Of a DNA stretch of 57,322 bases, positions 1 to 57,322 are shown piece by piece; positions within the stretch are counted from its first letter, which is position 1; the number at the start of each line of letters is the position of its first letter. Position numbers and translations under genes: made by a program. Source of the stretch: an uncultured Lachnospiraceae bacterium (GTDB taxonomy: Bacteria; Bacillota; Clostridia; Lachnospirales; Lachnospiraceae). The stretch spans positions 1 through 57,322 of the forward strand of contig CACWJQ010000012.1 in NCBI GenBank assembly GCA_902761225.1, written 5' to 3'. The notes beneath the pieces were generated by a model. The model did no database searches, was not told the DNA's origin, and saw nothing but the letters and a program-made list of their open reading frames with translations.

Positions 1-42
1 CGGCGTGACCATCACGCACGATTCAGTTACCACACAGGAATA

Positions 43-477
43 TTAATAGTTCCGATAAGCTTCGATATACACTTCAATATACTCTTCACGGATTCCACTG
101 TTGATCAATTCTTCTTTTCCCATATCAAGAACTCCATGAATAATTGTTCTGAAGTATTCATACCAGTCCGGATGATCTGTCCAAAAAGACTTATCAATCT
201 GCGTTATCTTATACAGGATTTCTCCTTTTGAAAACAGTCCCGGCATCAGCGGATCCATATCCAGCTTTTCAGAATAGCGTGGCAAACATTGTTCCAATAA
301 TACTTTTTCGTCAAGACATACATACCACTCTGCAAATGTATATTCAGATAATGTTTTGTTCAGAACATTATAATAATTAATGGATCTGATCTCTTTAAAA
401 TATTCTACTGTCTCCTCAGGTAATAAATCCCGCCCGGTTTTGGATAATATATCCGGATTACTCATTTTAATGATCAT
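43..477 (-). CDS. hypothetical protein, 144 aa
   Basis: Soluble protein of unknown function. It has no signal peptide or membrane segment, and is acidic with aromatic-rich helices such as SFWTDHPDWYEYF. The reading frame opens at 519, but the first 14 codons fall inside the terminator of the upstream gene. The ATG at 477 has an AGAGG ribosome site about 9 nt upstream and is preferred; the ATG at 465 is also possible. I do not recognise a family. It follows the ECF sigma/anti-sigma pair on the same strand, separated from it by a terminator hairpin, so it probably depends on read-through or its own promoter. Confidence 0.6.
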   Translation of the reverse strand: MIIKMSNPDILSKTGRDLLPEETVEYFKEIRSINYYNVLNKTLSEYTFAEWYVCLDEKVLLEQCLPRYSEKLDMDPLMPGLFSKGEILYKITQIDKSFWTDHPDWYEYFRTIIHGVLDMGKEELINSGIREEYIEVYIEAYRNY

Positions 478-502
478 TCTCTGTAAACCTCTGGTCGCAC
501 AT

Positions 503-549
503 AAAAACATCCCCCACATTATACCGCAACCAAGGGTAGAATGTGGGGG
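503..549 (-). terminator. intrinsic terminator after the anti-sigma gene
   Basis: Perfect 10-bp inverted repeat (CCCCCACATT at 511-520 and its complement at 540-549) around a 19-nt loop, followed on the minus strand by five T shortly after the stem (503-507). It lies directly downstream of the gene ending at 568. Confidence 0.75.
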
Positions 550-567
550 ATAAACGCGAATATATGA

Positions 568-1563
568 TCATGATAAGGGGAAGGTAACACTCCAGTCTCC
601 TTCAATGGGACCGCCTGTGCAGGTCCAGAATTCTCCTCCTAATCTGTATTCCTGCAATTCCTCGGCAGGGATATCGAAGACATATTCCTCATAGCTGTCT
701 GTATGACTTTCATCCCAGAAGGCATAACTGCCTGCATACAACACTCTGTCCGTGTCTTCTTTTTCCAGATACAGGAATCCATGATTGTCGGTGTGATAAA
801 TGTCATCATATTTTATCTGAACATGGAGCTGACCATCCACCAGTCCGTAACCGGTCAGGGTGACGCCCTCATCCAAAAGCACTTCTTCACCAGGAATGAT
901 AATCTGCATTCCGTCTTCTATATCGCTTCCGCTGTATCCTCTGAAATTCGGATCTGCAAGATACTCCATTATCACCGGAAGGTTTGCCGTATCAATCTGA
1001 TCAATGCTCAGTTCGAAATGTTTTTTTCCTGTGAGGAGCTGACTGATGGAAAATGTGATCTTATCACCCGGAATAAGAACGTGATCCATCTGCTCAACAG
1101 AGATCATATATATAAGTTCGCCCGATTCTTCATCAAAGCCTGCAAGGGAGCATCCGCCCAACTGATCATAGGGAGTATGTATGCTGTAACTGTCGAACAG
1201 ATCCGTTGTACCATCAAGTCTGTTATCCGTAAGGTCCTTCAGCGATATCAGCACCTCTGCCCTGTCATCATGCACATCGGCAGCAACAACCGTCATAAGT
1301 ATCCCGCTGTCTTCGCATGACATATTTACCGGCTTTAACTTCTGGGCAAGTTCCGGGGATATCATGTACAGTATTTCATATACTTTTTCATTACCGGTCA
1401 TCGCCATAACCGGAACAGTGATGCCCATACACAGTATCAGTGCAGCAGCTGCTACTGCCCACCTCCATGCATAAACAGCTCGTCTCTTTTTAACAGTCTC
1501 TGCTTCATATATAAGATCCGCATCTATCTCCGACATTCCGATCAATGCATCATATCCGTTCAT
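568..1563 (-). CDS. membrane-anchored anti-sigma-like protein (DUF4179-type)
   Basis: 331 aa. A short cytoplasmic N-terminus (about residues 1-30) is followed by one transmembrane helix (about 33-55, AVAAAALILCMGITVPVMA) and a long extracytoplasmic beta-rich region. This is the layout of Firmicute DUF4179/RsgI-like anti-sigma proteins. The start overlaps the stop of the ECF sigma gene by 4 bp (ATGA), the classic translational coupling of a sigma factor with its anti-sigma partner. Inferred role: the N-terminus holds the sigma factor and the outer domain senses an envelope signal. The assignment rests mainly on context and topology; the signal is unknown. Confidence 0.65.
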   Translation of the reverse strand: MNGYDALIGMSEIDADLIYEAETVKKRRAVYAWRWAVAAAALILCMGITVPVMAMTGNEKVYEILYMISPELAQKLKPVNMSCEDSGILMTVVAADVHDDRAEVLISLKDLTDNRLDGTTDLFDSYSIHTPYDQLGGCSLAGFDEESGELIYMISVEQMDHVLIPGDKITFSISQLLTGKKHFELSIDQIDTANLPVIMEYLADPNFRGYSGSDIEDGMQIIIPGEEVLLDEGVTLTGYGLVDGQLHVQIKYDDIYHTDNHGFLYLEKEDTDRVLYAGSYAFWDESHTDSYEEYVFDIPAEELQEYRLGGEFWTCTGGPIEGDWSVTFPLS

Positions 1564-2120
1564 ATTTCATATCCCTCTCTTTCAAGATATTTCCTGAGTT
1601 CATTCCTCAGTCTGAAAAGCTGTGTCTTTACCTTGCTTTCCGAACATCCGAATTCTTCGGCTATCTGTGTCACCGTATCAAGATAGTAGTATCTCCTTAT
1701 GAAGACCTTCCTTTTTTCTTCAGACTGCTTACAAAGGAATCCGCTGATCAGTCTTCCGAACTCCATCTCATCAATACGGCTCTCAACATTATCGGAAGAA
1801 GGTATGCACTGCTCCATTTCCTCAGACAGTTCCGTAATAAAGGCCTTTCTCTTAAGTCGCTCCCTTTGAACACATCTGTTTATGGAAATGTTGCGGACAA
1901 TCCGCGACAGGAAAGCAGGAAAATAGTCTCTCGGCTTGCTGGGAGGTATTCTGTTCCATGCCTCCAGATATGTATCATTGACACATTCCTCTGCCTCTTC
2001 CGCATCACCGGTTATGCGCTTTGAGACAGACCTTAACATACTCCCGTACTTATCCGCCGTATGGGAAATTGCCGATTCATCCCTGTTAAGATAGAGATCT
2101 ATTATCTTACTGTCTTCCAA
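1560..2120 (-). CDS. ECF-family RNA polymerase sigma factor
   Basis: 186 aa, typical ECF length. Region 2 covers about residues 20-90 (AEECVNDTYLEAWNRIPP; LSRIVRNISINR). Region 4 covers about 130-183 and carries a helix-turn-helix (VTQIAEEFGCSESKVKTQLFRLRNELR). It would direct polymerase to stress-type promoters and be controlled by the overlapping anti-sigma gene downstream. The start codon is TTG with an AAGGAG ribosome site 9 nt upstream; no in-frame ATG precedes the conserved region. An ECF-like -35 element GTAACC occurs about 55 nt upstream of the start, but its -10 partner is not convincing. Confidence 0.9.
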   Translation of the reverse strand: MEDSKIIDLYLNRDESAISHTADKYGSMLRSVSKRITGDAEEAEECVNDTYLEAWNRIPPSKPRDYFPAFLSRIVRNISINRCVQRERLKRKAFITELSEEMEQCIPSSDNVESRIDEMEFGRLISGFLCKQSEEKRKVFIRRYYYLDTVTQIAEEFGCSESKVKTQLFRLRNELRKYLEREGYEI

Positions 2121-2189
2121 CTTTACTGTCTCCTTTTTGCCCTCTCACCATATATAGCAATTATTAAGGCAAAATGGTTACACATTTTC

Positions 2190-2221
2190 AAAAAATCAGC
2201 GGGACCTTAAATGGGTCCCGC
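2190..2221 (-). terminator. intrinsic terminator after the methyltransferase
   Basis: 8-bp GC-rich stem (GCGGGACC at 2199-2206 with 2214-2221), 7-nt loop, and six T on the minus strand (2190-2195) just beyond the stem. It closes the transcript of the gene ending at 2249 and insulates the ECF sigma gene. Confidence 0.8.
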
Positions 2222-2248
2222 CATGTTGCCCTGAATGATTTACTTTTC

Positions 2249-2947
2249 TTATACTTTCTTTAATATCAAATGATGGAAAAATGCTATCTCGCGAAATGCC
2301 GGCATTTCAGAAACTCTTAGTTCCAGATCCATCATCTTATGCTGCCATTCCTCATCAGGATGCTTATCCTGATTCTGCTGCAGATCCCAGAATGCACGTA
2401 TTCCGTATACTTTTTCTATTCTCAGTTCCGGGATCCATTTTGTGATATCATCATCTTCATAATATCTGATCTCTCCGAATTTGGAAGCGGCACTGTTTTT
2501 CCCATCCAGCAGATCATTAGCCTTATCGAGATCATCCAGCAGAACCGCCATCTGCATTACCCTGCCGTTTCTGTTATGCTTGGCAATCGATAGAAAGCCT
2601 TCCGGTTTTAATACTCTTGTAAGTTCCTTCAGGATCTCACATTTATCATCCACATATTCCAACACATTGTGACAGATCACAACGTCGAAACTATTATCCG
2701 GAAACTGTGCCAGTGAAGTAACATCCCCGACGATCTGTGTGTAATCATTATTGTGCCAGGAGTCCTTGAGCATATCTTCCCATGGCTCAACAGCTGTTAC
2801 GTTGTTATTTTCAGCAAAATGATCCGCGGTAATGCCTTCACCGCTTCCAAAGTCAAGAACAGTCTTTCCCTCTGTTCCGGCAAGCTGACTCCATACTATT
2901 CTCTTAAAAAGCCTTTCCCAGGCGGGAAGATCAGTTAGTTTTTTCAT
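2249..2947 (-). CDS. class I SAM-dependent methyltransferase
   Basis: 232 aa. Rossmann-fold methyltransferase with motif I VLDFGSGEG (about residues 30-38), an acidic residue ending beta2 (TAVEPWEDM), motif II/III VGDVTSL, and post-motif NSFDVVICHNVLEYV. This is the Methyltransf_11/25 type that modifies small molecules or proteins; the substrate cannot be told. No membrane segment. The ATG has the upstream element AAGGAGAACATTAAAG. The gene sits immediately after a decayed HAD phosphatase fragment, which suggests local rearrangement. Confidence 0.85.
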   Translation of the reverse strand: MKKLTDLPAWERLFKRIVWSQLAGTEGKTVLDFGSGEGITADHFAENNNVTAVEPWEDMLKDSWHNNDYTQIVGDVTSLAQFPDNSFDVVICHNVLEYVDDKCEILKELTRVLKPEGFLSIAKHNRNGRVMQMAVLLDDLDKANDLLDGKNSAASKFGEIRYYEDDDITKWIPELRIEKVYGIRAFWDLQQNQDKHPDEEWQHKMMDLELRVSEMPAFREIAFFHHLILKKV

Positions 2948-2964
2948 CTTTAATGTTCTCCTTG

Positions 2965-3137
2965 CTAAACTCCTATATATGCCGCTTCGTTCACATCGCT
3001 TTTCAGTTCCTTAAGTGCCTCGAAAACAGCATCGGGAGCAGGCTTCCTTCTTATGCCGGGCTTTTCACCTATGGCTACATCAACGAAATCCGAAAATATT
3101 CACCCGGCTCAAGATAATAATCCTGTACGTTTTTCAT
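2965..3137 (-). pseudogene. fragment of a HAD-family (phosphoglycolate phosphatase-like) gene
   Basis: The minus strand encodes a short stretch, in frame up to a TAG at 2965-2967, with the HAD motif-III signature (GEKPGIRRKPAPDAVFEAL, then AAYIGV where intact genes continue GDSxxDI). The upstream part (from ATG at 3137) is in another frame and stops after about 20 codons, so the piece is frameshifted as well as truncated at both ends. Only the middle of a roughly 220-aa protein remains. It is a decayed relic and is not expected to be functional. Confidence 0.6.
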
Positions 3138-3147
3138 AATACCCTCA

Positions 3148-3474
3148 TCAATAATGTGACCCGACAGCATATACCCAGCTCATGACACCTGCAAAGAACG
3201 ATATTATAAGAAGAATGGATATTACTCCCTGGATCCTGCTCTCCTTTTTGGTCACGAGTCCCACAATCCCGAGGATCAGCGAAACCGGATTGGCCAGTAT
3301 CAGTGCCAGGCCAATACCTCTGTCCCACATGACAGACCATATATTGGCAGGCTGATTATGCTCATATGTTCCGCAGAATGCATACGCAAATGACAGCACT
3401 GTCACAAATATATGTATTATCAGAAAGACCCCAGATAGTATAAGTGTGATAACAGAACTCTTAGATTTATTCAT
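3148..3474 (-). CDS. small membrane protein, 108 aa
   Basis: Three to four hydrophobic helices: residues about 10-32 (LILSGVFLIIHIFVTVLSFAY), about 52-75 (GIGLALILANPVSLILGIVGL) and about 84-104. A conserved-looking polar loop lies between the first two. No family is recognised; the layout is that of small Clostridial integral membrane proteins. The frame opens with GTG at 3480, giving a 4-bp overlap with the GNAT gene stop, but the ATG at 3474 is taken as the more likely start. It is probably co-transcribed with the acetyltransferase. Confidence 0.6.
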   Translation of the reverse strand: MNKSKSSVITLILSGVFLIIHIFVTVLSFAYAFCGTYEHNQPANIWSVMWDRGIGLALILANPVSLILGIVGLVTKKESRIQGVISILLIISFFAGVMSWVYAVGSHY

Positions 3475-3476
3475 GA

Positions 3477-3953
3477 TCACTTACCAAAGTTATACTGCAT
3501 GAAATTGCCGTTATGCACAAATCCGTATGCGGTATACAGCTTCACTCCCATATCGGAAGCGGTGATATATATGGTTCCGCAGCCATACTCTCTTGCCTCG
3601 TTAACCACTCTGTCAAGCAATCTGGTTGCGATACCCATCCTTCTGTAATCCGGATCAGTGTACATGCTGGACAATATCCCTAGTTTTCCGGAAGGGCATG
3701 AGAAGTAAGGCGGCTTCTCCGCAAATGACATGCCACTCGTACCCACAATCCTGTCTCCGTCAAATGCCAGCCATGACACATATGTGCCGGCAGCCAGATT
3801 CTTCACATAAAAATCCCGAAGGGCTTTCTCCAGATTCACATCTTCAGGAACCGTTTTTCCTACCGATGTATACTCCTCTGTCATCTGACTGATCCTCATT
3901 TCTATGATCCTGTCCAGATATTCCTCTGTCAGTTTTTTGAATACGATATCCAT
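3477..3953 (-). CDS. GNAT-family N-acetyltransferase
   Basis: 158 aa. A complete GNAT fold: substrate-binding N-terminus, beta4 GILSSMYTDPDYRRMGIATRLLD with the acetyl-CoA motif R-R-x-G-I-A (about residues 100-110), and a C-terminal GVKLYTAYGFVHNG, the usual Y-x-x-x-G-F signature. It would transfer acetyl from acetyl-CoA to an amine of an unknown small molecule or protein. A remnant of a zinc-ribbon gene ends immediately before its start. Confidence 0.85.
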   Translation of the reverse strand: MDIVFKKLTEEYLDRIIEMRISQMTEEYTSVGKTVPEDVNLEKALRDFYVKNLAAGTYVSWLAFDGDRIVGTSGMSFAEKPPYFSCPSGKLGILSSMYTDPDYRRMGIATRLLDRVVNEAREYGCGTIYITASDMGVKLYTAYGFVHNGNFMQYNFGK

Positions 3954-4013
3954 TTATTCCTCCAATCTCGCACCGCACTCGGTACAAAACTTTGCAATAT
4001 CCGCACTGCAAGG
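3954..4013 (-). pseudogene. C-terminal remnant of a zinc-ribbon protein
   Basis: The minus-strand frame ending in TAA at 3954-3956 reads KFCTECGARLEE before the stop, a typical C-terminal half of a zinc ribbon (C-x2-C-G). The frame is closed by a stop only about 20 codons upstream, and the neighbouring frame shows the other half-like motif CGYC. It looks like the tail of a degraded zinc-ribbon gene. Short and uncertain. Confidence 0.35.
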
Positions 4014-4115
4014 CGCTCTGTTTCAAAAATATAATCGTTATTCATCCTTTTTATCTCTGATTATTCTGTATTTATCAACCATACAAAGCCTGATTCCAAT
4101 TCATATATCCGAAGA

Positions 4116-4640
4116 TCAGATTTCCTTTATTTCTATATTGTTCTCTTTGAAAAAACTGACAATCCTGTCATGATTTTCTATCTGAAATCCATATAAGAAA
4201 CCACTCTCTTCTTTGGGAATCAGATACAATCCGGTCTTAAGAACTCTCATGCACTGAAATGAATCCCACCCGGAAGATGTCTTCCTGTTACTGTGATTAT
4301 CATACTCTATACCGTCTCCTGTGAAGGTAAATGTGATATGTCTGTCCGCATTAAGTGCTGTACGGTAATATTTCAGGCACCCGTAATAGCCTCTTGCCAT
4401 GATCAGGTCAACCAGCAAAAGGCATCCAAGTGATATTCCGAGAATCGTGCTCCCGTCTATGACCATCATCTTGATCACCCATATCATGCACAATATGCTC
4501 GCGGCGAACCAGACCGGATAGATAATGAAATAATTCCGGATCCTTCTGGCCGGATTCCTGACCAGCAATTTCTGAATGAGTGATACATTGATAGACTCTT
4601 TGATATACTCTTTGGATACCTCGATACATTCAATGGTCAT
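4116..4640 (-). CDS. YcxB-like membrane protein
   Basis: 174 aa. Two closely spaced transmembrane helices (about residues 38-60 and 65-82) are followed by a soluble C-terminal domain with GWDSFQCMRVLKTGLYLI and a basic/aromatic pattern resembling the YcxB-like C-terminal domain (a PH-like fold). The role of this family is not known. ATG at 4640 is preceded by AAGGGGAG with 8-nt spacing, so the start is secure. About 100 bases on its downstream side (4014-4115) show no gene. Confidence 0.6.
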   Translation of the reverse strand: MTIECIEVSKEYIKESINVSLIQKLLVRNPARRIRNYFIIYPVWFAASILCMIWVIKMMVIDGSTILGISLGCLLLVDLIMARGYYGCLKYYRTALNADRHITFTFTGDGIEYDNHSNRKTSSGWDSFQCMRVLKTGLYLIPKEESGFLYGFQIENHDRIVSFFKENNIEIKEI

Positions 4641-4694
4641 TTCAGCATCTCCCCTTTATAAATGAGACAGTTTCCAATCCATATCTGAATTTAT

Positions 4695-4726
4695 CAAAAA
4701 AGCCCGGGGAAGGCAACTCCCGGGCT
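4695..4726 (-). terminator. intrinsic terminator
   Basis: GC-rich stem (AGCCCGGG at 4701-4708 pairing with 4719-4726) followed on the minus strand by a run of T (4695-4700). It closes the transcript of the gene ending at 4770. Confidence 0.8.
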
Positions 4727-4769
4727 TCTGCTCACGCTATATCCAGTTTCTTTCCTTTTATGATCCGGA

Positions 4770-5465
4770 TCACTTGGTATTAATGGCATTTTCAATGGCC
4801 TGTCTTGCTTCCGCGAACCTTCTGCTGTCCGCATCCTTGTCAATGCCTGCCGCATACCCGCCGGATGTGTTGGCTGAACCGGCTGTTTCAACACGTATAT
4901 AGTAACTGGAACCATCGTCTACCGTATCCTTTGTTGACATATCCTCATCTAACTCCATGAAATTCACTCTTGTAAGGATATTTACGATGGTGGTCCACTG
5001 CAGATCTGACATTTCATACTCTGTTACTTCATATCTGTCTTCAGAGGGCAGTTCTCCCGCAAGATAGTCATAGTTCTTATCAGACTCGGGATTGATACTG
5101 TACTTTTGTACATGAAGGTCGGGGGTAAGTATATACATATCCACGTGGCATATACCGCCGGGGTAGACAACATAAGTGACACGGTTTACGTCGATTGGGC
5201 CTCTCTGCTGTCCGGCAGTATTTTCAGCGGTATCATCGGCAATATTTCCACCAACCATCTCACTGATCTGCTGGGAAAGATTCTGCTGCGATTCCCTCAG
5301 CCCCTCAACCTGCTGTCTGAACTCTTCATCCTGTATGCGCTCATTAACCTCTGTGCGCATCTGTGCCTGATCGGCTTCCAGTCTCCTGAGGTATGCGCGG
5401 GACCCGAACACAACGATCAGGGCCGCGAACGCTATTATCATCATAACTACATTTTTGTTTTTCAT
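4770..5465 (-). CDS. membrane-anchored coiled-coil protein of unknown function
   Basis: 231 aa. A single N-terminal signal-anchor helix (about residues 5-23, VVMMIIAFAALIVVFGSRA) is followed by a Glu/Gln-rich coiled coil (about 28-70) and a soluble domain with YPGGICHVDMYILTPDLHVQKYSI and a C-terminal region. Topology predicts the bulk is outside the membrane. No family recognised. ATG with AGGAAGG upstream. It is followed by its own terminator. Confidence 0.6.
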   Translation of the reverse strand: MKNKNVVMMIIAFAALIVVFGSRAYLRRLEADQAQMRTEVNERIQDEEFRQQVEGLRESQQNLSQQISEMVGGNIADDTAENTAGQQRGPIDVNRVTYVVYPGGICHVDMYILTPDLHVQKYSINPESDKNYDYLAGELPSEDRYEVTEYEMSDLQWTTIVNILTRVNFMELDEDMSTKDTVDDGSSYYIRVETAGSANTSGGYAAGIDKDADSRRFAEARQAIENAINTK

Positions 5466-5537
5466 AATAAATCCTTCCTACACAGATGACGATATACTCA
5501 GGTCTGCCATAACCCGGTCATCCGTAATGATCTCATG

Positions 5538-5618
5538 TTATCTTCCGCAGTGCGGACAGTGTTTATTCAGCACGGCATTGAAGCTCGCTCCGCATGACGA
5601 ACACTCAACCCTTGCCAT
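5538..5618 (-). CDS. 26-aa zinc-ribbon microprotein
   Basis: A very short frame from ATG at 5618 to TAA at 5538 encodes a peptide with two C-x2-C knuckles (ECSSCGAS and HCPHCGR) 15 residues apart, a minimal zinc ribbon. An in-frame stop lies directly upstream of the ATG, so the product cannot be longer. It begins 22 nt after the stop of the membrane protein gene. The ribosome site is weak (AGAGTGA). It could be a genuine microprotein or the tail of a lost gene; the intact pairing of both knuckles favours the former. Confidence 0.45.
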   Translation of the reverse strand: MARVECSSCGASFNAVLNKHCPHCGR

Positions 5619-5640
5619 TGCTCACTCTATATTCGGATGC

Positions 5641-6762
5641 TTATTCCCTTGGCATATTATCCCATCCATAAGGACTTTTCTTTTCCTCATTCCACTTGCC
5701 GCTCCCGTCCAGATTCCAGCATTGGTCCCACTTATATCCGTGTGCTGATTCATACTGAGCCTCGGTTCCGGGATTATGGATTTCGTGGGAATTGATCTCG
5801 ATATGACTTATATAGGTATTTTCGGTGGAATCACTGACCGTTATCCATTCATCATCTGACAGATACAGATAGAAGCCGTCTACCCGGGACATGTCGGTAT
5901 CCTCTTCAAAAGAAAGAGTCAGATACACATCCCCATTCTTCACATTATAAACTGCATCCTCAGGTCTGACATTTCGAACGTTCCTCCTGCAGGCATATAT
6001 TCCGTCGGTATAACCGGCCCTTTCCACGTCATATCCGTTGAAAACACACAGACCTTTGTCAAATATATAAGTGATATTACTTCCGTCAATGACCGCCCCT
6101 TTGATACCCAGAATGTTATCGGAAGAGTATTCGTATCTGACGGCATCATTGCTGAAATCAATCACCTTCAGACCTCTGATCTTACCCGCCACAAATGAAA
6201 CCGCAACAAACACAAGCGCCGCAATTGCCAGAATGATCCACTTCCATTCCAGGGCAGTCTTAATCAGGCTCTTTTTCTCATCCGATCCGCGGACTTCCCT
6301 TTCATGTGCAAGATGAATTCCTATATGACCGATACCCAGTATGACCACAGAGATGATCAGCAGGATATTGGTTCCGTATATTCCCAGGAGGAAAAATGCA
6401 AGCACGGGAAGCGTTGCCCCGGCAAGGGGAAAACCGGCATAGCTGCGGTACTGGTCACTCATTTTTCTCTCACCCTTGAGCTTAAAGTAGCGGTGCCAGT
6501 ACATCTCATACAGGATCATCAGGAAAAAAGAGACCGCAAGCCACAGGTCCCACCACTTAAGCCCGTGAAGATTGAAATCCGAGAACACAAGAACAATGGC
6601 AGTGACAAGAACCTCTCCCATTCTCTCAAATGCCAGAAGTACCTTGTTTTCATTTTTTACATAAAGGTCATAATCCACGGGCTTATTTCCGGCCCATTTT
6701 ATATTGGGTACAAACAGCATGATCAGATATATGAGACCGATGTATGAAAATCCAAAATGCAT
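5641..6762 (-). CDS. multi-pass membrane protein with extracytoplasmic C-terminal domain
   Basis: 373 aa. The N-terminal half has about five transmembrane helices (including FSYIGLIYLIMLFVP, VLVTAIVLVFSDF and LLIISVVILGIGHIG), one more at about 170-190, and then a soluble domain of about 190 residues rich in Asp/Glu and aromatics. The membrane half resembles uncharacterised Clostridial proteins; no function is known. The frame overlaps the preceding gene by 4 bp (ATGA at 6774-6777), but the ATG at 6762 has GAGG 8 nt upstream and is the better start. Confidence 0.55.
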   Translation of the reverse strand: MHFGFSYIGLIYLIMLFVPNIKWAGNKPVDYDLYVKNENKVLLAFERMGEVLVTAIVLVFSDFNLHGLKWWDLWLAVSFFLMILYEMYWHRYFKLKGERKMSDQYRSYAGFPLAGATLPVLAFFLLGIYGTNILLIISVVILGIGHIGIHLAHEREVRGSDEKKSLIKTALEWKWIILAIAALVFVAVSFVAGKIRGLKVIDFSNDAVRYEYSSDNILGIKGAVIDGSNITYIFDKGLCVFNGYDVERAGYTDGIYACRRNVRNVRPEDAVYNVKNGDVYLTLSFEEDTDMSRVDGFYLYLSDDEWITVSDSTENTYISHIEINSHEIHNPGTEAQYESAHGYKWDQCWNLDGSGKWNEEKKSPYGWDNMPRE

Positions 6763-6773
6763 ATCAGATAACC

Positions 6774-7154
6774 TCATTCAGATGTAATGGACTCGATCAG
6801 ATACAGAAAGAACGGCCCGTCCGCAAAACGAAAATAATACATAAGTCCAAGAACACCTATGATGATATGCAGGATAATGCACAGAACCATTTGTATCCGT
6901 GCGGAACTCTTTAACAAACGGAATTGACCGATCACGAAAAAGATCATTTTCAGCAAAATGAACGTAAGCTCGCAGCAGCCGGCGCCGAAGCGATACTGTA
7001 TCTGGCTCTCCATTTCACCGAACCAGTCCTCATATTCGATAACATCGTATCCTACCATGTTCCGAAAAAAAGAAGGGATAAACCGGATGAATATACCCAG
7101 CAGAATAAGGTCCGATATGACACAGATAATGCTTATAACTCTCTTTTTCTTCAT
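6774..7154 (-). CDS. small membrane protein, 126 aa
   Basis: Hydrophobic helices at about residues 7-28 (ISIICVISDLILLGIFIRF), 60-80 (CELTFILLKMIFFVIGQF) and 88-110, with an acidic loop (YDVIEYEDWFGEME) between the first two. No family recognised. Strong ribosome site GGGAGG 9 nt before the ATG. Its stop overlaps the frame of the next gene, so the two are probably expressed together. Confidence 0.6.
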   Translation of the reverse strand: MKKKRVISIICVISDLILLGIFIRFIPSFFRNMVGYDVIEYEDWFGEMESQIQYRFGAGCCELTFILLKMIFFVIGQFRLLKSSARIQMVLCIILHIIIGVLGLMYYFRFADGPFFLYLIESITSE

Positions 7155-7283
7155 AAAGAAAAGCCTCCCTGCAAATGTTCTTCTGACTATATAGACGAAA
7201 AAAACATCTGCAGGTCACAATTGAAAAATCAATCTCTCCGTGGCCATATCATTTCACGCTCATGTCCGGCTGCGATGCAGCTG

Positions 7284-7622
7284 TCACATAAGCGATAACA
7301 GCTCTTCTCTTTTAGCCGAGATCTCATTCAGAAGCGGAGTATAGTCCGCCTCGGTCCGGGCACGCAGAAGCTCGGTCATCTCACAGACCGGCTTATAAAT
7401 GGGTGTAAGGGCAAGATTACCCACCACCCCTTTAAGGGAATGGGCCGTTTCAAATGCACCGTCCAGATCTCCTGCTGCGATATAGTCCTCAAGCTCCTTA
7501 AAGCACTTGTTCTCGAGGGCTTTTCCTATCAGCCTTATATAGAAATCCCGGTTGTCCATGCACCGCTTAAGACCGTCCTCGGTATCAGCGCCGTATTCTT
7601 TTAATGCTTCAAGAGTAAGCAT
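7284..7622 (-). CDS. HPt-domain phosphotransfer protein
   Basis: 112 aa, a stand-alone histidine phosphotransfer domain. The signature AHSLKGVVGNL (about residues 60-70) contains the phospho-accepting His. The rest is a four-helix bundle of normal HPt length. It would carry phosphate between a hybrid kinase and a receiver. The gene begins 23 nt downstream of the receiver-GGDEF-EAL gene on the same strand, with AAAGGAG upstream of the ATG, so the EAL protein's receiver is the natural partner. That is inference from position. Confidence 0.85.
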   Translation of the reverse strand: MLTLEALKEYGADTEDGLKRCMDNRDFYIRLIGKALENKCFKELEDYIAAGDLDGAFETAHSLKGVVGNLALTPIYKPVCEMTELLRARTEADYTPLLNEISAKREELLSLM

Positions 7623-7645
7623 GCTTCTGATCTCCTTTCGGTCTC

Positions 7646-9346
7646 TCAGCCTTTCCCTTCCTTCTTATCGTTAAGGAATCTCTCAAACTCATCGGCAGGT
7701 ACAGGCTTTGAAAAATAATATCCCTGAATAATGGCACAGCCCAGCCTTTTAAGTTCGAGGTACTGCTCCTCAGTCTCAACGCCCTCAGCTATGACCGGGA
7801 CCTTCAGATAATCGGCGATGTCTATGACTATGCTGATCATCCTGGTATCATTCTTCTTTTCAAATGCAGTTCTGATGAACTTCATGTCCAGTTTCAGGGC
7901 ATCGATGGGAAGCTCAGAGATCATATTCAGGGAAGAATAGCCTGAACCGAAGTCATCCATCTCAATGAAGAATCCGTGCTCCCTGAGGGCCTTAACCCTG
8001 TCCACCATTTGGCTGGAATCGCTGACATATGCAGACTCCGTTACCTCGAGATACAGATCATCCCTGCTTATGCCGCTTTCCCGCGTGATCTTCTCCATTG
8101 TATCGACAAGCTCGGGATCATAGAGATCTGCGCGGGACAGGTTGACAGATACAGGAACCGATATTCCCAGACGCGCTTTCCAGTCGGCGATCTTCTCAGC
8201 AGTCCTTCGCCAGACGTATTCATCCAGTTTTGCAATGAGTCCGTCCCCTTCAAAAAGAGGTATAAATGCTCCGGGGGATATCATGCCCAAAGAAGGATGT
8301 ATCCAGCGGACGAGAGCCTCCGCACTTGATAAGACAGGCTTGTCACCACGGATATCGAACTTGGGCTGGAAATATACCAGGAACTGCTTTTCTTCAAGAG
8401 CCTTGGGAAATTCTTCAACAAGCTGCTCCGCAAAAAGTTCTGCATCTATCAGCGCTTCATCAAAGTCACTCACGGACACGGTATAGTTATTGCGTATCTT
8501 GTCGGATGCTATCTTGGCCCTGCCAAACCGCAGATGTATATCCAGCTTCTTATCACAGCAGGAATATACTCCGACTCTCATCTTGAGTGAAGTGTGAAGG
8601 TCTTCTCCAATCTCGGCTATCTGATCAACGATCTTCGCATACTCATCATGATCACGGTGTGAACAATACACAAGGAAGGTATCGGCAGTCTTCCTGCAGA
8701 CAAAGCTTGCCTTATCCGCAAATACGGTCTCAAGGCGTTCCGCTATATGCTTAAGTATCTCGTCACCTTTCTCCGTGCCGAAGCGTTCGTTAAGCACATG
8801 GAAATGATTGACATCAAAGCAGAGAGCATCCATTTCGGCATTTGGATAGTACTTATCGAACTGACTTCCGTAACGGTAGAAATACTCGATGGTATACAGC
8901 CCCGTAAGCTCGTCCCTCTCGGTTGCACTTATGATCTGGCGGTTCTCCGCAAGCTCGATGGATCGTGATACACGGGCTTTTATAACATCAGGCTGAGGAT
9001 AGGGCTTGGGTATGAAATCATAGGCTCCGTTCCTGAGACTTTCCACCTCGGAATCGTGATCGGATGTAAGAACTATCACCGGAATGCCCTTAAGATCCGG
9101 CTCATCGCTTATCCTGGAAAGAAGCTCGAGTCCTGTCATTTTAGGCATGATGAGATCCAGCAGGATCAGGGAAAGAGTGTTTCTGTTCTGCCTGATCATC
9201 TCATAAGCCATCTCTCCGTCTTCGGCTTTAAGAACATCATATTCATCGGAGAGGATATTCTCCAGCAGTTCACGGTTGATGAATTCATCATCCGCAACCA
9301 GAATATTCCTTTTACCCCCTGCCAGTACATCCGAATGCTCCTTCAT
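7646..9346 (-). CDS. response regulator with degenerate GGDEF and intact EAL domain (c-di-GMP phosphodiesterase)
   Basis: 566 aa from the ATG at 9346, which has AAGGAGG 8 nt upstream; the longer frame to 9382 lacks such a site. Receiver (about residues 14-130) with VADDE, acceptor LLDLIMP and Lys in FIPKPYP. Then a GGDEF-like domain whose signature is replaced by RKTADTF, so it should not make c-di-GMP. Then an EAL domain with EALVRW, the DDFGSGYSSL loop and LKLDMKFIR, all expected of an active phosphodiesterase. Likely output: phosphorylation-controlled c-di-GMP breakdown, with the HPt protein encoded just downstream. Confidence 0.9.
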   Translation of the reverse strand: MKEHSDVLAGGKRNILVADDEFINRELLENILSDEYDVLKAEDGEMAYEMIRQNRNTLSLILLDLIMPKMTGLELLSRISDEPDLKGIPVIVLTSDHDSEVESLRNGAYDFIPKPYPQPDVIKARVSRSIELAENRQIISATERDELTGLYTIEYFYRYGSQFDKYYPNAEMDALCFDVNHFHVLNERFGTEKGDEILKHIAERLETVFADKASFVCRKTADTFLVYCSHRDHDEYAKIVDQIAEIGEDLHTSLKMRVGVYSCCDKKLDIHLRFGRAKIASDKIRNNYTVSVSDFDEALIDAELFAEQLVEEFPKALEEKQFLVYFQPKFDIRGDKPVLSSAEALVRWIHPSLGMISPGAFIPLFEGDGLIAKLDEYVWRRTAEKIADWKARLGISVPVSVNLSRADLYDPELVDTMEKITRESGISRDDLYLEVTESAYVSDSSQMVDRVKALREHGFFIEMDDFGSGYSSLNMISELPIDALKLDMKFIRTAFEKKNDTRMISIVIDIADYLKVPVIAEGVETEEQYLELKRLGCAIIQGYYFSKPVPADEFERFLNDKKEGKG

Positions 9347-9388
9347 CAGGCTTCCTCCTTTATTCACTGCACACCCTGTCATTTAAGT

Positions 9389-9430
9389 AAAAAATACATT
9401 GGTCCAAAGAGCGTACTCCGGACCAATGTA
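9389..9430 (-). terminator. intrinsic terminator after the XRE-AbrB gene
   Basis: 11-bp perfect stem (TACATTGGTCC at 9395-9405 with 9420-9430), 14-nt loop, then T-rich sequence on the minus strand (9389-9394). It separates the XRE-AbrB gene from the c-di-GMP gene. Confidence 0.8.
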
Positions 9431-9488
9431 ATTATAACACTTTTGCGGGAATAGTTATGTTCAATATCCATGCCGTCATGATGTACAG

Positions 9489-9917
9489 TTACCTTTTGGC
9501 TTTGGCACTGTTGATAAGTCCGAGAAGTCCCTTCTCTTTGATCAGTGCTATACCCTGGCCCTCGTCACCGAGAACTATCAGATTATCTCCGGGAGCTATG
9601 TCGAAGATCTTCCTGGCCTTGGCAGGGATAACGATCTGGCCCTTTTCACCCACTTTGACCAGGCCGAATATATGCTTTCCCTTTGGCGGAACACCATAAC
9701 CCATATTGTCCTCATCATTTTTATCATAGGATATAAGATCATCAACCGTTACGGAAAATGCATCGGCAATGAGCCTGCATTTTTCTATATCCGGAAGGGA
9801 TTCTCCCGTCTCGTATTTTGAAAGAGTCTGTCTGGATACTCCTATCATATCGGCAAGCTCTTCCTGTGAAAAACCGTTCATTTTTCTCAGTTCGATGAGA
9901 TTATCGGCAAAGCTCAT
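9489..9917 (-). CDS. XRE-type HTH fused to AbrB/SpoVT-type domain, transcriptional regulator
   Basis: 142 aa from the ATG at 9917 (GAAGGAG 7 nt upstream; the frame extends to 9953 without support). Residues 1-65 are an HTH_3 domain (LRKMNGFSQEELADMIGVS, then RQTLSKYETGESLPD). Residues about 85-125 match a SpoVT-AbrB swapped-hairpin DNA-binding domain (VKVGEKGQIVIPAKARKIFDI). Two unlike DNA-binding modules in one short chain suggest a dimeric regulator with composite sites. The ATG overlaps the stop of the acyltransferase gene (ATGA), so they are coupled and may be functionally linked. Confidence 0.85.
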   Translation of the reverse strand: MSFADNLIELRKMNGFSQEELADMIGVSRQTLSKYETGESLPDIEKCRLIADAFSVTVDDLISYDKNDEDNMGYGVPPKGKHIFGLVKVGEKGQIVIPAKARKIFDIAPGDNLIVLGDEGQGIALIKEKGLLGLINSAKAKR

Positions 9918-10990
9918 TTTGTTTTCTCCTTCTTTATACCAAGCACACACCATCTGATCACTGGGATCCGACTCATAACCTCATACAGTATGAAGGATCC
10001 TCCAAAACCCGCCATTGCCACGATCAGGTATGCGATAAAGGGCGCAAGATCCGGTGCAAGGTTCCTCAGATACCATCCGCTCACAGCGATCATCAGATAA
10101 TGGAAGACGTAAAGTCCCCAGGATTTTCTGCACATCCATCCCGTGAAGGGATTTTCAAATTCTCCCCATCTTTTCATAAATGCCATGACACCGAGGACTC
10201 CGGTCCATGCATATATATTACAGAGAACCGTATCAAGGACTTCATGATCCGGATATGACTGTCCAAGAAAGCATACCACAAATACTATACACACAATGAC
10301 CGCAATGCTGCTCAGCAGGATCCAGTTTTTCCCCACTCTCTCCATAACCTCTTCATGGGACATAACAAAATATCCGATGAAAAACCCGAGTCCGTAGATA
10401 CCGAACCTGTATACGACGATCACCGGGGTGTTAAGTATCTGTGCCGCACCGTATACGAGAACTGTCAGGCACAAAAGAACCGGGACATTTGCTCCTTTGC
10501 ACAGCTTATAGAATCTGTCCTTCTCGATCTTCCTGACAAGGAGCAGAAGCACGCTGAAAACCCAGAGCATCTGGATATACCATAAGGGACCGCAGCCGCT
10601 TATAGCCATGATCAGGAAAAGTACAGGCCCCGGAACAGCTCCCATTTCATTAAACGCTCCGGAAATCAGCATATTGTAATAACCCAGCACCCAGCCGAAC
10701 ACCAGCAGTCCGATGGTGGAAGGGACAAGCAGCTTTCTCGTCCTTATACGCATGAATTCCTTCGCGGTACGCTTATCCAGTTCAAACCGTGCGGACATGC
10801 CGGATACCACGAAGAGCAGCAGCATGAACCATGGATATACGATATACTGATACACATCCTGCGGCTGATGATCCGAGAAGGGCCCTATGATACCGTATTT
10901 CGTGACGCCGTTGAATATGTAGATCACATGGTATATGACCACCAGTACAACCGTGATCCAGCGGATGTTGTCAATGTATGTCTTTCTCAT
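9914..10990 (-). CDS. acyltransferase 3 family membrane protein
   Basis: 358 aa with about ten transmembrane helices. The N-terminus (YIDNIRWITVVLVVIYHVIY) carries the His in the first helix (YHV) typical of Acyl_transf_3 enzymes, which O-acetylate cell-surface sugars, lipids or antibiotics. RTRKLLVPSTIGLLVFG is the usual R-x-x-R-(L)-P loop. The substrate is unknown. Strong ribosome site AAAGGTGG before the ATG. It is translationally coupled to the downstream XRE-AbrB regulator. Confidence 0.85.
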   Translation of the reverse strand: MRKTYIDNIRWITVVLVVIYHVIYIFNGVTKYGIIGPFSDHQPQDVYQYIVYPWFMLLLFVVSGMSARFELDKRTAKEFMRIRTRKLLVPSTIGLLVFGWVLGYYNMLISGAFNEMGAVPGPVLFLIMAISGCGPLWYIQMLWVFSVLLLLVRKIEKDRFYKLCKGANVPVLLCLTVLVYGAAQILNTPVIVVYRFGIYGLGFFIGYFVMSHEEVMERVGKNWILLSSIAVIVCIVFVVCFLGQSYPDHEVLDTVLCNIYAWTGVLGVMAFMKRWGEFENPFTGWMCRKSWGLYVFHYLMIAVSGWYLRNLAPDLAPFIAYLIVAMAGFGGSFILYEVMSRIPVIRWCVLGIKKEKTK

Positions 10991-11034
10991 ACTTATACCA
11001 CCTTTGCAAATAAATTTAACATTTTCTAAATCAT

Positions 11035-11072
11035 AAAAAAATAAGCTTCACCCGTCCACCAAGTGAAGCTTA
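11035..11072 (-). terminator. intrinsic terminator after the histidine kinase
   Basis: 10-bp perfect stem (TAAGCTTCAC at 11042-11051 with 11063-11072), 11-nt loop and seven T on the minus strand (11035-11041). Confidence 0.85.
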
Positions 11073-11116
11073 CATAAATAGGCTGTTTTAGTTAAAAATA
11101 GTAGCAAAAGTGTCTT

Positions 11117-12796
11117 TTATCTTATTTCGAAGACGATCTTTTCGGGATCGGGCTTTGCGGTAAGACTTATATCCATCCTTCCAAGGATATCCTTAGCCAC
11201 CCTGAGACCAAGGCCGGAATTGGATCTTCCCGGAGCATCATCTCCCGTAACGAAGCTTTCAAAAAGCAGTCCGGGCTTTCTGATGAACTTATCGACCGGC
11301 TTCCATTTATTACCGATAGTCATATGATCCATGCAGGTGGTGATCACTATCTCCGATCCGGCCGTGGCATATTTGACCGCATTTCCGATGAGGTTATCCA
11401 TTGCCATGGAAAAGAGGACCGGATCCCCTTTTATGACATATCTGTCATTATCATCAATCTTCCATGTGAGCTCTCTTTTTTCAGATGAACTCTTATACTT
11501 TTCCAGAAGTTCTCTGCATACCTCTGATGCATCTATGGTCTCCGAAACAGGCTCATAGCCCGCAGATCCCGTTCTGTAGAAGGAAAGGATCTTCTCCGTA
11601 GTCTCGCTCATCCGGTCGGTCTCATCAATTATCTTCTGCTCGTACCGGGATTTCTTTTCTTCGGAAACTCCTGCCCGCAGGTTCTCGGCACAGCTCCTCA
11701 AGATCATAAGTGATGACTTATAGTTATGAGCCAGGGCGTTTGTGACGCTTCTTTCATACTCAGCCTTTTCCCTTTTGCGTTTTGCTCTCCTGCACAGGAC
11801 AAGAGCTGTGATGAAGCACACAAGGATGATAACAGACCAGGCGGCAGCTGTTGCGGCATTCAGCATGCCTTTGTAATCGATCACTTCGGCCTGACAAATG
11901 ATATATCTGTCCGTCATCTCCGACGTTATCTTGGTGATGTATCCTCTGGTAAAATCATGGATATTATCCGATGGAAGCTGCTTAAGATCCGATGTAAAAT
12001 GCCTGTATTTTTCATCAGCAAGACTTACCGCTATCTGATATGCCCGGTCAGCGGGATCCAGCAGGTCATCTGCCAGGATGCACTCTGAGGATTCCGTAAC
12101 TTCCGACGGATCGTATTCAAAGGGAAGATCCGAATAAAAGCTTATATCCCCTTCAGCTTCGCGAAAAGTGATCACAAGAGGATAAACTATCCCGTCTCTG
12201 CAGACGTACTTTTCTATATAGGGATATAAAGGCTCATCAAATTCACGGATGTTGTCCAAATATGAAGGTTTTCCAAGAGGCTTGTAGAAAAGCTCGCACA
12301 TGCGGGTTAATTCTTCCCCGGAAAAGCAGGCCCTTATGTCACAGAGCATTCTTTTTTTTCCTTCGCTCAAAACCACATAATCGCCCCTTGTGACAAGCTC
12401 TCCGGTGCTTCTGTCAGCGATCCATACCGCACCGCCGTATCTGTACAGAGGGAATGATATCAAAGGTGCTCCCGGCAATCCAAACCCGGATTCCATGAAT
12501 GCGGACTTATCGTTTAACGCACCGTAATAGAAATTTATGACATCCTCCTGAGAATCCAGGATGTCTGTTTTAAGTTCTTCTGCAGTGCCATCTTCAAGGC
12601 TTTGAGTGCGGCTCAGATACTGCCTCATATAGTTTCTGATATAAGTCTGGCCCTCAATGGAGTAGATATAGGAAACCACTGCATTTCTTACAAAAGGGAT
12701 CATGATCAGGCACAGCACTGCACATATCGCTGCAGTAAAAAGTATGATCTTCGGTTCTTCCTTTATGTTAGGTTTTCTTCCTGCTCTCTTAGTCAT
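11117..12796 (-). CDS. sensor histidine kinase
   Basis: 559 aa. TM1 about residues 17-38, an extracytoplasmic sensor domain of about 270 residues, TM2 about 313-335, then a HisKA-like helix with His357 (NALAHNYKSSL), an N box (MDNLIGNAVKYA) and a G box (GRSNSGLGLRVAKDIL). It phosphorylates the OmpR-type regulator encoded immediately upstream, whose gene it overlaps by 8 bp. The large outer domain has no recognised fold; ligand unknown. Ribosome site AGAGGT lies inside the end of the regulator gene. Confidence 0.92.
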   Translation of the reverse strand: MTKRAGRKPNIKEEPKIILFTAAICAVLCLIMIPFVRNAVVSYIYSIEGQTYIRNYMRQYLSRTQSLEDGTAEELKTDILDSQEDVINFYYGALNDKSAFMESGFGLPGAPLISFPLYRYGGAVWIADRSTGELVTRGDYVVLSEGKKRMLCDIRACFSGEELTRMCELFYKPLGKPSYLDNIREFDEPLYPYIEKYVCRDGIVYPLVITFREAEGDISFYSDLPFEYDPSEVTESSECILADDLLDPADRAYQIAVSLADEKYRHFTSDLKQLPSDNIHDFTRGYITKITSEMTDRYIICQAEVIDYKGMLNAATAAAWSVIILVCFITALVLCRRAKRKREKAEYERSVTNALAHNYKSSLMILRSCAENLRAGVSEEKKSRYEQKIIDETDRMSETTEKILSFYRTGSAGYEPVSETIDASEVCRELLEKYKSSSEKRELTWKIDDNDRYVIKGDPVLFSMAMDNLIGNAVKYATAGSEIVITTCMDHMTIGNKWKPVDKFIRKPGLLFESFVTGDDAPGRSNSGLGLRVAKDILGRMDISLTAKPDPEKIVFEIR

Positions 12797-13472
12797 TTTT
12801 TACCTCTAACCTGTATCCATAACCGCGGTATGTAACTATCACTGCCTCGGATTGCTCTATTGCTTTTCGGATATTTTTCACGGGATTATCAAGATTGCGC
12901 GGTATTGCGTCGCTCTCAGTTCCCCACACTCTTGCAAGCAGCTCTTCTTTGGACACAAGACGCTCGGGATGTTCCATTAAGTACAGCAGTATATCGAATT
13001 CTCTCGGCTGTACACAGATCTCTTTACCGCCCATATAAAGCTTCCTGTCCCTGCGCTCCGCATCAAGATCAAGAAATGATATCCTGTCAGATCTCTCCTC
13101 TCCGTAACGCTTCAGAAACACCCTGATCTTCGCAGCAAGCTGTGCCATGGAAAAGGGCTTTACCAGATAATCATCCCCGCCGCACTCATAGCCCTTCAGC
13201 ACATCCTCTTCGGAAAAACGCGCCGTGACAAATATCACCGGAGTCTGTATCCCCCGTCTCCTCAAGCTCCTGCAGATCTCAAATCCGTCACGCTCAGGGA
13301 GACCTATATCAAGGAGGATCATGGAATAAAGTGTCTGAGATGCCAGCTCCAGTCCGTCATCCCCGTTATCAGAGATGTGCACTCTCCACTTGCCTTCTCC
13401 GGCTCCTGTCAGATAATCCTGTATATTTTCTGCTATATCGGGGTCATCCTCTATGAGCAGTATTTCGATCAT
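12789..13472 (-). CDS. OmpR-family response regulator
   Basis: 227 aa from the ATG at 13472 (GGAGG 6 nt upstream; the ATG at 13478 touches the ribosome site). Receiver: acidic pair IEDD, acceptor MILLDIGLP, Thr in VIFVTAR, Lys in YLVKPF. C-terminal winged helix about 130-225 (VQPREFDILLYLMEHPERLVSKEELLARVWG; VKNIRKAIE; YRGYGYRLE), shown here in separate motifs. A complete transcription factor; targets unknown. It forms a two-component pair with the overlapping kinase gene. Confidence 0.93.
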   Translation of the reverse strand: MIEILLIEDDPDIAENIQDYLTGAGEGKWRVHISDNGDDGLELASQTLYSMILLDIGLPERDGFEICRSLRRRGIQTPVIFVTARFSEEDVLKGYECGGDDYLVKPFSMAQLAAKIRVFLKRYGEERSDRISFLDLDAERRDRKLYMGGKEICVQPREFDILLYLMEHPERLVSKEELLARVWGTESDAIPRNLDNPVKNIRKAIEQSEAVIVTYRGYGYRLEVKND

Positions 13473-13542
13473 ACTCATCCTCCGTAATATACGAATAACA
13501 TATCATGAAAATGTATTCAGAATGTATGTATGCACGTTAACT

Positions 13543-15132
13543 TCAGTATCCATATTTATATGCATGTTCATAATCCTTGTCCACATAAATATCTGCGTTA
13601 AAAGAATTCAGATCATAGACAGCTGACCACTGGGTCATGGATCCAAGACAGACTTTTCCAAGGAGCGCTGCGGCCTGATCGGTGGTGAGGATACCTTCAT
13701 TTGCATCCAGTTCCTCCAGGATCACATCCAGTCTCCAGTCCGCCTCCTCCCCGTAATGATCTCCGGGAGTAAGGACGGAATTGGTCACCGCATTAAGCTC
13801 ATTCACATACATCCTGTCATCAAACCATTCTACCACCACAGACCTTCCTGATACATCAACGATGAACAGATGCTGTCTGACTCCGTTATGTGAATGGATA
13901 TCATATGAATCCAGCAGTTCTACAGCCTCATCAACTGTAGCACATCTGTCCAGAAGGACGCGTATCGCGGTATAGACGAACATATCCGGTCTTCCCGTAT
14001 CCTGATGGTTTTCTCCGATATCCAGTTCAAGGGTACTCACACCAAGTCCCGCTTCATTAACTCCGTCGCAGACTATATACGGAGTTACGAGCATCATGAA
14101 TCTTCCGATGAGGGTATCGGGACCTATCTCTCCCTTTTCCCTTCCGACACCGATCACCGCAAGATCTGCCATGGCATAGGAGGCATAGCCATCCTCAGGA
14201 TCCGTGTATATCATGACGGTATCGCTTTCCGGATAATCGAAATTTCTTCCGAATATGACATCACCGTCAGGTGTACGGGCTGCAAAGGATGAGCACCCGT
14301 ATCTTCCCGTATCGACACTGACAGGACACAGTCCATGGAATTCTGCATGATCCATCCATGAGAGCAGTTCTTCATCTGATGTTATACCGGATGCGAGCAT
14401 ATCATCCAGCTTCAGCTCCCTGTCATAGGTCATGAAGTATACTCCCCCGCCATCCTTGCGGATATTCTGCATGAGATGAAGCTGTTTATGAAATAATATG
14501 ATCGTGATAAGTGCCATCACCGCCATAACACATGAAAATGCAATAAGCACCTTAACGAACGGTTTCCGGGTTATTACGGATATCACAAGCAGAATGGCTG
14601 ACAAAAGGAGCAGGCCTCCCAATATCAGAAGCAGATTTCTGAACAGGTCTCTTGACCCCGCATTGGATGAATATACTTCGATGTAATGATTGGAAACGGC
14701 AGCACTTATATTTTCACGCTCTTCATCAGTAAGTTCCCAATCCTTAGATATTTCATCAATCCATTCAAAGTAATCCATGAGGATACCGGTTGTCTCCTCC
14801 TTCATCCCTGCGGATGACTTCTGTACCGTACCGGTATATATTATCCCCTCTTCTCCCTCATCCAGAAATAACGAACCCTGCAGTTCATCCGGCACATGAA
14901 TCCTTATGGCAATGGCATTTTCTTCCGTTTCCTGTATATAGATCCCATCCGTGTCATTCACAGGCATATACTCCGCACCATCGATCGAGAAGCGTATCCT
15001 TTGTCCGACAGATGCTTCGGTAATGCCTTCAATATCCGGACGCACAGCTCCCGGCTTTGCACAGAAAGCAAGGCACACAGCCCCTGCACCCAGGATCAGC
15101 AGTATACATGCAATGATGATCTTCTTTTTCAT
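13543..15132 (-). CDS. membrane-anchored Ntn amidohydrolase (linear amide C-N hydrolase / choloylglycine hydrolase fold)
   Basis: 529 aa from the ATG at 15132 (GGAGG about 6 nt upstream). N-terminal signal anchor (about 3-22), an outer region of about 140 residues, two transmembrane helices (about 166-188 and 194-216), then a C-terminal Ntn-type domain. Its signature is YGCSSFAARTPDGDVIFGRNFDY with the candidate nucleophile Cys280. Family members cleave amide bonds of bile salts, penicillin V or acyl-amino acids after autocatalytic exposure of the Cys. Here processing would release the hydrolase from the membrane part. Substrate unknown. It follows the ECF/anti-sigma unit, separated by a hairpin. 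Confidence 0.8.
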   Translation of the reverse strand: MKKKIIIACILLILGAGAVCLAFCAKPGAVRPDIEGITEASVGQRIRFSIDGAEYMPVNDTDGIYIQETEENAIAIRIHVPDELQGSLFLDEGEEGIIYTGTVQKSSAGMKEETTGILMDYFEWIDEISKDWELTDEERENISAAVSNHYIEVYSSNAGSRDLFRNLLLILGGLLLLSAILLVISVITRKPFVKVLIAFSCVMAVMALITIILFHKQLHLMQNIRKDGGGVYFMTYDRELKLDDMLASGITSDEELLSWMDHAEFHGLCPVSVDTGRYGCSSFAARTPDGDVIFGRNFDYPESDTVMIYTDPEDGYASYAMADLAVIGVGREKGEIGPDTLIGRFMMLVTPYIVCDGVNEAGLGVSTLELDIGENHQDTGRPDMFVYTAIRVLLDRCATVDEAVELLDSYDIHSHNGVRQHLFIVDVSGRSVVVEWFDDRMYVNELNAVTNSVLTPGDHYGEEADWRLDVILEELDANEGILTTDQAAALLGKVCLGSMTQWSAVYDLNSFNADIYVDKDYEHAYKYGY

Positions 15133-15198
15133 GTCCTTCCTCCAGACTTTCTGAGACCACCATATCACAACAATGTATTTTCTATGTATGGATGAACG

Positions 15199-15249
15199 AA
15201 AGGACGGTTCCTGCGTTCAGAATTCACCGAACTCAGGAACCGTTCCTTT
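15199..15249. terminator. long inverted repeat, possible terminator
   Basis: A 15-bp inverted repeat with one bulge (15199-15213 with 15234-15249) around a 20-nt loop, after the anti-sigma-like gene. There is no long T run on either strand, so termination is possible but not certain; an RNA-stabilising hairpin is an alternative. Confidence 0.5.
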
Positions 15250-15342
15250 GTTTACTGTCATTATCTGCATGTCACGGCATGCTCTGAAGTTTTCTTATCC
15301 GTTCCTTCCTTTAACGGATCATCCTCTGCAGCCTTCCTGCTC

Positions 15343-16059
15343 TCAGTCACCGACTGCCTGAACGCTGACGGTTATGTCGTCACCCCGCTCCATCGCAGCA
15401 TCCTCTGTTGCAAGATCCGAAGAGTCTGCCTCATAGTAGCTCTTGCCAAATGTGGGCTTGCTGTGTGCGTAAGTGGAATATCCGCCGTCTTCCTGAATGT
15501 CGGTAATATCGAAGTATGTGTTAGGATTGGAAGGATCCGAAACGTGGATGTAGAGATTGCCCTTTTTATCAGTCTGATCAGTTACATCCTCCACAAGGTT
15601 CTTGTAGGTGAATATCAGTCTTCCATCCTCTGTAAATGTAAGATGGCACTCATTGTTCATAAGTCCAACAAGTTCCTCAGCGCTCATGGAAATCTCATTA
15701 CCGAAAGCATCAATGCTTACACCGCCGAAGCCCATGGTCTCTTCACCATTCTCATCGTAGATCGCATAAGAGCTATCGCCTGTCTGCTGGATCTCCACCT
15801 CCTGTTTTTCGCCGTTTATCCACATACCGATCCTTGTTCTGATCCCGCCGATATCATTCGCGTAGCATACGCCTGCGCTTCCGAGTGCTATGGTTCCTGC
15901 GAGTACTGCAGCTGCTGCCAGTTTGCTTATTCCATACATTGCTCTGAAATTCATTATCTTACCCTTTCCGCTTTCTTCCGGGTTCCTGCATTTTTCCCGG
16001 AAATCCTCGGAGAGATGTAATGTATTAAAGCTTCTCTGATATCTGTCTTTATTATTCAT
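15343..16059 (-). CDS. anti-sigma-like membrane protein
   Basis: 238 aa. Short cytoplasmic N-terminus beginning MNNKDRYQRSFN with LHLSEDFREK, one hydrophobic helix (about 44-66, LAAAAVLAGTIALGSAGVCYA), then an extracytoplasmic domain with repeated Gly/Asp-rich beta segments. It overlaps the end of the ECF sigma gene by 8 bp with GGAGGG upstream, so it is most likely the partner anti-sigma or sensor. The helix could also serve as an uncleaved signal peptide. No named family. Confidence 0.6.
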   Translation of the reverse strand: MNNKDRYQRSFNTLHLSEDFREKCRNPEESGKGKIMNFRAMYGISKLAAAAVLAGTIALGSAGVCYANDIGGIRTRIGMWINGEKQEVEIQQTGDSSYAIYDENGEETMGFGGVSIDAFGNEISMSAEELVGLMNNECHLTFTEDGRLIFTYKNLVEDVTDQTDKKGNLYIHVSDPSNPNTYFDITDIQEDGGYSTYAHSKPTFGKSYYEADSSDLATEDAAMERGDDITVSVQAVGD

Positions 16060-16528
16060 CTTCCCATCCCTCCAGTTTATCCTTCAGTATCCTGCGGCCG
16101 ATTAATAATCTTGTTTTTACTGTATTTTCAGAGGTATTCAGAATCTCAGCGATCTCTTTGACCTTATATTCTTCAAAATAGAACAGATGTATGACTATTC
16201 GGTATTTTTCCGGAAGCTTCAGGACCTCATCCATTAAATCTTTGTCAGACTCTTCCTCGAACACAAGTGAGTCCATATACTCTTCATAGGATGAGCGCAT
16301 CCTGTTCCAGAACAGCCTCTTGGTGCTCTTTGCGGCATTTATCGTCACTCTCAGGAGCCACGCTTTGATATGTTCCTCGGATTCAAAGTCCTTACGGCTG
16401 TGATACAGCCTTATAAAGGCATCCTGTACCGCATCCTCCGCATCCTGCTGCTGCCTGCATATATTGAATGCCGCAGCATAGAGCCTGTCCGAATATCTGT
16501 CATAAATATTGTCAAAATCCATTGTCAT
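16052..16528 (-). CDS. ECF-family RNA polymerase sigma factor
   Basis: 158 aa. Region 2: YDRYSDRLYAAAFNICRQQ, DAEDAVQDAFIRLY. Region 4: LPEKYRIVIHLFYFEEYKVKEIAEILNTS, ENTVKTRLLIGRRILK (both motifs given in parts). Start ATG with GGAG 8 nt upstream. Paired with the overlapping anti-sigma-like gene. A sigmaW-like promoter lies 34-62 nt upstream of the start, which predicts that this factor drives its own operon. Confidence 0.92.
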   Translation of the reverse strand: MTMDFDNIYDRYSDRLYAAAFNICRQQQDAEDAVQDAFIRLYHSRKDFESEEHIKAWLLRVTINAAKSTKRLFWNRMRSSYEEYMDSLVFEEESDKDLMDEVLKLPEKYRIVIHLFYFEEYKVKEIAEILNTSENTVKTRLLIGRRILKDKLEGWEDE

Positions 16529-16561
16529 CTGAAATGCTCCGTTGTAGACGTCTTACACATA

Positions 16562-16590
16562 TAATACGTCCCGGAAGAGGAAAAGGTTTT
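16562..16590 (-). promoter_or_regulatory. ECF-type promoter of the sigma operon
   Basis: On the minus strand: AAAACC (16585-16590), followed by a T-rich start to a 16-bp spacer, then CGTATTAT (16561-16568). Bacillus sigmaW-group promoters have TGAAAC, T-rich spacer and CGTA at this spacing. Predicted transcription start is about 28 nt before the start codon. Confidence 0.5.
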
Positions 16591-16617
16591 GTATATCATA
16601 AAAAATTTTTCCGCCTG

Positions 16618-16650
16618 AAAAACGGGCAGGAAAATCTCTGTTCCTGCCCG
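16618..16650 (-). terminator. intrinsic terminator of the MATE operon
   Basis: 9-bp perfect GC-rich stem (CGGGCAGGA at 16623-16631 with 16642-16650) and five T on the minus strand (16618-16622). It follows the 57-aa ORF. Confidence 0.85.
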
Positions 16651-16669
16651 CTCCCGATCATATTTAATA

Positions 16670-16843
16670 TCAGTCCTGAAGAGTATACTGCATCAGTTCA
16701 TACTTCAGCTTTGAACCTTCGACTATCTCTGCAGGAAGAAGCGCTCTTGCCACAAGCTTAAGATCATCGGATTCGATATCCGTCCTCTTAAGATTGGCAT
16801 AGTCTCCTTCAATACTTACTACTTCGTAATAAAATGTTTCCAT
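16670..16843 (-). CDS. 57-aa conserved-type small protein
   Basis: Frame from ATG 16843 to TGA 16670, beginning METFYYEVVSIEGDYANLKR and ending LMQYTLQD. It is acidic with alternating hydrophobic residues and no membrane segment. The sequence reads like a compact beta domain (VVSIEGDYANLKR, then LVARALLP), a pattern common in small Lachnospiraceae housekeeping proteins, but I cannot name it. GGGGG lies about 11 nt upstream. It begins 33 nt after the MATE exporter stop and precedes the shared terminator, so the two form an operon. Confidence 0.65.
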   Translation of the reverse strand: METFYYEVVSIEGDYANLKRTDIESDDLKLVARALLPAEIVEGSKLKYELMQYTLQD

Positions 16844-16876
16844 ATGCAGATCATCCCCCTTTTCAAGGAATACGTA

Positions 16877-18235
16877 TCACTGTGCCGGCATTACCTTTTT
16901 CCTGAATGCAAAATACCTCATCACCGCAGTTATGCCCGCCATGGACCATACGATACCGACTGACCACCAGATACCCCACAATCCGATGAACGGGATCCCG
17001 ACAAGCATCACAGGAACAACAAATCTTCCGATCACCTCTACTATACCATTGATCAGGGCAAAAATGGAATCTCCCAGTCCGTTGAGAACTCCCCTCACCA
17101 TATAGATAAAGCCCAGCATCACATAGAAAAGACTGGTGATCCTCAGAGCCTTTGCTCCCATTTCGATGACGGGGGCATCATCAACAAAAAGCCTGACCAG
17201 GCTGCCGCTCACAAGCTGCATGACAGGAAGCATTATCACAGAGAAAATGATCATTATGATAACGCTTTTCCTGAATCCCTCCTTAACACGTTCCATCTTC
17301 CTTGCTCCGTAATTCTGACCGGTGAAGGTGGAAAGGGCTGCTCCGAGGGTCTGATAGGGCTGATGGATTATCTGCTCGATCCTGCTGGTTGCACTGAATG
17401 CGGAAACTGTAACCTTTCCGTAGGAGTTGACCACCTTCTGGAGAGCCATACAGGATATTGCTATCAGGGAAAACTGAAGTGAAAGAGGAACCCCGAGCTT
17501 AAGCACGCTCAAAGTGATGTGTCTGTTGAACTTCATATTTTCCCGCGAAAACCTGAAGTAACTGTTCTTAAGGACCGCATATATCAGGCAGGTTATTCCG
17601 GATACAAACTGTGAGATGACCGTTGCGATACCGGCACCTCTTACGCTCATATTAAGCACGCATACAAACAGCAGATCCAGCCCCGTGTTCAGAAGACATG
17701 AAAAGACAAGGAAGTAAAGAGGAGTCTTGGAATCTCCCAGAGCCCTGAGCATGGAAGAAGCATAGTTATAAAGTGAGACAAAGACTATTCCCACACACAT
17801 GATCTTAAGATAACCCAGAGCATCCGGCATTATATCGGAAGGAGTATCCAGCAATCTGAGGATGGGACCGGACAGTATAAACGCCACAATGCCCACCATA
17901 AGAGGAAATGCCAGCATAATATAACCGGTATTGACTATGCAGCTCTTTACCGCATTTTCATCCTTCTTGCCAAAATACTGGGAGGTTATGATCCCGCCTC
18001 CGCTTCCGATGCCGTTACATAGCGCAAAGAACAGGAAGGTGACAGAATTGGTGGCACCTATGGCTCCAAGCGCATCCGCACCGACATACTGCCCCACGAT
18101 GACCGAGTCCACCAGGTTATATACCTGCTGGAAAAGATTACCTATAAGCATCGGTACAGAAAAAAGAAGTATGAGGGAAACGGGATTTCCCTCTGTCATC
18201 AGCATTATTCCGGATCTGTGTTTCCTGATCTCCAT
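16877..18235 (-). CDS. MATE-family efflux transporter
   Basis: 452 aa, about 12 transmembrane helices in two MatE halves. N-terminal half: PVSLILLFSVPMLIGNLFQQ, NLVDSVIVGQYVGADALGAIG. The second half begins at about 235 (LKLGVPLSLQFSLIAISCMAL). These match Clostridial Na+/H+-driven MATE exporters of drugs or metabolites. Normal length, no breaks. Divergent from the diguanylate cyclase gene across a 230-bp AT-rich spacer; no clear regulator is adjacent. Confidence 0.92.
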   Translation of the reverse strand: MEIRKHRSGIMLMTEGNPVSLILLFSVPMLIGNLFQQVYNLVDSVIVGQYVGADALGAIGATNSVTFLFFALCNGIGSGGGIITSQYFGKKDENAVKSCIVNTGYIMLAFPLMVGIVAFILSGPILRLLDTPSDIMPDALGYLKIMCVGIVFVSLYNYASSMLRALGDSKTPLYFLVFSCLLNTGLDLLFVCVLNMSVRGAGIATVISQFVSGITCLIYAVLKNSYFRFSRENMKFNRHITLSVLKLGVPLSLQFSLIAISCMALQKVVNSYGKVTVSAFSATSRIEQIIHQPYQTLGAALSTFTGQNYGARKMERVKEGFRKSVIIMIIFSVIMLPVMQLVSGSLVRLFVDDAPVIEMGAKALRITSLFYVMLGFIYMVRGVLNGLGDSIFALINGIVEVIGRFVVPVMLVGIPFIGLWGIWWSVGIVWSMAGITAVMRYFAFRKKVMPAQ

Positions 18236-18407
18236 ATCATCACCCGGGTCTTATGGACCTGCAAACTGCTTCTGTCTCTTCATGCACCTGTAAAAACCCC
18301 GGCGCACGTTACGTTATGATATACCTTTAATATTCATCATACATCAGATATTTTGCTGTTTTTTTCCTCATTTTTTGTAGAATTAATGTTCATCTCTCCC
18401 AAAACGG

Positions 18408-18438
18408 TTAGCAATATATCACTTATAAATGTTATAAT
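18408..18438 (+). promoter_or_regulatory. sigmaA-like promoter of the diguanylate cyclase
   Basis: Perfect -10 TATAAT at 18433-18438, with TTAGCA (18408-18413) as a weak -35 at 19-bp spacing. It lies about 27 nt upstream of the start codon in an AT-rich divergent spacer. Confidence 0.5.
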
Positions 18439-18464
18439 ACTCGCACATAAGGAAGGGCTTGGGT

Positions 18465-19883
18465 ATGGATTTTCAAAAACTGATCGACGGATTTACAACC
18501 GAAAGCTGTGTACTCTCAGTTGAAAAACTGCCCGACGGATCATGCGGCAAGATCCGCATTCTCTGCGGGAATAAGAGATATCATGATTCACTCAGGGCAG
18601 AGCATGTGACCGGCAACAGGATGTTCCGTCATGAGCTGATCCCCGGGAGTGAATATACGGATTATTTTCCTAAGGATCTGGTATTTGAAGACTACTGCTA
18701 CCGCTGTGCGATCTTAAAGCAGCCGGTACATACATATGTACATCCCGAATTCTTTGATACCTGGTTCAATATTTTCTCGCTGCCCCTGGCCTCCGACAGA
18801 GAAGATCTCGGATACTGCATGTATACCATTGATGTGGCCACGGAACACAATACCGGGATAATGGCCAATCTTTCACAGGAAACAGCATCAGAGGTCCTGG
18901 GCACCTGCATAAAGCTCCGTGGTGCCGATGATTTCGTCAGCACCATCAATGATGTTGTTGCCGACATAAGAAGGATATGCAATGCAAGACATGTATGTCT
19001 GCTTCTTGTGGATTATGCTACAAGAAGCTGCTCGATGCTGGCTCAGTCATATGCCGAGAACGCCCAGAGAAGATCGATGAACCACTGGCAGGATGAAGAA
19101 CATTTCAACCTTGTGGTAACCTGGGCAGGTATCCTTGCAGACACTTCATGCCTGATCGTCAAGGGCGAAGAGGATATGGGCCCCATAAAGGACAAGAATC
19201 CGGGATGGTATGAATCCCTTCACAATGCCAATGTGGACAGCATCGTCCTATTTCCACTCAAGGTGGGTGGCGAGCTTCTGGGGTATATCTGGGCTACCAA
19301 TTTCGACATAAGAAATACTCTTCAGATCAAGGAAACCCTTGAACTGACAACATTCTTCCTTGCATCGGAGATCTCCAATTATCAGCTTCTGAAGCGTCTT
19401 CAGAGGCTGAGCACCACGGATATGCTTACCGGAGTGCTCAACAGGAATGCCATGAACTCCAGGATAGACAGCATGAAGTCCGATATAAACCGTGCTGAGC
19501 AGTGCATGGGAATCGTATTTGCAGATCTGAACGGACTCAAGAGAGTTAACGATAATGACGGGCACCATGCAGGAGACCTTCTGCTTAAGAACGCATCCAT
19601 GGCACTTCAGAATGCATTTATCGGAAATGAGATTTACAGAGCCGGTGGTGATGAGTTCCTTGTCCTGCTTCCGGACACTTCACCGGAAGAGACGGAAAAC
19701 CGGATCCAAAAGCTCAGATCCATCTCCCCATCATACGGAGAAGTGAATTTCGCAGTCGGAAGCAGTTATCTGACAGACGGAAATATACTGAGGGCGCTCC
19801 ACGAGGCAGATGAAGCCATGTATGCCGATAAGAAACAGTTCTATCTGTCACACCCGGAGCTCAAAAACGGTTCCTGTCTGTGA
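18465..19883 (+). CDS. GAF-GGDEF diguanylate cyclase
   Basis: 472 aa; the only clear plus-strand gene. The ATG at 18465 has AAGGAAGGG suitably placed; the frame also allows a TTG six bases earlier. N-terminal PAS-like region (about 1-130), a GAF-like domain (about 145-300, with CLLLVDYATRSC and LFPLKVGGELLGYIW), then GGDEF (about 315-465) with LTGVLNRNAM, FADLNGLKRVND and the intact RAGGDEF. No RxxD inhibitory site is obvious just before it. It should make c-di-GMP from two GTP in the cytoplasm, in opposition to the EAL and HD-GYP proteins encoded elsewhere in the window. Confidence 0.92.
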   Translation: MDFQKLIDGFTTESCVLSVEKLPDGSCGKIRILCGNKRYHDSLRAEHVTGNRMFRHELIPGSEYTDYFPKDLVFEDYCYRCAILKQPVHTYVHPEFFDTWFNIFSLPLASDREDLGYCMYTIDVATEHNTGIMANLSQETASEVLGTCIKLRGADDFVSTINDVVADIRRICNARHVCLLLVDYATRSCSMLAQSYAENAQRRSMNHWQDEEHFNLVVTWAGILADTSCLIVKGEEDMGPIKDKNPGWYESLHNANVDSIVLFPLKVGGELLGYIWATNFDIRNTLQIKETLELTTFFLASEISNYQLLKRLQRLSTTDMLTGVLNRNAMNSRIDSMKSDINRAEQCMGIVFADLNGLKRVNDNDGHHAGDLLLKNASMALQNAFIGNEIYRAGGDEFLVLLPDTSPEETENRIQKLRSISPSYGEVNFAVGSSYLTDGNILRALHEADEAMYADKKQFYLSHPELKNGSCL

Positions 19884-19915
19884 TATCAAAAACAGCATCA
19901 GTCTTTGCATAATCA

Positions 19916-19943
19916 AAGCGGCAGAGGTAAAACTCTGCCGCTT
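19916..19943. terminator. bidirectional terminator between convergent genes
   Basis: 11-bp perfect stem (AAGCGGCAGAG at 19916-19926 with 19933-19943), 6-nt loop, placed between the convergent cyclase and LiaF-like genes. Confidence 0.8.
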
Positions 19944-19965
19944 GTAATATGCCAATATATGTATG

Positions 19966-20691
19966 TCAGATCCTGTTGATCACCAGTTCGCCAAATGATA
20001 CCGAACCCTCGATCACGCATAATACTGCATCTTCAGCCGGGATCACATTGGTGCCCCTGTCAGTACAATCACCCAGGGAAACCCTCACCTTATTATCGAT
20101 CCTCCACCCTGCAGGAATATACAGATCCATCTCTCCGAAGGAGGCATTGCAGTTGATGACTACCTTCCCTCCGGGAACCTGTGCCCCGTCGAAGAAAACT
20201 GCAAGCTCACCGAACTGAGATGTCAGATCTGCCTGCTTAAGATTTGCAGAGCGGACATACTTTGTTGCAGATCCGAACCTCATTGAATGCATTACATATT
20301 CATTGCTTTCTTCGCTTCCGCTGTCCGTGAACCTGGCACCCATATTAAATCCGTCATGATTCTTATGTCTCTTGGGAAAGATCATGTTGAATGCTATGGT
20401 GAGCATCACCGCTACCACAAGCACGGTCCAGGGAGTGAGAGTTTCAATACCAAGGGGCTTGTCAAATATGATACAGATGACAGCCAGGGGAAGGAAGATC
20501 CCTCCGAAGCTCAGGTCCACTATACTGTGGATGATGATCCATACCATGAATGCTGCGATGATAAGTCCCCATGTGCTGACTCCCGCAAATACCAGCGGAA
20601 GGTTAAACATGTTCAGCTTCCACAGCACAAGACAGACAGCCAATACTATCAGCATTAATGCATACGCTATATTTCTTCCTCTTTTACTCAT
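19966..20691 (-). CDS. LiaF-like membrane protein (N-terminal TM region plus DUF2154-type C-terminal domain)
   Basis: 241 aa. Four transmembrane helices in residues about 8-105 (LMLIVLAVCLVLWKL; VSTWGLIIAAFMVWIII; FLPLAVICIIF; VLVVAVMLTIAFNMIF). A soluble beta-helix-like domain follows (FGSATKYVRS; FGELAVFFDGAQV; FGEMDLYIPAGW), with the repeated F-G-x-x motif of LiaF/VraT-type proteins that modulate cell-envelope stress sensing. AAGGAGAG before the ATG. It follows the LytTR regulator gene, a pairing common in Firmicutes. Confidence 0.85.
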   Translation of the reverse strand: MSKRGRNIAYALMLIVLAVCLVLWKLNMFNLPLVFAGVSTWGLIIAAFMVWIIIHSIVDLSFGGIFLPLAVICIIFDKPLGIETLTPWTVLVVAVMLTIAFNMIFPKRHKNHDGFNMGARFTDSGSEESNEYVMHSMRFGSATKYVRSANLKQADLTSQFGELAVFFDGAQVPGGKVVINCNASFGEMDLYIPAGWRIDNKVRVSLGDCTDRGTNVIPAEDAVLCVIEGSVSFGELVINRI

Positions 20692-20730
20692 TTTTTCTCT
20701 CCTTTATGTGTCTGCGCTTCATGTGATCTG

Positions 20731-21186
20731 TCATGGCGTCAGTATCTCTTTCAGCGCTTTGTAATAATTCCTCGAACAGTACACTATCTTGTAGGTATTC
20801 TGGAACTCGATCTTACTGGCTCCCGCAAGATTCTTCGTTATCGAATATACCTTGTGGGTGTTCAGGATCGTGGACTTTGATATCCTCAGGAAGTATGACG
20901 GAAGCTTTTCCTCCAGTTCATAGAGCTTGTACTTTGCTTCGAATTCGTCGTCCGCGGTGTGGGCCCTTATGACACCGCCGTCAGTTTCGAAGAAGAGTAT
21001 ATCGCTCAGAGGAAGGAAGAATTCCGACTCCTCCTTGTAAAAGCTTATCTGAGAACCGGGCGTCCCCATCTCGGATAATGCTCTCTGGATACTCAGTACC
21101 CTTGCATCAACCTCAGAGCATCTGATCGTGACCTCACAATCTTTTGCATCCGGATCGATCTCGATTTTTACCTTCAAGTTGTTCAT
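20731..21186 (-). CDS. LytTR-family DNA-binding regulator
   Basis: 151 aa from the ATG at 21186. A short N-terminal region is followed by a LytTR domain (about 50-148: FLPLSDILFFETDGGVIRAHT, given in part; SYFLRISKSTILN; IVYCSRNYYKALKEIL). There is no receiver domain, so it acts as a stand-alone regulator, most likely of its own operon with the LiaF-like gene. The frame opens five codons earlier, but a -10 hexamer occupies that stretch and no ribosome site is present, which suggests a leaderless transcript. Confidence 0.85.
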   Translation of the reverse strand: MNNLKVKIEIDPDAKDCEVTIRCSEVDARVLSIQRALSEMGTPGSQISFYKEESEFFLPLSDILFFETDGGVIRAHTADDEFEAKYKLYELEEKLPSYFLRISKSTILNTHKVYSITKNLAGASKIEFQNTYKIVYCSRNYYKALKEILTP

Positions 21187-21192
21187 GAGGCA

Positions 21193-21198
21193 ATTATA
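21193..21198 (-). promoter_or_regulatory. -10 element TATAAT abutting the LytTR start codon
   Basis: Perfect TGTATAAT on the minus strand ends 6 nt before the ATG at 21186, placing the expected transcription start at the start codon. The -35 region is only T-rich. Confidence 0.45.
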
Positions 21199-21262
21199 CA
21201 TTTAAAAAGTGAGAAAAAAAGGGCTTTTAAGTAACAGGTGATCAAATGCGGGGTAACAGGTA

Positions 21263-22255
21263 TTAAAATACGGATTCCAGATATTCCCTTATCACAGCGG
21301 CGATCCTTGTATGATCTTCACTTATCCCATCCCCCCACACGAAGGTATTGAACTGCCTACGGCTCTCACCCTCGCAGCACCAGCCCACAACGGGAATCCC
21401 GGGTTTTCCGAAGGGGCTTTTTTTCGTTTCAAAGGGCTCTATCTGACCATTACTGTATTCGCGAAGATCCGTCTGTTCCGCAAGCTCCGTTATATGGGCA
21501 TAGAAGCCGTCGGGAATCCTTATGATCGCATTATATACAGATTCCCCCGTCTCATAATTCCAGACTGACTTGCAGAAATGCACAGGTCTTTCACCCGGAT
21601 CATCATCCTGAGTACGTATAGTGGCGTACATGGTCTTAAGTGGCCATTCCTGAAAGCTAAGATCGAACCTTGCAACATTCCTGTCCTCTTTGGGAGGAAG
21701 GAGATCTTCAATTCCATTCCTTACAAGTTCTCTGCAGAGTGCCTTTCTGAGTGAGACACACCAAGGGGCTGTGGGTTCTCCCTGAATGTAAAAATGGAGT
21801 CTTTCCCCGGAATCATATATAGCATCAAAATCATAAGGCTGGAATTCCGGAGGAAGTCCGTGAGTATATCTGACCACTCCGTTATCAAGTACGAGATTGT
21901 TCTCGTCGATGATCTGCTGTATATCTCTGCACAGACGGTCGTCCGTTTCAATCCTGTGCTCTCTGAACTCCAATACATAGGGCCCGTCTTCTCTATCTCT
22001 CTTTACCGTAAAATCATAGAATTCACACCCGAAAATCCCAATCCTGTTAATGCATCCGAAATGCACCGAAAAATCGGTGATGTTTTTGGAAGCGATAACC
22101 TTGGGAGCGCCGGAATCATTCTTTTCTACCCTTCCGCCGCACATATCATCATTCCTGAAACCGCCCTGTAATCCCGGCAGTCCCATAAAACCGCCCAATC
22201 CGCCCGAGAAGCCGTTTGATCCGCCTCCAAATCCGCCTGAGAAGCCATTATTCAT
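21263..22255 (-). CDS. protein of unknown function with Gly-rich N-terminus
   Basis: 330 aa from the ATG at 22255 (GGAGG 7 nt upstream; the ATG at 22261 is too close). The first 34 residues are almost only Gly, Phe, Asn, Ser, Leu (GFSGGFGGGSNGFSGGLGG), a flexible low-complexity tail. The rest is a soluble alpha/beta protein with many Trp/Cys positions (NITDFSVHFGC; FYIQGEPTAPWC; VVGWCCEGESRRQFNTFVWG). No signal peptide. Family not recognised. It lies 23-29 bp downstream of the GH95 gene on the same strand, so co-expression is likely, but a link to fucoside metabolism is not shown. Confidence 0.6.
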   Translation of the reverse strand: MNNGFSGGFGGGSNGFSGGLGGFMGLPGLQGGFRNDDMCGGRVEKNDSGAPKVIASKNITDFSVHFGCINRIGIFGCEFYDFTVKRDREDGPYVLEFREHRIETDDRLCRDIQQIIDENNLVLDNGVVRYTHGLPPEFQPYDFDAIYDSGERLHFYIQGEPTAPWCVSLRKALCRELVRNGIEDLLPPKEDRNVARFDLSFQEWPLKTMYATIRTQDDDPGERPVHFCKSVWNYETGESVYNAIIRIPDGFYAHITELAEQTDLREYSNGQIEPFETKKSPFGKPGIPVVGWCCEGESRRQFNTFVWGDGISEDHTRIAAVIREYLESVF

Positions 22256-22284
22256 GATCATTCCTCCCTCTGTAAAGAAATGCC

Positions 22285-24429
22285 TTAATAATATATCTGA
22301 GATACGATCTTACCGTCTTTCCATTCGATATCCGTGATCCTTCCGGACCTTGATCTAAGGCCTGTAACCTTACCTGAAGCCCACTCCCTGGGAAGTGCGG
22401 GGAGGAATCTGTCCTCTCCTTCATGACTCTGCAACAGCATCTCCGCTATTCCGGAGACGAAACCGAAGTTACCGTCTATCTGGAAAGGCGGATGATTGTC
22501 GAAAAGATTCGGAAGCATTGACTTTCTGATAAGTGCCATTACATTTTCATGGCACTGCTCTCCGTCACACAGTCTGGCCCACATATTGATGATCCATGCC
22601 CTGGACCATCCGGTATGTCCGCCTCCGTGTGACAGTCTTCTCTCAATCGTTACACGTGCCGCCTTAAGAAGCTCATCCTTGCATTCACTGTCAAAGAACT
22701 GTTTTCCCGGATACAGAGCAAAGAGATGTGATATGTGTCTGTGTCCTATCTCCACTTCATCATAAGGCTTCGCCCATTCCATTATGTTTCCGTTTCCGGA
22801 TATACGGGGTTTCGGAAGCTTGTCCAGTACCGCGGTATAACGGGCCTTTTCTTCATCACTTATCATTCCCGTTTCTATAAGTCCGCTGAAGAGTTCATAA
22901 AGGATCTGGGCGTCCATTGACGCGCCTTCGCACATCATTCCCTTCTCTCCGTTTTCCAGAACATAGGTATTTTCCGGAGATACGGAAGGGGATACAAGAA
23001 GCTGTCCCTCTTCATCCGTTATGAGTGTATCCTCAAAGAACAGCGCAGCCTCTTTTACGATGGGAAGATACTCCTCCATAAATCCGGAGTCTTTGGTATA
23101 GCGGTAATGCTCGAGTATATGAAGGCACAGCCATGCCGCGCCCAACTGCCAGTAGCTTGCAGCCTGCCATGTATCCTGTGGGGCACAGTCACCCCAGATA
23201 TCCGTATTGTGATGAGCCACCCAGCCCCTTGCTCCGTACATTTCGGATGCAGCCTTTTTTCCATTAGGGACCATGCGCTTTATCAGTTCAAAAAGAGGCT
23301 CGTGCAATTCTGACAGTCCTGTCACCTCTGCAGGCCAGTAATTCATCTGAGCGTTAATATTGATGGTATATTTACTGTCCCATGCAGGGGAAAAGCTGTC
23401 ATTCCATATTCCCTGGAGATTGGCAGGAAGGCTTCCCGGTCTGCTGGATGAGATCAGAAGATATCTTCCGTAAGCAAATACGAGATTAACAAGACCGTTA
23501 TCCTCTCCTCCGTCCTGTACCGCTTTCAGTCTTTCATCAGTAGGGATTCCGGACCTGTCCTCACATTCTATCTCAAGAGTGCAGCGGTCCATCAGTTCCT
23601 GTACATCGGCAGCATGCCTTGCCTTCAGCATTTCGTATCCAAGCTTTTCTGCTTCGTCCAATGTCCTTACAGCATCCGCCACAGGGTCCGTGCTGTAAAA
23701 GTCTGTCTGTGACGCCACAAGTATCTCCGCATCTGCATCCGTATGCAGGGTTCTGCCCACAATATAGGGATTACCCTTTACGGCGCGGATCACCATGCAG
23801 AATCTCACACCGTCACAGCCGGTCCTTCCCTCCATGCAGAGAGTATTGCCGGAAAGCTTCACCACTTTCTCACACTGATCACCGCGCTCTGCGAATATCC
23901 TGAGCGGAGTTCCCTGGCACTTTATCGCCATCACTCTGTCAGGATATGAGATAAAGCTTTCACGTACATGCTTTACACCATCCTTCGTATAGCTGACAGT
24001 ATGAATGCCGGTATTGATATCCAGCTGCCTTTTATAATCCGGGATCTCTTCAATTCGGTTAAGCTGTCCGCTCCAGTGCTGACGGATGCCCAGTATCTGG
24101 ATGCGCTCTTTTCCTTCCGGTATGAGGAACAGATCTCCCAGAGGCTCATAATGGCTCTGATACTCGGGAATCCCGCACATGGCCTCATTGGCAAGATCCT
24201 CAGCCTCCGAGATCCTGCCCGCACGTATAAGATCTCTTATCACGGGAATGTTTTTCCCCGCATCCGGATTGATACGGTCACGGGGACCGCTCCACCATAT
24301 GCTGTCATTGTTCAGCTGGAAACGGTCTATCAGAGTTCCCCCGAAGCACATGGCTCCCATGAATCCATTGCCCAGCGGAAGTGCACTGTTCCAGTCAGTT
24401 GCTGCTTTCCTGTACCAAAGTCTGTTCAT
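22285..24429 (-). CDS. GH95-family alpha-L-fucosidase
   Basis: 714 aa from the ATG at 24429 (AGGGGG upstream). It matches the family from its start: LWYRKAATDWNSALPLGNGFMGAM, given in part, with QLNNDSIWWSGPRDRINPDA. The central (alpha/alpha)6 barrel has NLQGIWNDSFSPAWDSKY, TININAQMNYWPAEV and HHNTDIWGDCAPQD; the catalytic region further on includes HGGGHTGWSRAW and QIDGNFGFVSG. It would remove terminal alpha-1,2-linked fucose or related L-galactose residues by inversion. There is no signal peptide, so it should act on imported oligosaccharides. Length is near the family norm of 750-800. Confidence 0.93.
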   Translation of the reverse strand: MNRLWYRKAATDWNSALPLGNGFMGAMCFGGTLIDRFQLNNDSIWWSGPRDRINPDAGKNIPVIRDLIRAGRISEAEDLANEAMCGIPEYQSHYEPLGDLFLIPEGKERIQILGIRQHWSGQLNRIEEIPDYKRQLDINTGIHTVSYTKDGVKHVRESFISYPDRVMAIKCQGTPLRIFAERGDQCEKVVKLSGNTLCMEGRTGCDGVRFCMVIRAVKGNPYIVGRTLHTDADAEILVASQTDFYSTDPVADAVRTLDEAEKLGYEMLKARHAADVQELMDRCTLEIECEDRSGIPTDERLKAVQDGGEDNGLVNLVFAYGRYLLISSSRPGSLPANLQGIWNDSFSPAWDSKYTININAQMNYWPAEVTGLSELHEPLFELIKRMVPNGKKAASEMYGARGWVAHHNTDIWGDCAPQDTWQAASYWQLGAAWLCLHILEHYRYTKDSGFMEEYLPIVKEAALFFEDTLITDEEGQLLVSPSVSPENTYVLENGEKGMMCEGASMDAQILYELFSGLIETGMISDEEKARYTAVLDKLPKPRISGNGNIMEWAKPYDEVEIGHRHISHLFALYPGKQFFDSECKDELLKAARVTIERRLSHGGGHTGWSRAWIINMWARLCDGEQCHENVMALIRKSMLPNLFDNHPPFQIDGNFGFVSGIAEMLLQSHEGEDRFLPALPREWASGKVTGLRSRSGRITDIEWKDGKIVSQIYY

Positions 24430-24483
24430 ACTAACCCCCTGCATTTAAATATTTTTCTGTATACCAATGATCGGATCGATGGT

Positions 24484-24515
24484 TAAAAAATTCGGGACAG
24501 AAGGCTCTGTCCCGA
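24484..24515 (-). terminator. intrinsic terminator after the GH10-esterase gene
   Basis: 10-bp perfect stem (TTCGGGACAG at 24491-24500 with 24506-24515), 5-nt loop, six T on the minus strand (24485-24490). It makes GH95 a separate or read-through transcript. Confidence 0.85.
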
Positions 24516-24521
24516 ATCGCA

Positions 24522-26594
24522 TCAGATTCTCTTTATCCATGCCTGTGCAAGTTCCGGCCAGAGTCCCACATCTTCTCTCAGGCTCATATCGATACCATTC
24601 GCGGGCATTTCCTTTCCGCTGAAGAACTGCTCTATCAGCTCTTCCTTTCTCTTATCGGATACGTCTATACCCTTTCCATCCCTTACCGCATGTACCGCAC
24701 GCATGGTCTGTTCCATTGTGTAATTCCATCCGGAGGGTGACCATCCCCTGAAATAATACTTATTGGCAACAGACAGTCCATGGAAGCCGTCAGGGAAAAC
24801 ATAATGAGCGAATTTCACTCCCGCTTTTCTGAGAGCCTCCGCAAAAAGGTAGCTGTTTTCCACGGGAACAAGATCGTCTCCCGCAGTCTGCCAGATAAAG
24901 CACCGGGGAGTATTCCCGGTCACATGCTTTTCAAGAGAGAAATAATCAAGCTCCTCTGCGGTGGCATCATCCCCAAGGAGTGCCCTGAAGGAATCCCTGT
25001 GTGCATATTCTCCGGATGTAATGACAGGATACGAAAGGATAACTCCGTCAGGTCTGTTTGATATCTTATCAAGTTCGGGATCCTTATCCTTCACATCATC
25101 AAAGTGTACCGCAAGACTTCCGCACACATGAGCCCCTGCGGAGTATCCGCAGATGACCAGCTTCTTACCGTCTATGTTGTATTCCGCAGCTCTGCTCCTG
25201 ATAAATCTCACAGCTCTTGAGATATCTTCAAGAGGCTGCTTCTTAAGAGGAACTGACATGGTGATATCCGTGGTATAAGTCAGTACGAATACGTTCATGC
25301 CGCGGTCATAGAACTCCATGGCAGCAAGCTCCGCCTCATGAGGCACCACCATGCAGTACCCGCCTCCGGGAACCACCAGCATACAGTCACGCTTCTCGTC
25401 ATCTGTATGAAGATAAGCGAAAACATTGGGAGTAAACCCGTAAGATGCGGCGTAATCGTACTCACCCTCATTCCAGATATCCTTGCGGAATCTGTTGATC
25501 TCCGGTTTGCCAAATCCCGTCATTTCATAGTCTTCATCGGGATAATCAGCTTCCCACTTATCAATCTCCGTATCAGGTACGACAACCCTCAGGACCGCAT
25601 AATATGCTTCCTTTGCTTCGCTCTTTCCTCTGAAGAGCAGCGGATAGCTGGTCTCTCTTCTGAACCCGCTAAGCCAGCTGTCCTCATCCTTGAGATTCCA
25701 GAATGTCACAGATGTCACATTTGCCTTGCCGGACTTCTTCGCATCAACATATATCCTGAAAAACTCCGCATATCTCCCGGCAAGCGCCTTCATGGACTCT
25801 TCGGAAGGATCGGCGTTGTGCAGATCCAGCTCCGTGATATTGATCTTGAGCCCCAGAGCTCCGTACATCTCAAGAGCTGTGCGGTAATCCTCATACTTTG
25901 GATGATCCATGAGCAGATGGGACTGCATGCCCATTCCGTCCACAAGTCCCTTTTCCTGAAGAGGCTTAAGGATATTGGCGATTATAAAATCCCTCTTCCA
26001 TTCAAGGGCAGTCTCATAATCGTTGTAGAACAGATCCACGCCTTCTGCAGCGTACTTTCTGGCATATTCAAATGCCTTGATGACGAAATCATTTCCGACG
26101 GTCTTAGTCCAGAGAGACTTTCTAAAATCCCCCTCGTCAACAGCCTCGTTCACAACATCCCATGCATATATGATGTCCGGATATTCAGTCTGTACGAAGT
26201 TAAGCACTCCGCGGATATAGCTCTCAAGACGTGCAAGCATGGTATCCCTGTCTGCAAGAGGGAAGTTCTCATTGTAATGCTGACAGAAGAACCACTTGGG
26301 AGTCTGGTTGTGCCACACAAGGGTATGTCCGCGCATTGCGATACCGTCTGCCTTTGCGGCCTCAAGATAAGGCTTTGCCTTTTCAAAGGTAAGAGCAGGC
26401 TCCAGTTCATATTTATCCGGATCGGATTTGCAGCTTTCTTCATCCAGATAATACATGGGCTTCATATCATTTTCACAGGTAAAACTGTTAAACTGTGCAT
26501 TGAGCAGCTTCATGTCCGCTGCGGTGTGCAGGTTCTTCCAGGATATCGCTGCACCTATTTTGAAATATGGTTCGTACGCTGTTTTAAGATTCAT
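24522..26594 (-). CDS. bifunctional GH10 endo-xylanase / alpha-beta hydrolase (acetyl-xylan esterase-like)
   Basis: 690 aa. Residues 1-340 are a full GH10 barrel: TLVWHNQTP, acid/base Glu150 in WDVVNEAVDE, nucleophile Glu255 in ITELDLH and VTFWNLKDEDSW. Residues about 370-690 are an alpha/beta hydrolase: oxyanion VVPGGGY, Ser485 in GYSAGAH, later GDDLVP and the His in DGFHGLS, like BD-FAE/acetyl-xylan esterases. No signal peptide, carbohydrate-binding module or anchor, so it acts inside the cell on imported, acetylated xylo-oligosaccharides. Two complementary activities in one chain. ATG with GAAGGA. It follows the PfkB gene. Confidence 0.93.
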   Translation of the reverse strand: MNLKTAYEPYFKIGAAISWKNLHTAADMKLLNAQFNSFTCENDMKPMYYLDEESCKSDPDKYELEPALTFEKAKPYLEAAKADGIAMRGHTLVWHNQTPKWFFCQHYNENFPLADRDTMLARLESYIRGVLNFVQTEYPDIIYAWDVVNEAVDEGDFRKSLWTKTVGNDFVIKAFEYARKYAAEGVDLFYNDYETALEWKRDFIIANILKPLQEKGLVDGMGMQSHLLMDHPKYEDYRTALEMYGALGLKINITELDLHNADPSEESMKALAGRYAEFFRIYVDAKKSGKANVTSVTFWNLKDEDSWLSGFRRETSYPLLFRGKSEAKEAYYAVLRVVVPDTEIDKWEADYPDEDYEMTGFGKPEINRFRKDIWNEGEYDYAASYGFTPNVFAYLHTDDEKRDCMLVVPGGGYCMVVPHEAELAAMEFYDRGMNVFVLTYTTDITMSVPLKKQPLEDISRAVRFIRSRAAEYNIDGKKLVICGYSAGAHVCGSLAVHFDDVKDKDPELDKISNRPDGVILSYPVITSGEYAHRDSFRALLGDDATAEELDYFSLEKHVTGNTPRCFIWQTAGDDLVPVENSYLFAEALRKAGVKFAHYVFPDGFHGLSVANKYYFRGWSPSGWNYTMEQTMRAVHAVRDGKGIDVSDKRKEELIEQFFSGKEMPANGIDMSLREDVGLWPELAQAWIKRI

Positions 26595-26625
26595 ATTTTT
26601 TCCTTCTTTGTATTTGCCGTCCGCC

Positions 26626-27528
26626 TCAGCCGTAAAGCAGTGCCTGCACCTCTTCCAGTCTCGGAGGGTTCAGAGGAAGGGGAAATCTTGAGATCGCAAC
26701 AGCCGAACATGCACTGGCAAATCTCACGGTATCCTCATCACTCATACCCTTCAAAAGTCCGTATACACAGCCTGCCTTGAAGGTATCTCCCGCACCCAGC
26801 GTGCTCTTGACCTCCACATCAAAGGGCTTCATGTAATGGATCTCTTCACCCTTTCTTGCGTAGAGCATATCTCCGCCGCCCTGGGTTATGATGGTAAGAC
26901 CTTCCGTTTCATTCTGCATCAGGCCCATTATCTCCTCGGGACTCATTCCCTTATAATGCTCGCCCGTGCACTCTTTTGATACAACATTTATCGCTGCGTT
27001 TCTGTGGAGAAATGATTTATGATCACTGTCTATGGTGACATAGGGAATACCCTTGTTTATACAGATCTGGGCAGCTTTCTCGGTCTCTGCTCCGAAGAAG
27101 GGATCTATCGCAGCCACTTTGCAGCCTTCCACATCTATCTCCCTTGGGATGCTCCACCATCTCTTGCCTGATGCAAAGAGTGACTGGAATCTTCCCATGG
27201 GTGAACGGACGAGGCCCGCGATGACCACGTAATCCATTACTCCGGGATCATCCTCTGCAAAGTACATCAGCGAATGATCGACGTTCGTCCCTTCGTAGAA
27301 TTCCCTGAGCATGGGAGCGACTTCCGTTCCTATCCAGGTGCCGTCCATCCTTACGCCTACGCCAAGAGAATCCAGGACCGTGGCTGCCGTACCGGTCTCG
27401 CCTCCCGGAAGAAAATAGTGAGCCTTTATCTCCGAATACTCATCGGGTTTGAGAAATCCGTCCTTAAGAAGAAAAGAATGTGTTCCGAGAACCTGTCCGA
27501 ACAGATAGACTTCAGACTGTTTTTCCAA
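26626..27528 (-). CDS. PfkB-family carbohydrate kinase
   Basis: 300 aa. Ribokinase-like fold with the ATP/anion-hole signature STLGAGDTFKAG near residues 248-258 (catalytic Asp in GAGD) and N-terminal FLPGGETGTAATVLDSLGV. The sugar or sugar-acid substrate cannot be inferred. The start codon is TTG at 27528 with GGGAGG 8 nt upstream; a nearby ATG is out of frame and gives only seven codons. It precedes the xylanase and may phosphorylate a released sugar. Confidence 0.88.
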   Translation of the reverse strand: MEKQSEVYLFGQVLGTHSFLLKDGFLKPDEYSEIKAHYFLPGGETGTAATVLDSLGVGVRMDGTWIGTEVAPMLREFYEGTNVDHSLMYFAEDDPGVMDYVVIAGLVRSPMGRFQSLFASGKRWWSIPREIDVEGCKVAAIDPFFGAETEKAAQICINKGIPYVTIDSDHKSFLHRNAAINVVSKECTGEHYKGMSPEEIMGLMQNETEGLTIITQGGGDMLYARKGEEIHYMKPFDVEVKSTLGAGDTFKAGCVYGLLKGMSDEDTVRFASACSAVAISRFPLPLNPPRLEEVQALLYG

Positions 27529-27566
27529 TGACCATACCTCCCAGGTTTAACCCCATGTAAAAGTAC

Positions 27567-28109
27567 TTATCTGCCGACTACTATATTCGGCGCAGTCACC
27601 TGCCTGTCACAGTAAGGGCATATTCCGGTTGTGGCCGCCCTGATCTTGAGGCTCGCACCGCATCCGGGACAATCCATTCCCACAAAGGGTCTGTCCTTGA
27701 TCGGATCTGCGGGTATGTATCTGTCGGTGAGGATGAACCTTCCTCCCTGCGCATCATATACCAGATTGATGAGGATCTTTTTCTTTTCCCCGTAGGATAT
27801 CAGGCGCATAAGCTTGTCCTGTGTGATGTGCAGATAATCCGCAACCTCCTGTGCAGGAACCGATCCGTCGGGATCTGCCCTGAACACTCTGTCCATGGAT
27901 CCGAGCCTTCCCACATAGCCAAGTGTCTTCAGATAGTTGGCAAGAAGCGCCACTGTTATGCCGGTCCACAGTATGAACAGAGGAACGGTGTCGGCGGTCC
28001 CGTATTCCACCATGGTTCCGATAAATACGAAGGTCATTGTGAATGCGGGAACTGCTATGAATGACCAGATGGCAAGCTGAAAATATAACTTTCGAAGATT
28101 AATGTACAT
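27567..28109 (-). CDS. membrane protein with C-terminal zinc ribbon (paralogue B)
   Basis: 180 aa. Two transmembrane helices (about 12-30 and 43-62), a middle helical segment resembling a winged helix (VPAQEVADYLHITQDKLMRLISYG), a strand-turn-strand, and a C-terminal zinc ribbon (MDCPGCGASLKIRA, GICPYCDRQ). Same architecture and about the same length as the gene immediately upstream, which it overlaps by 11 bp. They are tandem duplicates. Function unknown; a membrane-bound regulator or adaptor is only a guess. Confidence 0.7.
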   Translation of the reverse strand: MYINLRKLYFQLAIWSFIAVPAFTMTFVFIGTMVEYGTADTVPLFILWTGITVALLANYLKTLGYVGRLGSMDRVFRADPDGSVPAQEVADYLHITQDKLMRLISYGEKKKILINLVYDAQGGRFILTDRYIPADPIKDRPFVGMDCPGCGASLKIRAATTGICPYCDRQVTAPNIVVGR

Positions 28110-28647
28110 AGTCAGACTCCGATCTCAGATAGGTGCCGCAGTGAACGCATCTTGCGCCTCCGCCGACTCTCATCTGTACCTGTGCTCCGCAGTGAGGGCA
28201 GTCCACGCTAATGAAATCCCCTTCCGTTTCGGGCTTCATTATGACCATGGCGCCTTCCCAGCCGTAGGTGACATTACGGAGGATGTTCTTATCCGTAAGT
28301 ACACGGATATCGCTGCGGACTCTCTGTCCTGTAAAGCCTGTGAGCTTTTCAAATGCAGAATAGGGTACCAGGCCGTCGTAATCTTCCTCGAAGATCCTGT
28401 TATACTTCTCCGCACGGTATATCCTTCCCTTCAGAAGTACCGCAGGAAAAGTAAAGACTGATGCTAATCCCCCTGCCATCACTGTCATGAAGCCTCCGCC
28501 TGCCAGTGCAACCATTCTGTCCTCTGCCACGTGGGTGATCATGAAGATGACGAACATCGCCGCAAAAAACCAGAAGAATGCACCTATGGCGATAAAAATA
28601 TTACATATGACTTTTGTCGAAGCGATCTTAAGCTTGTTCAGATACAT
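28099..28647 (-). CDS. membrane protein with C-terminal zinc ribbon (paralogue A)
   Basis: 182 aa. Two transmembrane helices (about 13-38 and 45-70), a helical middle segment (VPYSAFEKLTGFTGQRVRSD) and a zinc ribbon (VDCPHCGAQVQMRV, ARCVHCGTYLR). Clear sibling of the downstream gene in length, order of parts and the VDCP/MDCP ribbon. The ribosome site is weak and the gene lies beyond the terminator of the PurF-like gene, so it may rely on read-through or its own unseen promoter. Confidence 0.7.
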   Translation of the reverse strand: MYLNKLKIASTKVICNIFIAIGAFFWFFAAMFVIFMITHVAEDRMVALAGGGFMTVMAGGLASVFTFPAVLLKGRIYRAEKYNRIFEEDYDGLVPYSAFEKLTGFTGQRVRSDIRVLTDKNILRNVTYGWEGAMVIMKPETEGDFISVDCPHCGAQVQMRVGGGARCVHCGTYLRSESDYVH

Positions 28648-28665
28648 TTTTCATTCTCGCGTTAG

Positions 28666-28691
28666 AAAAATGCCCCGGCATTACCCGGGGC
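28666..28691 (-). terminator. intrinsic terminator after the PurF-like gene
   Basis: 7-bp GC stem (GCCCCGG at 28672-28678 with 28685-28691), 6-nt loop, then ATTTTT on the minus strand. Confidence 0.75.
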
Positions 28692-28701
28692 TATGAATTT
28701 A

Positions 28702-30108
28702 TCATTCGACTCCGTTCCAGCAGTATGTGCACAGCTTATCATGATCGAGTCCGGTGGAATCGAGCATGTCATCGAGACGTGCATATCTGAGGGAGGTGAA
28801 GTTCATTTCCTTTCTGATCTCCTCTATCATAGCGGCGTACTTCTCAGTATCGGGATCCGCATACTGCTTAAGGACTTCTTCCGTAACATTGCCGCCCTCG
28901 AGTCTTTCTATGACTCTTCTTGTGATAAGATCCATTTCAGACTTGGATCTTGAGAAGTTCAGATATCTGCAGCCGTATACGAGAGGAGGACATGCAGGTC
29001 TTACATGAACTTCCTTCGCTCCGGATTTATACAGGAATTCGGTGGTCTCACGAAGCTGTGTTCCTCTTACGATGGAGTCATCGATGAGGATGATGCTCCT
29101 GTCCCTGATAAGCTCTTCAACGGCAAGCAGCTTCATCTTGGCGATCAGATCACGCTTGCTCTGAATGGTGGGCATGAAGGATCTTGGCCAGGTGGGTGTG
29201 TACTTGATGAAGGGTCTTGAGAAGGGGATGCCTGATGCATTGGCATATCCGACGGCATGAGCTGTTCCGGAATCGGGAACACCTGCAACAATGTCTGCCT
29301 TCACCTCATCCCTTCCGGCCATTGCTGCACCGTTTCTGTATCTCATCTCCTCAACAGACATTCCTTCATAGGAGCTTGAAGGATATCCGTAATATACCCA
29401 GAGGAAGGTGCAGATCTTCATCTTGTCACCGGGTGCCTTCAGAGTAACACAGTTGGAATCCGTGACACATACGATCTCTCCGGGACCCAGTTCCTTGTAG
29501 TTATTGTATCCGAGATTCTTATATGCAAAATTCTCAAAGGAGATGCAGAACGCGTTGTCCTTCTTACCGATCACGACGGGAGTTCTTCCCACCCTGTCTC
29601 TTGCGGCATAGATACCCTTGGGAGTGAGCAGAAGGAGCGATACACTTCCGTCCACCGATTCGAGGGCATAGTTGATACCGTCGATAAGATTCTCCTTGGT
29701 ATTGATAAGGGCTGCGATAAGCTCTGTGGCATTGATCTCACCGGAGCTCATCTCCATGAAGTGGCTGAGTCCTCTGTCGATCAGATCCCTTGCAAGTTCA
29801 TCCGAATTGTTGATCTTGCTTACAGTGACGATCGCATAGGTGCCATGGTGCGAGTGGATGATAAGGGGCTGGGGCTCATAATCGGATATGGATCCGATGC
29901 CCATGTATCCGTCCATTTCCTGAACTTCCTTATCGAACTTGGTCCTGAATGGCGAATTCTCTATATTGTGGATCGCACGGTCAAAACCGTTCTTTCCATA
30001 TACCACAAGTCCGCCTCTTCTGGTCCCGAGATGTGAATGATAATCCGTCCCGAAGAAAAGATCGAATACACAACTTTCCTTTGATGCTACTCCAAAAAAT
30101 CCACCCAT
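28702..30108 (-). CDS. amidophosphoribosyltransferase-like protein lacking the glutaminase cysteine
   Basis: 468 aa. An N-terminal Ntn glutamine-amidotransferase-like domain (about 1-230) is followed by a phosphoribosyltransferase domain with the PRPP loop IILIDDSIVRGTQ (residues 339-351). In PurF the chain begins, after processing, with the nucleophile Cys of CGVFG; here the start is MGGFFG, with Gly at that position, and no upstream in-frame codon supplies a Cys. It should therefore not hydrolyse glutamine; it may use ammonia or another amine, or be regulatory. The C-terminus LCTYCWNG retains Cys residues. I recall similar MGGFFG proteins in Clostridia, so this is probably a conserved paralogue. 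Distal gene of the pentose cluster. Confidence 0.85.
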   Translation of the reverse strand: MGGFFGVASKESCVFDLFFGTDYHSHLGTRRGGLVVYGKNGFDRAIHNIENSPFRTKFDKEVQEMDGYMGIGSISDYEPQPLIIHSHHGTYAIVTVSKINNSDELARDLIDRGLSHFMEMSSGEINATELIAALINTKENLIDGINYALESVDGSVSLLLLTPKGIYAARDRVGRTPVVIGKKDNAFCISFENFAYKNLGYNNYKELGPGEIVCVTDSNCVTLKAPGDKMKICTFLWVYYGYPSSSYEGMSVEEMRYRNGAAMAGRDEVKADIVAGVPDSGTAHAVGYANASGIPFSRPFIKYTPTWPRSFMPTIQSKRDLIAKMKLLAVEELIRDRSIILIDDSIVRGTQLRETTEFLYKSGAKEVHVRPACPPLVYGCRYLNFSRSKSEMDLITRRVIERLEGGNVTEEVLKQYADPDTEKYAAMIEEIRKEMNFTSLRYARLDDMLDSTGLDHDKLCTYCWNGVE

Positions 30109-30139
30109 GACTTAATAACCCTTTCAAACTAATTTTTTA

Positions 30140-30157
30140 TGTGACATACGTGTCACA
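30140..30157. promoter_or_regulatory. palindrome, candidate operator
   Basis: Perfect 7-bp inverted repeat TGTGACA-TACG-TGTCACA, about 32 nt upstream of the PurF-like start. There is no T run, so it is not a terminator. It resembles the half-sites of CRP/FNR-type regulators but with a wider spacer. Confidence 0.45.
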
Positions 30158-30189
30158 ATAACCCGTGTTCGACCCCCACAAGAGTTTTG

Positions 30190-30867
30190 TTATAACCTTA
30201 TAAGATCCATGAGTCTTGCGGTATTTTCCTTTGCATTCCCCTTAAACACCGCAGAACCGGCCACCACCACATTGGCACCGGCCTTAACGATATCCGAAAT
30301 GTTCCCTTCCGTGATACCGCCGTCAACCTCAATATCCGTATCAAGACCCTCAGCCGTAACAAAGGCTCTCAGAGCCCTGACCTTATCGACAGTCTCCGGA
30401 ATGAGCTTCTGTCCTCCAAAACCGGGTTCAACGGTCATGACAAGGATCATGTCCGCATCTGCGGCAAAGGGGAGCACGGCACTTATGGGCGTTCCGGGCT
30501 TGATGGAGATCCCTGCCCTTATGGGCTTGCCCTTAAGACTCATTGTCTCTTTGATATGCTTTATTATGCTCCCGGCATTATCGGGATCAGCCTCTATATG
30601 GAAGGTGATACCGTCTGCGCCGCACTGTGCGAACCTCTCTATATACCTGTCCGGCTTTTCGATCATAAGATGTGTATCAAAGAACAGATCCGTACATTTT
30701 CTGATTGAAGTCATAACAGGCATCCCGAAGGATATGGACGGGACAAAGATCCCGTCCATTACATCAAAATGAAGATAATCTGCGCCGCCTTCGCATACGG
30801 CTTTGATCTGTTCGCCAAGAACAGTAAAATCCGCAGCCAGTATTGAAGGTGACAGAATGTTATTCAT
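30190..30867 (-). CDS. rpe: ribulose-phosphate 3-epimerase
   Basis: 225 aa TIM barrel converting D-ribulose-5-P and D-xylulose-5-P. N-terminal LSPSILAADF, metal-binding HFDVMDG and FDTHLMIE, MILVMTVEPGFGGQ, DIEVDGGI and a C-terminal AGSAVFKG all match the family. It starts 2 nt before the stop of the transketolase C-subunit (30870), with AAGGAG upstream, so it is in the same operon and links pentose isomers to transketolase. Confidence 0.96.
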   Translation of the reverse strand: MNNILSPSILAADFTVLGEQIKAVCEGGADYLHFDVMDGIFVPSISFGMPVMTSIRKCTDLFFDTHLMIEKPDRYIERFAQCGADGITFHIEADPDNAGSIIKHIKETMSLKGKPIRAGISIKPGTPISAVLPFAADADMILVMTVEPGFGGQKLIPETVDKVRALRAFVTAEGLDTDIEVDGGITEGNISDIVKAGANVVVAGSAVFKGNAKENTARLMDLIRL

Positions 30868-30869
30868 TA

Positions 30870-31808
30870 TCAGATGAACTCCTTAACTGACTTGTAAACG
30901 CCCTCAGCATCAAGACCATACTTATGGATAAGATCTGCAGCAGAGCCCGACTCACCGAATACATCCTGCATGCCGACTCTCTTGACCTTAACGGGGCACT
31001 CCTCGGAAAGGACCTCACATACTGCAGAGCCGAGTCCTCCGATAACGGAATGCTCCTCACATGTAACGACCTTGCCGGTCTTACGGGCACTATTTATTAT
31101 AATATCTCTGTCAATGGGCTTGATAGTGCAGATATTGATGACCTCTGCATCGATACCGTCGGCAGCGAGCATCTCTGCAGCGCCTATTGCGGAATCAACC
31201 ATGATACCGGTAGCTACTATGGTAACGTCCTTACCCTCTCTTACGATGCTTCCCTTTCCGATCTCGAACTTGTAATCGGGCTTATCGTTGATAACGGTGC
31301 AGGCTGCACGGCCGAATCTGATATAAACAGGTCCCTCGTACTCAAGCGCTGCTCTTACGGCTGCCTTAGCCTCGATGTCATCTGCGGGACACATTACTAC
31401 CATTCCGGGAATGGTTCTCATAAGAGCGATATCCTCGTTACACTGGTGGGATGCACCGTCCTCACCTACGGAGATACCCGCATGGGTAGCACCGATCTTA
31501 ACGTTGAGATGAGGATATCCGATGGAGTTTCTCACCTGCTCGAATGCTCTTCCTGCTGCGAACATTGCGAAGGAGCTTACGAAGGGGATCTTACCGGTAA
31601 GGGAAAGGCCTGCTGCAACGCCCATCATGTTGGACTCTGCGATACCGCAGTCGATATGTCTGTCGGGATAAGCTTTTCTGAAAATACCGGTCTTGGTAGC
31701 TGCTGCAAGGTCTGCATCAAGTACTACGAGCTGGGGAAATTCTTCTGCCAGATCCTTAAGAGCATTTCCGTAGCTCTCTCTGGTTGCTATTTTCTTAACG
31801 TCTGCCAT
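30870..31808 (-). CDS. transketolase, C-terminal subunit
   Basis: 312 aa from the ATG at 31808 (AAAGGA 7 nt upstream; the frame also reads from a GTG at 31823). Pyrimidine-binding domain with FRKAYPDRHIDCGIAESNMMG, given in part, NSIGYPHLNVKIGATHAGISV and HQCNEDIAL, and a C-terminal transketolase_C region (VVTCEEHSVIGGLGSAV). It forms the active heteromer with the N-terminal subunit encoded upstream. A split transketolase is normal for Clostridia and archaea. Confidence 0.95.
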   Translation of the reverse strand: MADVKKIATRESYGNALKDLAEEFPQLVVLDADLAAATKTGIFRKAYPDRHIDCGIAESNMMGVAAGLSLTGKIPFVSSFAMFAAGRAFEQVRNSIGYPHLNVKIGATHAGISVGEDGASHQCNEDIALMRTIPGMVVMCPADDIEAKAAVRAALEYEGPVYIRFGRAACTVINDKPDYKFEIGKGSIVREGKDVTIVATGIMVDSAIGAAEMLAADGIDAEVINICTIKPIDRDIIINSARKTGKVVTCEEHSVIGGLGSAVCEVLSEECPVKVKRVGMQDVFGESGSAADLIHKYGLDAEGVYKSVKEFI

Positions 31809-31874
31809 TTTTATTCCTTTCACGCCGTTTAGGCATTTAATCTGTATTTTTGATCACCCTGGATTGCGCTGTTA

Positions 31875-32711
31875 TCAGCCCTCTTTTGCCAGTTCCTCAT
31901 CGATCTTGGCAAGATCGGCCATTGCTACAGCATACTCCTCATCATTGGGAGCCTTGCCGTGCCAGTCAACCGAATTCTCCATGAAGGATACGCCCTTGCC
32001 CTTGATTGAGTGAAGGATGATACATGTGGGCATTCCCTTGGTTTCTCTTGCGTTCCTGAACGCGGATCTGATCTGATCGAAGTCATGTGCATCGATCTCT
32101 ACAACATTGAAATTAAATGCCTTGAACTTATCTGCGATGGGATAAGGTGAGCAAACCTTATCGATGGGTCCGTCGATCTGGAGACCGTTATTGTCTACGA
32201 TCACACATAAATTGTCCAGCTTGCGGAAGCCTGCGAACATGGCTGCTTCCCATACCTGGCCTTCCTCGATCTCACCGTCGCCGAGAAGGGTATATACTCT
32301 GAAATCCTTATTATCCAGCTTGGCACCGAGAGCCATTCCTGCAGCTGCGCTGATCCCCTGTCCGAGTGAACCGGATGCCATATCGACTCCGGGAATGTGC
32401 ATATTGGGATGTCCCTGGAGGTATGAGCCGAGCTTTCTCAGAGTCTTAAGATCCTCAACAGGGAAATATCCTCTGTTTGCAAGAGCGGCATAGAGACCGG
32501 GAGCAGTGTGTCCCTTGGAAAGTACGAATCTGTCTCTGTCCTCTTTTGCAGGATCCTTGGGATCTATGTTCATCTCCTCGAAATAGAGGAAGGTGAAAAC
32601 ATCAGCTGCAGAGAGGGATCCGCCGGGATGTCCCGCTTTAGCGCTGTGGGTTGATGTTACTATGCCCTTACGAACTTCGTTGGCATATTTCTTGAGCTGA
32701 AGATTGTCCAT
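31875..32711 (-). CDS. transketolase, N-terminal (TPP-binding) subunit
   Basis: 278 aa. Thiamine-diphosphate domain: HSAKAGHPGGSLSAADVFTF, FVLSKGHTAPGLYAAL, MASGSLGQGISAAAG, and the Mg-TPP motif LLGDGEIEEGQVWEA ending DNNGLQIDGP. With the C-terminal subunit it exchanges two-carbon units between pentose and hexose phosphates. AAGGAGAG precedes the ATG. A small GC stem (CGCAGT-loop-ACTGCG) sits just upstream of the ribosome site in the leader. Confidence 0.95.
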   Translation of the reverse strand: MDNLQLKKYANEVRKGIVTSTHSAKAGHPGGSLSAADVFTFLYFEEMNIDPKDPAKEDRDRFVLSKGHTAPGLYAALANRGYFPVEDLKTLRKLGSYLQGHPNMHIPGVDMASGSLGQGISAAAGMALGAKLDNKDFRVYTLLGDGEIEEGQVWEAAMFAGFRKLDNLCVIVDNNGLQIDGPIDKVCSPYPIADKFKAFNFNVVEIDAHDFDQIRSAFRNARETKGMPTCIILHSIKGKGVSFMENSVDWHGKAPNDEEYAVAMADLAKIDEELAKEG

Positions 32712-32841
32712 TTTCTCTCCTTTTTTCGCAGTTTTACTGCGGTGATTATTTTATGTACCCCGCATCATCCCCGCTTCCGCATATGTCCCCGGGAAAAGGG
32801 ATGATCCCAGAACTAACCCCCGTCGTCATGAACGGGATACT

Positions 32842-33540
32842 TTATTTCTTCTGTCCGTAGTAAGCATTAGGGCCATGCTTTCTTAAATAGTGCTTGTCCT
32901 GAAGCTCCTGAGGTGCGGGCTGCACTTCGGGATTGATGAGTCTTGCCCTGTAAGCCATCTTGGCCACTTCCTCCAGAACCACAGCGTTATGAACCGCATC
33001 GAGCGCATCCTTGCCCCAGGCAAAGGGACCATGATTCTTGCAGAGGGCTGCATTGACTGCCATAACGTCTCTTCCGGCATTCTTGAAATAATCAACGATC
33101 AGTGTACCGGTATTCTTCTCGTATGCCTCATCGATCTCATCCTTGGTAAGGCATCTGAGACAGGGAACATCGCCGTAGATATAGTCGGCATGGGTGGTTC
33201 CGTAGCAGGGTATATCCATACCTGCCTGTGCCCAGCTTGTGGCATATGACGAATGGGTGTGAACGACTCCTCCGATCTCCGGAAATGCCTTGTACAGCTC
33301 CACATGGGTAGGCATATCGGATGAAGGATTGAGATCCCCCTCCACAACATTTCCCTCAAGATCGACAACCACCATATCGGAAGGCTTCATCGTCTCATAG
33401 GGAACACCGCTGGGTTTGATGACTATAAGTCCCTTCTCGTGATCGATCTCACTTACATTTCCCCAGGTAAATGTTACAAGTCCGTATTTGGGAAGCAGGA
33501 GATTCGCATCACATACTTTCTGTTTCAGTTCTTCAAGCAT
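32842..33540 (-). CDS. araD: L-ribulose-5-phosphate 4-epimerase
   Basis: 232 aa, class II aldolase fold. Zn ligands in the [14 protein letters not shown] loop and in [32 protein letters not shown], in part, is the substrate region; YYGQKK at the C-terminus is typical of AraD. It converts L-ribulose-5-P to D-xylulose-5-P, feeding the adjacent transketolase and rpe genes. AAAGGGG before the ATG. Alternatives are UlaF or SgbE, but the neighbouring FGGY kinase fits L-arabinose. Confidence 0.92.
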
Positions 33541-33579
33541 TTTCTTTTCCCCTTTAAGATCTGTGGTTCATCTATATCA

Positions 33580-33597
33580 CCGTCAGGATCCTGACGG
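33580..33597. repeat. 18-bp perfect palindrome between kinase and araD
   Basis: CCGTCAGGATCCTGACGG; the pairing continues outward with one bulge. It lies 9 nt after the FGGY kinase stop and about 40 nt before araD. No T run, so an operator or mRNA-processing hairpin is more likely than a terminator. Confidence 0.5.
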
Positions 33598-33605
33598 ATG
33601 ATAAC

Positions 33606-35201
33606 TCATTCGTCCGCTGCAACCTTCTCTGCCTTAAGAGCCTTGCGGTAACCTTCCATGTATTTATCGAATCCCTTTACGCCCTCGGGATCGGGGTTCA
33701 GGGTTGTACCGCTCTGACCTGCGAATACCTTCTCATGGAGATAGTCGCCCAGCTTCTCGCCCTCAGTCCTGTTCAACATGTATGCGGCCAGCACTGCCAT
33801 TCCCCATGCACCGCCTTCTGATGCGGTATCCATAACGGTAACGGGTGAATCGAGTGCATCGGAGAGCATCTGCTGTGCGGCAAGAGGAGTCTTGAAGAGT
33901 CCTCCCTGAGCCATCATGCGGCTTGTCTTTACATTCTCCTCACGGATAAGAATGTCATTGCCGTACTTAAGTGTTGCAAATGCACTGTAGATGTTACTCC
34001 TCATGAAGTTGGAGATTGAGAAATCCGCATCGGGAGTTCTGATCACCATGGGACGTCCGTTTACAAGACCGGTCACAGGCTCTCCCGAGAAATAGTTGAT
34101 GGAAAGCACACCGCCGCAGTCCTTACTTCCGTTCTTATATGCATCGGTGAACAGCTTCGTGTAGATATCACCCATGTTCACATCAAGTCCCATGACAGAT
34201 GCAAACTCGGCAAAAAGCTTTACCCACGCGTTGATATCGGATGAGCAGTTGTTGCAGTGTACCATGGCAACGGGAAGTCCGTCGGGAGTGGTGACCACGT
34301 CGATCTCCTCGTGAGGTGCACTAAGATTCTTCTCGAGAACTATCATGGAAAATACCGATGTACCTGCGGAGATATTACCTGTTCCGGGAGCAACGGAATC
34401 CGTTGCGCACATTCCCGTGCCCGCATCGCCCTCGCAGGGTGCAAAGAGTGCGCCGGCCTGAAGCTTTCCGCTGACATCTATGAGCTTTGCTCCCTCTTCC
34501 GTAAGGCTTCCTGCCTTTTCGCCCGCATTGAGCACAGTGGGAAGGATATCAAGTATCTTCCAGGAAAATCCCCTGTCTGCGATCATGGAATCGAAGGTCT
34601 GAACCATTTTTCCGTCATATGTACAGGTCTCGGGATCGATGGGGAACATTCCGGATGCCTCGCCGACTCCCATATTCTTTTCACCTGTCAGTCTGTAGTG
34701 GATATATCCCGCAAGAGTTGTAAGGAATGCGATATCCTTAACATGCTCCTCTCCGTTCAGTATTGCCTGATAGAGATGTGAGATGCTCCATCTCTGGGGA
34801 ATGTTGAAGTTGAGTGCCTTGGAAAGCTCTGCGGCAGCCTCGGCGGTCATGGTATTTCTCCATGTTCTGAAATCGGCGAGCTGCTTTCCGTCCTTATCAA
34901 AGGGCAGGTATCCGTGCATCATTCCGCTTATTCCGATGGCTGCAAGCTTTGTGATACAGGTGTCATATTTGGTACTGACATCGCTCACAAGGGATGCGTA
35001 GCTTCCCTGAAGACCTGCTATGATCTGCTCCATCGGATAGGTCCATACTCCATCCTTGAAGGAGTTCTCCCAGTCGTAGATACCTGTTGCCAGAATATTA
35101 TGGGATGCGTCCGTAAGTACGCTCTTGATCCTCGTGGATCCGAACTCGATCCCGAGTATTCCCATGCCGTTTTCAATTACTTCTCTTGCGTTGTTTTCCA
35201 T
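33606..35201 (-). CDS. FGGY-family carbohydrate kinase, probable L-ribulokinase
   Basis: 531 aa. ASKHA fold: N-terminal phosphate loop ILGIEFGSTRIKSVLTD, ADFRTWRNTMTAEAAAEL, LTTLAGYIHYRLTGEKNMG, and a C-terminal FGGY_C domain with ARMMAQGGLFKTPL-like sequence. Length is nearer to ribulokinase (about 530-560) than to xylulokinase (about 490). Next to araD it most likely makes L-ribulose-5-P, but xylulokinase activity is not excluded. AGGGGG precedes the ATG. It starts 10 nt after the HD-GYP gene. Confidence 0.85.
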   Translation of the reverse strand: MENNAREVIENGMGILGIEFGSTRIKSVLTDASHNILATGIYDWENSFKDGVWTYPMEQIIAGLQGSYASLVSDVSTKYDTCITKLAAIGISGMMHGYLPFDKDGKQLADFRTWRNTMTAEAAAELSKALNFNIPQRWSISHLYQAILNGEEHVKDIAFLTTLAGYIHYRLTGEKNMGVGEASGMFPIDPETCTYDGKMVQTFDSMIADRGFSWKILDILPTVLNAGEKAGSLTEEGAKLIDVSGKLQAGALFAPCEGDAGTGMCATDSVAPGTGNISAGTSVFSMIVLEKNLSAPHEEIDVVTTPDGLPVAMVHCNNCSSDINAWVKLFAEFASVMGLDVNMGDIYTKLFTDAYKNGSKDCGGVLSINYFSGEPVTGLVNGRPMVIRTPDADFSISNFMRSNIYSAFATLKYGNDILIREENVKTSRMMAQGGLFKTPLAAQQMLSDALDSPVTVMDTASEGGAWGMAVLAAYMLNRTEGEKLGDYLHEKVFAGQSGTTLNPDPEGVKGFDKYMEGYRKALKAEKVAADE

Positions 35202-35211
35202 TACTTACCCC

Positions 35212-36324
35212 CTATTTATCATCTTCTGCAAGATCCATTCCGGTCTGGTCCACAAGTGCCTCAAACTCGGAATGACATTTTCTGAAGGATTCTATGACCT
35301 TCGGAGCAAATACTCCGCATTCACCGGTCACTATCATCTCAAAAGCCTTGCTCTTGGGCTTGGCTTTCTTGTATATCCTCTCGCTGACAAGTCCGTCATA
35401 TACATCCGCCAGCGAAACGATCTGTGCCGAAAGCGGTATCGAGTCACCGCTCACCTCATAAGGATACCCGTGTCCGTCATATCTCTCGTGGTGGTATCTG
35501 CATATATCGTACGCTATCGACCAGTATTCCCTGCTGATATAGGCTTTTATACCATCAAGCATCTCGCAGCCCTTCGAAGTATGGGACTTCATTATCTCCG
35601 TCTCTTCCGGAGTAAGTCTTCCGGGCTTCAGGATTATATTGTCGGGCAGGCATATCTTGCCGATATCATGGAGCATGCTTGCGGTTGCGTATGTATCAAC
35701 CTTCTCTTTGGTAAGTCCGAGGTCCGGGTAATCCCTCATCATCTGCATGCCCAGTATCCTGGTAAAGTTCTTGACTCTCTCTATATGGTCCGAGTAATCA
35801 AGATTTCTGTACTCTACTATGGATCCGAGGGCTTCAAGAAGGGAATTGCGGCTTTTCTTAAGTTCCTCCGACTGCAGGGTCAGCAGTCTGAACTGTTTCT
35901 TCAGTGTCTCATCCTGCGCCCCTATCCTCTCGGTGGACTTCTCCTCACGTCCGGAGATCCTGACAAGATTGGCAATCCTTCTTTTTAACTGTCTGCTCCT
36001 GAAGGGCCTTCTCGCAAAATCCATAACACCCATATCGAACCATTCATCGGGCGTTTCGGGATCTTCCTCACCTTCTATCATTATGAACGGGACCTTTTTG
36101 GTAAGTCCGGCCGCAAATGCCTCCTTCAGGAGAGTTTCTCCGGAAACTCCGGGAAGGTCGGCTCTCAGGAATACACATTCAAATCCGGAGATACCGTCAT
36201 TAAGGTATCTTCTTCCTTCCTCTCCGTCAGATGCGCAGACAACCTCATAAGTGCCCTTGAAGATATCGGAAAGCTCTTCTCTTTCTACAAGTTTTCCCGT
36301 TATGATCAGTACTTTTGACGCCAT
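35212..36324 (-). CDS. HD-GYP protein with pseudo-receiver (c-di-GMP phosphodiesterase)
   Basis: 370 aa from the ATG at 36324 (GAGG 6 nt upstream; an in-frame GTG lies 6 nt earlier). Residues about 5-120 have a receiver fold, but the phospho-acceptor Asp is replaced: VFLRADLPGVSG has Arg where LLD normally stands. A helical linker (about 125-165) leads to an HD-GYP domain with HIERVKNF, LHDIGKI, HTSKG, HHERYDGHGYP and LADVYDGL. It should hydrolyse c-di-GMP and respond through something other than phosphorylation. It starts 14 nt after the FapA-like gene. Confidence 0.9.
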   Translation of the reverse strand: MASKVLIITGKLVEREELSDIFKGTYEVVCASDGEEGRRYLNDGISGFECVFLRADLPGVSGETLLKEAFAAGLTKKVPFIMIEGEEDPETPDEWFDMGVMDFARRPFRSRQLKRRIANLVRISGREEKSTERIGAQDETLKKQFRLLTLQSEELKKSRNSLLEALGSIVEYRNLDYSDHIERVKNFTRILGMQMMRDYPDLGLTKEKVDTYATASMLHDIGKICLPDNIILKPGRLTPEETEIMKSHTSKGCEMLDGIKAYISREYWSIAYDICRYHHERYDGHGYPYEVSGDSIPLSAQIVSLADVYDGLVSERIYKKAKPKSKAFEMIVTGECGVFAPKVIESFRKCHSEFEALVDQTGMDLAEDDK

Positions 36325-36337
36325 AGACACCTCACGA

Positions 36338-38596
36338 TCATTCTACGATGGCATCCGGATCCCCTGGATCCCTGCCGTTGTGGTATGCAAAAATCTTCTC
36401 TTCGTGTCCGTTCCTGGCCTTGCGAAGCGTCACGTCCGTCAGTTCCTTCTCGGATACCCAGTTGGCACTTCCCAGCTGGACCCTGACTCCGTCGTATATG
36501 GTACCCTTTGCAAGTATCACTGCCCGGCTCAGTTCAAGAAGCCTGCTTCTTACCTCTTCCTGTCTGGCTGTCAGATCTTCCAATTCCCTGCCCTTTGTGT
36601 AAAGGGCGTTCTGGACTTTCTCGTATACCGGCTGTTCTGCAAGCTGCACGGGATCCAGCTTGGCTTCCATCTCCCTGCGCACGTTGTCGAGGATCCTGAC
36701 CTCCTCCTGCGCACTGCTGAGCTTGCGGTATATCTCGTTGTTGAGCTTAAGGAGTGCGGTGGATGATCCTGCCCTTATCAGGGTCTGCTTTCCTGCCTTG
36801 GATCCTATGCTCTGGGCACTTACTCCCTTTACTCCGGTGCACACTCCTCCGACTATGGTGCCGGTCCTCATCTTGGCTTCGACCATCTCTTCCGAGTACA
36901 GCACGCTGTTCATGGCATAGTCTATATGTATGCTGCCGCCTGCATAGACATCGGCCGATTCGATGAACTTGGCACTTACATTGCCCTTTGCCCGGATCTT
37001 GCCGCGTCCCGCTCCGTTTATTCCCTTTCGCAGTATGATGTCACCTTCGGCTTCAAGGGTCGCACCTTCAACAAAGCCGTCTATGATGATATCCTTGCCT
37101 GCCCTTATGACAACTCCGGCTCCTACATTTTCCTTAACACGTATGGAGCCTTCAAAGACCACATTTCCGACAGCGGTAGTGACCTCTTCTATCTCCAGCA
37201 TTTCGCTGACTTCAAGCCTGTCATTCTCAAGCTTTACCATTCCGTCAGTCTTGGCTGTATAGGTACATCTGTCCTTATCCATCACAAATCCGCTTCCGGC
37301 AAGGACAGGCTGTTCCCTTCCCCTGATGGACTTGAGAATGTTGCCTTCCACGTCGTAACCGTCAACGCCGTCTTCAGCTTTGTGATAAAGTGCTATGACA
37401 TCGCCCTTTTTGACCGCGTCATACCACTCAATATCCTGGTAATCCACAGAGCCGTCGGGAAGGAGCTTGGGCCTTCTGTTTACGTTGGTATTAAAGAAAT
37501 ACTCATACCATCCGTCCTTGCCGTTTTTGGCATTCTGACCCACGGCAATGAGAATGGTATCCTCTTCTATCGCGCCCTCTGCGATCTTTTTTATCTCATT
37601 TCGCAGGAGTCCCTTACGGATCTTGCAATTCCATGTCTCCTTGAAGATCTCTTCTTCCGTGAGGCGGTGGTCCTTATCGATGACCGACAGGTATGCCTCC
37701 ATTCCGTCAGGGGAGATGATGACCTTAAAAGGCACTTCCTCAACAGGTGCGTTTTCATCACTAACCAGCTTATCCAGCCTGTCGAAATCAAGAGATTCCG
37801 AAGAAGATGAGATCCTGGCTGCCCTGTTTACCTCTTCCCTGAGGGCAAGCCTCATATTCCGCATGTCCATGGCGGAGAATCTCAGAGCGGCATACGAACT
37901 GACATCAAGTCCTTCTTCGATACCCAGCCTTATCTCCCTCATCTGGGGTGCCAGGAAAAGGGGATTTGAGAAGAGACTTGTATCTATACGATTCTCCAGG
38001 CCGAGCCGTATCTCTCTCATCTGTCTCCACTCATATGAGGGATTCACATAGAGAGTGATGTCCAGTCCCTTTTCGAGACCAACCCTGAACTCCTCGATGG
38101 ACGGAGCTCTGTACTCAACCCTGAGATATTCTTCAATGGGAACTTTTCTGGTAAGGGATATGCGTATCTGCTCAAGCTGATCGTCCTTATATCCCTCAGC
38201 CACATACTTCATGATATCCACACCGTCACGCCTTGACTTACGTATCTGGCGCACGACCATAGGTGGATAATCCAGAAAATCCGAAACATCCACGCCGCAT
38301 TCGAGGCCTTTTCTGATCTGGCGCATTGCATGATACGATATGGCCGGATCGGCATAGCGGCTGACATCTATCCTGTCCTCAAGCCCTAGTCTGATCTCCT
38401 CCATCTGGAGCCAGTCGAGCTCTGGATTTCTAAGCACACTAACATCAAGACCCTTCTCGAGCGCCAGCCTGATCTCTCTCATCTGGATCGCCAGGAATAT
38501 TGGGTCTTCGTAAACGGTTGTGTTCAGGCCTTTTTTCTTGCCCTCTTGTATCTCGAATCGCTGATCCGGGGTATAGAGCGTCGTTTTTTCAGCCAT
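36338..38596 (-). CDS. FapA-like (DUF342) protein with N-terminal 26-residue repeat array
   Basis: 752 aa. Residues about 12-255 are roughly ten tandem units of about 26 residues with consensus QMREIRLGLEKGLDVSxYxNP; units 2, 3, 8 and 9 are the best preserved. Residues about 290-600 form a DUF342/FapA region, including a right-handed beta-helix (GSIRVKENVGAGVVIRAGKD, then GNVSAKFIESADVYAGGSI). A coiled coil (about 625-690) and tail follow. DUF342 proteins are cytoplasmic; roles in polarity or flagellar regulation have been reported for relatives. The ATG has a poor ribosome site. Head of a run with the HD-GYP and sugar genes. Confidence 0.85.
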   Translation of the reverse strand: MAEKTTLYTPDQRFEIQEGKKKGLNTTVYEDPIFLAIQMREIRLALEKGLDVSVLRNPELDWLQMEEIRLGLEDRIDVSRYADPAISYHAMRQIRKGLECGVDVSDFLDYPPMVVRQIRKSRRDGVDIMKYVAEGYKDDQLEQIRISLTRKVPIEEYLRVEYRAPSIEEFRVGLEKGLDITLYVNPSYEWRQMREIRLGLENRIDTSLFSNPLFLAPQMREIRLGIEEGLDVSSYAALRFSAMDMRNMRLALREEVNRAARISSSSESLDFDRLDKLVSDENAPVEEVPFKVIISPDGMEAYLSVIDKDHRLTEEEIFKETWNCKIRKGLLRNEIKKIAEGAIEEDTILIAVGQNAKNGKDGWYEYFFNTNVNRRPKLLPDGSVDYQDIEWYDAVKKGDVIALYHKAEDGVDGYDVEGNILKSIRGREQPVLAGSGFVMDKDRCTYTAKTDGMVKLENDRLEVSEMLEIEEVTTAVGNVVFEGSIRVKENVGAGVVIRAGKDIIIDGFVEGATLEAEGDIILRKGINGAGRGKIRAKGNVSAKFIESADVYAGGSIHIDYAMNSVLYSEEMVEAKMRTGTIVGGVCTGVKGVSAQSIGSKAGKQTLIRAGSSTALLKLNNEIYRKLSSAQEEVRILDNVRREMEAKLDPVQLAEQPVYEKVQNALYTKGRELEDLTARQEEVRSRLLELSRAVILAKGTIYDGVRVQLGSANWVSEKELTDVTLRKARNGHEEKIFAYHNGRDPGDPDAIVE

Positions 38597-38700
38597 AAAG
38601 GTACGGGATCCCTATCTTAAAAACCGTTTTTCATCTTAACTGTATACGCGGCTCGGCCGCAAAACATCCCAGGCAGGTCCGGGTCCGCACAGTTAGAAAT

Positions 38701-38724
38701 ATTATAACATCAAAGGCCCCTTTG
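38701..38724 (-). promoter_or_regulatory. promoter -10 with overlapping palindrome upstream of the FapA-like gene
   Basis: Minus-strand TATAAT at 38701-38706, about 105 nt before the start. The spacer contains the palindrome CAAAGG-CC-CCTTTG (38711-38724), well placed for a repressor. The -35 is weak. Confidence 0.45.
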
Positions 38725-38819
38725 CTCTACATTTTTTGTGCATATTTCCTTTGATTTTTGCGATTTTTCAGCCTGCCCGTGCTCCGGTATCCCCGGAGCC
38801 CTTCTCCGCCTTTTGCATG

Positions 38820-38850
38820 CAAAAACGGACAGGAAGCATCCTGTCCGTTT
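38820..38850 (-). terminator. intrinsic terminator after the DUF/zinc-ribbon gene
   Basis: 12-bp perfect stem (38823-38834 with 38839-38850), 4-nt loop, T run on the minus strand. The 38597-38906 gap otherwise holds only the promoter region of the FapA-like gene. Confidence 0.85.
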
Positions 38851-38906
38851 TAAGTCATATCAGTAATAAATATCAATAACTGCCCGGTCTGTCCTGCAGC
38901 CGCATG

Positions 38907-39437
38907 TTACTGGATCCTGGTTCCGCATGCTGCGCAGAAGGTGGTTCCGGGATTAACGTTATTGCCGCACTTGGGGCATACGGTTGCGCCTGCCTGGGGT
39001 GCTGCCTGAGCGGGAGCCTGTGCCTGAGGTGCTGCAGCCTGAACGGGCTGAACGGGAGCCTGAGGCTGTACATAGGTTGAAGCGGGCTTATTTGCTCCGA
39101 GTCCCTTGACGCCATTGATGATGACGAAGACGATCAGGGTGCAGAGAAGTGCTGCATCGAGGAAATAGTCGATCTTGTTCATGACTCTGTAGAAACCTGA
39201 TGCATCATCTGCAAAGGTTCTTACGATCTCTTCGATGAAGTTGAGGCAGCTCTGTACAAGAAGGAATCCGACCTTGATGATGAGAGCCATTTTGGATCCT
39301 GCATTGATGATCTCGCTCTTCTCAACAACTGCTGCGAAAAGCATAAGTCCGAGCATAGGGGTAACTCCCCAGATTGCTCCTACAAAGATAAGTGCTACGA
39401 ATAAGTACTCATTGATGCCAAGCTTTGTCTTGTTCAT
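38907..39437 (-). CDS. membrane protein with proline/alanine linker and C-terminal zinc ribbon
   Basis: 176 aa. Hydrophobic helices at about 10-38 and 50-66 plus one at about 91-108 (ALLCTLIVFVIINGV). A low-complexity Gln/Ala/Pro linker (VQPQAPVQPVQAAAPQAQ, about 122-150) and a zinc ribbon with VCPKCGNNV and FCAACGTRI follow. Typical of many Clostridial zinc-ribbon membrane proteins of unknown role. Excellent ribosome site GGAGGAGG before the ATG. Confidence 0.8.
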   Translation of the reverse strand: MNKTKLGINEYLFVALIFVGAIWGVTPMLGLMLFAAVVEKSEIINAGSKMALIIKVGFLLVQSCLNFIEEIVRTFADDASGFYRVMNKIDYFLDAALLCTLIVFVIINGVKGLGANKPASTYVQPQAPVQPVQAAAPQAQAPAQAAPQAGATVCPKCGNNVNPGTTFCAACGTRIQ

Positions 39438-39478
39438 TTCTCCTCCTCCGGGCTTATGCCCTGCCAGCTTTTTATTGG

Positions 39479-39652
39479 TTACATCTGATGCCTTACAACG
39501 GCATATTCATCATCATTCCGGTAATAGGGACACTCTGCTCGGGAATCGTTCATGATACGGTATGCATCGTCTTCATCCATCGAGACCATGCAGTCGTAGC
39601 AATCGTCTTCCTCATCGTATACATAATTTACACAGGTGTCGCATGAATACAT
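39479..39652 (-). CDS. 57-aa cysteine-rich acidic protein (DUF6472-like)
   Basis: Frame from ATG 39652 to TAA 39479. N-terminal SCDTCVNYVYDEEDDCYDC with a repeated C-x2-C arrangement, a Met/Asp-rich centre and ECPYYRNDDEYAVVRHQM at the end. This resembles the small DUF6472 proteins found in Lachnospiraceae, probably metal-binding. AGGA lies upstream. It starts 28 nt after the MFS transporter stop, in the same direction. Confidence 0.75.
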   Translation of the reverse strand: MYSCDTCVNYVYDEEDDCYDCMVSMDEDDAYRIMNDSRAECPYYRNDDEYAVVRHQM

Positions 39653-39680
39653 ATCTGTTTCCTATAGACCCTCAGTAACA

Positions 39681-41021
39681 TCATGCCTTCTCGGCATCGC
39701 TCTTCTTCTTGGGGATCATGACGAAGCATACGATGCAGGCTACAATATAAAGAGCAAGAGTCACATAAAGAACGGTCTGATAACCCTGGGTGTTGACTGA
39801 AACCTCTGTTCCATCCGAAAGAGCGATGGTCTTAAACTCTCCGACATGCTTAACGATGTAGGTTGCAAGCTGGTTGCCGGTAAGTCCCGCCATAGCCCAT
39901 GCAGAAAGGCACATTCCGTGAACTGCCGAGATGCTCTTCATTCCGAAGTGGTCGGAAAGAAGTGTGGGAACATTTGAGAAGCCTCCGCCGTATCCTGCAT
40001 TTACCATGATAAGGAGTGCAACACAGAGTACAACGATCTGATTATCGAGTCCCTTGGTGATAACAACTGCAGCAGTAAATGCTATGGACAGGATGAAGAT
40101 GATCTTGTAGATGGTATTACGATCCTTGAACATATCAGCCCATGCGGAGAATCCGAGTCTTCCGGCAGCATTTGCGATAGCCGTTACCGATCCGAGAGTA
40201 GCTGCAACCGCAAGGCTCAGTCCTACGGAATTGAAGATTGCCTTCTCCTGGGAGATAAGTGCAAGTCCGCAGGTAATGTTGATATAGAACATGATCCATA
40301 TTCCGATGAAGGTCTTATTGGAGAATGAGAGCTTGAAATTCCTGCCAAGTGTTGCGAAGAATTCCTTTATTCCGCCCTTCTCGCCGTGAGCCTCAACCCA
40401 GTCTGAAGGCTTCTTGAGAAGAATATGTCCTACGAACATCATTACACAGTATACTGCACCCATGATGAAGAACATGTATGCAGGATTGTTATCAAATGCG
40501 TTCAGCAGCTTCTGCATTATGGGAGTTGCTATAGCCTTTGCAAGTCCGAAGCCCGCAACCGCAAGTCCGGTAGCAAGACCCTTGCGGTCCTTGAACCAGA
40601 GCATAAGAGTCTTAACGGGGCTGAGGTATCCGGTTCCGAGACCGATACCCATGATGCATCCGTAGAAGAGATATATGAGAGGAAGGGACTTAAGAAGGAT
40701 AGCTGCGCCGGTTCCTATCATACCTATGGTAAAACAGATGGTTGCGATAAGAGATGATCTGTGGATATCCTTCTCAACAACGTCTCCGAGGAATGCTGCC
40801 GACATTCCGAGGAAGAAGATCGCAAATGAGAAAGCCCACTGGATAGCGCTGGAATGAGCATTATAGTTTCCAACACCGTACAGATACTCTCCGATCTCCT
40901 TGGAGAAAGTACCCCAGCAGTAAACGGTACCGATACTGCAGTGAAGAAGTAGTGCGGGAATAGCGGCGCAGATCCACTTATTTTCGCGCTTTCCTCCCTG
41001 CTTTGAACTTGATTCTGCCAT
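39681..41021 (-). CDS. OFA-family MFS transporter (oxalate/formate antiporter-like)
   Basis: 446 aa from the ATG at 41021 (GTGAGG 8 nt upstream; the frame reads from a TTG two codons earlier). 12 transmembrane helices with HCSIGTVYCWGTFSKEI, GIGLGTGYLSPVKTLMLWF and DRKGLATGLAVAGFGLAKAI, the hallmark of OFA transporters that exchange dicarboxylates, formate or other organic anions. The substrate is not determined. A promoter lies directly upstream, so it heads its own transcript with the 57-aa gene. Confidence 0.92.
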   Translation of the reverse strand: MAESSSKQGGKRENKWICAAIPALLLHCSIGTVYCWGTFSKEIGEYLYGVGNYNAHSSAIQWAFSFAIFFLGMSAAFLGDVVEKDIHRSSLIATICFTIGMIGTGAAILLKSLPLIYLFYGCIMGIGLGTGYLSPVKTLMLWFKDRKGLATGLAVAGFGLAKAIATPIMQKLLNAFDNNPAYMFFIMGAVYCVMMFVGHILLKKPSDWVEAHGEKGGIKEFFATLGRNFKLSFSNKTFIGIWIMFYINITCGLALISQEKAIFNSVGLSLAVAATLGSVTAIANAAGRLGFSAWADMFKDRNTIYKIIFILSIAFTAAVVITKGLDNQIVVLCVALLIMVNAGYGGGFSNVPTLLSDHFGMKSISAVHGMCLSAWAMAGLTGNQLATYIVKHVGEFKTIALSDGTEVSVNTQGYQTVLYVTLALYIVACIVCFVMIPKKKSDAEKA

Positions 41022-41038
41022 TTTCAAAACCTCACTTT

Positions 41039-41067
41039 AATAAATTAATGATACTAAATTATGTCAA
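41039..41067 (-). promoter_or_regulatory. sigmaA-like promoter of the MFS transporter
   Basis: Perfect -35 TTGACA (41062-41067), 17-bp spacer, -10 TTTATT (41039-41044), 18 nt before the start codon. Confidence 0.55.
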
Positions 41068-41129
41068 AACCTTTAAAAGATTAGCACTAACGCTGTAAAA
41101 AAGCAAATAATTAGGCATTTGGCGGATGC

Positions 41130-41984
41130 TTATTTTTCTCTTTCCAACGCAGCATAGATGTCCCGCTTGCTGACACCTCTGTCGGCAGCTGCTGCTTTCA
41201 TCGCTTCTTTCCTGTCCATTCCCTGTGCTTCGTACATGGCCACGTGTTCCGGGATGCTCATGTTCTCCCACCGTGCCGTCTCCTCAGCCCGGATGGATTC
41301 GATATCCCTTCCCTCTATTACGAGGACGTATTCACCGCGCGGATCTTCATTTTCATATCTGAGTATTGCCGATCCTATGGTGGTATGGATGACCTCTTCG
41401 AACTTCTTGGTAAGTTCCCTGCACAAAGCGATCTTTCTCAGGGAGCCCTCGTGAAGCGATGCCGCCAGATCCTCAAGAGTTCCCCTCAGATGGTGAGGAG
41501 CCTCATACAGGATAAAGGTCCTGGTCTCATTTTCAAGATTTTTCAGAACCTGCTCCCTCTCCTTTTTTTCACGGGGAAGGAATCCCTCGAATACAAACCT
41601 TCTGGTATCAAGACCCGAAAGAGTCAGGGCCGTGATGCATGCACAAGGCCCCGGAAGGGATGTCACGGTGATCCCCGCCTCAATGCACATCCTGACAAGG
41701 ACCTCGCCCGGATCTGATATTGCGGGGGTTCCGGCATCGGTGATCAGAGCGATATTCTTTCCTTCCTGCAGCTTTGAGATGAGTTCATATGCCTTGTCTA
41801 CCTTATTGTACTCATGGTAGCTGGTCATGGGAGTGTGAATGCCGAAATGGTTCAGAAGCTTAAGACTGTTACGGGTATCCTCGGCTGCAATAAGATCTGC
41901 ATTCTGCAGGCACTCCAATATCCTCGGAGACATATCCCCGAGATTACCTATGGGTGTTGCACACAGTTGTAATGATCCGCTCAT
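41130..41984 (-). CDS. rsmI: 16S rRNA (cytidine(1402)-2'-O)-methyltransferase
   Basis: 284 aa. Tetrapyrrole-methylase fold with LQLCATPIGNLGDMSPRILE, NADLIAAEDTRNSLKLLNHF, ITDAGTPAISDPGEVLV and ITVTSLPGPCACITALTLSG, the full RsmI series. It methylates the ribose of C1402 in the 30S decoding centre together with RsmH. It ends the decarboxylase-to-rsmI gene run conserved in Firmicutes. The ATG has only weak ribosome-site sequence after the 189-bp palindrome. Confidence 0.96.
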   Translation of the reverse strand: MSGSLQLCATPIGNLGDMSPRILECLQNADLIAAEDTRNSLKLLNHFGIHTPMTSYHEYNKVDKAYELISKLQEGKNIALITDAGTPAISDPGEVLVRMCIEAGITVTSLPGPCACITALTLSGLDTRRFVFEGFLPREKKEREQVLKNLENETRTFILYEAPHHLRGTLEDLAASLHEGSLRKIALCRELTKKFEEVIHTTIGSAILRYENEDPRGEYVLVIEGRDIESIRAEETARWENMSIPEHVAMYEAQGMDRKEAMKAAAADRGVSKRDIYAALEREK

Positions 41985-42006
41985 ATTCTTTTACTTAATT
42001 TCACCA

Positions 42007-42195
42007 GGGTGCACAGCTTTAATATCTGTTTTTTTCGATTTGTCGGAGCGCTTAATGAGCAGCTATCGACCATGATTCGTTCCGAGGACTGTCTGAGCGA
42101 AGCGAGTTCCGCAGGAACGAATCGAATATGGGCGATACCTGCGAATTTAGCAGCGGAGACCATGAGAAAAAAACCAGATATAAAGCTGTACACCC
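42007..42195. repeat. 189-bp imperfect palindrome (MITE-like or structured RNA element)
   Basis: The left arm begins GGGTGCACAGCTTT and the right arm ends AAAGCTGTACACCC; complementarity continues inward with gaps (AGCTATCGACCAT opposite its near-complement) to a core of GATTCGTTCC and GGAACGAATC around GAGCGAAGCGAG. The whole spacer between trmN6-like and rsmI is therefore one long hairpin. Confidence 0.7.
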
Positions 42196-42216
42196 GTCAC
42201 AATCTAAAAAAGTTTG

Positions 42217-42957
42217 TCAGAATCCGTAGAGCTCCCGGACTTCTTCGGTATAGCTTCCATCCGCATTCTGCAGTATCAGGGGCTTTTCCACGGTAATGCG
42301 CACATTCGCACCGCGCACGCCTTCGATGAGGACCATGTTCGGTTCTCTGTCGATCATGGGATATACCAATCTCATCCGCTTGGGTTCAAGGTGATGATCG
42401 TGCATGGTACACATTATCTCCGACAGCCTGAAGGGTCTGTGCACCATGTAAAAATGTCCGCCCGGTTTAAGCAGTATCTCCGACTCCCTTATGACATCCT
42501 CAAGGGTACAGAGCATCTCGTGTCTTGCTATCGCCTTCGCATCTCCGGGATTGAGTATCCCGTGATCTCCCTGAAGGTACGGGGGATTGCATGTTATAAC
42601 GTCAAAAGAGGCACGGGGGAATAACCGTCCTGCCTCTTTGATATCTCCTTCCACAATGGAAACCCTGTCCGTAAGATCGTTCATCAGAACGCTTCTTGCC
42701 GCCATTTCGGCACTCTCTGCCTGTATCTCAAGTCCGGTAAGATGGGCTGCACCGGTCTTGGCTGACATGAGTATCGGAAGTATCCCCGTTCCGGTGCCAA
42801 GATCCAGCACCCGGGCGCCATCCGCAGCCTTCGCAAAATAACTCAGAAGCACCGCATCCATTCCGAAGCAGAATCTGCCCGGATCCTGAATTATCTTAAG
42901 TCCCGCTCTCTGGAGATCGTCTATTCTCTCTGATCCTTTAAGACTGACCTGTGCCAT
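42217..42957 (-). CDS. tRNA1(Val) (adenine-N6)-methyltransferase-like protein
   Basis: 246 aa from ATG 42957. The frame remains open for 122 more codons, but that stretch is the out-of-frame image of the repetitive tail of ricT, so it is not taken as coding. Motifs: SERIDDLQ, FGMDAVLLSYFA, motif I VLDLGTGTGILP, and catalytic NPPY in ITCNPPYLQGDHG, as in TrmN6/YabB. It modifies an adenine of tRNA. It overlaps the end of ricT by 20 bp. Confidence 0.9.
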   Translation of the reverse strand: MAQVSLKGSERIDDLQRAGLKIIQDPGRFCFGMDAVLLSYFAKAADGARVLDLGTGTGILPILMSAKTGAAHLTGLEIQAESAEMAARSVLMNDLTDRVSIVEGDIKEAGRLFPRASFDVITCNPPYLQGDHGILNPGDAKAIARHEMLCTLEDVIRESEILLKPGGHFYMVHRPFRLSEIMCTMHDHHLEPKRMRLVYPMIDREPNMVLIEGVRGANVRITVEKPLILQNADGSYTEEVRELYGF

Positions 42958-44245
42958 TTGGTGTACCGGCTCCGCCTTCAGACTCCTTATTCTTAGGTCT
43001 GTTATCACGGTTTCTGTGATGGTGGTTCCTGTGGTTTTTACCCTGCTGTCCCTGTCCGTCCTGCTCGCGGCGTTCCTGGTCCTGAGGATTTCTGTTCTGG
43101 CGCTCGCCGCCCTGATTCCTGCGGTCGCGTCCCTGCTTTTCACCGCCCTGTCCGTTCTGGCGGTCCTGTCTGTCGCCGTCCTGACGTTCCTGTCTGTTCT
43201 GGCGCTCCTGTCTGTTCTTCCTGTCTCCGCGTTCGTTATCCTGTCTGTCTCCGCGGTTTTGCTGCTGACCGGACTGCGTACGTCCTTCCTTACCCTTATC
43301 CTGGCGGCCGTTTTCGCGGGCATTCCTGTCTGCTTCAGCCTTCATCTCGCGAGCTTCATCCTCGAGGAGTGCCAGCATTTCCGGTGAATCCTCTGCTGCG
43401 ATACCGATATGGGATCCGCCGCGCTTTCCCTTCTTTCTCCTGAGAACAGTTATCTCACCGGCGGGATAATCCCTGAGCTCTTTGTCATCTCCTACCTCCA
43501 CCAGCACCTTGGCGATCTGTCTGAGGACATTGATGCCGGATACCTCTCCTCTTGTACCGTCTGAGGTAACGACATAATCTCCGAGTGCAGGCATGGTGGA
43601 ATTGAGCTCCTCATATGCCTCTTCTTCGTACTTAAGGCAGCACATAAGTCTGCCGCACACCCCCGATATCTTGGTGGGGTTGAGGGAAAGGTTCTGCTCC
43701 TTGGCCATCTTGATTGACACTGGAACGAAATCACTTAGAAATTCCGCACAGCACAGGGGTCTTCCGCAGGAACCGAAGCCGCCCAGGCTTCTTGCCTCGT
43801 CTCTTACACCGATCTGTCTGAGCTCGATCCTTGTCCTGAATATTCCCGCAAGATCCTTGACCAGATCCCTGAAATCCACTCTCTGTTCGGCCACGAAGAA
43901 GAATATGATCTTGCTGTTGTCGAATGCGTATTCCACTTCGGTGAGCTTCATATCAAGACCATGCTCGGCTATCTTCTCCTGAGCGATCTTGTATGCATTC
44001 TTCTCCCTTGCGGCATTCTCCTCCACCTGTCTGTCATCGGCTTCGGTGGCCTTTCTCATTATTTTGCGAAGCGGGGCCGGTATCCTTGCTTCATCCACTT
44101 CCTGGATATCGCTGCAGGCCTGGGCATACTCTATACCCTTAACGGTCTCCACGATACAGTGGTCATCCTTTGCGATCTCTATATCACCGGGATCAAAAAA
44201 GTAACTCTTTCCGCCCGCTTTGAACCTTACTGCTATAACCTTCAT
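42938..44245 (-). CDS. ricT: RicT/YaaT-family (PSP1 domain) protein with long disordered tail
   Basis: 435 aa. Residues 1-280 match the PSP1/RicT family: FRTRIELRQIGVRDEARSLGG, in part, with two Cys clusters SCGRPLCC and VCGRLMCC that bind Fe-S in the RicA-RicF-RicT complex (regulator of RNase Y). Residues about 305-435 are an Arg/Gln/Asn/Gly/Asp-rich tail with near-repeats NRQERQ and DRQDRQ, unlike the short Bacillus tail. It probably binds RNA. AGGAG before the ATG. Neighbours follow the Bacillus order. Confidence 0.93.
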   Translation of the reverse strand: MKVIAVRFKAGGKSYFFDPGDIEIAKDDHCIVETVKGIEYAQACSDIQEVDEARIPAPLRKIMRKATEADDRQVEENAAREKNAYKIAQEKIAEHGLDMKLTEVEYAFDNSKIIFFFVAEQRVDFRDLVKDLAGIFRTRIELRQIGVRDEARSLGGFGSCGRPLCCAEFLSDFVPVSIKMAKEQNLSLNPTKISGVCGRLMCCLKYEEEAYEELNSTMPALGDYVVTSDGTRGEVSGINVLRQIAKVLVEVGDDKELRDYPAGEITVLRRKKGKRGGSHIGIAAEDSPEMLALLEDEAREMKAEADRNARENGRQDKGKEGRTQSGQQQNRGDRQDNERGDRKNRQERQNRQERQDGDRQDRQNGQGGEKQGRDRRNQGGERQNRNPQDQERREQDGQGQQGKNHRNHHHRNRDNRPKNKESEGGAGTPNGTGQS

Positions 44246-44276
44246 CTTGTCTCCTGAAAACAGGCCCGCCGGCCCT

Positions 44277-45269
44277 TTATCCGTTCTCCTGGATCACTGC
44301 AAAAAGCAGTTCCATCGCCACCTCAAAGGTAACATTTGCCCTGAGCCTTTCCTTGGCTTTGGTAATGGCACCGAGCACTTCCTCGATACCCTCGTAGCTG
44401 CTGCGTCTTGCAACCTTCCTTATGATCGAAAGATCATCTTTATACACAAGGCTGTCCGTCTCGCCGGTCGCCTTGAAGATAAGCACATCTCTGTACCATA
44501 CGGTGATCATGTCAAGGAACTCACCCGCATCGACCTTGTACTCCGCAAGGCTCCTGACAAGTGCGATCATATCCGCTATGGAATCTTCCCTTGCATTCTT
44601 GACAACGGACTGGGCCGCAGCCTGCATGGCTGAAAAGTCATCGCTTGCCGCCATGTCACGCGCCTTGCCGAGATTGCCCTGTGCAAAGGCAATGGCCACA
44701 TCCGCCCTGTAATCCGGAACCTCCAGTTCCTTCATCAGATAATCCTTAAGTACTTTTTCGGGAACCGGCTTGAGCTCCCAGGTGATGCATCTTGACCTGA
44801 CGGTGGGAAGCATCATGGTTATATTGGAAGCAAGGAGCATTATAACCACATAATCCGGCGCCTCCTCAAGACTTTTGAGCAGCGCATTCTGGGCCTGGGC
44901 AGTCAGCTTATCCGCTTCGCTTACAATGTATATCTTACGGGATGACTGATATGGCTTAAGGGAAATATCATCGCATATCTGCTCCCTTACTTCATTAACG
45001 CTTATGGAATTGGGCTTCTCGTGGATCACATATTTAATGTCGGGATGTGTATGTGCCTCAGCCTGCTTACAGGAATGACACTCGCCGCAGGCATCGCCGT
45101 GGAAATCATCGCACACCAGCATCTGCGCAAAGACAGACGCAATGAATTCCTTGCCGGCTCCCTTTTCACCGGTAAGGATGTATCCGCCGGAAACGCGGTC
45201 ACGTTCGATGGATTCGGTGATCTGCTTTTTGATCAGATCCTGTCCTATTATGTCCTTAAGCTTTGGCAT
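44277..45269 (-). CDS. holB: DNA polymerase III subunit delta'
   Basis: 330 aa. AAA+ clamp-loader subunit: P loop GEKGAGKEF, the zinc knuckle C-x8-C-x2-C-x2-C in DFHGDACGECHSCKQ, IYIVSEADKLTAQAQNALL and SLEEAPDYVV. It loads the sliding clamp. GGAG before the ATG, 13 nt after the yaaR gene stop. Normal length. Confidence 0.95.
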   Translation of the reverse strand: MPKLKDIIGQDLIKKQITESIERDRVSGGYILTGEKGAGKEFIASVFAQMLVCDDFHGDACGECHSCKQAEAHTHPDIKYVIHEKPNSISVNEVREQICDDISLKPYQSSRKIYIVSEADKLTAQAQNALLKSLEEAPDYVVIMLLASNITMMLPTVRSRCITWELKPVPEKVLKDYLMKELEVPDYRADVAIAFAQGNLGKARDMAASDDFSAMQAAAQSVVKNAREDSIADMIALVRSLAEYKVDAGEFLDMITVWYRDVLIFKATGETDSLVYKDDLSIIRKVARRSSYEGIEEVLGAITKAKERLRANVTFEVAMELLFAVIQENG

Positions 45270-45282
45270 TATCTACTCCGTA

Positions 45283-45723
45283 TCAGGTGAAGATATCGAG
45301 AAGAAGTCCCTTTATCTCACCGATCTTGTTCAGTATATCCAGGTTGTCCTTTTCATCGTTCATGAGTTCCTGGGCCAGCTGGTCGAGATTGTCATCCACC
45401 AGCCTTATGATACCGTACACTCTGTGACGACCCTTTCTGTCAAGGAAGTTCTCTCTGGTAAAAGAATGTGAATGTGTCACTATCTCGTTAAGAAAGTCCT
45501 TGACCAGGGACCGGTAGTGGCGCATATCCTTTACATCCCTGCGCTTTGCCAGCTTCTTTCCTTCGGAATCGATCTGCTCCATGAGCGCATTCAGCTTACC
45601 TGCAAGCTCGGATTCCTCGATGTTGCTGGCAAGCATGAACTTAAAGCTGCCGTCGGATTCCTGAACGTGCTGGGGTGCCTGAGTCTGCGCTGTTTGATTG
45701 ACCTGATTGACTCTTATGTCCAT
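45283..45723 (-). CDS. YaaR-family (DUF327) protein
   Basis: 146 aa helical protein matching DUF327 (YaaR): N-terminal [15 protein letters not shown], then [16 protein letters not shown] and [17 protein letters not shown]. Function unknown; it holds the same place in Bacillus, between the nucleotide-kinase gene and holB. AGAGGG upstream. Confidence 0.85.
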
Positions 45724-45756
45724 ATGGTCCCTCTGCAGATCGGTTAAGCCATATGC

Positions 45757-46347
45757 TTAACAGTTCCTTATAAATTCCGCCACTTCACTGATGCATCTGT
45801 CAAGATCTTCATTGTTCATGAAGATGTTATCAACGCCTGCTGCCTGCAGCTTGTCATCATCAAAATCCTCGGAATCGGTGATGAACCTGCGGCACATTTC
45901 CTTATATCTGGGAACAGGCTGTTTCTTTTCGCGCCTCATTGCGCGCTCGAGCCTGATACCGTCATCCGTCTCTATCATTATGGGGCAGGTATTCTCCGTT
46001 CCGAAGTAATCCCTGAGCTTCATGTATGCGGGGATGGTACCGGCCGCCGCGATAACATTTTTGCCGTCAGGAGAAAAGGTACCGTCGTCCACGGTAAAGT
46101 ATCTCCAGAGTCCGTACACCGTATCATAGGATCTGTCCTCTATGACCCTGCCGGATTCCTTCAGCCTGTTAAAGCCCTCTTCGTCGGTAAAATGATACTC
46201 CCTGCCTTCCTCCTCACCTGCTCTCTTAGGGCGTGTGGTGTATGACACAAGAGGAACGAGCTCAAGTGACGTGTCCGCAAGAAGCTTCTTATAGATTGTG
46301 TCCTTGCCGCTGCAGCTCTTGCCCAGCAGGCATATTATCTTAGCCAT
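45757..46347 (-). CDS. guanylate kinase-like protein
   Basis: 196 aa. P loop LLGKSCSGKDTI, TTRPKRAGEEEGREYHF (GMP-binding), DDGIRLERAMRREKKQ lid region. It would phosphorylate GMP to GDP or a related nucleotide. In Bacillus the matching locus carries thymidylate kinase; here the sequence is clearly of the GMP-kinase fold. Start overlaps the decarboxylase stop by 8 bp. It may be a second, diverged copy, since genomes normally have gmk elsewhere. Confidence 0.8.
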   Translation of the reverse strand: MAKIICLLGKSCSGKDTIYKKLLADTSLELVPLVSYTTRPKRAGEEEGREYHFTDEEGFNRLKESGRVIEDRSYDTVYGLWRYFTVDDGTFSPDGKNVIAAAGTIPAYMKLRDYFGTENTCPIMIETDDGIRLERAMRREKKQPVPRYKEMCRRFITDSEDFDDDKLQAAGVDNIFMNNEDLDRCISEVAEFIRNC

Positions 46348-47755
46348 TTTTCACAACGGAGATACAACCGTCTCCGATCCCTTTTACATTAAATCCCTCG
46401 GAAATACACTTCAGGATATACTCTGTATGTTCCTTTTCGATCCGCTCTCCGGGTGCAAGTACCGGTGTTCCGGGAGGATAGATGAATACCATTCCCGTGC
46501 ATATCCTGCCCTCGGATGCGGAAAGCGGTATCTCCTCACTCTCTGAGTCTGCCGCTTTTGAGGGAAGCATCACCCGCTGCGGGTGCCTTGAAAGCCCGGT
46601 TCCCAAAGGAGCCTTTTCTGCCTTCTCGCAGATCTCCGGATCAAGATCCAGCTGTGTAAGCGCATCTGCTACTCTCTCGAATCCCTCTTTGTCATCACAT
46701 ACCGTAAACATGGCAAGTATGTATCCGGGACAGGTCATCTCGGTCTCTATACCGTACTTTTCCCTAAGGAGCTGCGCAAGCCGTACTCCGCTTATCCCAA
46801 GAGCATCCGTACATATGAGAAGCTTTCCGTAGTCTGCTCTCCCGGACCGGAGTTCTTCCGCAAAAGGCCTAAAGATTAGTTTATCACATACTTCAAGGCG
46901 TTTTAACAGTTTTTCGAAATTATCCTTAAATGCAGGAACAAGGTCCCTGTTATCTGCCATGTATCTGATGCATCCGTCGATCATGGACATCAGAGGATAT
47001 GAGGGGGAACTGGACTGGTATACGGATAAAAATCTTCTGAGCTTTTTCCTGTCAACGAGTCCGCCCTTTACCGAAAGGATGGCAGTCTGGGTAGGTGCGG
47101 GAAGGGTCTTGTGAACCGACTGCACCGCAATGTCCGCCCCCCGCCTTATGGCATCGGAGGGGTTTCCTTCATCAAACGAAAGGTGTGCTCCGTGAGCCTC
47201 GTCAACGATAAGGGGTATGCCCCTTTCATGGACGATATCCGCTATCGCAGCTATATCCGCAAGTCTTCCCTCGTATGTGGGAGATACTATGAAAACAGCC
47301 TGTACACCCGGATTTTCATCAAGAGCTTTCCTTACCTCTTCAGGCCTTACCGCCTCAACGATGCAGGGAGTTTCCATAACCTCCGGAAAGATATAAACCG
47401 GATCCAGCTCCCTGAGATATACGGCATTATAAGCGGACTTGTGGGAATTCCTGACCATCACGATCCTGCCGCCCTTGTCGGTGCATGCGCTTATCGCGGC
47501 AAGGATACCGGCCGTACTTCCGTTGATCAGAAAAAATGATTCGTCGGCACCAAGCTGCAGGGCGGCGAATCGTTCCGCCTCCAGTATGATACCGGACGGA
47601 TCATGAAGATCGTCTGCTCCTTCAACCTCGGTAAGATCGATCTTAGCAATATCCCCGGGGATATGGTCAAAGGCATGTCTCTTATGTCCCGGCATGTGGC
47701 AGGGATAGAGACCCTTACCGGAATAATCCTTAAGTTCATCAAGCAATGATGTCAC
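46340..47755 (-). CDS. Orn/Lys/Arg decarboxylase family protein (YaaO-like)
   Basis: 471 aa, fold-type I PLP enzyme. YPCHMPGHKRHAF at the N-terminus, DEAHGAHLSFDEG, PLP Lys in QSVHKTLPAPTQTA and GVRLAQLLREKYGIETE. Probably a lysine or arginine decarboxylase making polyamines; the exact amino acid is not visible. It starts within the end of sufU (ATGA), so it is joined to the suf operon. Confidence 0.9.
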   Translation of the reverse strand: MTSLLDELKDYSGKGLYPCHMPGHKRHAFDHIPGDIAKIDLTEVEGADDLHDPSGIILEAERFAALQLGADESFFLINGSTAGILAAISACTDKGGRIVMVRNSHKSAYNAVYLRELDPVYIFPEVMETPCIVEAVRPEEVRKALDENPGVQAVFIVSPTYEGRLADIAAIADIVHERGIPLIVDEAHGAHLSFDEGNPSDAIRRGADIAVQSVHKTLPAPTQTAILSVKGGLVDRKKLRRFLSVYQSSSPSYPLMSMIDGCIRYMADNRDLVPAFKDNFEKLLKRLEVCDKLIFRPFAEELRSGRADYGKLLICTDALGISGVRLAQLLREKYGIETEMTCPGYILAMFTVCDDKEGFERVADALTQLDLDPEICEKAEKAPLGTGLSRHPQRVMLPSKAADSESEEIPLSASEGRICTGMVFIYPPGTPVLAPGERIEKEHTEYILKCISEGFNVKGIGDGCISVVKNG

Positions 47756-48183
47756 TTATCCATCCCCTTAATGATCTCATCTATGGTATGCCATCCGAGA
47801 ACGGCACACTTAACTCTGGCGGGCATATGGGAGATATCGGAAAGAGCTCCCGCTTCCCCGAGTTCATCTATCTCATCGGGAGTGGCCTCACCCTTTATCA
47901 TCTTAATAAAATTCTCCGCAAGATGTCTGGCTTCCGTGACATTCTTTCCCATGATCATATCGATCATTATATCTGCAGATGCCTGGGAAATGGCGCACCC
48001 GTCCCCTATAAAGGATGCGTCGGAAATGATACCGTCCTTTACTTTGAGCTGAACGGTTATCTCATCTCCGCATGAGGGATTTACTCCCTCCATCTCGATA
48101 TCCGGATCCTCGATCGGATGCTTGTGAAGAGGGTGCATATTATGGTCTGTTACCACTTCATTGTAAAAAGTTTTAAAATCCAT
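47752..48183 (-). CDS. sufU: SufU-type Fe-S/zinc scaffold and sulfur acceptor
   Basis: 143 aa from the ATG at 48183 inside the end of sufS; the frame extends to 48258 without support. NifU-N fold with Cys in NPSCGDEITV, GDGCAISQAS and RVKCAVLGW, plus the SufU-type insertion. It accepts persulfide from SufS. Overlaps the decarboxylase start by 4 bp. Confidence 0.93.
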   Translation of the reverse strand: MDFKTFYNEVVTDHNMHPLHKHPIEDPDIEMEGVNPSCGDEITVQLKVKDGIISDASFIGDGCAISQASADIMIDMIMGKNVTEARHLAENFIKMIKGEATPDEIDELGEAGALSDISHMPARVKCAVLGWHTIDEIIKGMDK

Positions 48184-49408
48184 ACCCAAGAAGTCCTCTG
48201 ACTTTTGATAATTCTTCGAGGAATCTGTCCACTTCCTCTTCGGTGTTGTAGAATGCAAAACTTGCCCGGCATGTTGACTTCACGCCCAGGAAATCCATGA
48301 GAGGCTGTGCGCAGTGATGTCCCGCTCTTACGCATACTCCGGCTCTTCCGAGTATATCGGCAACATCATGAGGATGCACATCCTCAACACAGAACGTGAC
48401 GATGCCCTTGTGATCGAATGCATCCCGGGATCCGATGATGCGGATCTTATTCATGGCCTTAATGCCATCTATGGCTCTTTTTGTAAGGATCTCCTCCTGA
48501 GCTTCTATTATATCCCATCCGACTTCATTAATAAAACCGATGGCTGCGGCAAGCCCCACCGCTCCGCCTACGTTGACCGTACCGGCTTCGAACTTATGAG
48601 GAACCTCGGCATAGGTAACCCTGTCCCAGTGCACGGTCTGTATCATCTCACCGCCGTACATAAAGGGCTTCATTTTTTCAAGATGCTCGCTCTTACCGTA
48701 GAGCACTCCGATGCCCATGGGTCCGAACATCTTATGTCCCGAAAAAGAAAGGAAATCGCAGTCAAGATCCCTTACATCCACCTTCATATGGGGAACGCTC
48801 TGGGCTCCGTCCACGGAGATCAGCGCTCCGCAGGAATGAACCTTCCCGGTGATATGCTTTATATCGTTGACTCTTCCAAGAACATTTGACACCTGTGTCA
48901 GTGCCACTATCTTAGTCTTTTCAGACAGGCATTTATCAAGAGCTTCGTCTGAGATATATCCCGTTTCATCCGGCTCCAGCTTAACAAGGCGCGCCTTCTT
49001 TTTATCAGCCATATATTTCCAGGGCAGGAAATCCGAATGATGTTCCATCACGGATACGACTATCTCATCACCCTCGGAGATATTGTCCTCGCACCATGAA
49101 TATGCAAGAAGATTGAGAGCTTCCGATGCATTCCTCACGAAGATGATATTCTCCGGTGCCCCGGCATTTATAAAGGCTGCGACCCCGGCTCTTGCATTCT
49201 CATAGGCTTCCGTTGCTCTCTCGCTTAAGTCATATACTCCTCGAAAAGGGTTGGCATTGTCCTTCTCATAATAATCCCTGACTGCATCCAGCACTCCCAG
49301 GGGCTTCTGGGTGGTAGCCGCATTATCAAGATATGCCAGGTCCTGTGTAAGCAAGGGAAATTGCTTCCTGTATTCTTTTACTTTTTCCCTGATCTGTGTG
49401 TCAGTCAT
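48173..49408 (-). CDS. sufS: cysteine desulfurase
   Basis: 411 aa from the ATG at 49408, overlapping sufD by 8 bp (the frame reads from 49426). PLP enzyme: NAATTQKP, MEHHSDFLPW, PLP Lys in SFSGHKMFGPMG, RAGHHCAQP, and the catalytic Cys region STCRASFAFYNT. It removes sulfur from cysteine for SUF cluster assembly. Confidence 0.96.
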   Translation of the reverse strand: MTDTQIREKVKEYRKQFPLLTQDLAYLDNAATTQKPLGVLDAVRDYYEKDNANPFRGVYDLSERATEAYENARAGVAAFINAGAPENIIFVRNASEALNLLAYSWCEDNISEGDEIVVSVMEHHSDFLPWKYMADKKKARLVKLEPDETGYISDEALDKCLSEKTKIVALTQVSNVLGRVNDIKHITGKVHSCGALISVDGAQSVPHMKVDVRDLDCDFLSFSGHKMFGPMGIGVLYGKSEHLEKMKPFMYGGEMIQTVHWDRVTYAEVPHKFEAGTVNVGGAVGLAAAIGFINEVGWDIIEAQEEILTKRAIDGIKAMNKIRIIGSRDAFDHKGIVTFCVEDVHPHDVADILGRAGVCVRAGHHCAQPLMDFLGVKSTCRASFAFYNTEEEVDRFLEELSKVRGLLGYGF

Positions 49409-50432
49409 CTTCTCTGCTTTCATCAATGATATTCATTACATACTCAAGTGCCCCAGGGTCTGCGATATGGGAAACCGCAGCTTCAAGCGATGCTCTTTCG
49501 AGTATCTTAAGTGCCTTATCCCTGTCTATGCCTCTGCTCATCATATAGAAGAGCATATCCTCTGCGGGCTTTCCGATGGAAGCACCGTGGCTTCCGGCAA
49601 CATTCTCCTCGGTACAGAGGATGAGGGGCACGGTCTTATTGATCACGGTATCGTCAAGTATCAGTACGCTTTCATTCTCCGCGCCGTCCGCACCTGCACA
49701 TCCCTTTACAAAGTCGATGGTTCCTCTGAAGGTCTTCTGCGCCTTCTTTGAAAGAGCTCCGCTTATATTTATCTCTGACTTTGAACGGGGAGCAAAATGC
49801 TTCATGACATAATTCATGTCGAGGGTCTCACCGTCCGTTCTTATAAGTCCGATCCTGCATCCCGCATAGGAATCCTCGCCTGTAAGCCCGGACCTGTAGC
49901 CCGCATTTATATTGCTTCCGCCTTTGAATATCTGTACAAGATTGACCTGCGCTTTATCGGATATAACGGTTCCGATATCATTTATAAACTCAAGTCCCTT
50001 ACCGGGTCTTATGACCTGTGTGAGATTGACCACGGAATCCTTCTCCGCTTTTATAAGAACCTGAAGGATCCCGGCAGCCTTTATATCCTCATCCGAAGTG
50101 ATATCCATAAGGATGTTAAGAGTCTTACCCTCTCCGGCTTCGAAGCATAGCACCTCGGCAGCGTCTTCCCTGTAATCCTTCTTTATGAGAGTCAGTTCTC
50201 CTGTGCGGGCATCTGCCTTCACAGGGCTTATTCCGCTTTTTGCAAGATATGCGGAAAGTTCCTCACCGCAGCCCGTTTCCATCTTCCATTCTTCTGCATC
50301 TGCCACGGGGGCTGTTCCTTCGGTTTTGCCCCGGGGCATGGATGCGGGAAGTTCTACATATGTTTCGTTTACCTTAAGCCTGTTCCATGTAGGAGGAACG
50401 AGGCTGTTTATCATTATCCTGTCAGCCATCAT
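49401..50432 (-). CDS. sufD: SufD-family Fe-S assembly protein
   Basis: 343 aa, beta-helix protein: VNLTQVIRPG, SYAGCRIGLIRTDGETLDM, KTFRGTIDFVKGCAG, EENVAGSHGASIGKPAEDML, and MLFYMMSRGIDRDKALKIL at the end, shared with SufB. It forms the SufBC2D complex. Slightly shorter than the E. coli protein (about 420). ATGA overlap with sufB. Confidence 0.94.
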   Translation of the reverse strand: MMADRIMINSLVPPTWNRLKVNETYVELPASMPRGKTEGTAPVADAEEWKMETGCGEELSAYLAKSGISPVKADARTGELTLIKKDYREDAAEVLCFEAGEGKTLNILMDITSDEDIKAAGILQVLIKAEKDSVVNLTQVIRPGKGLEFINDIGTVISDKAQVNLVQIFKGGSNINAGYRSGLTGEDSYAGCRIGLIRTDGETLDMNYVMKHFAPRSKSEINISGALSKKAQKTFRGTIDFVKGCAGADGAENESVLILDDTVINKTVPLILCTEENVAGSHGASIGKPAEDMLFYMMSRGIDRDKALKILERASLEAAVSHIADPGALEYVMNIIDESREDD

Positions 50433-51838
50433 CCTATGCTCCCCTTCATCTCAAGTCTTATCAGGTTGTTCATCTCTGCGGCATATTCCATGGGAAGTTC
50501 CCTGGAGACATTATCAGCAAAGCCGCTTACTATAAGGGCTCTCGCATCCTCTTCGGTCATCCCCCTGCTCATCAGGTAAAATACCGCATCGTCGGGAATG
50601 CTTCCTATGGAAGCTTCGTGTCCGATATCTGCATCATCGGTGCGGATATCCATTACGGGAATGGTATCCGAACGTGAGATGTTATCAACCATCAGGGATT
50701 CACAACTTACAACGGACTTGGCACCCTTTGCACCGGGCATTACCTGAACCGATGTCCTGGTAGTGCTTACTCCGCCGCTCTTTGCTATGGACTTGGTATT
50801 TACAACCGAGGAAGTATTTTTACCGACGTGCATGACCTTCATTCCGGTATCGAGGTTCTGTCCCTCTCCCGCAAATGTTATGCCGGTATACTCCATGGTT
50901 GAATTATCGCCCTTCAGTATGGTTGAAGGATACAGGTAAGAAGTATGGGATCCGAAGGAACCGGAGACCCACTCCATCCTTGCGTTTTCTTCGACGATAG
51001 CCCTCTTTGAATTGAGGTTGTACATGTTCTTGGACCAGTTCTCAATGGTGGAGTATCTGAGCCTTGCGTTCTTCGACACAAAGAGCTCAACGCAGCCCGA
51101 ATGAAGGTTTGCCACGTTATACTTGGGGGCAGAACATCCTTCGATGAAATGGAGATCTGCGCCTTCATCCACGATTATGAGGGTGTGCTCAAACTGTCCG
51201 GCACCCTTTGCATTCAGTCTGAAATATGACTGGAGAGGAATGGATACCTTGACTCCCTTGGGAACATACACAAATGATCCTCCGGACCATACGGCTCCGT
51301 GAAGAGCATTGAACTTGTGGTCTGTGGGAACAAGGAGCTTCATGAAATGCTCCCTTACCATATCGCTGTACTCACCCTTGAGTGCACTTTCGAAATCGGT
51401 ATATACGACTCCCTGTTCCTCAACCTCTTTCATTACATTATGGTAGACGAGCTCGGAATCATACTGTGCGCCGACTCCCGCTAATGACGCACGCTCTGCC
51501 TGGGGAATGCCCAGACGCTCAAAGGTATTCTTGATATCTTCGGGAACATCGTCCCATGAAGTCTGCATCCTGGTATTGGGCCTTACATATGTGGAGATAT
51601 GGTCCATATCAAGACCGTCTATTCCCGGGCCCCACTGCGGAACCTTCAGTTCCTTATAGATCTTCAGGCAGTTTAGTCTGAACTCTCTCATCCAGTCGGG
51701 ATCGTCCTTTTCTTCGGAGATCCTGCGGATGATATCCTCGTTCAGACCCTCTTCAAGCCTGGTCGCATTATCTTCTTTATCTATTACGTCGTAGACACTG
51801 CGGTTTATGTCATCGACGATGGTCTTTTCTTCACTCAT
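50429..51838 (-). CDS. sufB: Fe-S cluster assembly protein SufB
   Basis: 469 aa, the usual SufB length. GVVYTDFESALKGEYSDMVRE, in part; LNAKGAGQFEHTLIIVDEGA; SAPKYNVANLHSGCVELFV; EWVSGSFGSHTSYLYPS; then the C-terminal MSRGMTEEDARALIVSGF. AAGG before the ATG. It builds the cluster together with SufC and SufD. Confidence 0.96.
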   Translation of the reverse strand: MSEEKTIVDDINRSVYDVIDKEDNATRLEEGLNEDIIRRISEEKDDPDWMREFRLNCLKIYKELKVPQWGPGIDGLDMDHISTYVRPNTRMQTSWDDVPEDIKNTFERLGIPQAERASLAGVGAQYDSELVYHNVMKEVEEQGVVYTDFESALKGEYSDMVREHFMKLLVPTDHKFNALHGAVWSGGSFVYVPKGVKVSIPLQSYFRLNAKGAGQFEHTLIIVDEGADLHFIEGCSAPKYNVANLHSGCVELFVSKNARLRYSTIENWSKNMYNLNSKRAIVEENARMEWVSGSFGSHTSYLYPSTILKGDNSTMEYTGITFAGEGQNLDTGMKVMHVGKNTSSVVNTKSIAKSGGVSTTRTSVQVMPGAKGAKSVVSCESLMVDNISRSDTIPVMDIRTDDADIGHEASIGSIPDDAVFYLMSRGMTEEDARALIVSGFADNVSRELPMEYAAEMNNLIRLEMKGSIG

Positions 51839-51841
51839 ATA

Positions 51842-52585
51842 TTATGCCTTCAGATATTTCTCAAATCCGCTTTCATTGATCTCATCCACAAGGAATCTGT
51901 CTCCCTCAGCTACAACATGACCGTCAGCAATGACATGAACCCTGTCCACATTAAGGGCATCGAGGATCCTGGTGGAGTGGGTTATTATAAGAAGCGAACC
52001 TCCCACCTGCTCCTGATATGCCTTTACACCTTCGGATACGGTACGCACGGCATCGACATCAAGTCCCGAATCGGTCTCATCCAGGATTGCAAGCTTCGGC
52101 TTCATCATAAGAAGCTGAAGGATCTCGGCCTTTTTCTTCTCGCCTCCGGAAAAGCCCACATTGAGCTCTCTGTCGAGATATCCCGGATCCATATTGAGAA
52201 CCTTCATCTGCTCTGCGGCAGCCTTTTTGAAGTTCCAGAGAGACATCCTGTTTCCGAGAGCCTCACAGGAATTTCTGATAAACTCAGAAAGCCTTACTCC
52301 GGGAACCTCGATGGGATTCTGGAAGGACATGAAAAGTCCCTTCCTTGCTCTTTCATCGGTGGCCATTTCAAGCAGGTTCTCTCCGAAAAATGTCACGCTT
52401 CCGGAAGTTACCTCATATTCGCTCTTTCCCATGAGCGTATTTCCGAGAGTGGATTTTCCCGCTCCGTTCGGTCCCATGATGACATGGGTCTCACCCTCTC
52501 CGATCTCAAGATCAAGTCCCTTAAGGATCTCCTTGTCCTGAACCTTTACATGTAATTTTTCTACTTTTAAGATTTCCTGACTCAT
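51842..52585 (-). CDS. sufC: SufC ATPase
   Basis: 247 aa from the ATG at 52585 (AAAGG upstream; the frame reads to 52669 without support). ABC-type ATPase: Walker A GPNGAGKST, Q-loop FMSFQNPIEVPG, signature NVGFSGGEKKK, Walker B LAILDETDSGLD, and THSTRIL. It drives the SufBC2D complex. First gene of the operon, read from the promoter at 52641-52669. Confidence 0.96.
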   Translation of the reverse strand: MSQEILKVEKLHVKVQDKEILKGLDLEIGEGETHVIMGPNGAGKSTLGNTLMGKSEYEVTSGSVTFFGENLLEMATDERARKGLFMSFQNPIEVPGVRLSEFIRNSCEALGNRMSLWNFKKAAAEQMKVLNMDPGYLDRELNVGFSGGEKKKAEILQLLMMKPKLAILDETDSGLDVDAVRTVSEGVKAYQEQVGGSLLIITHSTRILDALNVDRVHVIADGHVVAEGDRFLVDEINESGFEKYLKA

Positions 52586-52640
52586 TTTTAAAAGCCTTTC
52601 AATAAAATAAAAACACTGTTTGTTGGGGCAAATCGTACCT

Positions 52641-52669
52641 ATTTTACTTGGTAAATGCCCATATTTCAA
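52641..52669 (-). promoter_or_regulatory. sigmaA-like promoter of the suf operon
   Basis: TTGAAA (-35, 52664-52669), 17-bp spacer, TAAAAT (-10, 52641-52646) on the minus strand, about 55 nt before sufC. An imperfect inverted repeat (GGGCAAAT at 52626-52633 and AAATGCCC at 52653-52660) spans it and could be an operator. Confidence 0.65.
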
Positions 52670-52719
52670 TACTTTCGGGGTAAAAACCTACAAATTTTAT
52701 ATATTTTTAAATCAAACAT

Positions 52720-52753
52720 AAAAAAACAGAAGCGAATGACTTATCCGCTTCTG
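52720..52753 (-). terminator. intrinsic terminator of the ABC exporter operon
   Basis: 8-bp stem (CAGAAGCG at 52727-52734 with 52746-52753), 11-nt loop, seven T on the minus strand (52720-52726). Confidence 0.8.
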
Positions 52754-52856
52754 CTTTTCTCTCACGTTTTTTCCCGTGAACAGTCTGTCCGGCACATATG
52801 ACCAGGGACTTATAGGGTTTGTATGACCGGTCCGGGCACTATGCATGCCTACCATA

Positions 52857-54440
52857 TTATGCCTGGGCCATGTTCAGGTTGTAATAGATTCCCTTCTTTG
52901 CCATGAGCTCATCATGCTTTCCGCTTTCAGCAATGCCTCCGTTTTCTATAACGAATATCCTGTCGGCATTCCTTATCGTAGAGAGCCTGTGGGCTATTAC
53001 AAATGAGGTCCTCCCCTGCAGTATAGTGGCTATTCCCTTCTGTACCATAAGCTCCGACTTGGTATCGATAGATGATGTAGCCTCATCAAGTATGAGTATC
53101 CTCGGATCGGAGATGATGGTCCTGGCAAATGCAAGGAGCTGCTTCTGCCCTGCCGAGAGTCCGCCTCCGCGTTCGGTAAGCTCTGTCTCGTATCCCTTCT
53201 CCAGCCTCATTATGAAGTCATGTGCCCCTACTTTCCTGCACGCTTCCTCAATCTCTTCGTCAGTCGCATCAAGCTTTCCGTATCTTATATTTTCCCGGAT
53301 GGTTCCGGTGAACAGGAAATTGTCCTGAGTCATTATACCAAGCTGGCTGCGGAGACTTTCGATCGACACATCCCTGACATTGCTGTCATCAATGAGTACC
53401 GTGCCTGTCTGCACATCATAGAATCTGGATATAAGGTTCACTATGGTCGTCTTGCCCGCACCGGTGGGACCCACAAGAGCTATGGTCTCTCCGGGAGTAA
53501 TGTCAAAGCTGACATCCTTCAGCACGGGGACTCCGTCCTCATATGAAAATCCCACATCCTTAAACCTTACTCTTCCGGTTATCTGCGGCATCTCGCCTAC
53601 AGCCTCCCCGTCCTTTATCTCAGGCTCAAGATCGATGATCTCAAAAACTCTCTCTGCAGCTGCGAGATTGGCGATTATCTGGTTATAGAAGCTTCCCAGA
53701 TTGGCTATGGGCTGCCAGAAAAGTGACAGATAACTGGTAAACGCAACAAGAAGTCCCACATTTGAAGCATCAATGTGCATCACCTTTATGGCAACATAGA
53801 GCATGCATACGATACTTATGGCGGTGCTCACCTCTATGACTGAGTTGAAAGCATCATTTACCCTGACTGCAAGTCCTGTGATAAGCAGCGGAAGTCCCAC
53901 CATTCCCGCAAGAGCAAGGCGGGGATTCTTGATCAGCATTATCACAACAACCGCGATCACGGTGATAAAGTCGGGGAGAAGTGTTATGACAAAGTTCTGA
54001 AGCACCTGCTTAAGGGAGTTGACATCACCCATCACACGGGACAGGATCTTACCTGTCGGACGTGAATCGAAGAACTTAAATCCCAGAGTCTGCAGGTGTG
54101 TGAACACCTCCTCACGGATATTCTGAATGATTGAGTTAGTCATCTTGCTCATCAGATACATTCTGATCTTGACAAGTACCACCTTCACCACGTTAAGCAG
54201 CAGCGCGATCAGCACCAGTATCACCATACCCTTTATATTACCCGGGGTGATGTAGTCATCGATGGCTGATTCTATGATGAGCGGGTTTACAAGGCTTATG
54301 CCCACACAATATGCCATGATCAGCAGCACTACTACTATTGTCTTTTTGTATCTGAAGAGATAACTCAGAAGTCTCTTGATGGTTATCGACTTTTTTACCT
54401 GCGATACCTCTTCATCGTCCTTTATTGAATTGGCGGCCAT
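52857..54440 (-). CDS. ABC exporter subunit with missing TM4-TM5 loop region (heterodimer partner)
   Basis: 527 aa; relatives and its partner are about 590. TM helices in residues 35-190, then LITGLAV joins directly to RVNDAFNSVIEVST. About 62 residues including the second intracellular loop, with its coupling helix, are absent. The nucleotide-binding domain (about 300-525) is intact: GPTGAGKTT, MTQDNFLF, LSAGQKQ, ILILDEATSSID with the catalytic Glu, and HRLSTIRNAD. It would be the catalytic-site partner of the upstream subunit. The joint is in frame and shows no stop. Overlaps the upstream stop by one base. Confidence 0.85.
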   Translation of the reverse strand: MAANSIKDDEEVSQVKKSITIKRLLSYLFRYKKTIVVVLLIMAYCVGISLVNPLIIESAIDDYITPGNIKGMVILVLIALLLNVVKVVLVKIRMYLMSKMTNSIIQNIREEVFTHLQTLGFKFFDSRPTGKILSRVMGDVNSLKQVLQNFVITLLPDFITVIAVVVIMLIKNPRLALAGMVGLPLLITGLAVRVNDAFNSVIEVSTAISIVCMLYVAIKVMHIDASNVGLLVAFTSYLSLFWQPIANLGSFYNQIIANLAAAERVFEIIDLEPEIKDGEAVGEMPQITGRVRFKDVGFSYEDGVPVLKDVSFDITPGETIALVGPTGAGKTTIVNLISRFYDVQTGTVLIDDSNVRDVSIESLRSQLGIMTQDNFLFTGTIRENIRYGKLDATDEEIEEACRKVGAHDFIMRLEKGYETELTERGGGLSAGQKQLLAFARTIISDPRILILDEATSSIDTKSELMVQKGIATILQGRTSFVIAHRLSTIRNADRIFVIENGGIAESGKHDELMAKKGIYYNLNMAQA

Positions 54441-56215
54441 TAGATCACCTCCTTCAGTTCTGCGGGCTCGCCGTATTGTGACACGTATGTCTCATAATAG
54501 AGCCCTTTCTTTTCCAGCAGCTCGTCGTGGGTCCCGCGTTCTGCGATCCTTCCCTCTTCGAGCACTATTATTTCATCTGCATCTTTTACCGAGCTTATCC
54601 TGTGTGCGATTATTATCTTCGTCATATCGGTAAGCTCTTTTAATCTCTTCTGGATATCACGCTCAGTCTCCATGTCCAGTGCGGAGGTTGAGTCATCCAT
54701 TATGAGGATCGGCAGTTCCTTGGCAAGGGCTCTCGCTATAGATATCCTCTGCTTCTGACCGCCGGAAAGTCCCACGCCTCTCTCACCGATGACCGTTTCG
54801 TATCCCTTGTCCATCTTGTCGATGAACTCGCTGGCACCGGCATTCTTACTGGATCTCTTTACGACCTCATCGCTGATACCGTGCCTCCGTCCCATCCTGA
54901 TATTCTCTGCGATGGTATCGGAGAAAAGGAACACATCCTGCATTACAAGGGAAATGCTTCCTCTCAGCTGCTTAAGGCTCAGCTTCTTTATGGGAACTCC
55001 GTCGAGGCGTATCTCACCCTCCGTAACATCGTAAAGTCTGGTAAGGAGCGATACGATGGAGGTCTTGCCGGCACCGCTGGCACCCATTATACCCAGAGTT
55101 TTTCCCGCAGGGACCTCAAAGGAAATGTCCTTAAGGATATCATGCATATCCTCCTTGTGAAAGCCGACACCGTCAAAGGTTACGGTTCCCTTCACCTTAT
55201 CCAGCACCACAGGATCCCCGGGATCGTTGATCGTGGAGACTTCGTCATAGATCTTGTTGAGTTTTTTCACGGAAGCGATCGCCTCGGAAAAACTGTTCGT
55301 AAGCCATCCGAGCATTTCCATGGGCCATACGATGTTGCTGGAATATGTGATATATGCCGTGATCACACCCAGAGTCATGCCGAACATTCCCTTAACATAG
55401 AATATTCCGCCGATCACGATCACAAGGAGCGGTACAATCCCGGATATGAACGAGAAGAAAGGATAATACTTCACGAACACCCTGGAAAGATCCACATTGA
55501 GCTCTTTGTATTTGTCGTTGTGCTTTTTGAACTTAAGCAGCTCGAACTTTTCCTTGGCAAAAGCCTTTACAGTCCTTACACCTGCAATGTTCTCCTCGCA
55601 GGTTGTATTGAGCACGGCATTTTCCTCGGATATATCACCGAATACCTTGTCCAGCTTCTTGTCCATCCTTACCGCGGTGATGCCGCAGAAGACGATGGCC
55701 ATTATGGGGATGATCGCCATATAGACATTCAGGCGGATCATACACACGATGATGAAGATGGTATACAGGAAGACTTCTATCAGGAGCATCGATATGAATG
55801 AAAGAGCCTCCCATACCTTGTCGATATCCTCCTTAAGCCTTGCCATGATCTCGCCGGTATTGTTCTTGTCAAAATAGCTGGTATCAAGACTCTGTATATG
55901 CTTAAACAGATCCCTTCTGAGACTGACTACCACCTTGGACGACACCGAGTCGAAATTGAATTCCTTGATGTACTGGAACATTGCCTTTAATAGTCCAAGT
56001 AACAGATAAGCTCCAAGGAACATCATAAGCTTGTCCGACTGCCCTCCCACAATGACATCATCCACTATATGTCTTGTTATCTCAGGCATTACCATTGAGA
56101 TGGCAACAACTATGATTATGGCCGAGAGCGCTATGGCATACTGCCACATATTCCGTTTAATATGTTTAAATAACTTAAAACCTGATTTCTTTTTCTTTAC
56201 TTCTTTTTCCCTCAT
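54440..56215 (-). CDS. ABC exporter subunit with degenerate ATP site (heterodimer partner)
   Basis: 591 aa from the ATG at 56215 (AAAGGA 10 nt upstream; an in-frame GTG lies nine bases earlier). Six TM helices (about 25-315). Its TM4-TM5 loop is complete: NTTCEENIAGVRTVKAFAKE. NBD: GASGAGKTS, VMQDVFLF, LSGGQKQ, Walker B ILIMDDSTSALD, where Asp replaces the catalytic Glu, as in TM287 of the TM287/288 pair. This is the hallmark of asymmetric heterodimeric multidrug exporters. The attenuator-like leader lies directly upstream. Confidence 0.93.
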   Translation of the reverse strand: MREKEVKKKKSGFKLFKHIKRNMWQYAIALSAIIIVVAISMVMPEITRHIVDDVIVGGQSDKLMMFLGAYLLLGLLKAMFQYIKEFNFDSVSSKVVVSLRRDLFKHIQSLDTSYFDKNNTGEIMARLKEDIDKVWEALSFISMLLIEVFLYTIFIIVCMIRLNVYMAIIPIMAIVFCGITAVRMDKKLDKVFGDISEENAVLNTTCEENIAGVRTVKAFAKEKFELLKFKKHNDKYKELNVDLSRVFVKYYPFFSFISGIVPLLVIVIGGIFYVKGMFGMTLGVITAYITYSSNIVWPMEMLGWLTNSFSEAIASVKKLNKIYDEVSTINDPGDPVVLDKVKGTVTFDGVGFHKEDMHDILKDISFEVPAGKTLGIMGASGAGKTSIVSLLTRLYDVTEGEIRLDGVPIKKLSLKQLRGSISLVMQDVFLFSDTIAENIRMGRRHGISDEVVKRSSKNAGASEFIDKMDKGYETVIGERGVGLSGGQKQRISIARALAKELPILIMDDSTSALDMETERDIQKRLKELTDMTKIIIAHRISSVKDADEIIVLEEGRIAERGTHDELLEKKGLYYETYVSQYGEPAELKEVI

Positions 56216-56252
56216 AAATCTCACATCCTTTATAACAACCCGAAAAGGCTAC

Positions 56253-56283
56253 AAAAAACCCCGGAAGGTTTAGCTTCCGGGGT
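56253..56283 (-). terminator. attenuator-type intrinsic terminator before the ABC exporter genes
   Basis: 10-bp perfect stem (ACCCCGGAAG at 56258-56267 with 56274-56283), 6-nt loop, six T on the minus strand. It lies between the leader ORF and the exporter start (56215), inside one transcript, so it can cut off exporter expression. Confidence 0.85.
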
Positions 56284-56334
56284 AAATGTCTTTCGGTGCG
56301 GTATGAACTTAAGCAATGATCGTCTGAGATCATA

Positions 56335-56418
56335 TCATACCATTAAAAACCCTTTTCGGAGGCTTATACTATATGAACTTACATTCCTGAGATCCGCGTA
56401 ATTTCTCATCTTTAACAT
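56335..56418 (-). CDS. 27-aa leader peptide of the ABC exporter operon
   Basis: Frame from ATG 56418 to TGA 56335, beginning MLKMRNYADLR and ending GFLMV, basic with three Ser/Tyr-rich residues in the middle. The ribosome site AGGAGG is perfect with 7-nt spacing, far better than those of the exporter genes. A hairpin (ATGATC at 56316-56321 with 56328-56333) starts 2 nt beyond the stop. It is read from the promoter at 56467-56495 and followed by the terminator at 56253-56283, the usual order of a ribosome-mediated attenuator. Confidence 0.7.
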   Translation of the reverse strand: MLKMRNYADLRNVSSYSISLRKGFLMV

Positions 56419-56466
56419 CTTATTGCCTCCTTTCTTTCAACTTAACTGTTTAGTAGTGACTTAAGT

Positions 56467-56495
56467 ACCATATCGAAAAAACGATTTTTTGTCAA
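56467..56495 (-). promoter_or_regulatory. promoter of the leader-exporter operon
   Basis: Perfect -35 TTGACA (56490-56495), 17-bp spacer holding ATCG-T6-CGAT, -10 TATGGT (56467-56472). Transcription would start about 40 nt before the leader ATG. Confidence 0.65.
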
Positions 56496-56499
56496 CATG

Positions 56500-56535
56500 A
56501 AAAATAAAAAAGAGATCTCAATGTCTGAGATCTCT
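56500..56535 (-). terminator. terminator of the rRNA-tRNA operon
   Basis: 10-bp perfect stem AGAGATCTCA (56511-56520) with 56526-56535, 5-nt loop, then T-rich sequence on the minus strand. Confidence 0.9.
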
Positions 56536-56538
56536 TCG

Positions 56539-56611
<73 letters not shown>

Positions 56612-56638
56612 GAATAACGAGCCATGTGAAATGTGGAT

Positions 56639-56750
56639 TATCGAAATAAATGCGAAGAATGCTTGCATTCGGGAGCATTTATTTTGATAAGACACTGTTT
56701 GTCGCTTTAGCGACAAACGGGCATCGGACAGACCGCAGGTCTGGACGATG
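56639..56750. repeat. three consecutive strong hairpins in the tRNA-fMet/tRNA-Phe spacer
   Basis: Hairpin 1: outer stem AAATAAATGC (56644-56653 with 56675-56684, extendable to about 15 bp) plus an inner GAATGC stem. Hairpin 2: perfect 10 bp GTTTGTCGCT (56697-56706 with 56709-56718), 2-nt loop. Hairpin 3: CATCG outer and CAGACC inner stems at 56722-56750. The spacer is 180 nt where the other tRNA gaps are 18-30. Confidence 0.7.
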
Positions 56751-56791
56751 TCATTTCTACAGGTCTGCAACTTTCCATGAGCCCTGCAAAG

Positions 56792-56865
56792 TAGCGGGGA
56801 CAGGATTTGAACCTGCAACCTCCGGGTTATGAGCCCGACGAGCTTCCGGATTGCTCTACCCCGCG
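56792..56865 (-). tRNA. initiator tRNA-fMet (CAT)
   Basis: 74 nt, anticodon CAT. Initiator marks: three consecutive G-C pairs in the anticodon stem (GGG/CCC) and an unpaired first position (C1 opposite T72). Confidence 0.93.
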
Positions 56866-56883
56866 TTGTTTCCACTAGGGAAG

Positions 56884-56965
56884 TGGGTGGAGATGGATTC
56901 GAACCATCGAAGCAATTTGCAGCAGATTTACAGTCTGTCCCCTTTGGCCACTCGGGAATCCACCC
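56884..56965 (-). tRNA. tRNA-Tyr (GTA)
   Basis: 82 nt class II tRNA with long variable arm, GGGTGGA acceptor, anticodon GTA in CTGTAAA. Confidence 0.95.
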
Positions 56966-56987
56966 ATATTGATTTTTAAAGATCAAA

Positions 56988-57060
56988 AGCCGACGATCGG
57001 AATCGAACCGATAACCTGCTGATTACAAATCAGCTGCTCTGCCAATTGAGCCACATCGGC
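56988..57060 (-). tRNA. tRNA-Thr (TGT)
   Basis: 73 nt, GCCGATG acceptor, anticodon TGT in TTTGTAA, T arm GGTTCGATTCC. Confidence 0.95.
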
Positions 57061-57089
57061 ATACTGCTAAACCGAACGATACGGCAAAA

Positions 57090-57163
57090 CGACCCAGAAC
57101 GGACTTGAACCGATGACCTCCGCCGTGACAGGGCGGCGCTCTAACCAACTGAGCCACTGGGCC
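57090..57163 (-). tRNA. tRNA-Asp (GTC)
   Basis: 74 nt, GGCCCAG acceptor, anticodon GTC in CTGTCAC, G73 discriminator as expected for Asp. Confidence 0.95.
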
Positions 57164-57238
57164 TTACAACCTGAAGGATCATTCCTTCAAAACCGAAACC
57201 GATACGAACATCTCATCCATACATTCTGGCAACTACAG

Positions 57239-57322
57239 GATAAGCCTTCGACCTATTAGTAAATGTCAGCTGAGAGCATTACTGCTCTTACACACCATTC
57301 CTATCTACCTCATACTCTCTAA
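57239..57322 (-). rRNA. 23S rRNA, 3' end (partial, runs off the window)
   Basis: The reverse complement ends with GATGAGGTAGATAGG-like helix 101 sequence and CTAATAGGTCGAAGGC, the conserved 23S 3' terminus. The gene continues beyond the right edge. The 75 nt between it and tRNA-Asp contain a small hairpin (TGAAGGA-TCAT-TCCTTCA) but no 5S gene. Confidence 0.93.

Follow-up and report, generated by a model that had tools for sequence, protein, structure and literature searches.

The exporter locus and its leader

The window, by which we mean the whole stretch of 57,322 nucleotides analysed here, carries on its minus strand two overlapping ABC exporter genes, and between these and a tRNA/rRNA cluster lies a leader element (Table 1). 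Along the minus strand a promoter-like site, a strong Shine-Dalgarno (SD) sequence, a leader ORF, a hairpin, an intrinsic terminator and the two exporter genes follow one another. A preliminary description of this DNA had listed a promoter, AGGAGG at a 7-nt spacing, a 27-codon ORF, a terminator and exporter genes downstream, and all are present on this strand, with AGGAGG standing 7 nt ahead of the leader ATG at 56418. The promoter-like site consists of a -35 hexamer (TTGACA, 56495-56490), a 17-nt spacer and a -10 hexamer (TATGGT, 56472-56467). Such sites are not rare (two in the scanned region against a shuffle mean of 1.8); across the family, the best promoter score upstream of the leaders has a median of 10/12 compared to 8.4 in shuffles, and 28 of 41 score at least 10. 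When the whole window was searched against Rfam at the gathering score, only tRNA and LSU rRNA matches were returned, and no leader or riboswitch family. The fold of the whole region is mildly unusual (z of -1.81), with 9 of 200 shuffles folding at least as well.

The two adjacent genes encode ABC exporter subunits, one of which has a degenerate Walker B motif. This asymmetry is typical of heterodimeric exporters, such as TM287/288 and BmrCD, and we infer that the two subunits form a heterodimer. Solved relatives of the subunits include TM_0288 and, for subunit 2, also YheH; by analogy with the family the pair would probably export drugs. Subunit 2 is about 61 codons shorter, in frame and within the membrane domain (around residues 182-191), than all 10 relatives checked, which may be a real deletion or an assembly fault. 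Downstream of the exporter (50429-52669, minus strand) lie genes that by eye resemble SufC and SufB of iron-sulphur assembly.

Within the leader, two pairings that are missing from the preliminary description appear decisive. The sequence GGAGGC (56430-56425), part of the leader's own SD and here called strand 1, is complementary to GCCTCC (56363-56358), part of a word inside the ORF that we call strand 2; in the window the duplex has an energy of -13.3 kcal/mol (p 0.01). The same word can alternatively pair with the 5′ arm of the terminator, strand 3 (56283-56272), whose stem lies about 50 nt past the leader stop codon. Between them is a hairpin that had been described as starting 2 nt past the stop codon. 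It exists, but is larger than was thought, its outer stem (GGTATGA:TCATACC, 56341-56335 with 56306-56300) including the stop codon itself; a consensus fold computed from 11 sequences retains the inner helix, with some both-sided changes. In the leader peptide, residues 3-5 are K-M-R.

Table 1. Features of the exporter locus, with positions in the window
Feature	Position	Strand	Evidence or remarks
Promoter-like site, TTGACA-17-TATGGT	56467..56495	-	10/12 consensus matches
Leader Shine-Dalgarno, AAAGGAGGC	56425..56433	-	Invariant in 11 aligned sequences; co-varies with in-ORF word across family
Leader ORF, 27 codons + stop, peptide MLKMRNYADLRNVSSYSISLRKGFLMV	56335..56418	-	ORF list
Strand 2, in-ORF word AGCCTCCGAAAAGGG	56350..56364	-	Duplex, co-variation, alignment, consensus fold
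Hairpin around leader stop codon	56300..56341	-	Window folds; inner helix in 11-sequence consensus fold
Intrinsic terminator, stem + T tract	56253..56283	-	Stem 56283-56258, 10 pairs
Strand 3, terminator 5′ arm ACCCCGGAAGCT	56272..56283	-	Predicted alternative partner of strand 2
Element C, CCTTTTCGG	56240..56248	-	Just past terminator; complement of CCGAAAAGG in strand 2
Exporter subunit 1, ABC membrane domain + ATPase	54440..56215	-	PF00664, PF00005; Walker B ILIMDD
Exporter subunit 2	52857..54440	-	PF00005, partial PF00664; Walker B ILILDE

Conservation in the genus and the family

Within the genus, 28 of the 31 genomes searched have an exporter match at E≤1e-100, with orthologues in only 11 (82-100% identity); two further genomes have a match at 51-53% identity, and the remaining ones, among the matches listed, are paralogues at 34-41% identity. 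One of the 11 orthologues (G020) is truncated by the end of its contig. The preliminary description had proposed a search for conserved leader ORFs upstream of homologues; an SD, a leader ORF and a terminator hairpin stand upstream of all ten orthologues with upstream sequence. In an alignment of these ten loci and one further relative (L050), AGAAAGGAGGCA and GCCTCCG-N-AAAGG are invariant and most of the ORF between them is variable. Applied to the 11 sequences without guidance, RNAalifold pairs GGAGGC with GCCTCC, and also finds the terminator and the hairpin after the ORF. Both-sided changes are seen in 6 of the 26 pairs and in none of the SD:word helix, as the latter is invariant in this set. 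Among named records the relatives belong to the Lachnospiraceae; many are rumen MAGs, and the isolates P6A3 (KL370861) and AC2028 (JNJD01000009) are also among them. The leader is also present at loci with different upstream neighbours.

Across 299 genomes of the family (298 genera), an orthologue at E≤1e-145 is found in 56. These gave 55 loci, a partial match (G109) being left out, of which 54 have upstream sequence and one (L075) lies at a contig edge. The SD pairs with a word in the ORF at p≤0.05 in 38 of the 54; the other 16 are split evenly between loci with a CCTC word in the best-ORF duplex and loci without one, and one of the former (L081) appears on visual inspection to be the tail end of a longer gene and not a leader. 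When genus, family and named records are considered together, a short ORF led by an SD occurs in 69 of 70 upstream regions, a few of them being poor candidates for a leader. The median SD:word pairing is -13.4 kcal/mol compared to -8.3 kcal/mol in shuffles, and reaches p≤0.05 in 52 and p≤0.01 in 32 of the 69. The set of 70 counts one locus under two records (L101 and L063), and L101 was left out of the co-variation, terminator and folding sets; for the short stretches L101-L125, exporter starts were taken from known match coordinates. A terminator hairpin of -11 kcal/mol or better is found at 45 of 52 family loci. One terminator finder missed L019, L020 and L022, whose terminators an earlier scan had found. 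Seven loci from several genera (L073, L105, L106, L110, L111, L119 and L125) have two tandem terminator-like hairpins between leader and exporter.

Several controls bear on the specificity of the arrangement. Upstream of 16 paralogous exporters from the same genus, a leader at p≤0.05 was found at none, and an SD-led short ORF is absent from 10; a seventeenth locus had too little upstream sequence and was left out. A pairing of -13 kcal/mol is reached by 5 of 33 ordinary window genes with good SDs compared to 49 of 69 leaders, the genes being considered on a fixed 75-nt stretch and the leaders on the whole ORF. A class-level protein search at E≤1e-170 found matches in 6 of 391 genomes, every one a member of this family. 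The exact word pattern occurs in 2 of 299 family genomes, both of the window's genus. A degenerate pattern matched 39 places in 38 of 230 genomes, from which no count of elements can be drawn, because the reversed control also matched many genomes.

Co-variation and reading frame

Across the family the SD and the in-ORF word vary, and they do so together. We anchored the SD core GAGG on CCTC, which was possible in 50 of 68 loci, and compared the columns beside it with permuted partners. The first column reads C-G in 22 loci, T-A in 22, T-G in five and G-G in one, and is thus paired in 49 of 50, compared to a mean of 39.3 when partners are permuted, with none of 2000 permutations reaching 49. 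With the nine genus members removed it is paired in 40 of 41 (permuted 33.0, 0/2000). The third and fourth columns are also paired in excess (33 of 50 against 26.6, 0/2000; and 27 of 50 against 18.9, 15/2000). For the second no excess is seen (36 against 37.0), because its SD side is nearly constant; the fifth falls short of the chance level (12 of 50 against 16.8). These figures should be read knowing that an anchor on the best duplex favours paired neighbours, and that loci were treated as independent.

The word is read in all three frames among the relatives (26, 18 and 6 of the 50 loci; 25, 10 and 6 of the 41 that remain without the nine genus members), which argues that what is conserved in the leader is RNA and not peptide. 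Comparison of the loci thus establishes strands 1 and 2, their co-variation and their independence of frame at the level of the sequence. Selection on the C-terminal peptide SLRKG was considered and rejected, as the same nucleotides are translated in other frames, in the genus too (L016).

Predicted fold switch

For folding we used the 49 of 68 loci whose SD:word pairing reaches p≤0.1 and whose terminator is at least as stable as -11 kcal/mol, each folded as far as the terminator loop. Left free, these have a median of 7.4 expected SD:word pairs. If everything from the SD to +27 is masked to mimic a ribosome at the start, the median number of expected pairs between the word and the 5′ arm of the terminator rises from 2.6 to 6.5, and at least four such pairs, with either of two terminators, are predicted in 41 of 49 loci when blocked compared to 19 of 49 when not. 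Shuffling the arm lowers the blocked median to 3.28, compared to 7.76 for the real arm and loop, and 44 of 49 loci lie above their own shuffle mean; at the level of single loci, no more than one in 30 shuffles reaches the real value in only 23 of 49. Considered as a duplex, with the better of up to two terminators, the pairing of the word with the 5′ arm is stronger than with shuffled arms at p≤0.05 in no more than 21 of 49 loci.

Folding with and without a ribosome footprint had been proposed in the preliminary description, and in the window a footprint at the start site raises the expected 2:3 pairs from 2.5 to 9.2 while the 1:2 pairs fall from 5.6 to 0. A ribosome on the word leaves neither pairing (0 and 0), and one at the stop codon leaves 6.0 pairs of 1:2 and none of 2:3, so that in these simulations the antiterminator would form solely with a ribosome held at the start of the leader. 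The predicted structure is AGC-C-TCCG-AAAA-GGGT : ACCC-CGGA-A-GCT, closed around the stop-codon hairpin, which is predicted to bring strands 2 and 3 together. For the window alone the word:5′-arm duplex has a p of 0.085, and the blocked control with shuffled arms gives 4.9 pairs, with 3 of 30 shuffles reaching the real value. The fold switch is thus an in silico prediction. A pairing of strand 2 with the 3′ arm of the terminator was tried and set aside, being weaker in the window than that with the 5′ arm (-8.4 compared to -13.7); in two relatives the order is reversed (L016, -16.4 compared to -12.9; L018, -14.5 compared to -12.3).

Element C and the repeat pair

A complement of nine bases between the leader ORF (56351-56359) and a site just past the terminator (56240-56248) had been pointed out earlier, and it is real. 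Taken alone it is weak, because inverted pairs of nine bases more than 60 nt apart occur in 40 of 500 shuffles. It recurs, though, in the genus: strand 2 pairs with element C at -15.3 to -21.0 kcal/mol in the ten loci, with p≤0.05 in nine (L022 has 0.068), and RNAalifold, again unguided, pairs the end of strand 2 with a site past the terminator. For L020 and L022 the region searched for C began before the terminator, and the best site still lies beyond it. These results support the complement as a conserved feature of the genus. Further out, three relatives give p-values of 0.098 (L050), 0.341 (L055) and 0.852 (L060), and the pairing reaches p≤0.05 in 7 of 41 wider-family loci, which is suggestive only. 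Element C cannot itself decide termination, because it lies past the terminator and is made after the decision.

The preliminary description had also proposed two imperfect copies of a repeated block. The shared words are present (TATGAACTTA at 56302 and 56372; CTGAGATC at 56324 and 56387), but a functional role did not hold up: the pair is lost in the 11-sequence alignment, direct repeats are matched in dinucleotide shuffles of the region (10 bases in 20 of 500, 8 bases in 248 of 500), and we rejected it as the switch. CTGAGATC also occurs within the terminator of the upstream tRNA-Phe (56525). We read the repeat pair as incidental.

Mechanism and alternative explanations

The reading that we favour, to which we give a probability of roughly 0.7, is that of a transcription attenuator that senses ribosomes and uses the leader's own SD as strand 1. 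A ribosome-sensing attenuator ahead of the exporter was already the proposal of the preliminary description, and the conserved leader, the SD-complementary word and the terminator support it; the repeat pair described with it is not supported as functional. By default, the SD (1) would pair with the in-ORF word (2), the terminator (3:4) would form, and transcription would stop before the exporter. A freely translating ribosome would cover strand 2 or reach the stop codon, and the terminator would form again. Should a ribosome be held on the SD and the start region by an antibiotic that acts at initiation or on the first codons, strand 1 would be occupied, strand 2 would pair with the 5′ arm of the terminator (3), the terminator would fail and the exporter would be transcribed. 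The rest of the leader peptide could then drift, because sensing would need only occupancy of the start region.

What holds the ribosome is where the peptide enters. The K-x-R at residues 3-5 in the genus suggests stalling with a macrolide or ketolide as one trigger, and K/R-x-K/R motifs are known, from the available portion of PMC8298421, to arrest ribosomes with ketolides and less strictly with erythromycin. Among the 58 leaders with SD:word pairing at p≤0.1, 18 have such a motif starting at residues 2-5, compared to 4.7 in shuffled peptides (0/2000), and 10 of 49 do so without the nine genus members, compared to 3.6 (3/2000). One could thus suppose that arrest is specific to the peptide, an early K-x-R stalling the ribosome with a macrolide as in the erm(D)/erm(K) and mef(E) leaders, and that the peptide is what has been selected. 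However, 40 of the 58 leaders have no early motif, L021 within the genus itself reads MIKLG, the rest of the peptide is unconserved and the conserved word falls in different frames, and we regard this explanation as unlikely. Since those 40 leaders do without the motif, we think that the general trigger would be any ribosome held at the start, of the kind shown for vmlR and reported for cplR, with macrolide arrest added in some lineages. Full independence of the peptide should nevertheless be claimed with caution, as the sequence of the vmlR uORF matters for lincomycin, according to a statement in the accessible part of PMC10201436.

Two other explanations place the control elsewhere. In mainly translational attenuation, similar to ermC, strand 2 and element C would control the exporter SD in the read-through mRNA and the terminator would be secondary. 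This would account for the strong strand 2:C pairing of the genus, which the consensus fold recovers unguided, but C as a gate on the exporter SD found no support: when the read-through RNA of ten loci was folded, almost no C:exporter-SD pairing was predicted and a ribosome block made little difference to the accessibility of the exporter SD, which in the window is unpaired to nearly the same degree in the free (0.51) and the blocked RNA (0.50), and few loci of the wider family have the strand 2:C pairing. We consider it improbable, and still more so a simple terminator that would shield the exporter from the tRNA/rRNA cluster upstream, with an incidental leader ORF. The element does follow the tRNA cluster directly, and short ORFs are common; but tRNA-Phe has a terminator-like site of its own (56537-56509), followed by a promoter-like site, and the leader recurs where the upstream neighbours are others, which leaves very little room for an insulator. 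The attenuator with the SD as strand 1 is the reading carried forward below.

Relation to known attenuators

A transcriptional attenuator reportedly precedes patAB, which encodes a heterodimeric ABC exporter of Streptococcus pneumoniae. Other parallels come from accounts of which the accessible portions can be compared. For vmlR of Bacillus subtilis, an antibiotic-stalled ribosome on a uORF frees an antiterminator, and the series of uORF, anti-antiterminator, antiterminator and terminator resembles the one proposed here (PMC9226507, in the part available). There, however, the uORF has three residues, its SD is described as single-stranded and outside the anti-antiterminator, and the gene encodes an ABCF ATPase. 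Here the leader SD would itself serve as strand 1 and pair with a word within an ORF of 27 codons, and an exporter gene follows. The cplR leader of Clostridioides difficile similarly has a short uORF in a repressed 5′ hairpin, and stalling forms an antiterminator; as far as the available text of PMC10201436 goes, it too has a three-residue uORF and an ABCF gene, and its terminator hairpin holds the SD of the main gene. No ABCF gene of the vmlR/cplR type lies downstream in the window; the gene there encodes an exporter, with a membrane domain.

Similar in gene content is bmrB-bmrCD of Bacillus subtilis, where a leader ORF and a terminator also precede a heterodimeric ABC exporter, and lincomycin and other ribosome-targeting drugs induce through translation of the leader (PMC4191407, available excerpts). 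In the bmrB description seen there, all three alternative stem-loops, the terminator included, lie within nucleotides 60-162; in contrast to bmrB, the terminator here is past the leader stop codon, and the leader SD itself takes part as a strand. The macrolide-responsive leaders of mef(E)/mel (PMC4335068) and tlrB (PMC6851288), in the portions open to us, share a terminator and an R/K-X-R/K motif, which is placed at the end of a short peptide, and those portions contain no description that we found of an SD-complementary word within the ORF. We take the element in the window to be real and conserved, and probably an attenuator of a type already known. Within the accessible parts of the open-licence literature, including catalogues of structured RNAs and attenuators, we found no description of the Lachnospiraceae element, nor of a leader ahead of Lachnospiraceae exporters whose SD serves as strand 1 and pairs with a frame-independent word in the ORF.

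Possible spread and significance

A specific pattern, blind to the downstream gene, gave seven matches in 6 of 250 family genomes, compared to one for the reversed control, and five of the seven precede exporter orthologues. In the window's own genome (a 2.7-Mb assembly), a narrower pattern matches the window element only. The same kind of leader and terminator stands before an RsgA-type GTPase gene (L129:1500-2863; TIGR00157 at 158.6 bits, against a cut-off of 100), and, in another stretch, ahead of a small ORF and then an RqcH/EfbA-type gene (L133:1500-3087), the latter being cut by the stretch end, with both profile matches below their curated cut-offs. On the minus strand of L141, a leader-like ORF, an SD-complementary word and a terminator can be seen by eye before an ABC-exporter-like gene (1298-3). 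The first two cases hint at a translation-stress regulon, though two cases make a lead and not a regulon. We can offer only tentatively, as an idea that we hold less likely than its opposite, that the element belongs to a portable attenuator class, spread over the Lachnospiraceae and largely independent of the peptide, which would sense through the leader's own SD, switch through an anti-SD word in the ORF that is bound to no frame, and so report ribosomes trapped at initiation by any drug.

The arrangement provides a search rule, namely a leader SD that is complementary to a word in its own ORF, which would find switches that searches based on the peptide would miss and would be useful where leader peptides are unconserved. 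If the favoured reading is true, common bacteria of the gut and the rumen would keep this exporter silent until their ribosomes are inhibited.
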